Of a DNA stretch of 37,620 nt, positions 1 to 37,620 are shown piece after piece. Positions within the stretch are counted from its first letter, which is position 1. Every line of letters starts with the position of its first letter. The DNA is from a virus: positions 1-37,620 of the IMG/VR virus record IMGVR_UViG_3300010938_000086, one strand, 5' to 3'. The position numbers and the translations under genes are program-made. A model generated the notes under the pieces. It searched no databases. It worked only from the letters and a program-made list of their open reading frames with translations, and had not been told where the DNA came from.

Positions 1-352
1 CATTCCCGCAGTCCCTTCTTACTCGCGCGATATACTCGCAGGCATCAATCTCGTTCAACTCCTGCTCGACCAGCGGCGACTCATCATCGACGCACGATGT
101 AAAGAAACCCTCCGAGAATTTGGCAACTATGCGTTCCGAGAAGCCAGCGCAAAAAATACAGGCGATAAACCGCTCGATATGTTCAACCACGCGATGGACG
201 CTCTACGCTACGCACTGATGAGTTGCGCAGCACTTCAAACACGCCGACCAAAAAAACAGGGAACGTGGTGGAAGTATTACCAAGAAATGAAACGACTTGA
301 GAACGCTCAAGCCGATTCATTCCCAGCGTGGTATGATTTGGCGGAGAATTGA
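1..352 (+). CDS. terL: Terminase large subunit, C-terminal part (continues from the window end)
   Basis: This is the 3' end of the terminase gene whose 5' part lies at 36502-37620. The reading frame starts with codon ATT at position 2 and stops with TGA at 350-352. It contains GDKPLDMFNHAMDALRYAL, the typical last motif of the RNase H-like nuclease domain of phage terminases, where a late Asp helps bind metal. Joined across the circular junction, removing the 82-base overlap, the protein is 462 residues, normal for TerL. The stop overlaps the next ATG (TGATG), so translation of the PurD-like gene is probably coupled to it. Confidence 0.93.
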   Translation, partial: IPAVPSYSRDILAGINLVQLLLDQRRLIIDARCKETLREFGNYAFREASAKNTGDKPLDMFNHAMDALRYALMSCAALQTRRPKKQGTWWKYYQEMKRLENAQADSFPAWYDLAEN

Positions 353-1644
353 TGAAAATTCTTATCGTTAGCCACGAAGGCGATTATTCAGGATGCGCGT
401 TCAAACTTGCTTTCGAGGGCAATCAGGTCTTCTGGTATGTCCAAGACAAAAAGATGAAACCGCTCTTGACAGGCGTTCGCAATATCTTTCACATCGACGA
501 TTACCACCCATATCTGAAAGAAGTCGATTTCATTCTGTTCGACTCGACGGGCTTTGGCGAAGAACAGGACGCACTTCGCAAAAAAGGATTGAAAGTTATC
601 GGCGGCTCATCTTTCGGCGACCGCCTCGAAATCGACCGCGACTTCGGACAGGAGGTCGCAAAAGAGTTTGGCTTGAATATCCCGCAAACAATTTCATTCT
701 CGTCAATGACCGAAGTTGAAAAATATGTTCAACAAGTTCCCGCAGCATACGTTCTTAAATCGTCAGGCGAGGACTTGCCAACATACGCAACATACGTTTC
801 ATCAACCAATGATGGAAGCGACCTTGTCGAGTTCGGATATTTTCTTGAACGGAAATTCGGACGAAAGATTCGCAAGTTCGAGTTGTGCGAAAAAATCGAC
901 GGCGTTGAAATCGGCATCGCTGCATACTTCGACGGACAAAAATTCCTCAAGCCGTATAACATCAACTACGAACACAAAAGATTCGGAACAGGACACGAAA
1001 CACGCGCGACAATCGATGGCGTCGGACAGAATACGGGCGAACTTGGGACTGTGATGGTCAACACTACGAAAGTGTCTCCACTCGTTGAACAACTGCTTCG
1101 TTTCGCTCCGCTGTTCGCTCGCGCCAATCACGTCGGCATCATCGACATTAACTTCATCCGCAGCAAGAAAGATGGAAAGTTCTATTTCCTCGAATGGACT
1201 TCGAGGTTTGGATACCCTTCTTGTATGATTGAACAATCGCTCAATCCATATAACCTCACCGATGACTTCGTCAACATTCTCGCTCATCGCGATTTGTATT
1301 GGCAGCCAAATGTTTGGACTGTCGGCATCGTTCTTGCCTCACAGGGCTTCCCGAATGAAGACGCATACAACAAGGAAGGTCGCGGCTTGCCGATTCTCGG
1401 AATCGATGAAGTTATGCTTCATACAGGGTATTTTTATCCATGGGAATTTGAGATGGACGGCGAACAGATGATTACATCCGCAGGCATCGGCGCGTCAGTT
1501 GTCGTCTGCGGCATCGCGTCAGATTTGGCAAAGGCGCAAGAAAACGCATATAATAACGTCAAGAAAGTTAAGATTCCGAATGTGTATTATCGCACGGACA
1601 TTGGCGATAGAGTTCTTGCGGAGATGAGATATGCCGTCATCTGA
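352..1644 (+). CDS. PurD-like ATP-grasp ligase (phosphoribosylamine-glycine ligase family)
   Basis: The 430-residue protein has the length and order of PurD. YEHKRFGTG followed by QNTGELG (about 206-232) matches the HKR...PNTGGMG region. FLEWTSRFGYPS (279-290) matches the metal-binding EFN.RFGDPE region. The end, AQENAYNNVKKV...YYRTDIGDR (395-420), matches the PurD C-terminal domain. Key places differ: EFN is EWT, GDPE is GYPS, and the glycine-rich ATP loop of PurD (normally KADGLAAGKG-like) reads KSSGEDLPTY near 136-145. I therefore think it joins a carboxylate to an amine but may not make glycinamide ribotide. A start at ATG 352 is preferred over an upstream TTG at 349 because of the TGATG overlap and GGAG upstream. 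It lies between terminase and portal, which suggests a virion- or DNA-linked substrate (inference). Confidence 0.85.
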   Translation: MKILIVSHEGDYSGCAFKLAFEGNQVFWYVQDKKMKPLLTGVRNIFHIDDYHPYLKEVDFILFDSTGFGEEQDALRKKGLKVIGGSSFGDRLEIDRDFGQEVAKEFGLNIPQTISFSSMTEVEKYVQQVPAAYVLKSSGEDLPTYATYVSSTNDGSDLVEFGYFLERKFGRKIRKFELCEKIDGVEIGIAAYFDGQKFLKPYNINYEHKRFGTGHETRATIDGVGQNTGELGTVMVNTTKVSPLVEQLLRFAPLFARANHVGIIDINFIRSKKDGKFYFLEWTSRFGYPSCMIEQSLNPYNLTDDFVNILAHRDLYWQPNVWTVGIVLASQGFPNEDAYNKEGRGLPILGIDEVMLHTGYFYPWEFEMDGEQMITSAGIGASVVVCGIASDLAKAQENAYNNVKKVKIPNVYYRTDIGDRVLAEMRYAVI

Positions 1645-3286
1645 TTCAGAGGAAGCACTCTCCAACGTTCAAGTCCCACCAACAGAATTAGAAAATCCCG
1701 ACGATGTAATCAAGCGCGTCGCTTCTTTCTGGCGAGTCGGCAAACGATTTCGTGAACGATTCGGCAAGAATTGGCGGCGTTTCTGGCGGCTCTATATGGG
1801 CGACCATTGGGACGTCCCCGCCCCGCTCGGCGAAGTCAAGCCGAAGACCAATCTCGTCTTCTCAACTATCGAGACGCTCACTTCCACCGTTACTGCAAAT
1901 AAGCCGCGTATGATTATCGTCGCCCGCGAACCTGAAGGCACACAATTAGCCGCAAAAATTCAGAAGTATCTCGACTATATCTGGGACTCCGCAGATATGG
2001 ATTTCAAACTTCCAATTCTCGCGCGGGAAATGATGATTGTCGGCAACGCCTTCGCTCGCGTGTTCTTCAACGAGTTGACAGATGAATTGGATATTGATAT
2101 TGTGCCTGCCGCGTGGGTCGCAGTTGAGCCAGCAGCATTGCGCCTTGAAGACGCTCAATGGATTATCGTCTCACGCCCGTATTCATACGACAAAATTCGT
2201 ATGCTCTATCCCGATGAAACGCAAGACCTTATCGCAGGCATAGATGATAAAGCCGAAGAATTATTTCCACCGCATCTTCAGGGATTCGAGGGTATGCGCG
2301 TTATCAGCCCCGTCGCTACTACCGACGGTTCTTCCGTTACTGTCTATTCGTCTGACGCCAAATCAAAAGTCGAAGAATACGGCAATATGGTTCGACTCAC
2401 CGAAGCGTGGTTCAAGAAAGAAAAGGGCTTGTGGGAATATCTCTTAATTGCCAACAACGTTCTCATCAAGCGTGAGGACTTCGAGTTGAGCCGACCACCG
2501 CTTGTTCACTTCGGCTTGTATCGCACGGCTTTCGCACTCTGGGCGGTCGGCGATGTCCAGCAAATTTATGAAAAGCAGTTGGAAATCAATAAGCGCAGTC
2601 AGCAGATTCTCGAATGGATTAAAATGTCCGCAAATCCTGCGGTTGCTATCGCTCCCGAAGCACAGTTTGAGGGCGACACTCGTATCCGCGCAGGCACAAT
2701 TCTTCAAGTTCATCCTGACTTAATCCGCTGGCTGTCTCCTCCAAATATGCCGTCGGAACTTATCACCGATGTCGAAATGAACAAGCGTGATATTGAGCAG
2801 ATTCTCGGCAATCCTGAAATCTTGCAGGGCATTCATCCAAAAGGTGTCGAATCAGGCAAAGCACTTCAGAATCTTTATGACTTCGCAAACGTCCGCGTCC
2901 TCGCCCGCGTGCGCGTAATCGAAGCAGGACTCAAGGAATTAGCCGAAATCCTCATCGAAAACCTCGCTAAATACTACCCGCGAAATCTCCTGCCAAAGAA
3001 AATTATGACCTTCGCAGGCGCAACCCCTGAATATGTCGATTTAACCGAAGCAGATGTTGCACAACTACAAAATTATGAGATGGTCGCGCAAATCGCAGGC
3101 GGCTCGATGCTCCCTACCCGCGATGTCGAAGAACGCGAACTCGTCGTCGCGCTCTTTCAGTTAGGTCTCCTCTCTGGTGAGGAAGTCCTCAAGCACAGCG
3201 GTCTGGATAATTGGGTCGAACTCGTGCGGCAATATCAGGAACTCAAAAAGGCGCAGGCACAACTTGCCCAGCAGCAGCAAACTTGA
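1631..3286 (+). CDS. Portal protein
   Basis: The 551-residue protein forms the dodecameric portal at the packaging vertex (family role). It follows terminase and precedes scaffold and capsid, the normal portal position. The N-terminal part (WRRFWRLYMGDHW, then TNLVFSTIETLTSTVTANKPR) and the middle part (QIYEKQLEINKRSQQILEWI) resemble P22-like portals, which begin with residues on the wing and then the conserved N.I...v....P pattern. The C-terminus is helical and Gln-rich (QQQQT). The start overlaps the PurD-like gene by 14 bases with GGAG upstream. The stop TGA sits inside the -35 element of the next promoter. Confidence 0.85.
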   Translation: MPSSDSEEALSNVQVPPTELENPDDVIKRVASFWRVGKRFRERFGKNWRRFWRLYMGDHWDVPAPLGEVKPKTNLVFSTIETLTSTVTANKPRMIIVAREPEGTQLAAKIQKYLDYIWDSADMDFKLPILAREMMIVGNAFARVFFNELTDELDIDIVPAAWVAVEPAALRLEDAQWIIVSRPYSYDKIRMLYPDETQDLIAGIDDKAEELFPPHLQGFEGMRVISPVATTDGSSVTVYSSDAKSKVEEYGNMVRLTEAWFKKEKGLWEYLLIANNVLIKREDFELSRPPLVHFGLYRTAFALWAVGDVQQIYEKQLEINKRSQQILEWIKMSANPAVAIAPEAQFEGDTRIRAGTILQVHPDLIRWLSPPNMPSELITDVEMNKRDIEQILGNPEILQGIHPKGVESGKALQNLYDFANVRVLARVRVIEAGLKELAEILIENLAKYYPRNLLPKKIMTFAGATPEYVDLTEADVAQLQNYEMVAQIAGGSMLPTRDVEERELVVALFQLGLLSGEEVLKHSGLDNWVELVRQYQELKKAQAQLAQQQQT

Positions 3287-3310
3287 CAAGCAATATCGTC
3301 TTGCTATAAT
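3283..3310 (+). promoter_or_regulatory. Strong sigma70-type promoter for the capsid gene block
   Basis: TTGACA at 3283-3288 and TATAAT at 3305-3310 with 16 bases between them match both consensus hexamers exactly. It overlaps the portal stop codon and lies just before the first small gene at 3331, so it would raise transcription of the small genes, decoration, scaffold and capsid above the terminase-portal level. Confidence 0.75.
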
Positions 3311-3330
3311 TTTTGTCAAAGGAGATGACT

Positions 3331-3450
3331 ATGCCAAAACACGGTGGAAAAAGCACGATTAAGACCCCTGTTTATCACACAGAAAAAGCCGACAGTGGGA
3401 GCAAGAAAACAGGCGCACCAATTGTAACGCCTGTCAAGACCAACAAGTAA
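3331..3450 (+). CDS. Small basic protein, 39 residues, unknown
   Basis: ATG at 3331 follows AAAGGAG with good spacing, directly downstream of the TTGACA/TATAAT promoter. The product MPKHGGKSTIKTPVYHTEKA... is rich in Lys, Thr and Gly, with no membrane segment. Its TAA overlaps the ATG of the next gene (TAATG). I do not recognise the family. Given its place, a minor virion or assembly role is possible (inference). Confidence 0.6.
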   Translation: MPKHGGKSTIKTPVYHTEKADSGSKKTGAPIVTPVKTNK

Positions 3451-3581
3451 TGGCATTCGGTTTTCTTAAACGTCTTTTCGGCAAGAAGAAAAAGAAAGCG
3501 CGTGCTATCGTTGCAGCGCAGCAGGTTCAGAAAATTAACCCCCTTGAGAAAAAAGACGTTATGAAAGGATTGGTGAAATAA
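3450..3581 (+). CDS. Small Lys-rich protein, 43 residues, unknown
   Basis: It starts at the TAATG overlap and ends at another TAATG overlap, so three small genes are coupled in a chain. The sequence begins MAFGFLKRLFGKKKKKARA, a short amphipathic basic segment of a kind seen in peripheral membrane or nucleic-acid binding peptides. No function is assigned. Confidence 0.55.
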   Translation: MAFGFLKRLFGKKKKKARAIVAAQQVQKINPLEKKDVMKGLVK

Positions 3582-3919
3582 TGCCACGCAAACCGAGAAC
3601 AGCAGCAGCAAAGCGTCAGGTCGCAGAATCGGTCGATGCGGCGATGCCTGACGAGACGGGAGCGGCAGCCCCGACGGGAGACGCCGCATCTCAAGTCCCA
3701 TCAATTCTTAATGAAATGGCAAGTGTGTTGAGCCAGATGGCTCAAGCATTGCCGCAAGTGTCTGACCGACTTCAATCGGTTGCGACAGAATTAACCAATA
3801 TTGCAAATGCGGTTGCGGGCGGTGGCGGCGCACCTGCTTCAGCGGCAACGCCCGCTCCGACAACGCCTGCTGAAGCGGCTCAAACTCCGCCCGCAGGCGC
3901 AACATTACCTAATGTGTAA
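3581..3919 (+). CDS. Ala/Pro-rich small protein with central helix
   Basis: The 112-residue product has a basic N-terminus (MPRKPRTAAAKR), a central amphipathic helix (SILNEMASVLSQMAQALPQVSDRLQSV in outline, about residues 41-70) and a low-complexity Ala/Pro/Thr tail. It sits between the promoter and the decoration-like protein. It could be a minor head protein or assembly chaperone; the family is not recognised. Confidence 0.6.
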   Translation: MPRKPRTAAAKRQVAESVDAAMPDETGAAAPTGDAASQVPSILNEMASVLSQMAQALPQVSDRLQSVATELTNIANAVAGGGGAPASAATPAPTTPAEAAQTPPAGATLPNV

Positions 3920-3930
3920 GGAGTAAGAAG

Positions 3931-4386
3931 ATGGCAAAGACAGTTTATCCCCTTGTCGTTCCCGCAGACCTTGTGTCCGCTAATGATTCAACGGCAAAGA
4001 TTAACCCAGGCACGATTGTCGTCGATACGAGCGGCAATCGCTTCGTATATCTGAAGAACGAGGAAGCGGCAACGGCTCTCGCGGCAGGCGATTGGGTTTC
4101 ATACTCCAGCGCAACGGGAGTCAAGAAGAATACCGCTTCAAATGTCAGCAAACTTCCAGCAGGACGAACATTCTCAACTACCATCACCGCAGGGTATTAC
4201 GGTTGGTTTCAAATACGTGGACTCATTTCGGGTCTGTCGGGCTTGACGGCAAACGAAATCGTCTCCATCGGCGGAGCGGCAGGTCAAACTGTTGTCAACA
4301 CTCCGCTTGGAGCGGCAGGCGAATTGAAAGCCGCTGTTATCGGACACGCCGTCAGCGCGACATCGGCGTATATTGCGCTTGGATAA
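3931..4386 (+). CDS. Probable capsid decoration protein
   Basis: This 151-residue protein is rich in Ala, Gly, Thr and Ser with a beta-type pattern (GTIVVDTSGNRFVYLKN, then AGYYGWFQIRGL). A small beta-rich protein just before scaffold and major capsid is usual for head decoration or stabilisation proteins. It has a good ribosome site (AAGGAG, 3919-3924). The assignment rests on position and composition, not on a diagnostic motif. Confidence 0.55.
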   Translation: MAKTVYPLVVPADLVSANDSTAKINPGTIVVDTSGNRFVYLKNEEAATALAAGDWVSYSSATGVKKNTASNVSKLPAGRTFSTTITAGYYGWFQIRGLISGLSGLTANEIVSIGGAAGQTVVNTPLGAAGELKAAVIGHAVSATSAYIALG

Positions 4387-4387
4387 G

Positions 4388-4416
4388 CGCGAACACGGGG
4401 CTTTGCCCCACTCGCG
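4388..4416 (+). promoter_or_regulatory. Two-part mRNA hairpin before the scaffold gene
   Basis: CGCGA (4388-4392) pairs with TCGCG (4412-4416), and inside it GGGGC (4397-4401) pairs with GCCCC (4405-4409) around a TTT loop. No T-run follows, so it is not a classic terminator. It abuts the scaffold ribosome site (GGGAGGA, 4416-4422) and may limit scaffold translation or stabilise an upstream message end. Confidence 0.45.
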
Positions 4417-4426
4417 GGAGGATATT

Positions 4427-5122
4427 ATGCCAGATGAAAAAGCCGAACAAAATGTGGACTCGACGAATAGCAGCGAGCAAACCACGTCGAATGGCTACTC
4501 TTATAACCCCGACACGAACGAGATAACATTCCCAGACGGGAAGACGTTGTCTGTTGACGAGGTCGGAAAAGGTTATTTGAGGCAGCAGGATTACACGAGA
4601 AAAACCCAGGAGTTAGCCGACCTTAAGCGAAAACTCGGCTCGTGGTCTGATTTTGCCGAAGCACTTAATCGCCATCCACGACGCCAAGAACTCGAAAAGA
4701 AATTCTTGGATTTCTGGAAGAACGTAGAGAACGAGAAATCTGAATCTACTGACGAGGGAGAAGTAACCGAGCAGGACTTGCAACTTGCTCGTATGGAACT
4801 TACTCAAGAGCGAATGGACTACGAAGCAAAACTTGGAAGACGTTTGACTCCCGAAGAAATCGAACTCGTCAATTCAGTTATTGTCGCAAAAGACGGCGAT
4901 ATTACCGTTGAACAAGCGCATCAATACATTCTTCGGCAAGTTCAGGCATTGGGCAAGAGGTCGCAAGAAAAGTCAAAGGCGGCAGCCCCTGGCGGAGGTA
5001 GTAATGCGTTCGGCACTACTCCGAAGCAGAAACCTATCTCCCAGATGACCCCCGAAGAACGACGCGCAGCAATGCGTCAAGCGGTCGAAAAAATGCTTGC
5101 GTCATCTGGGACTGAAGAATGA
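4427..5122 (+). CDS. Capsid scaffolding protein
   Basis: The 231-residue product is acidic and highly charged. It has an N-terminal disordered part, then SYNPDTNEITFPDGKTLSVDEV, a pattern common in scaffold proteins, then long helices (LADLKRKLGSW, QDLQLARMELTQERMDYEAK) and a charged C-terminus (TPEERRAAMRQAVEKML) that would bind the capsid protein. It directly precedes the major capsid gene. ATG 4427 is chosen because GGGAGG lies 4-9 bases upstream; an in-frame upstream ATG at 4373 falls within the preceding gene. Scaffold proteins guide procapsid assembly and leave before packaging (family knowledge). Confidence 0.75.
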   Translation: MPDEKAEQNVDSTNSSEQTTSNGYSYNPDTNEITFPDGKTLSVDEVGKGYLRQQDYTRKTQELADLKRKLGSWSDFAEALNRHPRRQELEKKFLDFWKNVENEKSESTDEGEVTEQDLQLARMELTQERMDYEAKLGRRLTPEEIELVNSVIVAKDGDITVEQAHQYILRQVQALGKRSQEKSKAAAPGGGSNAFGTTPKQKPISQMTPEERRAAMRQAVEKMLASSGTEE

Positions 5123-5133
5123 GGAGGTAACCA

Positions 5134-6114
5134 ATGGCATTGCCCGTTGCTGACCAAATTGCTGCAATAGTCAAAACACATATCGTCCCAGAACTTGTAG
5201 ATAACATCTACAAGTCGAACGTCCTTTTCCATCGACTTCACCAGAAGCAGAAGGTTGTTAAGAACTTCGGCAGAGGAACGATTCAGTTGCCGATTGTTAC
5301 AGCAAAAGAAGCAGCCGTCGGCACGTATAGCAAGTTCGGTATTCTTTCAACGACTCCAACAGATTCGTTTAACGCCGCTCAACTGACGATGGCTCACTAT
5401 TACGGACAACTCATCATTGCCGAGCAGGAACTTGCTAACTCAAAAGGCGAAGGCACAGATGCGGTTATTGACCTTCTGGAAGCAAAGCGGCAGAACGTCG
5501 AACTTACGATGTTTGATTCAATAGGCACAGACCTCTATACAGGCGACGGCACAGACCCCGATGCCCTTGTGGGTCTCGTGTCTATTATCTCTGCCGCGTC
5601 CGCGTATGCGGGAATCGCTCCCGCTGACCTCGCTGATTGGGTTGCAGGATATATTGATGCGACTGCCACCGCTTTGTCCGCTTTGACCATCCTTCAAATA
5701 AAGAAGGCAATCGGCGGACTTACCATCGGCACTGACCGACCGACAATGGGTGTTACCACACAAGCGGTCTACGACAAGATATGGTCGCTCATCGTAACGA
5801 ATGAGCGATATGTCGGCGAGGCAAAGCGTGTAAGCGTTGGCGGGTGGGAGGCAATTGAAATCGGCGGCGTGCCAATCTTCGTTGACCAGCATCTACCGAC
5901 AGGTCTCTTTGTCGCCGCTAAGGATTCGATTATCTTCTTGAATGAGAATTACCTGAAGTTCTACATCCAGAGTGGATACAACTTTGACCCTGAACCGCTG
6001 CCACCTCCGAAAGACCAAGACATTCACATCACTCGTCTTCGCTTCTTTGCGCAGTTGGCGACGAACAAAAGGAAAGCGCACGGTGCGATAACGAATATCG
6101 ACCCGACAGCGTAG
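5134..6114 (+). CDS. Major capsid protein (HK97-fold type)
   Basis: The 326-residue protein starts MALPVADQIAAIVKTHIVPEL and continues NIYKSNVLFHRL, then GRGTIQLPIVTAKEA, a layout typical of HK97-fold capsid proteins with an extended N-arm and E-loop region. The C-terminal half has GVPIFVDQHLPTGLFVAAKDSI and FAQLATNKRKAHGAI, the usual terminal beta-sheet. It follows scaffold with a strong AGGAGG site and is followed by two stable hairpins rather than another gene, as expected for a very abundant message. Confidence 0.85.
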   Translation: MALPVADQIAAIVKTHIVPELVDNIYKSNVLFHRLHQKQKVVKNFGRGTIQLPIVTAKEAAVGTYSKFGILSTTPTDSFNAAQLTMAHYYGQLIIAEQELANSKGEGTDAVIDLLEAKRQNVELTMFDSIGTDLYTGDGTDPDALVGLVSIISAASAYAGIAPADLADWVAGYIDATATALSALTILQIKKAIGGLTIGTDRPTMGVTTQAVYDKIWSLIVTNERYVGEAKRVSVGGWEAIEIGGVPIFVDQHLPTGLFVAAKDSIIFLNENYLKFYIQSGYNFDPEPLPPPKDQDIHITRLRFFAQLATNKRKAHGAITNIDPTA

Positions 6115-6145
6115 TTAGTGGATAATTGCCCAGCAATCTGGTGGA

Positions 6146-6221
6146 GTGCGGGCGGTAGTAATCCTATCGCCCGCACAGTGATATGTGGGGTGCGGGCGAT
6201 GGTAATTCTATCGCCCGCCCC
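6146..6221 (+). repeat. Tandem duplicated hairpins downstream of the capsid gene
   Basis: Two near copies of one stem-loop follow the capsid stop. The first (6146-6176) has perfect 9-bp arms GTGCGGGCG/CGCCCGCAC. The second (6187-6221) has GCGGGCGAT/ATCGCCCGC, extended by GGG/CCC across one bulged T. Loops share GTAAT and CT. Neither is followed by a T-run. The second ends 8 bases before the adaptor ATG (6230), which has no clear ribosome site, so the pair may stabilise the capsid mRNA 3' end and hold down adaptor translation. Confidence 0.7.
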
Positions 6222-6229
6222 GTAATATT

Positions 6230-7216
6230 ATGGCAACAGTTGGAGATGCCGTAACACTCCTGCGAACACGATTTCGCGACCCTGACGGAACATATCTCAC
6301 AACAACAGTCGCGGTTGATTATATCAATACCGCGATTCGTGAATGGGCGCGGAGGACTCAATCAGTTGCTCGCGCAAAAGGACTCAAAATCATCTCCGAT
6401 AAGCAGCGATACCCATATCCGCGCGGATTGATTCGACCGCTCTGGTGGTGGCATCTTCAGCAAATTCGACCGCGTCTTGTCGCTCGGACGAAATATGCTT
6501 CCCCATACTTTCAGCCCTGGGCGTTCGCGCATAGCGGCATGCCGCTATTCTGCTACGCAGACCAGGGCGATTTTAATATCGTGCCGATTCCGAACTATAA
6601 AGAACCTGCGGCAACATTGATGCTTCCCGTTGCGGCAACTGACCTTGAGATTAAAGCGACGCCGATAACTTCGGGCTTCCCGCACAAAGGCAGGATTCTC
6701 ATCGTTGACGGCTCTTTGCTGCCATCGCTTGACAGTGAGGACTCATCGGGCGATGCGCAAATTACGAAAGAAGGCGGAGCGATTTATCCGACAGGTTCGC
6801 TCGCAGGCAAGGTGGAAGAAATATGGTATAACCACTACTCGCAAGATACAGCATCAGACACGATGACGTTCTCTCGCTGCATTCGCGGCGCGGGAGAGAC
6901 AACCGCGCTTGCGTGGACGACGCGGGCGGTTGTCGTTCGACTCTCCGTCGAAGTGCATTATATCGTCATTCCGAAATCAGCGACGACTACTTTAACTGAC
7001 ACGCTTGACATTGCAGATAACGACCTTGATGGCGTCATCTCTCACGCGCTTGCCCTCGCATTCCTTGCGACAAAGCAAATGAATGACGCTGCATTCTGGA
7101 GCAAGCAGTTTGAGGACTTCGTCGCAATGCGCGTGAAGGAAAACGTCGCAAAACGCGGGGATATGCAATTGCGATTGAACTACGAGACGCCAGAGCAATA
7201 TATGGAGGCGTGGTAG
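6230..7216 (+). CDS. Head-tail adaptor protein
   Basis: The 328-residue protein begins VGDAVTLLRTRFRDPDGTYL...VDYINTAIREWARR, the short helical N-terminal pattern (L.R....DPDG....D.iN.a..e) common to podovirus adaptor proteins that sit under the portal. The middle is beta-rich. The order capsid, adaptor, gp10-like protein matches podovirus tails. No Shine-Dalgarno is visible before ATG 6230; the preceding hairpin may control access. Confidence 0.65.
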   Translation: MATVGDAVTLLRTRFRDPDGTYLTTTVAVDYINTAIREWARRTQSVARAKGLKIISDKQRYPYPRGLIRPLWWWHLQQIRPRLVARTKYASPYFQPWAFAHSGMPLFCYADQGDFNIVPIPNYKEPAATLMLPVAATDLEIKATPITSGFPHKGRILIVDGSLLPSLDSEDSSGDAQITKEGGAIYPTGSLAGKVEEIWYNHYSQDTASDTMTFSRCIRGAGETTALAWTTRAVVVRLSVEVHYIVIPKSATTTLTDTLDIADNDLDGVISHALALAFLATKQMNDAAFWSKQFEDFVAMRVKENVAKRGDMQLRLNYETPEQYMEAW

Positions 7217-7217
7217 T

Positions 7218-8678
7218 GTGGCAAAAGGCGACGGGCTCTTTGAAGTCGTCGGCGAACATCTTTACGGTGGACTCTACGATTCGCTGCGCTGGGATAAGAT
7301 TCCGCACAACGGCGCGACGATTCTTAAAAACATCGACCTGCGGCGCAGCGTAAATAACGGCGGACTCACAATCCGCAAGGGATATGACACGGCAGTTACG
7401 GGCTTTCTTGGAACGGTCAACGGCATTCTCTACGCTCACTACGGTTCGACGAAGAAGATTTATTTCACAACCACAAGCGGCTTATATGTCGCTGTCGATA
7501 CGGGCGTATATCCACTAACCGCTTCCGCTCTTACGCTTCCGACGGGGATTACGCTCTCCTCTGACAGAAACTTTCTCGCTCAACTGCGCGGAAAGGTTGT
7601 CGTAACGGGCTGCACGCCTGCGCCATTTCTCATCGACATCGCAACGGACGCAACATCGCTTATCAGCGGATTCCCGACGACAGGCACGACTGCCGCTCCG
7701 AGACACTGCATCGCGCATCTATCGCGAATGTTTATGTGCGGTTCGGCAACAGACCCGTTCTTCGATTCGCGTGTTTGGTTCTCGGCGGTAGGAGACGCGA
7801 CGGATTTCACGACTGCCAATAATGCAGGATATATCGACATCTGGGCGACTCGCCCGCTCGTCGGTCTGGCTTCCGCTGGCGATGCACTTCTCGTCTTCAG
7901 CCAGAGCGCGATTTACACGATTGTCGGCGAAAATCCTTTCAACTTTGCGGTTTATAAGGTCGCCGATTTGGGAGCGCAACACGGACACGGTGTAACTTCC
8001 GTTCATCGTGAGGCGTGCTTCGCATCACCCACAGGACTCTACCTTGTTCAGCGCAGGCAAGGAATGAGGCGAATCAGCCAGCCAATTCAGAGAGCATACG
8101 ACGCATCTGATTTGACTAAAACGGTTGTAACATTTGACCCGTATCTTGGTGAGATATGGCTTATTCTGTTCGACACGACATACAAGACGTTCGTCTATAA
8201 CATTGAGTTGGGTGCGTGGAGACAACACGCATACGCCGATGCGTTTACGTTGATGCAGCCCGCCGTGCCGATGAATGCGATGCTGGGTAGTTCGTCCGCT
8301 GGTTTTCGGCGAATCAACCACGCTTCGTTGACAACTGATGCGGGGACGACAATCAGCGCGGAATATCAAAGCCCGATTCTTGATGCTGGCGAGGATGTGC
8401 TTATTTCGCCCGAATATGTGTATCTCATACTTGATTCTGGCGGGGCTGCGCCAGCGAGCGCAATAACGCATACCGTATTAAGTCCGAGCGGCGCGTCTCT
8501 TGCAACAGAGACAATTACGTCCGCTCCTGCAACTGACGATAAATACATCGTTAAGCGGTTGCCCGTGCATAAAGGTTTTCAGCGCGGCGTTCTCTACGAT
8601 GTTTCGTGGTCTGATGCAGCAGTCAAATTGACGGGCTTCAAGTTTGTTGGTAAGATTGAATCACAAGGAGGTAGATAA
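7218..8678 (+). CDS. Tail accessory / DNA stabilisation protein, P22 gp10-like
   Basis: The 486-residue protein has the pattern of P22 gp10-type tail tube accessory proteins: NGATILKNIDLRR...GGLTIRKGYDTA near the start (the 'iNm.p.rgg...rr' segment), then repeated beta-blades (GILYAHYGSTKKIYF, FLAQLRGKVVVTG, LVGLASAGDALLVFSQSAIY). It probably caps the portal-adaptor channel and keeps packaged DNA inside. It starts directly after the adaptor stop with GTG/ATG spacing consistent with coupling; the start used here is GTG at 7218. The end overlaps the next ATG (TAATG), whose AAGGAGG site is inside this gene. Confidence 0.65.
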   Translation: MAKGDGLFEVVGEHLYGGLYDSLRWDKIPHNGATILKNIDLRRSVNNGGLTIRKGYDTAVTGFLGTVNGILYAHYGSTKKIYFTTTSGLYVAVDTGVYPLTASALTLPTGITLSSDRNFLAQLRGKVVVTGCTPAPFLIDIATDATSLISGFPTTGTTAAPRHCIAHLSRMFMCGSATDPFFDSRVWFSAVGDATDFTTANNAGYIDIWATRPLVGLASAGDALLVFSQSAIYTIVGENPFNFAVYKVADLGAQHGHGVTSVHREACFASPTGLYLVQRRQGMRRISQPIQRAYDASDLTKTVVTFDPYLGEIWLILFDTTYKTFVYNIELGAWRQHAYADAFTLMQPAVPMNAMLGSSSAGFRRINHASLTTDAGTTISAEYQSPILDAGEDVLISPEYVYLILDSGGAAPASAITHTVLSPSGASLATETITSAPATDDKYIVKRLPVHKGFQRGVLYDVSWSDAAVKLTGFKFVGKIESQGGR

Positions 8679-9028
8679 TGCCTGACGGCTTATTGACAGG
8701 AGGGATATTCGGTGCGCTTGACATTTTGCTCACGGGCAAAGCGCGGCGAGCAACGGCGCGGGCAGCAGCGGCAAACATTGAATTGAGAAAGCGAACGTTG
8801 CCAGATATACGGCAACGAACTGAAGAAGAAATTTTCAGGCGAGGAATACAGGATTCGTCCATCGCTGATGAATTGAGAAAACGCGCGGCATTGCAGGAGG
8901 AAGCGGCGCGGAAGGGAATTGAGGCGAGAGCGGCGCAAATAAGAGCGATGAAGAAACGCAAGAAACTTGGATTGTTGCAGTCGGCAGCACAGATATTAGG
9001 CGGCGCAATCGCGGGAGCGACAAGTTAA
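8678..9028 (+). CDS. Small ejection-type protein (putative)
   Basis: The 116-residue protein has a glycine-rich hydrophobic start (LLTGGIFGALDILLTG), a long charged helix rich in Arg, Ala and Glu, and a C-terminal glycine-zipper-like segment (SAAQILGGAIAGATS). This pattern suits a small internal virion protein that enters membranes during DNA ejection, like the role of P22 gp7 or T7 gp14. It is first of three consecutive genes of rising size. Role is inferred from context and composition. Confidence 0.5.
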   Translation: MPDGLLTGGIFGALDILLTGKARRATARAAAANIELRKRTLPDIRQRTEEEIFRRGIQDSSIADELRKRAALQEEAARKGIEARAAQIRAMKKRKKLGLLQSAAQILGGAIAGATS

Positions 9029-10515
9029 TGGCAGTCAGAAGCGGTGAAGATATACTCAAGATGCTCCTTCCCCGATTTTCTCTTGCTCCAGACGTGCCTT
9101 CGCCTGATGTTCCTACTGCACGTGGAAAAACATCGGAGAGGCGAGCGGCAGAACCTCGACGATTGTTATTTCAGCAGCCGTTTGAAGTGCCTGCCCAGAC
9201 CCCAGAACGCATTGAGCGAAAAACCCCATTAGAACCTGAAAGATTGCCAAAAGAATTACCGAGCGATATGATTTTACGCGCTCTTATTCCACAAACTCAA
9301 CCTTCCTCTACTTTTGAACTTAAACCGCCGCCCGTGCTTCCAATGCCGTTCAAGCCATCAGAAGAAATGTCCCCAGCGCAAGCGGAGGAAGCCGCTCGTC
9401 GTCGAATGGAAATTGCTTTGGGGCAAATTGGTCGAGGGCGCACAACTCCAGAAGAAGTAACGGGTGAAGTTAAAAGGCAACGGGTGCTTGAAAGCGAAGC
9501 ACAGCAACGTGCTGTAGAAGAAGAATTACGCTCCGCGATGGCAGAAGCGGTAGAAGAAAAGCATCGTGGCGAAATTGAAATGTTGCGAACCGCTCTGCTA
9601 AAAGCAGGTGAGCAGCAACAACGCGAGGAAATGATGATTGAAGCGGAGCGAGAAAAACTTAATCGGGCGTCCGCTACAGTCCAGAGTATAGCAAACACCA
9701 TACCTCAAAAAGCGCAGGATGCCTACGACAAGTATATCGAGGAACTTGAAAGTAGACGAAAAGAACTGCTCGGTCGCGAGCCAAAATTCGGAGAGAATTT
9801 CCCCATCTTTATTATGATTTCGCTTCTTGGAGGAACGCCAATGGCGATGCGATGGTGGGAGAGCAAGCGCAACCATTGGGCGCAAACCATTCGAGACCTT
9901 GACCGAATGATTGAAATGGGAAAACGCCATCAGGATTCGATTGCAATGCAGGAGATACGATTTCAGTTGGAGAAATTAAGAGAAGAAATGCGCGGTAAGA
10001 GAGAGGAAGTAAAGTTGGTGTCGCACGCAGAAATCGAGCGTGAAAAGATAGCACAAAAGAGGGAGGAAGCAGAGCAGAAATTGAGACAGGCGCATGAATT
10101 GCGCACGAGGTCTTTGGACTTAACTGAACAGCGCGACCACGCGAAAGACGAAGCACGCAAAGCAGAACTCGCGCTTAAAGAGCAAAGATTGGCGTTGGAT
10201 GCAGCATCAAGACAAGCACTTGAGAATTATCGAAATGAAATGCTCAGAACGCACAAAGAAGCAGAGGCGTTCCGCATTTCCCTTGCACAGGCGCGTCTTG
10301 ATGATGCGCGTAAGAGAGAATTGGAAAATCAACTGCTTCGGCTCAATAACGATATAATCAGCGCAACGAAAGGCATATTGAGTATTGATTTGCAGCCGAT
10401 GGTTGATAAAACCACTCCATCAGTCGTTCAACAGCGAGCGCAGTTAACGGATATAATTGTTCGAGCCAAAGCGCAACAGGACGCCATACGTCGAGCATTG
10501 CAAGATGCCAAATGA
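9028..10515 (+). CDS. Coiled-coil ejection-type protein (putative)
   Basis: The 495-residue protein has a Pro-rich N-terminal 110 residues, then long Glu/Arg/Gln-rich coiled coils (about 115-255 and 285-450) split by one hydrophobic patch (FPIFIMISLLGG, about 259-270). Long helical proteins placed between the tail accessory protein and the giant virion protein match the middle member of podovirus ejection sets (P22 gp20, T7 gp15). The ATG overlaps the previous TAA (TAATG). No enzyme motif is seen. Confidence 0.5.
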   Translation: MAVRSGEDILKMLLPRFSLAPDVPSPDVPTARGKTSERRAAEPRRLLFQQPFEVPAQTPERIERKTPLEPERLPKELPSDMILRALIPQTQPSSTFELKPPPVLPMPFKPSEEMSPAQAEEAARRRMEIALGQIGRGRTTPEEVTGEVKRQRVLESEAQQRAVEEELRSAMAEAVEEKHRGEIEMLRTALLKAGEQQQREEMMIEAEREKLNRASATVQSIANTIPQKAQDAYDKYIEELESRRKELLGREPKFGENFPIFIMISLLGGTPMAMRWWESKRNHWAQTIRDLDRMIEMGKRHQDSIAMQEIRFQLEKLREEMRGKREEVKLVSHAEIEREKIAQKREEAEQKLRQAHELRTRSLDLTEQRDHAKDEARKAELALKEQRLALDAASRQALENYRNEMLRTHKEAEAFRISLAQARLDDARKRELENQLLRLNNDIISATKGILSIDLQPMVDKTTPSVVQQRAQLTDIIVRAKAQQDAIRRALQDAK

Positions 10516-13500
10516 AACAGAGACCAAAACGCCGACATTATCCGAACTCGTTGAAAAATCTCGCAAGGCAATATCTCCTCGTCCAAGCCCGTTAGCCCAA
10601 GCAGAAACTCCCGAACCAACACCGCAACCAACACCACAACCCACACCAGAGCCAACCATTCCGCAAGAACAAGTCGCTCAAGACAAAGGATTCTTTCAAG
10701 CGATTCTCGATGATATTGTGGATATACCGAAAGGAATGTTCGACCTTGTCAAATACCCTATATCATATACTCCAGCATTGATGCTCTACCGCGACCTGTT
10801 CTGGTCGCCAGAGGAGAGACGAAGCGGCGTCTATTCGCTGGGCTTCTCCGACATCTACGAAGGGCTGAAGAATATGGCAACCGATAGCGCGGTTACCAAG
10901 CAAGTGTTCACTGAAACAGGCGATAGAATCGGGCAACTTGTTCAGCACGGAGTTCCCGTCTATAATTGGCGCGACAACACAGGCAAGTGGAATCCGACGT
11001 GGTATTGGAAGAATCACCCGTTCAATACGCTTCTGGACGTCTCGGTTGTCGGCTCGGCGGCGGCGGGCAGTGCGCGGCTTGCCCGCGAATCATCAATCAT
11101 CGCGAATCTTGCCAAGACATCGCCAGAAGTCGCAAAGGCGGTGCAGAATGCCGCGTCCGCAGTCGGCAAGGTCGGTGAGGTTGCAGAACGCGCTCCGTCC
11201 GCTCCATTTCGGCTCGTCCGCCCAACGCTTCAATTGGTCGGAAAGACAGCGGAAACTCTCGGAGTAAAAGAACGTTTCGCGCAGGACATCGGACGGCTGC
11301 CAGAAATCATCGCTCGACGTTTTCTTAATACTCCGACAGGCAAGATGCTTGCTAACCGCCTCAAGCGGCTCGAAGGCAATCAGCGAAAAGAGTTTGAAAA
11401 CATCACAAAACTTGCTGATGACCTTGACAAATACAACTTCAATCAGGCGCAGAAAATTGAATTTGCAAAACTCGTCTCGAACGCTTCAACTGATTTCGCA
11501 AAAGCACGAGAGGTCTTCAAACTTCCTGAAGAAGAATTTATCAGGATTCTTGGCAAGGCACGAGCGATTCAGGCAGAGTGGGTTAAGCAGACCGAACGAC
11601 TCATTCACAGAGGCGAACTTGACCGAGCGACCGCAGAAATCGTCTCCGCTGATATTCCGATTCGATTCAACGAGCAGTTGAGAGCATCGCTTGTCAAGGA
11701 CAACGTCGCAACGGTTGAAGAACTCAACGACTATTTGCGCTTGCCGAAGGACAGGCAATATGAAATCGCGCAGGCAGCGCGGCATAAACTCACCGAATTT
11801 GGCACACTTCCCGCGTATTACCCGACGATTATGACGACGCACGAGGCGGAAGTCGTCGCTGTAACCTCGCAACTTCTTAAGAAACGGATGGCGTTGGAGA
11901 AACAACTCGAAAGTATCCCTGAAGAATTGGCGGGGACGAAAGAAGTTGAGGCAATACGTAACCAGATTAACGAACTCAACACTACAATTCGGGACTTTGA
12001 GACGAATATGGACAGGCACGCTGTTCGCAAAAGAGCGATACAGTTAGCCAACGAAATGGTCAAGAGCGGAGACATCTCCCGCGAGGAGATAAGACCGTCA
12101 AACTTCATCGAGTCGTTAGTCAATCGAGCGCAGAAATTTCCTGAAGGCGAATACGTTGACCCGAACGCGTTGACCGTCGGTGAACTTGCCAAGCGAGCAT
12201 TTGGCTTTCCATTTCACCAATCCGTCCAGAGCGCGATTCGCCGATATGTCGATGATATGACGCGCCATCTGTCGGTCGAGCAGTGGCACAGAACGATTGT
12301 CAGCAATCAGACGCTCACAAAACTAACGCCCGAACAGATGGCGGCGATGTCGCTATCTGACCTTGAGCGAATTGTGCAGGTCGTTCCCGTCAATCAGATA
12401 AAGAATAATCGGGTCGCAATCCAGAAGTTGCTCAATGCTGGCTATCAGGTCTATTCGCCAGAGGTCTATACCAACCTGTCAAGCCGATATTATTCGAGCG
12501 AAGTCCGATTTCTTCTTGCGCTTCACAAACTTGACAAAGACGTGGCAACACAGTTGGCAAATATCGCAGAAGGAATCAAGGAAGGTCGGGCGACCGTTCA
12601 GGATTTTCAGGTCGTCGTTCAGCGGTTATTCGGCACGCGCAGCGCGACGGGCATTCCGAAGAAGGTCTTGATGCCCGACCTTGCCGATGCCACAGTAAAA
12701 GTGGCGCAGGATGTTCTTTCGTTTCAGGAGCGGGCGAAAAGCGCGAATTTTTATCTTGCTCATCCTGATATTGCGTGGTCGGCGTATTGGCTGTCATTCC
12801 CTCGTCCGTCATTATTCGAGCGAGCACTCTGGTATCTCCCTGTCGTCGGTCCCTCAATACGGGGCTTGACGAATGCGTGGGCGTGGATGGTTCTTGCTGT
12901 GCCAAGATTTGTTGTCAATAACCTCGTCGGACACGTGGTTTTCAGTTCACTGCTTCCCGTTAATGCTCGAAACTATATGAACGCTGCTCGTGTGCAGGAG
13001 GGCGTCAGCGAAATCTTCAAAGTATCGGACAAGTTCGGCAAGCGAATTTTGCCGCAGAATACTTATGAGCAGATTAAAGACGTATTCGTCAGCGGCGCGG
13101 AAAAGACGTTCGGATACTTTTCGCGTATGGCGCAAAGAATGGACGAGTTCGCCGCATCGACAGGATTATCGGCGGTCTTGATGCAAAGTCCAGAGGCGCG
13201 AACGGCACGGGAGTTCATCGGCAAGACGGCAAACGTTGAGAAATATGCCGACCTTTTAATGCAGATGCGGTCGCTTGATGCGACGGTGTCGGCAGGCAAG
13301 GCGATAAGCGGAGAATTGCGTCCTGTGCTTGCGCAGTTGTCCGAGTCGATTTCGGCACGCCAAGAGCAAATTGTCAGAGCATTGGGCAAGCAATTTCAAG
13401 CGCACATCAAGAAAAATTTTGCTGCCATTCGAGCGGCAACCAAGCGGCGAGGCATTACGAAGGAAGCAAAGAAACTTGTGGAAGAAGAAGTTGAACGACA

Positions 13501-15112
13501 GGTCAAGCAATTCAATCGAGACATCAACATTGCCATTCGGAATCTTGAAGCGGCGATTGTTGACGGAGCACGTTCGGTATGGCTCAAGAATCCGAATATG
13601 CCATACAACGAGTTCTTCAAAATCGTTGAAGCAGCGTGGAGTCAATTGCTTCGCAAAGATGTATTCTTGCCGTTCCTTCAATCGACAATGCACGGAGCAG
13701 AGTTTCATCCGCGCATATCACTTCGCAATGTGTTAAGCCGCGTGAGACACCCGATACTGCAAGAAATCTTCACTCGCGCCTCGCACGCGCTCGCTCAAGG
13801 CACAACGCACTCCGAGTTCGCTCTGCGTAGATTGCTCGCATATTACTCAACGAAGGATAACATCTTCCGTCAACCGATTCGGCTTCAATTGCCAATCAGC
13901 CGCGCCAAAGGCGCATTGCCGCAGCCAATCGACTTGCCGCCAATTGACTTAACTCCCGTCATCAACGAGCATCTCAAATTAACTCTCGACCAATTCACGC
14001 ACGCAAAGTTGAGCGAAATGGTTGACATCGCTGAAAATAATCCGCTTGTGTTCTTCGGCGTCCCTTCGCGCGAACGTCGAGCGGTGCTGGAGGTCGCGCT
14101 GCTTCCCGCAAAAGACAGGGCGACGCGAATCAAGAACATTGAGCGAGCAATTGAGAAAAGCAATCCTGCACTTAAAGCATTCGCGCTCAATCGCGATATT
14201 GAACCGCTGTGGAATGAGGCGCAGAATGTTCTCAAGGATTGGGTCTATTACACAGGCAACGTCAATCCTGCGCTGCGAAATATGCTTGCAGGATGGATAC
14301 CGTTTCACGGTTATCTCGGCTTCGCATCACACTTGCTCGGACGCATCGCATTTATGCACCCGATACACGCATTCGCATTCAGTCGTGCAGAATCGCTACT
14401 CTCTGAACTTTCCGCCAAAACCGAAGATGACGCAATAATGGCTGGGAAGATTTATCTGGGGCATATCGGCGGGACACCGCTTTATGTGTCCATTCGCGGA
14501 GCAGACCCCTGGAGTCAGATGGTCGATTTCATCGAGGGCGTAAAGACAGGACAAGAACCAAAATCTGCTATTTTGCAATTGAATCCATTTGTGAAAGTAG
14601 GATACACCGCAGTAACGGGACGCACCGTGCCTGATTTCGTTCCTGTTCGTGCATCTGAAACACTTAACATCAGCGGGCGAGCGTGGAGATTCAAAGACGG
14701 CGCACTCGTGCGCGATGGCGGTTTGTCAATCCTTGATAGGACAGAAGTGTTTATATCTGAACTGCTCCGTCAATATCCCTGGTATGAGTGGACGGAAGAT
14801 GCTTTAACGGGCTATGAGAGAGAACGTGGACGCTTCTTCTGGAACGCAAAACCGTTTATGTATACAGACGCGACAGGACATCCACAACCGTCGAGAATTT
14901 CGTTGCCTCAACTCGTTCTGAAAATCGGTGGATTTTATGCGCGAACAGAAGAAGAACTTAATCGTATGAGACAGCGAAATGAGAATTACAAACGTATTAT
15001 GGTGCGAGATATAATCAGGCGCATTCGGCGTGCAAAGACAGAAGAAGAACGACGTTATTGGTTGGAAATGTGGGAGGAGTGGAAGAAGAACGGAATGAAA
15101 TTGATATTCTGA
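10505..15112 (+). CDS. Giant internal virion / ejection protein, 1535 residues
   Basis: This is the largest gene. The N-terminus has a Pro-Thr repeat (PEPTPQPTPQPTPEPT, about 36-52), then mostly helical sequence with many Lys, Arg and Glu residues. Hydrophobic stretches lie near 780-820 (WAWMVLAVPRFVVNNLVGHV) and near 1255-1300 (AGWIPFHGYLGFASHLLG). Such size and position fit a large ejection protein that helps DNA cross the host envelope, as T7 gp16 does. I see no transglycosylase or protease motif I can defend. ATG 10505 overlaps the upstream stop; an ATG 16 codons earlier lies deeper in that gene and has no better ribosome site. Confidence 0.6.
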   Translation: MPNETETKTPTLSELVEKSRKAISPRPSPLAQAETPEPTPQPTPQPTPEPTIPQEQVAQDKGFFQAILDDIVDIPKGMFDLVKYPISYTPALMLYRDLFWSPEERRSGVYSLGFSDIYEGLKNMATDSAVTKQVFTETGDRIGQLVQHGVPVYNWRDNTGKWNPTWYWKNHPFNTLLDVSVVGSAAAGSARLARESSIIANLAKTSPEVAKAVQNAASAVGKVGEVAERAPSAPFRLVRPTLQLVGKTAETLGVKERFAQDIGRLPEIIARRFLNTPTGKMLANRLKRLEGNQRKEFENITKLADDLDKYNFNQAQKIEFAKLVSNASTDFAKAREVFKLPEEEFIRILGKARAIQAEWVKQTERLIHRGELDRATAEIVSADIPIRFNEQLRASLVKDNVATVEELNDYLRLPKDRQYEIAQAARHKLTEFGTLPAYYPTIMTTHEAEVVAVTSQLLKKRMALEKQLESIPEELAGTKEVEAIRNQINELNTTIRDFETNMDRHAVRKRAIQLANEMVKSGDISREEIRPSNFIESLVNRAQKFPEGEYVDPNALTVGELAKRAFGFPFHQSVQSAIRRYVDDMTRHLSVEQWHRTIVSNQTLTKLTPEQMAAMSLSDLERIVQVVPVNQIKNNRVAIQKLLNAGYQVYSPEVYTNLSSRYYSSEVRFLLALHKLDKDVATQLANIAEGIKEGRATVQDFQVVVQRLFGTRSATGIPKKVLMPDLADATVKVAQDVLSFQERAKSANFYLAHPDIAWSAYWLSFPRPSLFERALWYLPVVGPSIRGLTNAWAWMVLAVPRFVVNNLVGHVVFSSLLPVNARNYMNAARVQEGVSEIFKVSDKFGKRILPQNTYEQIKDVFVSGAEKTFGYFSRMAQRMDEFAASTGLSAVLMQSPEARTAREFIGKTANVEKYADLLMQMRSLDATVSAGKAISGELRPVLAQLSESISARQEQIVRALGKQFQAHIKKNFAAIRAATKRRGITKEAKKLVEEEVERQVKQFNRDINIAIRNLEAAIVDGARSVWLKNPNMPYNEFFKIVEAAWSQLLRKDVFLPFLQSTMHGAEFHPRISLRNVLSRVRHPILQEIFTRASHALAQGTTHSEFALRRLLAYYSTKDNIFRQPIRLQLPISRAKGALPQPIDLPPIDLTPVINEHLKLTLDQFTHAKLSEMVDIAENNPLVFFGVPSRERRAVLEVALLPAKDRATRIKNIERAIEKSNPALKAFALNRDIEPLWNEAQNVLKDWVYYTGNVNPALRNMLAGWIPFHGYLGFASHLLGRIAFMHPIHAFAFSRAESLLSELSAKTEDDAIMAGKIYLGHIGGTPLYVSIRGADPWSQMVDFIEGVKTGQEPKSAILQLNPFVKVGYTAVTGRTVPDFVPVRASETLNISGRAWRFKDGALVRDGGLSILDRTEVFISELLRQYPWYEWTEDALTGYERERGRFFWNAKPFMYTDATGHPQPSRISLPQLVLKIGGFYARTEEELNRMRQRNENYKRIMVRDIIRRIRRAKTEEERRYWLEMWEEWKKNGMKLIF

Positions 15113-15123
15113 TTGGGTGAGTT

Positions 15124-15972
15124 ATGCCTGAAAAGGCGAAAGAACGCAAGCCGATTGAGATATTAATCAAGAACGCCTTTTTTGATGACCTGCCAGACCT
15201 TGTAGGCACAGAAATTCAAAACCGTTCGCCAGAAATCCAGACAAGCGGCGGAACGCCAATAGGGTCATCAAGCGGCACGATTCCAGCAACACAGTCGTTA
15301 GGAGCGTTCAATGTCAGCGTCAGCGGCGCAACCGACCAACAAGTAATGAAAGTCGAAGTGCCGTCTGGTTCATCCACACCGACAGGCACGGGCTCGGCAC
15401 AGGCAAAACCGACCGTGAAGCCAAGTGCGTGGATAACCGACGATACGCTCGGACGTATGTCCATCCCGCTCGGAGCGGATACATACTTCCATCGCCTCAC
15501 AACACACGTCGAATTGACAACGACCATTGCGACACCGCCAGCAGGAGCAGAAGCAACCCTCGCTTCGTGGACAATTCCTGCGGGCTTCCTCAAAGTCGGA
15601 CGAATTATCGAGGGCGAACTGTGGGGAGTATACACAACACCCGCAACGCCAGGCACGCTCACGTGGAAGGTCAAGGCGGGTGCGGCAACGCTCGTATCAA
15701 GCGGCGCAAGAGCATTGACGGCGTCATTGACCGACAAGGGCTGGCATCTGAAATTTCGCATCGTTTGCATCACGGAAGGAGCAGCAGGAAGCGTCGAGGT
15801 TCAGGGCTGGGTGCGGATGGATAAGGGAACTGACGATGAGGGCTGGTCGATGGTGAATACTGCGGCGGTGTCGCTTGACACGACGGTTGCGCAGACGCTC
15901 ATCATCTCGATTACGTTCTCGGCAGCGGGAAATAGTTTAACCGAGCGAATTTTCTTGGTAGAATCAAATTGA
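15124..15972 (+). CDS. Beta-rich tail or fibre-associated protein
   Basis: The 282-residue protein starts with a short charged helix (MPEKAKERKPIEILIKNAFFDDL), then a Ser/Thr/Gly-rich linker, then a beta-sandwich-like region (ASWTIPAGFLKVGRIIEGEL, GWHLKFRIVCITEGAAGSVE, AQTLIISITFSA). Upstream of the repeat-containing fibre this suggests a fibre attachment or structural receptor-binding component. The family is not recognised. Confidence 0.5.
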   Translation: MPEKAKERKPIEILIKNAFFDDLPDLVGTEIQNRSPEIQTSGGTPIGSSSGTIPATQSLGAFNVSVSGATDQQVMKVEVPSGSSTPTGTGSAQAKPTVKPSAWITDDTLGRMSIPLGADTYFHRLTTHVELTTTIATPPAGAEATLASWTIPAGFLKVGRIIEGELWGVYTTPATPGTLTWKVKAGAATLVSSGARALTASLTDKGWHLKFRIVCITEGAAGSVEVQGWVRMDKGTDDEGWSMVNTAAVSLDTTVAQTLIISITFSAAGNSLTERIFLVESN

Positions 15973-15978
15973 TACAAT
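15970..15978 (+). promoter_or_regulatory. Extended -10 promoter candidate before the fibre genes
   Basis: TGATACAAT is an extended -10 (TGn + TACAAT) in the gap before the gene at 16000. No convincing -35 is present; the best 16-17 bases upstream are TTTCTT-like. It would allow separate transcription of the fibre genes. Weak by itself, but the same TGnTACAA form is seen at two stronger promoters (25647-25675 and 32773-32801). Confidence 0.35.
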
Positions 15979-15999
15979 CAACACGAGGAGGTGTAAGCG

Positions 16000-16335
16000 A
16001 TGTCATCGGCAACGAACTATAAGAATGTGCCAGAGTTCACCGACCCAATTGAGCGATTCAAACTCGTCAATGGATATAAAGTCATCTCACTTGATTTAGG
16101 AACTGCTCGAAGTGATGCGTCGGTGGCAACAGGTGTTATCGCAATTCTGTTCGCCTCACACTCGACGGGCTCGGCGTATTCGATAAAATTGTTCAGCGCA
16201 GCGAACGACGCAATCAGTGAGACCGTCTTTCAGGCGATAGGCGCAATCAATAACATCGAGGAAGCGGAGGTGTTCGTTACAAACACGGCACAAGTAGGCA
16301 AGACGCTAACATTCGTAGTTCTGACACGAACGTAA
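16000..16335 (+). CDS. Small tail-region protein, unknown
   Basis: The 111-residue protein (NVPEFTDPIERFKLVNGYKV...) is beta-rich with no Cys and no membrane segment. A strong GAGGAGGTG site precedes ATG 16000. The stop is one base from the fibre ATG (TAAAATG), so the fibre, which lacks its own ribosome site, is probably translated by coupling. A fibre chaperone or base protein is possible (inference). Confidence 0.5.
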   Translation: MSSATNYKNVPEFTDPIERFKLVNGYKVISLDLGTARSDASVATGVIAILFASHSTGSAYSIKLFSAANDAISETVFQAIGAINNIEEAEVFVTNTAQVGKTLTFVVLTRT

Positions 16336-16336
16336 A

Positions 16337-18448
16337 ATGGGTTTCGATAAAGATATAGGCGTTGCCGTCTCTGCGGGGACGGAAAGTCAAGCGCACGGAA
16401 CGGTTGTCTTTTCAAACAGCAACAATATTACTTTCGGGATGCTCTCGTCGTCGATTATCACAGCATCGGCGGCGGGCGGCGGCACAGGCGGGGCGGACGG
16501 ATTCAACAGAATTTCAGCAGGAACACAGATTGCCGACACTCTTACAACGGTTGCGTTTCTCGACAGCAACGGCGTTTCCTTCGGAATGTCCGCGTCGTCA
16601 GCAGTTACGGCAAAGATTAGCAAAGAGCCGCTCATCTCCGCAGGAACGAATATCGCAACGAGCGGCACAGTCGTTCTCTCCAACGCCAACAACGTCTCCT
16701 TCGGGATGGGGACGGACAATGTCGTAACAGCGACAGCATCATTCTCGCAGTCCGTTCAGCCAGCGATTAAGACGATTGAGGCAGCGGGCGGCACGGCAAC
16801 AGATGGCAAAGTGTCGTTCGCTGACAGCAACGGATTAGCATTCGGCTTGGCGACGGGGACGGCAGGCGCAACGATGACGGGGTCATATACGCAGTCAACT
16901 GCGCCAGCGGCGATTTCGGCGGGAACGGTCAGCGCATCGAGCGGCACGATTGTTTTCAGCAATGCGAACAACGTCTCCTTCGGAATGTCGGGAAATACTG
17001 TTACAGCGACGGCATCGCAATCCGTTCAGCCAGCGATAAAGACAATATCGGCGGGAACAACAGGAATCACCGATGGAATGGCGTCGTTCGCTGACTCGAA
17101 CAACGTAACGTTCGGCATATCGGGCAATACAATTACAGCGACGGCATCATTCGCAGCAGCGGGGGTTACGGGGATAAGCGCAGTTGCCGCAGGGACACAG
17201 ACGCTCACCAAAGGAACGGTGATGTTCGCCGATGCGAACCTTGTTACATTCGGCTTGTCCACAGCGACGGACGGTTCGTCGGGAACGGTTACAGCGAGCA
17301 TTCCGTCAGGAGCGACGGCGACGGGAAATCTGGGCGGCATCAGCGCAGGCGGAGCAGCGATAACCAGCGGCACAGCAGTATTTTCAAACAGCAACAACAT
17401 TTCTTTCGGAGTTACTGGGCAAACCGTTACGGCGGAGGCGAATGTAACGAGCGGCAATATCGGTGCGATTTCCGTTGCAAATGGCTCGCTCGGTATGAGG
17501 ACAATTCATTTCAGCGACAGCAATAATGTATCCTTTGGCAGTTTCAGCAATACTGCGACGTCAGTGATTACAGCGTCGGCATCATACCAAGCGATACAAC
17601 AGGTCGAAGCAGGAACGCAGACGCTCTCAACGGGAACACTGAAGTTTGTTGACAGCAACAATATCTCCTTCGGGCTTTCAACTGCGACGGCAACGAACGG
17701 CACATTCGGACGATTGACAGCAACATTTGCGGCGATAAAGGCGGCGGCGGCAAGCGGTGGAACGGCGACCAATGGCACGCTTTCATTTGCTAACAGCAAT
17801 GGCGTTACATTCGGGATGGCGACGGGGACGGGTGGAGGGACGGTTACGGCGAGTGTATCGGGCGGAGGCGGTGGTGCGCCGCGGGTGTCGTTTGTGTCAG
17901 TGAATGCAGGACAATTTGCGCCGGCTTATACGGGCGGCGTGATGAACATCGAGCGCACGCACTTCGGCTTTGATATGACGGTTGGCACGGTCGTGCCTGG
18001 GAATATCGTGCTCGTAAGAAATGTAACTGTAACTTATACACAGGGAGCAACTGTATCAATGGGAATATACACCATCAGCGGCTCTACGGCTTCGCTTGCA
18101 AGTTCGTTATCTGCGACCACGTCTTACGGCACCGACCCATCATTCACAACACGACCATTTATTACCCAAACCGTATCGTGGTTAATCTCGTCCAATCAGG
18201 ATTATTTGATTGGTATAAATTGGTCTATAGCAACAGACACAGGGGCATCACAGCATAGTTGGGTTGGAATGAACAAAATGTACTTGAGTGCGGCAACATC
18301 AGAAGTTAGCGCATTCTGGTTGCCAGGGAGATATTCTTCGTCAGCAGGACTGCCAGCAACGATACAACTGTCGCAATCCGCATACATACGAACAGGCGTA
18401 GGGATCATACCAATCCCGAACTTTATATTTATGGGCACTCACGCATGA
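16337..18448 (+). CDS. Repeat-containing tail fibre
   Basis: The 703-residue protein has about eleven degenerate repeats of 40-55 residues in residues 12-510. Each unit has SAGT....sGTvvFsNSNnVsFGm...tvTAsas. A Gly-rich hinge (SGGGGGAPR) leads to a C-terminal domain of about 185 residues (MNIERTHFGFDMT..., ending IIPIPNFIFMGTHA) that is likely the receptor-binding or trimerisation tip. This type of FSNSNGVSFG repeat recurs in phage fibre-like proteins from metagenomes. The stop overlaps the next ATG (ATGA). Confidence 0.75.
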   Translation: MGFDKDIGVAVSAGTESQAHGTVVFSNSNNITFGMLSSSIITASAAGGGTGGADGFNRISAGTQIADTLTTVAFLDSNGVSFGMSASSAVTAKISKEPLISAGTNIATSGTVVLSNANNVSFGMGTDNVVTATASFSQSVQPAIKTIEAAGGTATDGKVSFADSNGLAFGLATGTAGATMTGSYTQSTAPAAISAGTVSASSGTIVFSNANNVSFGMSGNTVTATASQSVQPAIKTISAGTTGITDGMASFADSNNVTFGISGNTITATASFAAAGVTGISAVAAGTQTLTKGTVMFADANLVTFGLSTATDGSSGTVTASIPSGATATGNLGGISAGGAAITSGTAVFSNSNNISFGVTGQTVTAEANVTSGNIGAISVANGSLGMRTIHFSDSNNVSFGSFSNTATSVITASASYQAIQQVEAGTQTLSTGTLKFVDSNNISFGLSTATATNGTFGRLTATFAAIKAAAASGGTATNGTLSFANSNGVTFGMATGTGGGTVTASVSGGGGGAPRVSFVSVNAGQFAPAYTGGVMNIERTHFGFDMTVGTVVPGNIVLVRNVTVTYTQGATVSMGIYTISGSTASLASSLSATTSYGTDPSFTTRPFITQTVSWLISSNQDYLIGINWSIATDTGASQHSWVGMNKMYLSAATSEVSAFWLPGRYSSSAGLPATIQLSQSAYIRTGVGIIPIPNFIFMGTHA
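16370..17866 (+). repeat. Eleven in-frame degenerate repeats in the fibre gene
   Basis: Cores read FSNSNNITFGM, FLDSNGVSFGM, LSNANNVSFGM, FADSNGLAFGL, FSNANNVSFGM, FADSNNVTFGI, FADANLVTFGL, FSNSNNISFGV, FSDSNNVSFGS, FVDSNNISFGL and FANSNGVTFGM. Spacing is about 120-160 bases. Some units are close at DNA level: the segment reading TCCGTTCAGCCAGCGAT appears near 16750 and again near 17020, showing recent duplication or recombination. Confidence 0.8.
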
Positions 18449-19212
18449 ACAATAACGGAATGCTGCACGTCGATTCTGTCATCGAACAGGTCAAGAGCGC
18501 AGGTCTTGGCTTTGAGCGCATCGAGAAAATCAGCGGCACGACGTATAAGGACAACTCTACGATTATCATCATTCCGACTCGCGGGATGATTCATTGGCGC
18601 GTCGCACAGGCGTTGAATGGACTCATATCCTTTATGAATCAGAAGCGGGCGATGTTCTTCGCAGTCGGACACGAAGTTGGCATCGCGTATAACACGATGA
18701 TTCAGAACATTCTTGCCGACCCACAGTTGTCAACGTGGACGTATATTATGACAATTGAGGACGATAACATCGTTCCGCCCGACGCTCACATTCGCCTCGT
18801 CGAGTCAATCGAACTTGGCTTCGATGCGGTGAGCGGCATTTACTTCACGAAGGGTGATTACAATATGCCAATGTGCTACGGCGACCCTGATGAATTTCGT
18901 CGAACGGGCGTGCTCGAATTTCGCCCAAGAAACATCGCAGACCTGCTCAAAAGCGGCGGCAGTGTAGTTGAATGCAACGGAATCGCTATGGGCTGTGCGT
19001 TGTGGCGAATGTCGATGTTTAAGGAGATGAGAGACGTTTGCAAGAATATGTGGTTTCAGACAATCAATGATGTAATCGACGGAAAGGGCGTTGTTTGCCA
19101 GACGCAAGATTTAGGATTTTGCGGCATTGCAAAACGTGCAGGCAAGCGATTCGCGGTTGATTTGCGCGTGAGAGTCGGACACATTGACCCAGCGACGAAT
19201 GTTGTATATTGA
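18445..19212 (+). CDS. Glycosyltransferase-like protein (GT-A fold, family 2 type)
   Basis: The 255-residue protein has an N-terminal nucleotide-binding pattern (NSTIIIIPTRGMIHWRVAQAL, about 38-58), then YIMTIEDDNIVPPDAH (100-115), where EDD sits at the place of the metal-binding DxD motif of GT-A enzymes. Later GFDAVSGIYF and CNGIAMGCALWR fit the acceptor half. It would transfer a sugar from a nucleotide-sugar to a phage or host acceptor. It follows the fibre with an ATGA overlap and is near a methyltransferase, so glycan modification on virion or cell surface is possible (inference). Confidence 0.6.
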   Translation: MNNNGMLHVDSVIEQVKSAGLGFERIEKISGTTYKDNSTIIIIPTRGMIHWRVAQALNGLISFMNQKRAMFFAVGHEVGIAYNTMIQNILADPQLSTWTYIMTIEDDNIVPPDAHIRLVESIELGFDAVSGIYFTKGDYNMPMCYGDPDEFRRTGVLEFRPRNIADLLKSGGSVVECNGIAMGCALWRMSMFKEMRDVCKNMWFQTINDVIDGKGVVCQTQDLGFCGIAKRAGKRFAVDLRVRVGHIDPATNVVY

Positions 19213-19243
19213 CACGACGCGAGAAATTTGATAGCGTGAATAT

Positions 19244-19426
19244 ATGAAGTGTCGGCACTGCGGGCATTTCACGGGCGTTCTATACAGCGGACTGTGCTAT
19301 TGCTGCTTTTTCGCAGCACAATTGCCGCCTGTGAAGACGAGTTGGGAAAGCGATGAAGAAATGGAGAAAAAGAAACGTGAAGAGAAAGAAAAGAAAGCGA
19401 AGAAAGGACACGGTGGTAAAAGTTAG
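19244..19426 (+). CDS. Zinc-knuckle small protein, 60 residues
   Basis: MKCRHCGHFTGVLYSGLCYCC holds a four-Cys site (C3, C6, C18, C21, with C20 nearby), followed by a highly charged tail (MEKKKREEKEKKAKKGHGG). The N-terminal 25 residues closely match the gene at 35192 (KCxxC...T.VLY.GLC..C). The ribosome site is weak. Function unknown; probably a nucleic-acid or protein binding zinc module. Confidence 0.6.
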   Translation: MKCRHCGHFTGVLYSGLCYCCFFAAQLPPVKTSWESDEEMEKKKREEKEKKAKKGHGGKS

Positions 19427-19499
19427 TGGACGAAAATTGGTTAGCATCACGCCATACAAAGTGTCAGATTTGATTGCCGAAGGACGAAATGAGCGTTGA
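19413..19499 (+). CDS. Possible 28-residue overlapping reading frame
   Basis: A GTG start at 19413 follows AAAGGA by five bases and reads VKVSGRKLVSITPYKVSDL... to TGA at 19497-19499. It fills the gap between the zinc-knuckle gene and the methyltransferase and overlaps both. The sequence is not low in complexity, but it is too short to judge. Confidence 0.25.
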   Translation: MVKVSGRKLVSITPYKVSDLIAEGRNER

Positions 19500-20112
19500 A
19501 GTTGCGCCGAAAATAGTTGCGCCCAAGAAATTACTTAAATTAGATTTGGCGTGCGGACAAAATGTGCGCGAGGGCTACGAAGGCGTTGATTTCGTTAAAA
19601 CTCCGCAAGTGAAATATGTAGTCAACCTGCTAAAATTTCCGTTTCCATGGGATAACAATAGCGTAGAAGCAATACATTGTTCTCATTTCATCGAGCATAT
19701 TCCGCAATGCTACGTTACGCCTGATAATGAATACGTGCTTGTTCCAACATCACCAGAAGATAAGGATTTATTTTTTGCGTTTTTTGATGAATGCTATCGT
19801 ATTCTTGCGCCGAATGGACAAATGACCGTCATTGCCCCGTCAGCGCGTAGCAATCGTGCATGGCAGGATAGCACTCATCGTCGGGCAATCGTCGCCGAGA
19901 CGTTCTTATATCTCAACGCCGATTGGCGAAAGATGAATAAACTCGACCATTACAACGTTCAATGCCACTTCGGAATCAATGTCAATCCGACTGTTCCCGC
20001 AGAGTTGACGCTGTTTTCACCAGAGGTTCAGGCGAGGAGATTCAACTGCGAATGGAACACGACGATTGATTGGGTGGCACAGTTAGTTGCAATAAAAGAT
20101 GCCAGACGATAG
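19489..20112 (+). CDS. SAM-dependent methyltransferase
   Basis: The 207-residue protein has the SAM motif I KLDLACGQN (17-25), an acidic strand 2 (GVDF), then VEAIHCSHFIEHIPQ, the post-motif seen in Methyltransf_11-type enzymes, and an ECYRILAPNGQMTVIAPS strand. The substrate is unknown; no DNA-methylase DPPY or cytosine PC motif is present, so a small-molecule, sugar or lipid target is likelier. ATG 19489 with GAAGGA upstream is preferred over a TTG five codons earlier. Confidence 0.75.
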   Translation: MSVEVAPKIVAPKKLLKLDLACGQNVREGYEGVDFVKTPQVKYVVNLLKFPFPWDNNSVEAIHCSHFIEHIPQCYVTPDNEYVLVPTSPEDKDLFFAFFDECYRILAPNGQMTVIAPSARSNRAWQDSTHRRAIVAETFLYLNADWRKMNKLDHYNVQCHFGINVNPTVPAELTLFSPEVQARRFNCEWNTTIDWVAQLVAIKDARR

Positions 20113-20251
20113 AAGGTTAAGCCGCCGCAATTGGCTCAAAGCGCGGGCGATTGTCGCGCGGAATCCGAAGTATCGGAAAATGAGCAAGGAGCGACGGCGT
20201 CGAATTGCCGCAGGAATCGGCTGGCAAATTCAAGAATCACGAGGGCGATAA
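20099..20251 (+). CDS. Small Arg-rich protein, 50 residues
   Basis: ATG 20099 lies within the end of the methyltransferase gene, and TAA overlaps the holin-like ATG (TAATG at 20249-20253). The product MPDDRRLSRRNWLKARAIVA... is very basic (about one third Arg/Lys), with no Cys. The gap-free coupling on both sides argues it is real. Function unknown. Confidence 0.5.
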   Translation: MPDDRRLSRRNWLKARAIVARNPKYRKMSKERRRRIAAGIGWQIQESRGR

Positions 20252-20484
20252 TGGATTTCAAATTTACGAAACATCAGGCGTATGTTATCGTGTTGGTTGC
20301 TCTGCTTTGTATTGCGGGGCTTGAAGTGGTGGCGTTAATGAAGGGCATCGACGGAGCATTGATGGCGACATCGATGGGACTCATCTTCGGAATTGCGGGA
20401 TATGCAGTTGGTAAAAAGGAGTCAAGCAATGTTCAGAAAACTCCTGATAATGATGGTTCTGGCGGGAGCGGCGGCACTCAGTAG
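20251..20484 (+). CDS. Holin-like membrane protein, 77 residues
   Basis: It has two hydrophobic helices, about 9-30 (AYVIVLVALLCIAGLEVVAL) and 36-54 (ALMATSMGLIFGIAGYAVG), joined by a short loop with K and D, and a hydrophilic Gly/Ser-rich tail. Small two-helix proteins with a charged tail at the end of the late operon fit class II holins, which open the inner membrane at lysis. The lipoprotein gene starts inside its 3' end. No endolysin is recognised next to it, so the assignment stays tentative. Confidence 0.5.
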   Translation: MDFKFTKHQAYVIVLVALLCIAGLEVVALMKGIDGALMATSMGLIFGIAGYAVGKKESSNVQKTPDNDGSGGSGGTQ

Positions 20485-20644
20485 TTGCAAGAGCGTCGAA
20501 GTCGGGGGCTGAATCGTCTACAAGGACGCAAAGGTTTGCGTAACACACACTCCCGACGGGAAAACAAAGATTGAGTTTGAAGGTCAACTCACACCAGAAG
20601 ACATCGAGAAAATCAAAGAATCAATCCTGAAGCACAAAGATTAG
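20429..20644 (+). pseudogene. Lipoprotein (outer-membrane spanin-like?) interrupted by an in-frame TGA
   Basis: ATG 20429 follows AAAAAGGAGTC. The start MFRKLLIMMVLAGAAALSSC is a lipoprotein signal peptide with lipobox LSSC (Cys 20). After SVEVGG, TGA at 20510-20512 stops the frame, but the frame stays open for 43 more codons (IVYKDAKVCVTHTPDGKTKI...) to TAG 20642-20644. The downstream part looks like real protein and has no start codon. One base change (TGG to TGA, Trp) would explain it. Options are a sequencing or population variant, a true truncation, or readthrough. A small lipoprotein beside a holin-like gene suits a spanin component. Confidence 0.6.
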
Positions 20645-22122
20645 AGGGCATATCGCCAATACGCGCGGGGGTGATGCAGGATAATGAATCTTTCCTTCAC
20701 TCTCGTTGCGCCGACATAGAAGACGCGATGCTCGCTTGACGGGTCTTCCCACAGTTGCGCACGGACACCTCGCGTTATCGCATCACATAGCGCGACACAA
20801 TCCGCTTCATCGCCCTTGACGCCGTGAATGGTAGAGATAAATAATCGGTCATAGGTGTTCGTCGGGTCGGACGCGTTCGTCCAGAATCGCAAGGCGTCTT
20901 TCTGATTTGCGTCCAACTTCATACATTCGAGCGGACGCTCGGCACAGAGTTTGTAGGCGCGGCGGACACGCTCGTCCTGCTCGGACAGTTTGAAGATTTC
21001 AGTTGCGCTTTTCAGGCGGCATGCCTTCTTGAACCCTCGCGGGAGAGACCACTCGACGTCCCGACTGTGCATAAACGGTAATGTTCGGCACATCTCTGGA
21101 TAGGTTATAATCTCGCCGCGAACGATTCGGTGAATGATGTTCAGGGCGTCGAACGGCTCGCGCGATGGTGCTTCGACGCGATTGCTCTTGAACGGAACGA
21201 ACCGCTCTTTAAGGAAATTCGCAAAATCAACAAGGTAGTATCGATTTCGGAACAGGACGAACCACGAGCGGTTCGAGTTAATCGCGGCATTACAGACGCT
21301 CTCGAAGTCGCTCATTCGTTGCATCTCGCCGTGTTCCTTCCGCAAGGTATGAATCTTATTCAGGTAACACTCTGGATTACGAGAGACAAGCGAGAGAGCG
21401 AAGTCGAGCATTCGTTGCGGCACACGGTGGGACTTATCGAGGATAATGGTCTTGGTCGCCTTGATGTCGGTGAAGTGAGAGGGGACTGCGCCAGCGTAAG
21501 AGTAAATCGCTTGGAGGGGGTCTCCGCCAATCCACACTTCCTTCTTGTCGCGGGCAAACTGCCAGATAAGTTTCCACTGAAGCGGAGTTAAATCCTGCGC
21601 TTCGTCAACAAACAGAATATCGGTGTCAAGAACGATTCGTTGTTCGACGGCATCGTAGAGGAGGTCAGTAAAATCCTTTTGTCCTAATTTTTTCTTGACG
21701 TGTTCATAGCACTCGACGAAGCGGTCGAGCGCGTCTTTCTCTGCGCCCTGTGCAATCATCTTGCCCGTGTGCCTGAAATACTCATACAATTGCAGGAGAT
21801 TGTCGCTCTCGATAAGCGGGTCTTCGGGGTTCGGGTGAACGGTGTAGCCGTAGTTTTTCATCTCCTCCCACGTCTTGCCGTTCGTAAGAGCGGGCATTCC
21901 AAGCGCATAGTAGCAATATGAATGTATAGTGCGGATATTGCGAAGGAATGCGTCGGGATATTTCGTGCCTAATCGCCCTCTCATCACGTCTTTGGCTTTA
22001 ACAGTGAAAGTGAAGAATGCGATTGAGTTTCGTCCGACGAGGTCTTCAAATTTTTCTTGCAAGAATGTCGTCTTGCCCGCGCCAGGGACGCCGTAGACCT
22101 TATTGATTATCGTGTTCGGCAT
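20641..22122 (-). CDS. UvrD-like superfamily 1A DNA helicase
   Basis: The 493-residue protein has all SF1 motifs: GVPGAGKTTF (11-20, Walker A), TFTVKAKD (Ia), RTIHSYC, ILFVDEAQD (169-177, Walker B), EVWIGGDPLQAIYSYAGA (III), ILDKSHRVP (IV), FISTIHGVKGDEAD (V) and FYVGATRVKER (VI). It is shorter than UvrD/Rep and closer in size to phage Dda-type helicases. It would unwind DNA 3'-5' during replication or recombination. The start at 22122 follows CAGGAGGAG; an earlier ATG at 22185 lies inside the upstream gene. It is the last gene of the leftward operon. Confidence 0.88.
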   Translation of the reverse strand: MPNTIINKVYGVPGAGKTTFLQEKFEDLVGRNSIAFFTFTVKAKDVMRGRLGTKYPDAFLRNIRTIHSYCYYALGMPALTNGKTWEEMKNYGYTVHPNPEDPLIESDNLLQLYEYFRHTGKMIAQGAEKDALDRFVECYEHVKKKLGQKDFTDLLYDAVEQRIVLDTDILFVDEAQDLTPLQWKLIWQFARDKKEVWIGGDPLQAIYSYAGAVPSHFTDIKATKTIILDKSHRVPQRMLDFALSLVSRNPECYLNKIHTLRKEHGEMQRMSDFESVCNAAINSNRSWFVLFRNRYYLVDFANFLKERFVPFKSNRVEAPSREPFDALNIIHRIVRGEIITYPEMCRTLPFMHSRDVEWSLPRGFKKACRLKSATEIFKLSEQDERVRRAYKLCAERPLECMKLDANQKDALRFWTNASDPTNTYDRLFISTIHGVKGDEADCVALCDAITRGVRAQLWEDPSSEHRVFYVGATRVKERFIILHHPRAYWRYAL

Positions 22123-22759
22123 GCGACTCCTCCTGTTCTTCTGCCTGTTCTGGCAGTGGCTTGTTGACTTCAAATGCGATTCCACGCCTTCGCCATTCGA
22201 CGAGCACCTTTATTGGCATTCGTATTGCGCGGCGAATCTGTCCGTTATACTTGAACTTTACGTGTTGGGCGTCAAGCCGCTGAAGGATTTGCAGCACCTG
22301 TTCAGCGGTGAACAAGATAGGAGAGGCGCGGAGTCGATTCATAATCATATCCCACGAGAAGTAAATCCACCCTCCATCTTCGTCAATGACTTTAGCGGTG
22401 GACAACTCGCTGAAATCCTTTCCTGTGGGTAGAAACGCGATGATGTCCACGATGAGCGAGAATCTCATCTTGGCTTGGTCGTCGGAGAGCACCCTTGAGC
22501 GCATGACGCGTGCATACTCTTTCCAGAGAATCTTGCTAAATTCAGGCGCGTCATGTCCGACGTAACGGAACAACACTTCTTCAAGGTCGGACATGGAGCG
22601 AAATAATTTGTTCGGCAACGCGAGTGTTAGTTTGCGGTCGTCGATTTTACAGGAGACGCAGACGTTAATCTGACATCCGATATTATCCCGTAAATCGACA
22701 TGCAAATCAGACAGGTTGAACGACATCTTATTTTTATTCATCTTGCCATTGCTGCTCAT
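22100..22759 (-). CDS. Unknown protein between primase and helicase
   Basis: The 219-residue product begins with ATGA overlap to the primase and overlaps the helicase start by 23 bases. It has an N-terminal beta-type half (INVCVSCKIDDRKLTLALP), a central helical region, and a part reading FTAEQVLQILQRLDAQHVKF...RRAIRMPIKVLVEWRR that could be a winged-helix DNA-binding domain, then an acidic Glu/Gln tail. Its place suggests a replication accessory factor such as a loader or ssDNA-binding partner, but no family is recognised. Confidence 0.6.
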   Translation of the reverse strand: MSSNGKMNKNKMSFNLSDLHVDLRDNIGCQINVCVSCKIDDRKLTLALPNKLFRSMSDLEEVLFRYVGHDAPEFSKILWKEYARVMRSRVLSDDQAKMRFSLIVDIIAFLPTGKDFSELSTAKVIDEDGGWIYFSWDMIMNRLRASPILFTAEQVLQILQRLDAQHVKFKYNGQIRRAIRMPIKVLVEWRRRGIAFEVNKPLPEQAEEQEESHAEHDNQ

Positions 22760-23655
22760 ATGCGCCTCGTGAGTTTCTTCAACACTTCCACCGTCGCCCC
22801 GCCGTGAACGAACTCAGAGATGTCTTTGAACTGTTCTGGCAAACATATTCGCCAGAGCGTTGCGCGGTTGCGCAGAAGTTTCACCAATTCATCTTTCGCC
22901 CATGCTCCGACTTCGTCATTGTCAAGGCACAGGACGACATTGCGATTGGAGAAATGTTCGATGTTCGCCTCGACTACGGCGGGAATCGTCTTACCGCCAG
23001 CGAGCGATGTGTGAACGTCCACATATGGCATGAGTTGCGAGAGTGTCCAGACATCGCCTTCGCCTTCGGTGATTATGACCGTTTTCGGACTGATGCCAGC
23101 ATATAGAGCGGCACATCCAGAAGCGTCAGGATAAAGTAAACGAGAAGGGCGACCTCGTAGAGACCACTTCCGCCAAGTGATACGTCCACTATCATCCCAT
23201 TGAGCGGCGTGAAAGCGAACATTGACCAGAAGACCTCCTTTGAACACAGGAATTGTGTATGTGCCATTTTCCGTCCCAATCAGAAATCTGTAAATCGTCG
23301 CTCGTTTCAACTGCCGCTTGGCATTAAAAAGTTTGTGTTGCGGCAGTGTTGCGATGAGTCGAGCGCAAGCGTCTTGGAGGTAGGTAAGAGAGGGAAGGGG
23401 GTCGCGTCTGGTTTGGGAGGGGAAGGGACTTATGGGGTGTCCCCGACAGACATGATTGACGACGACCCCCTTTTCACGTTGAAGGAGGAACTGAAGTTTG
23501 CGCTCATCACCGCCGATGTTGCAGGCGTGGCAATACCACAAGCCGCGCTCATCATCGAAGGACAGCGACGGATTGCGGTCGTCGTGAAACGGGCAACGAG
23601 CCATGTTGCGCCGAATCAGCGACGACCCTGCGACCCTAAGCATTTCGCTTATCAT
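22756..23655 (-). CDS. DnaG-type primase (CHC2 zinc finger + TOPRIM)
   Basis: The 299-residue protein has a CHC2 finger with C21, H24, C42 and C45 (CPFHDDRNPSL, YCHACNIGG). The TOPRIM core has EGEGD (197-201) for the catalytic Glu and LDNDEVG (244-250) for the metal-binding Asp pair. It lacks a helicase domain and is much shorter than DnaG. It would make RNA primers for the phage fork. Start 23655 overlaps the small gene upstream; the ribosome site is weak (GGACGG), so coupling is likely. Confidence 0.85.
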   Translation of the reverse strand: MISEMLRVAGSSLIRRNMARCPFHDDRNPSLSFDDERGLWYCHACNIGGDERKLQFLLQREKGVVVNHVCRGHPISPFPSQTRRDPLPSLTYLQDACARLIATLPQHKLFNAKRQLKRATIYRFLIGTENGTYTIPVFKGGLLVNVRFHAAQWDDSGRITWRKWSLRGRPSRLLYPDASGCAALYAGISPKTVIITEGEGDVWTLSQLMPYVDVHTSLAGGKTIPAVVEANIEHFSNRNVVLCLDNDEVGAWAKDELVKLLRNRATLWRICLPEQFKDISEFVHGGATVEVLKKLTRRI

Positions 23656-23857
23656 ATCGCGCCGTCCACTTCTGCTCGTAGTGTGTTCGGTCAGTGCATA
23701 GGTCGCTCATCGCCAGCGACTCGCAGGCGATACGCCATGCTTCGTCCTCGCTTGACGCTTCAACGTGGGCGTAGGAAATCGTAGATAGGTGTTTGCAATT
23801 GAAGACGCCCCGCGAGCAGGCGAGGTCGCTTCTATGCACGAACCGATACGTCCGCAT
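23636..23857 (-). CDS. Small unknown protein, 73 residues
   Basis: ATG 23857 follows AAGGAGGGCGACA, a strong site, and the gene overlaps the nuclease end by 26 bases and the primase start by 20. The product MRTYRFVHRSDLACSRGVFN... has HVEASSEDEAWRIACESL in the middle, a helix pattern common in small phage proteins. Function unknown; the tight overlaps on both sides support it as real. Confidence 0.6.
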   Translation of the reverse strand: MRTYRFVHRSDLACSRGVFNCKHLSTISYAHVEASSEDEAWRIACESLAMSDLCTDRTHYEQKWTARYDKRNA

Positions 23858-24599
23858 TGTCGCCCTCCTTCCCCAAGCAATACTTCCAGAACGGGCATTT
23901 GTCCGCTCCGCACCGCCACGAATTGGGATTGGGCTTAAACACTTCGAGTTGCACGGAGCGAACGAGCGGAGTGAGAAGTGTATGGAAGTATGTCTTCTGC
24001 GCCTGCGGTGAGACCTCGTGGGTGTTGTCCTCGATGATGATTTCTTTAGCATGAATGATGAACTCGACCTTGCGAAGTTTAACGGGGGTGAAATTGCCCT
24101 TGTTTGCAAGGACGGCGTAGTGGACGATTTGAATGTCGAGCGGCTTGGGCGGTTGGCGTTTCCATCGGAGTTTGAACTCATAGACGACACCGTCTATGAG
24201 CATGTCGAAGTAGCCCATAAGCGTCGTGCCGAGAATGCTCACCTCTCGCTTGGCTTCGCATTCGATTGACTTTGCGTCCTTGAGCGAATCGATGAAGGCA
24301 TGGACTTTGGGGTCATCGCCGACGCGCTTGATGTCCTTTACCATGTCGGCTTCGTCGTGGTGTGTCCACGCCTTGTTGGGCTCGGCGTTCGCAATGCTCC
24401 AGAAATACTGTGCGGCGAACTCACCGCTCATAGGTTTCTTGCGAGCGATGGACGCTTGTAATGCTTCGCCCCATGCCTGACCTGCGAGCATCTGGATTGT
24501 GCGCGGCTTGGGGAGTTTAATAATGTGGGCGTAGTTCGCATACGCCTCGCAGTCAAGGTAATCCGTAATGAAAGTTTGAGACAGGTGTCTTGTTTCCAT
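23832..24599 (-). CDS. PD-(D/E)XK exonuclease, Cas4/RecB-like
   Basis: The 255-residue protein has the nuclease core GYFD (D132), YEFK (E141, K143) and the QIVHY motif (Q157-Y161) typical of RecB/Cas4 nucleases. Four Cys, C17 (YLDCEAY) plus C230, C235 and C241 (CGADKCPFWKYC), match the Fe-S cluster layout of Cas4 and AddB. With the annealing protein upstream it likely forms a two-part recombination system: resection to give ssDNA, then annealing. The ribosome site is TTGAAGGAGGTTTATC before ATG 24599. Confidence 0.8.
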   Translation of the reverse strand: METRHLSQTFITDYLDCEAYANYAHIIKLPKPRTIQMLAGQAWGEALQASIARKKPMSGEFAAQYFWSIANAEPNKAWTHHDEADMVKDIKRVGDDPKVHAFIDSLKDAKSIECEAKREVSILGTTLMGYFDMLIDGVVYEFKLRWKRQPPKPLDIQIVHYAVLANKGNFTPVKLRKVEFIIHAKEIIIEDNTHEVSPQAQKTYFHTLLTPLVRSVQLEVFKPNPNSWRCGADKCPFWKYCLGKEGDNADVSVRA

Positions 24600-24620
24600 G
24601 ATAAACCTCCTTCAAGTTAA

Positions 24621-25628
24621 TTAGAATGGAACGTCGTCTATGACCTCAGCGGGCGGTTCTTCGTCCGCTGGGGGTTCTGCTCCTTTTTGTTCGGGCTTTT
24701 GTTCGGTTTGCGGTGGTTCTTCTTTGTCCTTCAACGTTGCTGTTCCATCTTTTCTATACGCGAGCGTTACTGCTCCGCGCATGATTTTGTCGATGGCATC
24801 GCTTATCTCCCTCGATGTAACTTCGGTGAATGATTTTTTCTCGAAGATTTCGGCGATGGCTTTCTCCTGCTCTTTGGAGTCCATCACGTCGTTGTCGCGC
24901 AAGAACTTTCGCAGGACACCGAGTTGACGCTGGGTTGCGGGTTTGTCTGGCTTATTGTTCTCCTGCTCGCCTTGAGCGGGCACGGGCGCAACATTTTGCG
25001 GTGGTGTTGCAACATTTTGCACATGCTGAACAGCATCTTTTCTGCGCCAGCGTGTAACGACCTTGCCCGTGCGGTCTTTCACAGTATAACTGACCGCGAA
25101 CTTCGAGACCCAGCCGCGAACATACGACGGACGCCAGCATTGCGAGGCGACGCCGAGAAACTTGCCTGCGATACGGGTGAGGGCGTTTGCCTTCGCGGCT
25201 TCGAGGGCGGACGCGTAGGTCATGCGCGGATTGTTTTCATAATACTCGGCTTCGCCAATCGCTTCCCCGACATATTTGCCGCGCACGATTAGCACGCAAT
25301 CAACACACATTGTGCCGTTGATGAGTTTGATTTCGCGCGGGACGAGAGTCCACTGCCCGACGCCGAGAACGGCATTGAGTCGGTCGCGAACGAGCATGTG
25401 CGGGACGTAGATTTCGCCCGTTGGGAGAATCTCGACGTCGTTGTCGTCGAACGGAGCGAGGAGTGCGGCGGACTCCTCTTTGGTAAGTTTGAGTGTGCCT
25501 GCGCCTGCGTAGGCAGAAGCAAGCGCATCGGCACTTTGAGCAATTCGAGAAACGGGTTTGGGTTCGTCCTTCGCCAGCGGGTTAATGACCTGCGGCGATG
25601 ACACTGTGATTCCCTTCTTGTCTGTCAT
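24621..25628 (-). CDS. Rad52/Mgm101-type single-strand annealing protein with SSB-like tail
   Basis: The 335-residue protein has a core (about 56-176) reading LLAPFDDNDVEILPTGEIYV, then LNAVLGVGQWTLVP, then MTYASALEAAKANALTRIAG and FLGVASQCW, the typical pattern of phage Rad52/Mgm101-like annealing proteins. The tail has low-complexity Pro/Glu and ends DDVPF, like the DDDIPF tip of bacterial SSB that recruits partner proteins. A promoter lies just upstream and AAAAGGAGGTGTCCA precedes ATG 25628. It pairs with the nuclease downstream. Confidence 0.78.
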   Translation of the reverse strand: MTDKKGITVSSPQVINPLAKDEPKPVSRIAQSADALASAYAGAGTLKLTKEESAALLAPFDDNDVEILPTGEIYVPHMLVRDRLNAVLGVGQWTLVPREIKLINGTMCVDCVLIVRGKYVGEAIGEAEYYENNPRMTYASALEAAKANALTRIAGKFLGVASQCWRPSYVRGWVSKFAVSYTVKDRTGKVVTRWRRKDAVQHVQNVATPPQNVAPVPAQGEQENNKPDKPATQRQLGVLRKFLRDNDVMDSKEQEKAIAEIFEKKSFTEVTSREISDAIDKIMRGAVTLAYRKDGTATLKDKEEPPQTEQKPEQKGAEPPADEEPPAEVIDDVPF

Positions 25629-25646
25629 TGGACACCTCCTTTTGTG

Positions 25647-25675
25647 TTTGTATCATTTCTTTTCTTGTTTGTCAA
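25647..25675 (-). promoter_or_regulatory. Leftward promoter for the recombination/replication genes
   Basis: On the minus strand TTGACA (25675-25670) is followed after 17 bases by TACAAA (25652-25647), with TGA just before it giving an extended -10. It lies 18 bases upstream of the annealing protein start, in one of the few gaps of the leftward operon, and would separate its control from the small genes upstream. Confidence 0.6.
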
Positions 25676-25692
25676 GCCACCGCTCATAGCAA

Positions 25693-25962
25693 TCATAATT
25701 CATAATAAAGTTTAAACCATTTCCTGTCTTGCGTATAAAGTGGTTCATTAGAGGACACTAACTCTTGAGCACACTTGACCAAGTCATCGTGCGTCTTGAA
25801 CCGTGCGGAAAATCTGTGATTGAAATTCACCTCGCAGTATAGATTAAGCACAAACTCCGTTTTTAGAGTATCGTTAGGGCAAATGAACTTGTCTTCACTG
25901 ATGGTAATCTCGCAACAAGGAAACTTGCGCCGCAACAAGTTGAACAATTTGCGGTGTGTCAT
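25693..25962 (-). CDS. Small early protein, 89 residues
   Basis: ATG 25962 (MTHRKLFNLLRRKFPCCEI) is preceded by GAAAGGAGGTGAAATC. An in-frame upstream start inside the previous gene is not used. The C-terminal half (NHRFSARFKTHDDLVKCAQEL) may relate distantly to the three TFFR-type small proteins upstream. It is the last gene of the small-gene array. Unknown function. Confidence 0.55.
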   Translation of the reverse strand: MTHRKLFNLLRRKFPCCEITISEDKFICPNDTLKTEFVLNLYCEVNFNHRFSARFKTHDDLVKCAQELVSSNEPLYTQDRKWFKLYYEL

Positions 25963-25966
25963 GATT

Positions 25967-26206
25967 TCACCTCCTTTCTTGTTTCTCAAGCCACCGCTCA
26001 TATTCCTTATACTGTTCGAGAAACCGCTGGAATGATTCTTCAGTCGGGAAAAATGAAACGTGCGACAAGTTTTCTGCGTCGAGCAAGACGACCTGAATCA
26101 TCTCGCGGGATGGAACTGAACATGCAGAGATGGGATACCGAGCGATAGCAACAATCTTGTCAGTATGGTTGAGTTTTATCAGACGGACTGCTTCTTCATC
26201 TGTCAT
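25967..26206 (-). CDS. Small early protein of the TFFR-type family, 79 residues
   Basis: ATG 26206 follows AGAGGTGAAGCG. The product MTDEEAVRLIKLNHTDKIV... ends in VSFFPTEESFQRFLEQYKEY, which aligns with the MTFFR.F.SEQELR.WLE region of two neighbours. The stop TGA lies inside the ribosome site of the next gene. Function unknown. Confidence 0.55.
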   Translation of the reverse strand: MTDEEAVRLIKLNHTDKIVAIARYPISACSVPSREMIQVVLLDAENLSHVSFFPTEESFQRFLEQYKEYERWLEKQERR

Positions 26207-26475
26207 CGCTTCACCTCTGTAGAATAGATTTTGCATCCTGCTGGGCAGAAATGCGCTCCTTTCTTATGCGACTCTGGGCAATACATGCGAAGCAACTGGC
26301 ACATCGCTTCAGCCCATGCACTGTCAGCCGCGACGAGTTCATTGCAGCCAGAGAAACCATGCTTGTCATGCATTTCGTGGCACACCTTGCAGGAGTGCCT
26401 GTGCTTTGTTGCTTCAAGCCAAGACAGGCACATTTGCCGAATCAACGAATCAACTTTGTCTGTAATTTCTGTCAT
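26203..26475 (-). CDS. Cys/His-rich small early protein, 90 residues
   Basis: ATG 26475 follows AAAAGGAGGCGTCCG. Eight Cys (16, 29, 32, 44, 59, 66, 77, 81) and several His, including HSCKVCHEMHDKHG and HFCPAGC, suggest two zinc sites. It overlaps the upstream gene by 26 bases and the next ATG by four. Function unknown. Confidence 0.55.
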   Translation of the reverse strand: MTEITDKVDSLIRQMCLSWLEATKHRHSCKVCHEMHDKHGFSGCNELVAADSAWAEAMCQLLRMYCPESHKKGAHFCPAGCKIYSTEVKR

Positions 26476-26713
26476 CGGACGCCTCCTTTTCTTTTTGTTC
26501 TTCGAGCCACTCGCGGAGTTCCTGTTCTGACCTGAACAAACGAAAGAATGTCATTTCATTTCGCTCGTTGAATACAGCGGCAACGAAATCAGTGTCTTCA
26601 ATTCCATCGCGAAAACGCAGATAGAAGCGTGGGCTTACGAGGACGGCAGTAGCGCCCTCTGCCCTGAGCACCTGCACGACCTTCTCCAGAAGTTCAAGTT
26701 CATCTCTTTTCAC
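26450..26713 (-). CDS. Small early protein of the TFFR-type family (GTG start), 87 residues
   Basis: The start is GTG at 26713, chosen because the cassette AAAGGAGGTGAAGC sits at exactly the spacing used before ATG in neighbouring genes. The C-terminal part, FNERNEMTFFRLFRSEQELR, matches the upstream gene (FDEHNKMTFFRWFDSEQELR), so the two are tandem paralogs. Function unknown. Confidence 0.6.
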   Translation of the reverse strand: MKRDELELLEKVVQVLRAEGATAVLVSPRFYLRFRDGIEDTDFVAAVFNERNEMTFFRLFRSEQELREWLEEQKEKEASDDRNYRQS

Positions 26714-26936
26714 GCTTCACCTCCTTTACTTTTTGCAAATCAATCCACTGGCGCAACTCCTGCTCGGAGTCGAACCAGCGAAAAAAGGTCATCTTGTTGT
26801 GCTCGTCAAAGAGCGACACGGTGAAGCTTACACGTTCGCATGCGTACAAGAAATCGAAGTTAACGATTCGCCTAACCGAGATGGAACCGTTGTTGTGTTT
26901 GCCTCTAAACGCATCGACAACATCATACTCTATCAT
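26700..26936 (-). CDS. Small early protein of the TFFR-type family, 78 residues
   Basis: ATG 26936 follows AGAAGGAGGTGAAGC. The product MIEYDVVDAFRGKHNNGSIS... contains FDEHNKMTFFRWFDSEQELR, paralogous to the next gene. Its C-terminus VKEVKREKR is encoded by the next gene's ribosome-binding cassette read in another frame. Confidence 0.6.
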   Translation of the reverse strand: MIEYDVVDAFRGKHNNGSISVRRIVNFDFLYACERVSFTVSLFDEHNKMTFFRWFDSEQELRQWIDLQKVKEVKREKR

Positions 26937-27322
26937 GCTTCACCTCCTTCTTTTTTTGGTTCTTTTGACCAATCGTGAACATCACGATATCCACAATAGT
27001 AACAAACAACGGGTGCTTTGCCATGATATTGTTCATCATCTACGATGCCCACTGTGCCGCACGATGGACATCGTAGGAATATCTTGCCGTCCGCAAATGT
27101 AATTGTTTGCTCTTCTATCTTTTCTATCTCGTCGAAAGATTGTTCGAGTGCCTTTTTGAATGCGTCGCTAAACTCTTGATGCAGCCGTCTCCAATGCGGG
27201 CACGATTTATAGCCGCGTTGCCAGCATATCGCACACGCGTTCTTGTGATGCACACACTGCTCGAATGCGTAGACGCAGCCGCGAAGTCGAGCGAGAATAA
27301 TGCGTTCTCTAAATGAGTTCAT
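26933..27322 (-). CDS. Two-site zinc-ribbon early protein, 129 residues
   Basis: ATG 27322 follows AAAGGAGGTGAAGC. The N-terminal half has CVYAFEQCVHHKNACAICW and SCPHW; the C-terminal half is a rubredoxin-like ribbon (FLRCPSCGTVGIV, then VVCYYCGYRDV). The end reads GGEA, encoded by the next gene's ribosome site. Likely a nucleic-acid or protein binding regulator, not further recognised. Confidence 0.6.
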   Translation of the reverse strand: MNSFRERIILARLRGCVYAFEQCVHHKNACAICWQRGYKSCPHWRRLHQEFSDAFKKALEQSFDEIEKIEEQTITFADGKIFLRCPSCGTVGIVDDEQYHGKAPVVCYYCGYRDVHDWSKEPKKEGGEA

Positions 27323-27543
27323 GCTTCACCTCCTTTATTTTTCCTTCCTTCTCTCCTCTTTAGTTCTTTCTGAACGATGTTCACAATGTCTTCTGCGAAC
27401 ATCTTTAGTAATTCAAGCCGTGCTTCTTTTGTCTGGCAATCTGTGTCGGCGTAACACACCATAGTCCACGCAACGTGTCCTACGAGTCCCCAAGAGCGCA
27501 AGTCGTCTGGGCTGATTCCTGACTTACCGCTTTCAATTCTCAT
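27319..27543 (-). CDS. Small early protein, 74 residues
   Basis: ATG 27543 follows AAAAAGGAGGTGAAGC and overlaps the upstream TGA (ATGA). The product MRIESGKSGISPDDLRSWGL... is mixed helical with LELLKMFAEDIVNIVQKEL near the end and C-terminal GGEA. Function unknown. Confidence 0.55.
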   Translation of the reverse strand: MRIESGKSGISPDDLRSWGLVGHVAWTMVCYADTDCQTKEARLELLKMFAEDIVNIVQKELKRREGRKNKGGEA

Positions 27544-27818
27544 GCTTCACCTCCTTTTTCTCTCTCCACTTCCTTCTTCCATTTTTGCGCCCATTGATAA
27601 AGCGGCAATGCCGCTTGCAACAGTTCTTTGTCTTGCCGCATCGCTTCGCCCTTCTCCTGATACAGCGTCGGGTCAAGAAACCATGCTGTATTTTCCACAC
27701 GCTCGATGGCTTTCAAGTATCCGGGGATGTCAATCAGCGAAATCGTGCACGCGGCAATTGCGAGCACATGCAGGTCGTTCTGATACTTTACTACATGGTC
27801 ATCTTCCCTTTCTGTCAT
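27540..27818 (-). CDS. Small early protein, 92 residues
   Basis: ATG 27818 follows AGAAGGAGGTGAAGC. The product MTEREDDHVVKYQNDLHVLA... is helical, without Cys pairs; its end is EREKGGEA, again encoded by the downstream ribosome site. Function unknown. Confidence 0.55.
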   Translation of the reverse strand: MTEREDDHVVKYQNDLHVLAIAACTISLIDIPGYLKAIERVENTAWFLDPTLYQEKGEAMRQDKELLQAALPLYQWAQKWKKEVEREKGGEA

Positions 27819-27991
27819 GCTTCACCTCCTTCTTCGTCTTCTTCCTCCTCCGCCACTTGTCCCGTTCCGCCGCACGTCTCGCACGTGCGATAGACGTGCG
27901 TGGCATCAAGGTCGTCATAACTATATCCGACCTGATGCCATCGGATTTCCTCAAAGCGACCTTCGCCGTGGCAATCAGGGCATTCTTTCAT
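27815..27991 (-). CDS. DnaJ-type zinc-finger mini-protein, 58 residues
   Basis: Two CxxCxGxG motifs, CPDCHGEG (C4, C7) and CETCGGTG (C37, C40), define a DnaJ cysteine-rich type zinc site in a free-standing small protein. An acidic tail (EEEEDEE) leads to GGEA. The start at 27991 overlaps the previous TGA and follows AAAAGGAGGTGCAAA. Such free modules are common in phages; role unknown. Confidence 0.65.
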   Translation of the reverse strand: MKECPDCHGEGRFEEIRWHQVGYSYDDLDATHVYRTCETCGGTGQVAEEEEDEEGGEA

Positions 27992-28212
27992 TTTGCACCT
28001 CCTTTTCCTTTACTATTGCTTTTTGTGCGCTTCAACCTTTCGTTAATGCACTTTGGACAATACCAGCCGCCACGCCACTCTTGCCATCTCGCTTTCTTCG
28101 CATCCGTCATCAACAACCACTTGTCATAGTAGAAACACTTACCCTTATCATCGGAAAATTTACAGCGACATGAGTCGCACACGAGGATATTTACATAGCA
28201 CATCTCTATCAT
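27988..28212 (-). CDS. Zinc-ribbon early protein, 74 residues
   Basis: ATG 28212 (MIEMCYVNILVCDSC) is chosen because AAAGGAGA lies eight bases upstream; earlier in-frame ATGs sit before or inside that site. Cys pairs CDSC (12, 15) and CPKC (52, 55), plus C5, C17 and C26, suggest a zinc ribbon. It ends KGKGGAK, encoded by the next ribosome site. Confidence 0.6.
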   Translation of the reverse strand: MIEMCYVNILVCDSCRCKFSDDKGKCFYYDKWLLMTDAKKARWQEWRGGWYCPKCINERLKRTKSNSKGKGGAK

Positions 28213-28276
28213 TCCAGCATCTCCTTTCATGCGGTCGCCACTCCGCGGTTCGCGCGATGTAAAGTCGCGCAGGCGG

Positions 28277-28309
28277 AAGGCAGGGCAGGTATAGAACCCA
28301 CCCTGCCTT
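28277..28309 (-). repeat. T-arm-like hairpin, copy 1 (between clamp-like gene and zinc-ribbon gene)
   Basis: Minus strand AAGGCAGGG pairs with CCCTGCCTT; the inner stem with wobble pairs closes a seven-base loop TTCTATA. It lies 13 bases after the stop of the clamp-like gene. The following bases (28213-28276) hold another small inverted repeat (GCGCGA/TCGCGC). Loop TTCTA matches copies 2 and 3. Confidence 0.6.
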
Positions 28310-28321
28310 GTGGAGAGAGAG

Positions 28322-29041
28322 TTAGACCTGTGCTTGTTCGCCTCCTGAAGGGACAGGGTCATCGTCGTTAGTCATGGGCATAACGAGCGACATCACTTCG
28401 CGCTCCTCGCCGACGGAGCGGATAACGATGGCTCTGTCCGTATGCTTGAGCGACCCGCGAACCTCTATCCGCACCATTGGGTCGCCGCGACCTTCGTGGA
28501 GTTTAGCGTAGATGTTCAACACTTTGGCGAGCAAGTCAGGATTCACATAGAAGTAAGCGAGCGGTTCGCCTTTGGGTTGAACAGCGTCGATGTCGGGATA
28601 GACGATGTCGGTGATGTCCTTCTTGGAGATTTCACCCAGCGCATCGGTTACAAGCGCGTTGCCTTGAGCGGTTCGAGCGACAACTACATACTCATACGCA
28701 GGGAATGCCACTTTAGGCAGGGCTTTAGCAACGTCATTAAGCGCAGTGAACGACACGTTGACGTTGCCACTTATCGGCTCGATGTTGCTACGAACACCAC
28801 TGCCGTCAAGAGTCGGCTTCTCCTTGACAGAGACGAGAGCGCGTCCGTTAGTGGCATGGATTTCGGACGTGCCGTTCTGACGCCGCAAATGAACGACGTC
28901 ATAGTAGGCACGGGCACGTTCGATAGTGCCCATAAACGGCTTTAGTGCCGTAGGCACGCTCTTGTGGACAAGGTGGAATGGACGTTCCACCTTCGGCTGT
29001 GTCTCTGGTTCATTCACTTGGACTTCCTTTACTTCTGACAT
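28322..29041 (-). CDS. Sliding-clamp (DnaN)-like protein, 239 residues
   Basis: The pattern EIHATNGRALVSV (about 79-91), IVYPDIDAVQP (about 162-172), YVNPDLLAKVLNIYAKL and the end RAIVIRS...VMSLVMPM resembles beta-clamp domains, where 'aTdghrl', 'yPd', '...n...L...l' and a terminal 'liMPm' are typical. At 239 residues it is shorter than DnaN (about 370), so it would hold two rather than three domains. The phage has no DNA polymerase, so it might redirect or replace the host clamp (inference). ATG 29041 follows TTGAAGGAGGTATAACT; an upstream in-frame ATG lacks a site. Confidence 0.5.
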   Translation of the reverse strand: MSEVKEVQVNEPETQPKVERPFHLVHKSVPTALKPFMGTIERARAYYDVVHLRRQNGTSEIHATNGRALVSVKEKPTLDGSGVRSNIEPISGNVNVSFTALNDVAKALPKVAFPAYEYVVVARTAQGNALVTDALGEISKKDITDIVYPDIDAVQPKGEPLAYFYVNPDLLAKVLNIYAKLHEGRGDPMVRIEVRGSLKHTDRAIVIRSVGEEREVMSLVMPMTNDDDPVPSGGEQAQV

Positions 29042-29073
29042 AGTTATACCTCCTTCAATCGTTATATGCGCAG

Positions 29074-29090
29074 GCAGGATTAGAACCTGC
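29074..29090 (-). repeat. T-arm-like hairpin, copy 2
   Basis: Minus strand GCAGG-TTCTAAT-CCTGC: a perfect five-base stem with a seven-base loop as in a tRNA T-arm. It starts within 13 bases of the TAG of the small gene at 29103 and precedes the clamp-like gene. No matching acceptor, D or anticodon arm is present. Confidence 0.6.
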
Positions 29091-29102
29091 TCTGGCAGGA
29101 AA

Positions 29103-29267
29103 CTATCTGGGCATCTCGACCCAGCCATCTTCGCCTTTTCTATACCGACTGTAACAATCATCACAGAGCCAGCGAACGTAAGATTTGAATCTACCCTTTG
29201 TAAATTCGGTAAACCTGACTCTTATCGTTCGACGGTTGCGCTTGCATCTTGAGCAAGTTTTTTCCAT
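29103..29267 (-). CDS. Zinc-ribbon mini-protein, 54 residues
   Basis: ATG 29267 follows AAGGAGGTATGAAC; an ATG at 29273 is too close to the site. The product MEKTCSRCKRNRRTIRVRF...WLCDDCYSRYR has CSRC (5, 8) and CDDC (35, 38), a minimal zinc ribbon in a basic protein, likely nucleic-acid binding. Stop TAG at 29103-29105. Confidence 0.6.
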   Translation of the reverse strand: MEKTCSRCKRNRRTIRVRFTEFTKGRFKSYVRWLCDDCYSRYRKGEDGWVEMPR

Positions 29268-29269
29268 GT

Positions 29270-29698
29270 TCATACCTCCTTCAAAACGTTAGCAGATTTG
29301 GCACTCTCCAGCCAGCCCTGCTCCTTTATGTTCCTATCCCATACACGACAAAACGACTCGACATCCTTCCGCGCCTGCGGGTCTTCGTAGACCTTATCGT
29401 ACTCGACGTAAAGAACCTTCTGCCGAACGGCAAGTGAGTCGAGGATATACTCTACAGGACACCATTGCTCGAAGCCCTCCGTCGTGCTAAAGACCACCTC
29501 TGGGTCGCGCATGATGTCGCCGTTCTGCTCGTAGTAGTGCATGACGGAGAGCAGTTGCCCAAACCGCCGTGCATATACTCCGAGATGTTGAATCACAAGT
29601 GGCTCGTAGCCGCCTAACTCAAGTTTAATCGGTCGCTTCGTCAGTATCTCCCAGCCGCCGTGCTTCTGGATTACCTTCGTAAGATTCGGCATTTTCAT
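29270..29698 (-). CDS. Early protein, 142 residues, DUF6908-like (tentative)
   Basis: The product MKMPNLTKVIQKHGGWEILT... contains LSVMHYYEQNGDIMRDPEVVF, a segment I associate with the DUF6908 family of phage and mobile-element proteins of unknown role. The C-terminal part is helical. ATG 29698 follows TTGAAGGAGGTATGTT. It ends LKEV, encoded by the next ribosome site. Confidence 0.6.
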   Translation of the reverse strand: MKMPNLTKVIQKHGGWEILTKRPIKLELGGYEPLVIQHLGVYARRFGQLLSVMHYYEQNGDIMRDPEVVFSTTEGFEQWCPVEYILDSLAVRQKVLYVEYDKVYEDPQARKDVESFCRVWDRNIKEQGWLESAKSANVLKEV

Positions 29699-29733
29699 AA
29701 CATACCTCCTTCAACACAATTGATTCAGGCAGG

Positions 29734-29748
29734 CAGGAGTAGAACCTG
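29734..29748 (-). repeat. T-arm-like hairpin, copy 3
   Basis: Minus strand CAGG-TTCTACT-CCTG, with flanking GGCAGGT/CTGCC giving a longer imperfect stem (29727-29755). It follows the stop of the gene at 29765 and precedes the DUF6908-like gene. The loop TTCTACT matches copies 1 and 2. Confidence 0.6.
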
Positions 29749-29764
29749 ACCTGCCGAGAGGGGG

Positions 29765-30001
29765 TTATACCTCCTTAACCTTCTCCCATCCCTCTGGCCA
29801 GTTCTTATCATGGGGCCAGGAAGGGATTTCTCCCTCGCGCGTTCGAACATATCTGGTTCCGTCACAGCAGAACGCGTCTGCAAACCACGTGCGTCCTGCA
29901 CTGTAGTCGGCCCACGATACTTCGATTCGGCAGCCACAGGGGGCCTGCCACCGCCAGCCCGCTCGCGGCGCATAGTCTATAAATTCCCATTCCCTTGTCA
30001 T
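29765..30001 (-). CDS. Trp/Cys-containing small early protein, 78 residues
   Basis: ATG 30001 follows GAAGGAGGTGCAGC. The product MTREWEFIDYAPRAGWRWQA... has seven Trp and Cys pairs CGC (22, 24) and CC (45, 46), so a zinc site is possible. It ends KVKEV at a ribosome-site-like AAGGAGG that is followed by hairpin copy 3 rather than a gene. Function unknown. Confidence 0.5.
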   Translation of the reverse strand: MTREWEFIDYAPRAGWRWQAPCGCRIEVSWADYSAGRTWFADAFCCDGTRYVRTREGEIPSWPHDKNWPEGWEKVKEV

Positions 30002-30022
30002 GCTGCACCTCCTTCGGAAAGA

Positions 30023-30214
30023 TTACTGCTGCTTCTCCTGCTTCTCGCGTGCCTTTATCTCGGCTATCCGCGCACGCATCCGCTCACGCTCTTGCAACAT
30101 AGCGAGTTCGAGTCCGTCCGCGTTCCTGTGCAGTTTGCACAGCGCGACGCCGTTCAGGCGTGCCGCTGTTCGCTCACCGCACACAGCGCATTCGTAATAC
30201 TTTGTTTCCACCAT
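30023..30214 (-). CDS. Zinc-finger + coiled-coil early protein, 63 residues
   Basis: ATG 30214 follows TTGAAGGAGGTATAACT. CAVCG (9, 12) and LCKLH (C26, H29) make a likely C2CH site, followed by a charged helix (MLQERERMRARIAEIKAREK). Stop TAA at 30023-30025. Function unknown. Confidence 0.6.
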   Translation of the reverse strand: MVETKYYECAVCGERTAARLNGVALCKLHRNADGLELAMLQERERMRARIAEIKAREKQEKQQ

Positions 30215-30216
30215 AG

Positions 30217-30477
30217 TTATACCTCCTTCAATCTGGTACACGCCGCGCAGCAACGCGGCAAATTCCCCCTCTCTGGCATTTTCCTGTCCTTCGGGAAGTA
30301 GGGTGTCATCTCCTTTGCTCTCACCCACTGCTGGCAATCACTGCACCAATCAGACGCCTCTAAAGCAATGCTGCCACAGTGCGGACAACCGTCTACCAAT
30401 TCTCCACGCACGATATACTCCACAGTTAGTATACCTCGCCTGCAACTCGGACACCATCTTCTACCATGCCTATACAT
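30217..30477 (-). CDS. Multi-Cys zinc-ribbon early protein, 86 residues
   Basis: ATG 30477 follows TTGAAGGAGGTGAAGC. Cys pairs CPSC (9, 12), CPHC (31, 34), CSDC (45, 48) and CCAAC (76-80) suggest two zinc ribbons. It overlaps the upstream gene by eight bases and ends LKEV, encoded by the next ribosome site. Confidence 0.6.
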   Translation of the reverse strand: MYRHGRRWCPSCRRGILTVEYIVRGELVDGCPHCGSIALEASDWCSDCQQWVRAKEMTPYFPKDRKMPERGNLPRCCAACTRLKEV

Positions 30478-30670
30478 GCTTCACCTCCTTCAATCGCTTC
30501 CATGCTTCTCGCGCACATTCAGGCGAGCAGAAAAACCAGCCGCGCTCGTAAATCGACGGTTCGCACCCTATGCAGAATACGCGCGTGCAGCGCGGATTCC
30601 CACAGAGCAGCGGACACATACCCCAGCAACATCGATACTTCGTAATCTCAACATTGTATACTTCGTTCAT
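30470..30670 (-). CDS. Cys-rich early protein, 66 residues
   Basis: ATG 30670 follows TTGAAGGAGGTGAAGC. Nine Cys in 66 residues (14, 15, 19, 23, 28, 33, 36, 48, 52), with FCIGCEP and FFCSPECAREAW, resemble FCS/MYM-type treble zinc sites. It ends LKEVKHV through the ribosome cassette of the next gene read in another frame. Confidence 0.6.
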   Translation of the reverse strand: MNEVYNVEITKYRCCWGMCPLLCGNPRCTRVFCIGCEPSIYERGWFFCSPECAREAWKRLKEVKHV

Positions 30671-30682
30671 GCTTCACCTCCT

Positions 30683-30973
30683 TCAAACCTTTGCCGCAAC
30701 ATCGTCTTTCGTAACCCTTCTCCATCCACCCTTCTCTCCCTCTGCATACGCCCGCGTAAGATACCGCTTCGCCTTGCGGTCGCAGTCCCAGATGAACCAT
30801 ACTATACTCAATCCCTGCACGACAGGACATTCTAACACGACTGCCTGTCCGTCAAGTTTACCATTCTCGGCATCTACAATCTCTCTGTTTATACAGACAG
30901 GAGCAATCATGAATAGACGAGGGACTTCCTCTAACCGTGTCAAGTCCGCAATGTTTAGTGCAATCCTTCTCAT
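30683..30973 (-). CDS. Small early protein, 96 residues
   Basis: ATG 30973 (MRRIALNIADLTRLEEVPRL) follows GGGGAGGTAAAC; an earlier in-frame ATG would start within the upstream gene. It is mixed beta/helix with CDRKAKRYLTRAYAEGE near the end. No family recognised. Confidence 0.55.
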   Translation of the reverse strand: MRRIALNIADLTRLEEVPRLFMIAPVCINREIVDAENGKLDGQAVVLECPVVQGLSIVWFIWDCDRKAKRYLTRAYAEGEKGGWRRVTKDDVAAKV

Positions 30974-30975
30974 GT

Positions 30976-31173
30976 TTACCTCCCCACAATCTCCGCTTCG
31001 ATTTGCTTCGCATAGTCGCGCACGAACCACAGCGGGATACCACTTCGACCCCAGCCGTGCGTCTCCCTCATCTCCTTCTGCATGCCTTGCAGTTCGTCGA
31101 GCAGGATTAACACTTGCTCGCCCACATGCTCCGAAAGGGAATCTGCATCAATTCGGTCAATGGATTGTCTCAT
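30976..31173 (-). CDS. First gene of the leftward early operon, 65 residues
   Basis: ATG 31173 follows TTGAAGGAGGACAGAC. The product MRQSIDRIDADSLSEHVGEQ... is helical and acidic at first, then basic. It is the first gene downstream of the control region and probably the first early product. Function unknown. Confidence 0.55.
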   Translation of the reverse strand: MRQSIDRIDADSLSEHVGEQVLILLDELQGMQKEMRETHGWGRSGIPLWFVRDYAKQIEAEIVGR

Positions 31174-31278
31174 GTCTGTCCTCCTTCAACTACATGCGCT
31201 CCGCCGCCGCCACCGCCTCCTACGGACGGGGTTAGGCGACTTCGCTGAAAATTTTGTCGCAAAACTTGTGCCAACTTG

Positions 31279-31310
31279 ATTGCGCATAAAATTCGCAATT
31301 TGCGCATAAA
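31279..31310. repeat. Direct repeat of TTGCGCATAAA in the leader of the early operon
   Basis: TGCGCATAAA occurs at 31281-31290 and 31301-31310, 20 bases apart. Related forms occur at 31389 (ATTGCGTAA), 31479 (AATTGCGCAAAA), 31503 (AATTGCGTATAAT), 32421-32430 (reverse, AATTGCGCAT) and 32552 (GATTGCGCATAAT). They may be binding sites for one regulator. Confidence 0.5.
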
Positions 31311-31329
31311 TAATGTTAAGGCGAAATGT

Positions 31330-31372
31330 GGCATAGAATTTGCTAATGCCGATTCTACGCAAAAACTATGCC
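31330..31372. promoter_or_regulatory. Hairpin in the divergent control region
   Basis: GGCATAG (31330-31336) pairs with CTATGCC (31366-31372), and inside TTTGC (339-343 of 31 kb) pairs with GCAAA (359-363 of 31 kb) across a two-by-two internal loop. It overlaps the candidate leftward promoter, so it could act as an operator or as a leader structure. Confidence 0.45.
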
Positions 31373-31379
31373 TTGCAAA
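31352..31379 (-). promoter_or_regulatory. Candidate leftward early promoter
   Basis: On the minus strand TTTGCA (31379-31374) and TAGAAT (31357-31352) are 16 bases apart. This gives a leader of about 170 bases before ATG 31173. It is the best hexamer pair I find upstream of the early operon, but it is only moderately close to consensus. Confidence 0.4.
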
Positions 31380-31401
31380 ATTGTGTTTCAATTGCGTAAC
31401 A

Positions 31402-31425
31402 TAGTGTCAAATTTATTTGACACTA
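31402..31425. promoter_or_regulatory. Palindromic operator candidate 1
   Basis: Perfect 11-base arms TAGTGTCAAAT and ATTTGACACTA separated by TT. The centre is 44 bases from the next palindrome. Each contains TTGACA in both directions, so a bound repressor would cover -35-like elements. Confidence 0.7.
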
Positions 31426-31446
31426 ATTTTCACAATGTCGCAAAAT

Positions 31447-31468
31447 ACTGTCAAATTTATTTGACAGT
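31447..31468. promoter_or_regulatory. Palindromic operator candidate 2
   Basis: Perfect 10-base arms ACTGTCAAAT and ATTTGACAGT separated by TT. It shares 9 of 10 arm bases with operator 1, so both are likely bound by the same dimeric protein. Confidence 0.7.
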
Positions 31469-31510
31469 TTATCCCGAAAATTGCGCAAAATGCTTGGTAT
31501 GCGAATTGCG

Positions 31511-31574
31511 TATAATGCCGTAGTGTCGAAAACTCGCAAGTATCGCAAGGATACCCGAGTGAATAGACACTACG
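31511..31574 (+). promoter_or_regulatory. Rightward -10 element and structured leader of the 31590 gene
   Basis: TATAAT at 31511-31516 is a perfect -10; no good -35 is seen 16-18 bases upstream. Just after it, CGTAGTGTC (31519-31527) and GACACTACG (31566-31574) form an outer inverted repeat, with ACTCG/CGAGT and TATC/GATA nested inside. The half-site TAGTGTC is the same as in operator 1, so the structure may be DNA operator, RNA leader fold or both. Confidence 0.5.
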
Positions 31575-31589
31575 TTGAATGAGGAAACT

Positions 31590-32006
31590 ATGACAAACAA
31601 GAATGGCAAAACTGCCACGATGTTCCAAACCCAAACCCAAACACCACGAATTCCTGTTCAATCCCAAACCCCGCAAATTCCTGTTCAAACCCAAGCAGTT
31701 CCAGCAGTAACACCATTATCCGATTTGGTAGTGGCAAAGGAAGTAAAAGACAAAAAAACGGACAAAATGAAAACTCGGTATGAATTGTCCGAAGCAGGTT
31801 CACAGATTCCAGGACTCGCAGTAGGGCATGACTCTGGAAATCTCTACGTCAATGCTTACACTACTGTTGATGATGCTAACGTCTACGTCGTGATTCCTAA
31901 ACCTGCTATTAGGCATGCAGCATGCCCATCGTCTACAGGTATCACTACTGTTGTGCCTATTCGAGTTACAGGACACCTGAACGGTTTTATCAAACTGTCC
32001 ATGTAA
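31590..32006 (+). CDS. Isolated single-gene unit in the control region, 138 residues, unknown
   Basis: ATG 31590 follows GAGGAAACT. The N-terminus is Gln/Pro/Thr-rich with a QTP.IPVQ.Q repeat (about 18-45), then a charged stretch (VAKEVKDKKTDKMKTRYEL), then a beta-rich C-terminal domain (SGNLYVNAYTTVDDANVYVV, TTVVPIRVTGHLNGFIKL). It has its own promoter region with operators and its own terminator, so it is expressed alone. I do not recognise it. An early regulator or anti-host protein is possible (inference). Confidence 0.6.
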   Translation: MTNKNGKTATMFQTQTQTPRIPVQSQTPQIPVQTQAVPAVTPLSDLVVAKEVKDKKTDKMKTRYELSEAGSQIPGLAVGHDSGNLYVNAYTTVDDANVYVVIPKPAIRHAACPSSTGITTVVPIRVTGHLNGFIKLSM

Positions 32007-32022
32007 TCCCCCCCCAGCATAT

Positions 32023-32054
32023 CGGCATGGTATATCACCATGCCGTTTTCTTTT
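32023..32054 (+). terminator. Intrinsic terminator of the 31590 gene
   Basis: A perfect nine-base stem CGGCATGGT/ACCATGCCG with loop ATATC is followed by TTTTCTTTT. It lies 17 bases after the TAA. An eight-C run lies between the stop and the stem. This is the only classic rho-independent terminator I find in the window. Confidence 0.88.
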
Positions 32055-32261
32055 ATCCACACACCATAGCCATACACACCACACACCATATCACCACACC
32101 ACACACCACGTCTTGCATATTTTATGCCCACACACCCCACACCCCGCCCGCACGGGAGAGGGGGGAGGAGAAAAACTGACCTTGCGAATCAGACACACAA
32201 ACTTTTTTTCACGGCGAAGGGGAAGATGATGTTACGCGGGAGAAACGCGAAATTACATATA

Positions 32262-32359
32262 AAAGACAAACTTTACACCACCCCCCGCGGGATTTATCCT
32301 TGTTCGGAGATGTCAAGGGGGCGATAAATCGGCGAGGGGGTAGTGTAAAGTTTGTTTTT
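32262..32359. repeat. Long inverted repeat, 98 bp
   Basis: Arms 32266-32298 and 32323-32355 match at 27 of 33 positions without gaps (one mismatch at arm position 14 and a five-base internal loop at 21-25). The outer arm starts ACAAACTTTACAC and the inner end is GATTTATC. AAA/TTT extends the stem outward past a G.T pair. The loop is 24 bases. Confidence 0.8.
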
Positions 32360-32401
32360 AAGGTGATAAGGTGAGAGGATTTTTGGGCGTATACAAGGGG
32401 G

Positions 32402-32580
32402 AAAAGGGGGTATACATAAAATGCGCAATTGAATTTGGATAGAGGAGAAGTCCGAATCAGACGGAAGCCACACCAAATTTAGAATTTTTCGGAAAAATTC
32501 CAAATTAGGAGTGGTTTTAATCCGAATCGGACATTTCTTTTATCCAAAAACGATTGCGCATAATATGCATACGCCGTTTT
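32402..32580. repeat. Very long gap-free palindrome, 179 bp
   Basis: Bases i and 64982-i (absolute positions) face each other around centre 32491. Of 89 facing pairs I count by hand 68 Watson-Crick, 6 G.T and 15 mismatches, with no insertion or deletion. The inner stem GAATTTTT/AAAAATTC with loop CGG is perfect; outward come TCCGAATC/GATTCGGA-type, TTTGGATA/TATCCAAA and TGCGCAAT/ATTGCGCA blocks. It would fold into a single long hairpin as RNA or extrude as a cruciform. Confidence 0.85.
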
Positions 32581-32592
32581 GATGTGGAAAAT

Positions 32593-32621
32593 TTCGCAGT
32601 GAAACAGAGTGGTGGTATAAT
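32593..32621 (+). promoter_or_regulatory. Rightward promoter candidate after the palindrome
   Basis: TATAAT at 32616-32621 with TGG just before it (extended -10) and TTCGCA at 32593-32598, 17 bases upstream. A second overlapping TATAAT is at 32621-32626. It lies just outside the palindrome. Confidence 0.45.
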
Positions 32622-32772
32622 ATAATGAAACATAGCGCGAAAACGGCGGAGGGGGTAAAAACAGTTTGTGAATAATTTATGTGCGGAGATTGCAAGCGAG
32701 CGAGGTTTTTGAACAGGTTGGCACGAGAGTTGCTACATTACATTCCGTTCGGTGAAAAAATGAAAGAAAAAC

Positions 32773-32801
32773 TTGACAAAGCGGCGTGATTATGCTACAA
32801 T
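32773..32801 (+). promoter_or_regulatory. Strong rightward promoter for the 32.8-kb gene block
   Basis: TTGACA (32773-32778), 17-base spacer, TACAAT (32796-32801), with TGC immediately upstream of the -10 (extended). It is 18 bases before ATG 32820 and should drive the helix-turn-helix genes and possibly the rightward operon. Confidence 0.72.
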
Positions 32802-32819
32802 TTTGGCGGAGGTGAAAAG

Positions 32820-33578
32820 ATGGAAAGTAATGAGAAAGAAAAAGAGGTGGTGAAAAAATTTTTGGAACAGCAATTGAAGAACGACAGGTTATCGTTAGGC
32901 GAGAAGGCGGCGATAAATGAAGACATACGGGAATTGCTGGGAGAGGGGAGAAAAGAAGTGCCGTATTCGATGATGACGAAAAGTCAAAAAATACGGGCAA
33001 ATCGCCGAATGAATGCTGACAAGATAGCAACGGGTGGTCGGCTGCGTTTAGACATATTGCGGTTTAAGAAAGTTGTGAAAAAATTTGGAGCGAGAAGAAT
33101 AGCGAACATTTTAGGGGTGAATGAAAGAACGGTGCGTAGATGGGCAGCATCTACATCAGACCCCATCGTCCATACTAACTCCGTCGCTCACAGCCACATG
33201 ATTTTAACCATGTGCTCGTCCGTCAACGACAAAATCTGCGCATGGTGTCTCAAAGAGACACAATTTCCAGAAATCGCCCCTGTTTGCATCGATTGCTACG
33301 ATAAGCGTATCAAGCCCGTCGAGGAGGTGCGAAAGCGAAAGGAAGCCCCGCCAGAAAAGCCAGAAATCATCGTCGATGAGCCAGAAGGAATTACCCTTCA
33401 GGTCGAGTTGAGAGAAAAGACGGACGAAGAAATAATGGCGGAAGTCGAGCATTACCGTCAAATCGAAGAACAACGCAAATACCCGCGTGGACGACCGTTT
33501 AAGGTCTGCCCGCATTGCCATAAGAATTTGAAAGGAGAAAATCATGAGAGTAATGGTAAACAGCAAGACATTCATTGA
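32820..33578 (+). CDS. Helix-turn-helix + zinc-ribbon protein, 252 residues
   Basis: The N-terminal half is Lys/Glu-rich and ends with a helix-turn-helix GARRIANILGVNERTVRRW (about 90-108). The C-terminal half has CAWCLKE and CIDCYDKR (a zinc ribbon near 140-165) and a final CPHCHKN. Base use changes from purine-rich to pyrimidine-rich near 33150, at the junction between the two parts, suggesting a gene fusion. It is the first gene after the candidate origin and may be a DNA-binding regulator or initiator (inference). GGAGGTGAAAAG precedes the ATG. Confidence 0.65.
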   Translation: MESNEKEKEVVKKFLEQQLKNDRLSLGEKAAINEDIRELLGEGRKEVPYSMMTKSQKIRANRRMNADKIATGGRLRLDILRFKKVVKKFGARRIANILGVNERTVRRWAASTSDPIVHTNSVAHSHMILTMCSSVNDKICAWCLKETQFPEIAPVCIDCYDKRIKPVEEVRKRKEAPPEKPEIIVDEPEGITLQVELREKTDEEIMAEVEHYRQIEEQRKYPRGRPFKVCPHCHKNLKGENHESNGKQQDIH

Positions 33579-33951
33579 TTTCGTCAGAGGAATGAAATCA
33601 AAGAAGGATGCCGCTGATGCTTTGGGCATTCAACTTAACCACCTGTATTACATGCTCGCCAAAGCAAAAAAGGGCGACTTCTTTATCCACTCTGGAATAG
33701 CAGCAGGCGCACTTGCCTGGAAACACCTTCTTAAGCAAGACACCACCGAACACTATTGGGATTGCGTCGATTGCAATAAGCATATCTACGACTACGCCGA
33801 AGTCCGTTTCCTCTACTTCTGCAAGCCCTGCCTGCAAATGATGAAGTTAGAACCTAAAGTCCGCTTCGCCGACCCCATCGACGAACAACAGCGCAAATAC
33901 GAAGAATGGGAAAAAACGGGTATCTACCCGTCTGCCGAGACCCAACTCTAA
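33544..33951 (+). CDS. HTH + zinc-ribbon protein, 135 residues
   Basis: KKDAADALGIQLNHLYYML (about 20-38) looks like a helix-turn-helix. CVDCNK and FCKPCLQ (about 74-99) make a zinc ribbon, the same two-part layout as the upstream gene. AAAGGAGAAAATC precedes ATG 33544, inside the upstream gene's end. Probably a DNA-binding regulator. Confidence 0.6.
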   Translation: MRVMVNSKTFIDFVRGMKSKKDAADALGIQLNHLYYMLAKAKKGDFFIHSGIAAGALAWKHLLKQDTTEHYWDCVDCNKHIYDYAEVRFLYFCKPCLQMMKLEPKVRFADPIDEQQRKYEEWEKTGIYPSAETQL

Positions 33952-33952
33952 A

Positions 33953-34303
33953 ATGTGGATTATCCCTCGTAAAAAAGGCAAGGGCTATATCGGCTACATC
34001 GTCGTTATGTGCGAACGAAATGAACGCCATTGGCTCTTGCCGCCAGAAAAGGTCTACGTCTGCGGATTGGGTCTCCCAGATAAAGAAGCAGTCCTGTGGA
34101 AGTGTCAGGGTGGATATATCGATGGTCAGTTCCACCAATGCTGCTGGACAGGTGTTACTGACCTGTGGGGTAGAAAAATTTTTTTGAAAAAGGAGGATAA
34201 AAATGGAAAAAGTGAAAACACGCAGAAGTCGAGGCGTCCCGCCAGAAGTAACCGAACGGTTTACTCAATTGATGAATTTGATTCATTCCGCAAGCGGTCT
34301 TAA
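33953..34303 (+). CDS. Small Cys-containing protein, 116 residues, unknown
   Basis: ATG 33953 is one base after the upstream TAA. The first 78 residues (MWIIPRKKGKGYIGYIVVMC...) are beta-rich with scattered Cys and Trp (WKCQGG, QCCWTG). The last part overlaps the next gene by about 100 bases and is probably just the run-on of an open frame. Function unknown. Confidence 0.5.
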   Translation: MWIIPRKKGKGYIGYIVVMCERNERHWLLPPEKVYVCGLGLPDKEAVLWKCQGGYIDGQFHQCCWTGVTDLWGRKIFLKKEDKNGKSENTQKSRRPARSNRTVYSIDEFDSFRKRS

Positions 34304-34550
34304 TTACGCCGACATCGCCAGACAAATGAACGTCTCCCCTGAAATGACACGTGCCGTTCTGCGCGGTAGAACGGGCATGAGCAGGACTTGGCTGGCAAGC
34401 GGACTCCCTAAACTCGAACCATTCGTCCAGATGCATCTTAAGTTTGCGCAGGATGCCGTAAGTAAGTGGGAGCGTGCACTTCAGTTGGCAAAAGAACTTA
34501 ACGCGCTTACTTCAGGTGATAACAATGATGTATCCAATCAAACAACATGA
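34203..34550 (+). CDS. XRE-like helix-turn-helix protein, 115 residues
   Basis: LNYADIARQMNVSPEMTRAVLRGR (about 33-56, shown here in outline) is a helix-turn-helix with the usual A..m.vs...v...l spacing. A helical C-terminus could mediate dimer formation. AAAAGGAGGATAAAA precedes ATG. It may be the protein that binds the 31.4-kb operators (inference). Confidence 0.6.
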   Translation: MEKVKTRRSRGVPPEVTERFTQLMNLIHSASGLNYADIARQMNVSPEMTRAVLRGRTGMSRTWLASGLPKLEPFVQMHLKFAQDAVSKWERALQLAKELNALTSGDNNDVSNQTT

Positions 34551-35232
34551 TGACATCCCAGAACTTTTCGCCGAAATGCCTATCGACGAGGACTTCGCAC
34601 AGTTTCGTATCTGGCTCTCTCGCGCTCTGCGATGGTATTATCCGACAAAAGAACGCTTGCAGCGAGCAATGGCTGCTTTCCGCACAGAACGCTATAATAC
34701 TCACGACTTCGAGGGCTTAACTTGCAACGATGTGTTCTCCTGCAAAGACCCGCCAATCCGCGTCCCCAAAAAAGTCCTCGCCGCTATGGTTCGCGCTTAC
34801 ACAATGCTCTGTTGGGCAAGAATGCAAATCAAACGCTGTGCATGGGAATTAACTCATGCCCACTCGCTTCGCGTTGCACCACTCGAACCGCCTGACCTCA
34901 CTCAACCTGACCCTAACTCCATCGAAGAACTCGTTATCTCCTTCTGCGAATACTACCTCGATATGTCCGTCCACGCCGTCCAAGCAAGTGAGAAATCCCC
35001 CGTTCGACACTTTACCTACTTCCGCGAAAATGATTTCGTCCACGTCTCCCGCTCCGTCGTCGATGCAGTCGTCAAACTCTTTAGCATTCCAGAATATAAA
35101 ATCGATGAGTTCGTCAAAAACTGCAAGACCTTCAACGCTCGTTTAGTTGTTTTCCCCGTCCCAAAAAAGTATAGTAATGGTGGAGGTGAAAATGAAAAGG
35201 GATGCGACAAGTTTGAAGTGCTACCGATGTGA
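34525..35232 (+). CDS. Unknown protein, 235 residues
   Basis: ATG 34525 (MMYPIKQHDDIPELFAEMPI) is preceded by CAGGTGATAAC. The protein is helical with many aromatic residues (FRIWLSRALRWYYPTKERL, VRAYTMLCWARMQIKRCAWE). It overlaps genes on both sides. An in-frame ATG at 34474 lies deeper in the HTH gene. No family recognised. Confidence 0.55.
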   Translation: MMYPIKQHDDIPELFAEMPIDEDFAQFRIWLSRALRWYYPTKERLQRAMAAFRTERYNTHDFEGLTCNDVFSCKDPPIRVPKKVLAAMVRAYTMLCWARMQIKRCAWELTHAHSLRVAPLEPPDLTQPDPNSIEELVISFCEYYLDMSVHAVQASEKSPVRHFTYFRENDFVHVSRSVVDAVVKLFSIPEYKIDEFVKNCKTFNARLVVFPVPKKYSNGGGENEKGCDKFEVLPM

Positions 35233-35389
35233 GAAAATGACTGACGTTCTTTATGTCGGTCTGTGTTTCAAATGCTCAAAAGAAATTACCCTCGAACGAC
35301 AGGAAGCAGCAGTAAAAGCAAAACAAGCCGCTATCGAAGAACGAAAAAAAGCCGTTAAACTCCCGCTCATCGTGGAGGAAGAAAAATGA
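35192..35389 (+). CDS. Zinc-knuckle small protein, 65 residues (paralog of 19244)
   Basis: ATG 35192 follows GGAGGTGAAA. CYRCEK (about 10-13) and GLCFKC match the zinc-knuckle of the gene at 19244 (KC..C...T.VLY.GLC..C), then a charged helix (LERQEAAVKAKQAAIEERKK). The ATGA end overlaps the nuclease start. Role unknown. Confidence 0.6.
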   Translation: MKRDATSLKCYRCEKMTDVLYVGLCFKCSKEITLERQEAAVKAKQAAIEERKKAVKLPLIVEEEK

Positions 35390-35847
35390 GAGAACAGTAT
35401 TGCTATCAACTCTTTCGTGATTTCTGCAAACATAAATTCGGCTCGGACTTCTACCTCTTTCATCCACCAACTCAACTCTCCTATGACACAAGACGCAACC
35501 GCTTCTACCATACTTCTTTCGCTCGACCCGACTTGTTCCTCTTTCTCCCAAAATGCGCCTCCATAATCGAGGTGAAAACATGGGACAGAAAAACTATCCC
35601 CTGGTCAATACAAGTCGAAGTGAAGCGCAATCCAGACCAATACGAGTTCTATCGCGGCATAAGCAAATGTGCCAATGTCCTGTATGTCGTCTACTGCGAA
35701 TCATTACGACATTTACGCGGAAAACCTGATTACGCATACTCCTTCTCTCTCGGAACGCTCGAATCAGAAGAAGACCTCGTCGCCGCTCTAAAAGGAGATT
35801 TGGTATGGGAATCGTCTACGCCTTTGTCGGCTGCCTCATCGCGTTAA
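35386..35847 (+). CDS. PD-(D/E)XK nuclease-like protein, 153 residues
   Basis: SFARPDLFLFLP followed by ASIIEVKTWDRKTIPW has the PD...(D/E)XK core (Asp of RPDL, Glu and Lys of EVK), then QVEVKRNPDQYEF with a QxxxY-like part. Such small nucleases in phages resolve branched DNA or trim ends. GGAGGAAGAAAA precedes the ATG. Substrate unknown. Confidence 0.65.
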   Translation: MREQYCYQLFRDFCKHKFGSDFYLFHPPTQLSYDTRRNRFYHTSFARPDLFLFLPKCASIIEVKTWDRKTIPWSIQVEVKRNPDQYEFYRGISKCANVLYVVYCESLRHLRGKPDYAYSFSLGTLESEEDLVAALKGDLVWESSTPLSAASSR

Positions 35848-36101
35848 TCATCTTCGCGCTCATCGAACAGGGCTTCTATTATTACCTTCGCCGTGTCCGC
35901 GATGCGCAACTTCGCCGCAAACCAATCCGTAAGCCAGAAATCCTCGAAGAATACGAAGAATGGATGAAAAACTCCGACGAAATCCGCAGAAAAGTCAATG
36001 GCGCAATTGCAACAAAACAGGAAGATGTCGAATCGGAATTGCGCGACGCGCTCGAATCTTCCTCACCAATCTCCGATGAAGATATTTATCCGCTCTCATG
36101 A
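35805..36101 (+). CDS. Small membrane-anchored protein, 98 residues
   Basis: One N-terminal hydrophobic helix (IVYAFVGCLIALIIFALIEQ) is followed by a basic stretch (YLRRVRDAQLRRKP) and an acidic helical tail, giving N-out/C-in topology by the positive-inside rule. AAAAGGAGATTTGGT precedes ATG. Location just upstream of the terminase genes is unusual for lysis genes; role unknown. Confidence 0.55.
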   Translation: MGIVYAFVGCLIALIIFALIEQGFYYYLRRVRDAQLRRKPIRKPEILEEYEEWMKNSDEIRRKVNGAIATKQEDVESELRDALESSSPISDEDIYPLS

Positions 36102-36502
36102 AAACGCCTGATAATAGCAAGCCAGAAAAGTTAAAGCCCACCGACCTTGAAATCATCACCAATCCATTTGAGTCGCCAGATAACGAGGAGCGGCTCAAGA
36201 AGGAAGAAGAACAGGTCAATAAACTCCGCTCGCGCTTGATGACTCGCGGAATGAATCTCTCGCAGGATTGGAATGAAATTTTCCAATTCCTCACCACAAG
36301 CGATAACGCCGTCATCATCGGAATATCCAGCAGAATTACAAAGGACTTCCTTGTCTCCCATATTCTTGCTCTCTATGGACAAACTCGCTCTGTTCACGAA
36401 AAAGTCGCTCTCCTGCGCATGATGACCGAATTGACCATGTATAACCCTGTCTCCGAAGACGAAGAAGCCGAATTGCGCAACCTCCGAGATTCTCTGCGAT
36501 AA
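36098..36502 (+). CDS. Small terminase subunit candidate
   Basis: The 134-residue protein is immediately upstream of terL with TAATG overlap, is helical, and has a charged N-terminus (EERLKKEEEQVNKLRSRL) plus a C-terminal helix region. This size and position fit TerS, which recognises the packaging site, but no clear HTH is seen, so the call relies on context. Confidence 0.5.
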   Translation: MKTPDNSKPEKLKPTDLEIITNPFESPDNEERLKKEEEQVNKLRSRLMTRGMNLSQDWNEIFQFLTTSDNAVIIGISSRITKDFLVSHILALYGQTRSVHEKVALLRMMTELTMYNPVSEDEEAELRNLRDSLR

Positions 36503-37620
36503 TGAAGTTCCGTTCGCTCCGTAACAATCCTCTCAAGCGCAGGAGATTTTTTGTCTCCGCTAAAGAATCCTACAATCCAACGCCAAAACAGTTGGAATTT
36601 CGGCGTCTCATTGATGCCGATAAGAAAACTATCCTCTTTCTCGGCGGCAGACAGAGCGGCAAAACATTCGCAGGATGCTGGGAGTTCGTCCGACTCATTT
36701 TCGTCAAACAGCCGCAGCCATATCTCTATTGGGTCGTCGCTCCAACCTATGCCGTCGCCCGTGTCGCAAAACGATACTTCTTCGATAATCCCCTCGTTCG
36801 CACCTGCATCTCTTTCGGCAATCGTCGAGAGGACTGCTACACACTTTCCGTTCCAGAGTTCGGCAAGAGTGGTCGAATCATTGCAACTCACGACGCAACC
36901 GTCGAGTTCCGCACTGCACAAGAACCCGACTTGCTTCGCGGCGGCGTCGTGTCAGCCGTCTGGATTGACGAAGCAGCATTCATCTCCGAAGAATGCTACA
37001 ACGTCCTCAAGCCCACTCTGCTCGCCAGCAACGGCGTGATGCTCTTGACCACAACTCCAAAAGGACGTAATTGGCTTTGCGATGAAGTCATAAAGCGTAA
37101 GAACGATTCGACCTTCGGCTATGTCGTCTCGAAAACCACAGAGAATCCTTATCTCTCTCAAGACCGAATCACTCAACTGCGAAGCGAATACTCCGAAACC
37201 GTCGCACGCCAAGAACTCGACGCGGAGTTCGTCGCATACGAAGGTCTCGTCTATAACGTCCCGCAGGATGTCATCCGCGAAAATCTCGACCTCGACCCGC
37301 AGCATTGCGTCTTCTACGGCGGATGCGACTTCGGATATGCCGACCCGTTCGTGTTCCTCTGGATTGCCTATAACCCGCTCGACAATAAATACTACCTCCT
37401 CGATGAGTATTACAAGCGGCACGAAACGATGGAGACGCACATCACTCGCGTTAAGAATCACCCACTCACACGTCTGCTTCGCCGCGCTTACTGCGACCCG
37501 TCAAATCCCGACGGCATCCGACGCATCATCAACGCTGGCATTCCCGCAGTCCCTTCTTACTCGCGTGATATACTCGCAGGCATCAATCTCGTTCAACTCC
37601 TGCTCGACCAGCGGCGACTC
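36502..37620 (+). CDS. terL: Terminase large subunit, N-terminal and nuclease core (continues at window start)
   Basis: The protein has Walker A GGRQSGKT (48-55), Walker B VWIDEAAF (153-160) with the catalytic Glu, coupling motif TTTPKG (183-188), and the nuclease Asp motifs CDFGYADP (275-282) and CDPSNP (331-336). The frame continues without a break at window base 2. It drives ATP-dependent DNA packaging into the procapsid and cuts the concatemer. The last 82 bases duplicate the window start. Confidence 0.95.
   Translation, partial: MKFRSLRNNPLKRRRFFVSAKESYNPTPKQLEFRRLIDADKKTILFLGGRQSGKTFAGCWEFVRLIFVKQPQPYLYWVVAPTYAVARVAKRYFFDNPLVRTCISFGNRREDCYTLSVPEFGKSGRIIATHDATVEFRTAQEPDLLRGGVVSAVWIDEAAFISEECYNVLKPTLLASNGVMLLTTTPKGRNWLCDEVIKRKNDSTFGYVVSKTTENPYLSQDRITQLRSEYSETVARQELDAEFVAYEGLVYNVPQDVIRENLDLDPQHCVFYGGCDFGYADPFVFLWIAYNPLDNKYYLLDEYYKRHETMETHITRVKNHPLTRLLRRAYCDPSNPDGIRRIINAGIPAVPSYSRDILAGINLVQLLLDQRRL
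37539..37620 (+). repeat. Terminal overlap with bases 1-82 (circular closure)
   Basis: The 82 bases match window bases 1-82 except T at 37566 versus C at 28, a synonymous Arg CGT/CGC change in terL. This is expected for a circular or terminally redundant genome assembled as a linear contig, with one variable site. Confidence 0.9.

Follow-up and report, generated by a model that had tools for sequence, protein, structure and literature searches.

A 179-bp gap-free imperfect palindrome in the longest non-coding gap of a phage genome and its possible place in a DnaA-assisted origin

Why does a phage genome carry, outside its genes, a palindrome of 179 bp whose arms meet without a gap? A sequence-only reading of this locus had proposed that it serves as a cruciform replication origin, encodes a long structured RNA, or blocks transcription in both directions, and had taken the gap-free symmetry as a sign of selection. 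These proposals were weighed against the genome as a whole, hereafter the window, which is the entire 37,620-nt stretch of DNA that was analysed.

Geometry and rarity of the palindrome

The palindrome (32402–32580) was centred on G32491 and its 89 facing pairs comprised 68 Watson–Crick pairs, six G.T pairs, four A.C pairs, and 11 other mismatches. The earlier hand count, including its lack of indels, was thereby reproduced exactly. The mismatches were distributed along both arms, as had also been described, and G.T pairs were not enriched among them. Pairing of facing bases dropped off at once outside positions 32402 and 32580, and a repeat search recovered the same arms (89 nt, 76% matched, with a 1-nt centre).

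When all centres of the window were compared, the number of matches had a mean of 22.0 with a standard deviation (s.d.) of 4.3, which placed the palindrome approximately 10.8 s.d. above the mean as the best ungapped palindrome of the window; the runner-up reached 45 of 89. In an ungapped symmetry scan (match +1, mismatch −1), the palindrome scored 47, and the scores in 228 other loci (~2.2 Mb) were 26 or lower, with the exception of one unrelated chlamydial repeat with a score of 54. The 179-bp imperfect palindrome is real and lies far beyond chance.

The arms differed at 21 of 89 positions (24%), with no indel between them, and the longest perfect run was the 19-bp core. An assembly chimera or a foldback artefact would show near-identical arms, and the divergence of the arms therefore ruled out a recent foldback or a chimera, which removed a doubt raised by the sequence-only reading. 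Of the 40-bp windows sampled in the surrounding gap, the one containing the core (32480–32519) had the highest A+T content, which at 72% was nevertheless only moderate. Among the discordant positions, 11 were purine–purine mismatches and none was pyrimidine–pyrimidine, and the left arm carried a purine at 19 of the 21. The plus strand of the whole gap was 57% purine; the bias at the discordant positions is thus partly compositional, with a left-arm skew that exceeds the composition of the gap. The features of the region are listed in Table 1.

Table 1. Features in and around the palindrome (window coordinates)
Feature	Coordinates	Strand	Basis or remark
Non-coding gap, 813 bp, longest of the genome, containing the whole palindrome	32007–32819	.	
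Intrinsic-terminator-like hairpin closing the upstream plus-strand gene	32023–32045	+	Terminator scan
DnaA box TTATCCACA, perfect consensus	32053–32061	+	Overlaps the CA-rich 22-bp repeats
Two CA-rich 22-bp tandem repeats (77%), possible iterons	32057–32100	+	Repeat search
Second inverted repeat, 37-bp arms (81%), 24-nt loop	32262–32359	.	Folds with z = −7.4 and −8.6
Left arm of the palindrome	32402–32490	+	Repeat search, facing-base count
ATTGCGCAT, degenerate mirror copy of the right-arm motif	32421–32429	-	In left arm
Near-palindromic site GTCCGAATCAGAC	32450–32462	.	In left arm
Perfect 19-bp core GAATTTTTC-G-GAAAAATTC	32482–32500	.	Facing-base count
Right arm of the palindrome	32492–32580	+	Repeat search, facing-base count
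Near-palindromic site ATCCGAATCGGAC	32520–32532	.	In right arm
Near-DnaA box TTATCCAAA	32540–32548	+	In right arm; left-arm mirror is CTATCCAAA
Motif ATTGCGCATAAT, common to 31279, 31299, and 31505	32553–32564	+	In right arm
DnaA box TTTTCCACA	32583–32591	-	2 bp beyond the right arm
Sigma-70-like promoter TTCGCA-17-TATAAT, TG before the -10	32593–32621	+	Promoter scan
DnaA box TTATTCACA	32667–32675	-	84 bp (8.0 helical turns) past the box at 32583, in identical orientation
Sigma-70-like promoter TTGACA-17-TACAAT, TG before the -10	32773–32801	+	Promoter scan, score 11/12
First gene downstream of the gap, 252-aa protein with weak helix-turn-helix match	32820–33578	+	

Genomic setting and search for relatives

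Bases 1–82 recurred at 37539–37620 with one mismatch, and the gene for the large terminase, terL, read across this junction. Therefore, the window is effectively a complete, circularly closed phage genome. The plus-strand genes ran from an operon at 32.8 kb through terL, a GARS-like ATP-grasp gene, and the portal, scaffold, capsid, and tail genes to 20.5 kb, and the minus-strand genes ran from 31.2 down to 20.6 kb. The latter, leftward module encoded a UvrD-like helicase, a DnaG-like primase, a PD-(D/E)XK nuclease, and an Mgm101-type annealing protein. The phage proteins scanned included no recognisable polymerase or DnaB-type helicase, which fits the use of a host replisome. A second gene downstream of the palindrome, at 34203, also gave a weak helix-turn-helix match, and single-sequence structure models of two downstream proteins were of low confidence (mean pLDDT of 57 and 43).

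Several other features of the genome were observed. The GARS-like (PurD-type) ATP-grasp gene (349–1644), located between terL and the portal gene, had distant matches in a Manatee Spring myovirus and in gut and wastewater phage contigs; its assignment as a terminase was rejected. Two G+C-rich hairpins, each a unit of 44 bp, followed one another in tandem between the capsid and adaptor genes (6141–6228) and may form an attenuator. Eight near-identical ribosome-binding and start contexts (AAGGAGGTGAAGCATGA) were found in the leftward genes on the minus strand (26710–30683). The motif TAGCGW (TAGCGA/TAGCGT) occurred 14 times in the window against 30.6 expected, possibly by avoidance of a host restriction site.

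Scans with the helix-turn-helix, portal, helicase, terL, and major capsid (MCP) proteins retrieved relatives at approximately 22–36% identity, none above ~30% over the protein length, and of the 37 window proteins searched, no single locus had counterparts to more than two. The genome thus appears to belong to a bacterial virus without close known relatives in the collections searched, and no relative sharing the palindrome region was found in them. The palindrome was single in the genome, with only chance matches in 257 Gb of genomes and in the viral contigs. Three DNA patterns derived from the arms gave two chance matches in viral contigs; in genomes, 40 matches were obtained where approximately 30 were expected, and at no match did the sequence build a palindrome. 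The hairpin DNA had no significant match in phage and plasmid collections. One locus of a Chlamydiae MAG (L190) was dismissed as a related palindrome, as its matching stretch lay in coding sequence approximately 100 bp from an unrelated inverted repeat and was a coincidence. That inverted repeat (L190:5154–5386) is itself MITE-like, with 85-bp arms (92%) directly after a gene.

Folding of the palindrome

When the region 32380–32600 was folded on both strands, as had been proposed from the sequence, strong structures were obtained with RNA parameters on the plus strand (−89.2 kcal/mol, z = −11.0) and on the minus strand (−79.6 kcal/mol, z = −11.6), and no shuffled sequence equalled either. Folding of the palindrome region with DNA parameters gave z values of −7.0 and −8.5, and the entire 813-nt gap folded on the plus strand with a z of −9.8. 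These energies were compared with those of a neutral-decay simulation, in which a perfect palindrome received 21 random substitutions and was refolded on each strand. The fraction of simulated palindromes at least as stable as the real one was 0.43–0.77 on the plus strand and 0.62–0.85 on the minus strand. Since neutral decay folds equally well, the strong z-scores reflect the palindromic history and do not demonstrate selection on an RNA. The mismatches resemble those of a palindrome that was perfect at first and then acquired substitutions at random, and selection for pairing at the RNA level is unsupported.

The excess of G.T pairs, which had been taken as a slight hint of a plus-strand RNA, did not hold up either: the ratio of G.T to A.C was 6:4 in the palindrome and 1:2 in the neighbouring hairpin (32262–32359), and neither these counts nor the simulation gave a pairing bias towards one strand. 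A long hairpin RNA transcribed from either strand, whether a regulator, a decoy, a defence trigger, or an anti-defence RNA, is accordingly quite unlikely. The very stable folds on both strands, the fold of the whole gap, and the plus-strand purine excess at the discordant positions of the left arm are consistent with such an RNA. It is opposed by the mismatches, which lack an RNA-specific pattern, and by the arrangement of the transcription signals: a terminator-like hairpin is located upstream, the strong promoter-like sites lie downstream of the palindrome, and the promoter-like sites able to feed it score only 9/12, so that no promoter clearly reads in. In addition, Rfam 15 gave no match in the palindrome region at E values up to 1, and a tRNA search found none.

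The proposed two-way transcription block fared no better, because no convergent genes meet at the palindrome and such a block would have little to do there. An intrinsic terminator, i.e. a G+C-rich stem followed by a U-run, was also rejected, as the terminator scan of the palindrome gave only a 7-bp sub-hairpin on the minus strand inside it.

Stability of the symmetry

The sequence-only reading had argued that palindromes of this length are usually unstable in bacteria and that symmetry without a gap points to selection. In E. coli, a 246-bp interrupted palindrome was cut by SbcCD, and an 85-bp palindrome was no target (PMC3315005). Instability is to be expected chiefly of palindromes that are longer and near-perfect, and the premise is weakened here by the mismatches, which leave no perfect run longer than the core. 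The step from symmetry to selection was upheld weakly; that none of the 21 differences is an indel is suggestive, but hairpins are known to arise and be maintained through template switching, and such repair can also preserve symmetry (PMC8794818).

The palindrome might be what is left of a duplication by foldback or template switching, with a symmetry that has no function and arms that decay randomly and are sometimes matched again by template-switch mutation. The fold energy on both strands, equal to that in the neutral-decay simulation, the dispersal of the mismatches over the arms without G.T enrichment, and the known activity of template switching (PMC8794818) all suit such a relic. However, 89 bp have stayed free of indels despite 24% substitution, the mismatches are of a non-random type (11 purine–purine against no pyrimidine–pyrimidine), and the palindrome lies in a control region, among DnaA boxes and shared motifs. 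A functionless relic is considered unlikely.

Motifs shared with the divergent control gap

The second-longest non-coding gap of the genome was the divergent control gap of 410 bp (31180–31589). Exact matches to WTTGCGYATAAW occurred four times, all on the plus strand, at 31279, 31299, and 31505 in this control gap (31.2–31.5 kb) and at 32553 in the right arm of the palindrome; its frequency in other loci was 0.10 per 37.6 kb, a comparison whose significance is indicative only, as the motif was defined after inspection of its sites. WTTGCGYATAAW is possibly a phage-specific promoter or regulator site. The motif common to both gaps indicates that the palindrome is the phage's own regulatory sequence and not a foreign insert. 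The control gap also contained identical 18-bp near-palindromes (TGTCAAATTTATTTGACA) at 31405–31422 and 31449–31466, 44 bp apart, between the leftward module and the gene at 31590; the pair are probable repressor operators.

The palindrome could, on this basis, be regulatory DNA and no origin, in which the inverted sites of the arms (ATTGCGCAT, TATCCAAA, and GTCCGAATCRGAC) would be bound by a phage regulator. This regulator would form a loop in the region or cover it, and would govern a promoter-like site in the right arm as well as the plus-strand promoters at 32593 and 32773. The four copies of WTTGCGYATAAW, the promoter-like sites directly downstream of the palindrome, and the weak helix-turn-helix matches in the genes at 32820 and 34203 speak for this arrangement. 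Against it, the symmetry spans the entire 89-bp arm and not discrete sites, the motif was chosen post hoc, and the DnaA boxes are left unexplained. Purely regulatory DNA is regarded as improbable, to about the same degree as a relic.

DnaA boxes and a candidate origin

Three strict DnaA boxes (TTWTNCACA) were located within 623 bp of the gap (Table 1). Such a cluster had a probability of 0.0002 in local dinucleotide shuffles of the 813-bp gap, and none of 400 whole-genome shuffles placed three boxes within 650 bp. The count of TTWTNCACA in the phage genome was eight, against a background of 3.2 per 37.6 kb in ~2.2 Mb of other loci. The palindrome is tentatively interpreted as a cis-acting DNA element of the main replication and control region of the phage, most likely within a DnaA-assisted origin.

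In this origin, the three boxes (32053, 32583, and 32667) would be bound by host DnaA. Strands might then open in the A+T-rich palindromic core (32480–32520), or hairpins might be extruded there when the DNA is supercoiled. Loading of host DnaB and the replisome would follow, aided by the phage DnaG-like primase and UvrD-like helicase of the leftward module. The mirror-image blocks ATTGCGCAT and TATCCAAA may be bound by proteins and may also link the region with the promoters on either side. Any role of the symmetry itself is one that we infer.

The origin is favoured by the clustering of DnaA boxes beyond chance, the position in the longest non-coding gap, the moderately A+T-rich core, and the primase, helicase, nuclease, and annealing protein of the phage, and mildly by the absence of indels among the 21 differences, which fits a constraint on symmetry. 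It is opposed by the spread of the three boxes over 620 bp, by the lack of a recognised initiator, and by the absence of a GC-skew switch. No initiator gene was recognised, as the gene at 32820 gave a weak helix-turn-helix match only, and the repeat search yielded one pair of imperfect 22-bp repeats in the gap. The third-position GC skew of the plus strand was approximately −0.08 at 26–31 kb and −0.21 at 32.8–36.5 kb; it was negative on both sides of 32.4 kb, without an origin-like sign change there, and changed sign between the 7–15 and 15–20.5 kb blocks and near 26 kb. A GC-skew switch is a common accompaniment of bidirectional origins and not a strict requirement. The cruciform origin first proposed gained from the three-box cluster and from the position in the longest non-coding gap, the GC skew gave no help, and the proposal as a whole is tentative. 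To our knowledge, long palindromes are not usual in DnaA-dependent origins. A more specific version, in which the long gapless imperfect palindrome and not iterons is the functional core, DnaA at the flanking boxes drives hairpin extrusion, and selection keeps the symmetry, is very doubtful.

Comparison with known palindromes and origins

The gap resembled the DnaA-box origins of plasmids and phage-plasmids (P1 oriR, F, and other iteron plasmids) in having DnaA boxes clustered outside genes, beside a promoter and a helix-turn-helix gene, a moderately A+T-rich segment, and possible 22-bp repeats. Unlike these origins, it had no recognised Rep initiator or clear iteron array, and we know of no 179-bp imperfect palindrome in P1 oriR, F, or other iteron-plasmid origins.

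The single-strand origins (sso) of rolling-circle plasmids and of ICEBs1 form a long imperfect hairpin of a size comparable to the phage palindrome. An sso was rejected, as the palindrome lacked the CS-6 motif TAGCGA/T (the nearest TAGCGW was at 33100) and no rolling-circle initiator was found in the phage.

A site for telomere resolution, packaging, or a mobile element (a protelomerase target, a cos- or pac-like site, or a MITE) is highly improbable, and this explanation is already largely refuted. Large palindromes are typical of such sites, the telomeres of phages N15 (telRL) and PY54 scored 24 and 23, respectively, in the symmetry scan, and the palindrome shares with them a long gapless symmetry in a tailed-phage genome; it also lies upstream of the operon leading to terL. 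However, it is longer than these telomeres, odd-centred, and matched at only 76%, which is not near-perfect. No protelomerase-like protein was found: the N15 and PY54 Tel proteins and a profile of the two sequences gave no significant match in the phage genome, and the large unassigned phage proteins had no match in Pfam. Palindromic MITEs, such as that of the Chlamydiae MAG, are likewise long imperfect inverted repeats outside genes. Unlike them, the phage palindrome was a single copy without relatives in the phages, plasmids, bacterial genomes, and viral contigs searched, it carried motifs common to the phage control region, and it was flanked by no clear target-site duplication (only an offset 6-bp GGAAAA at 32400 and 32586). 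A MITE was rejected.

Implications

If the palindrome is merely a decaying foldback duplication, it warns against reading a very strong z-score for folding, even one obtained on both strands, as a sign of an RNA. Palindromes of this size also raise the question of how phages escape SbcCD-type cleavage. If the region is an origin, it would provide a compact replicon that lends itself to testing and a case in which a long palindrome has been kept beside DnaA boxes.
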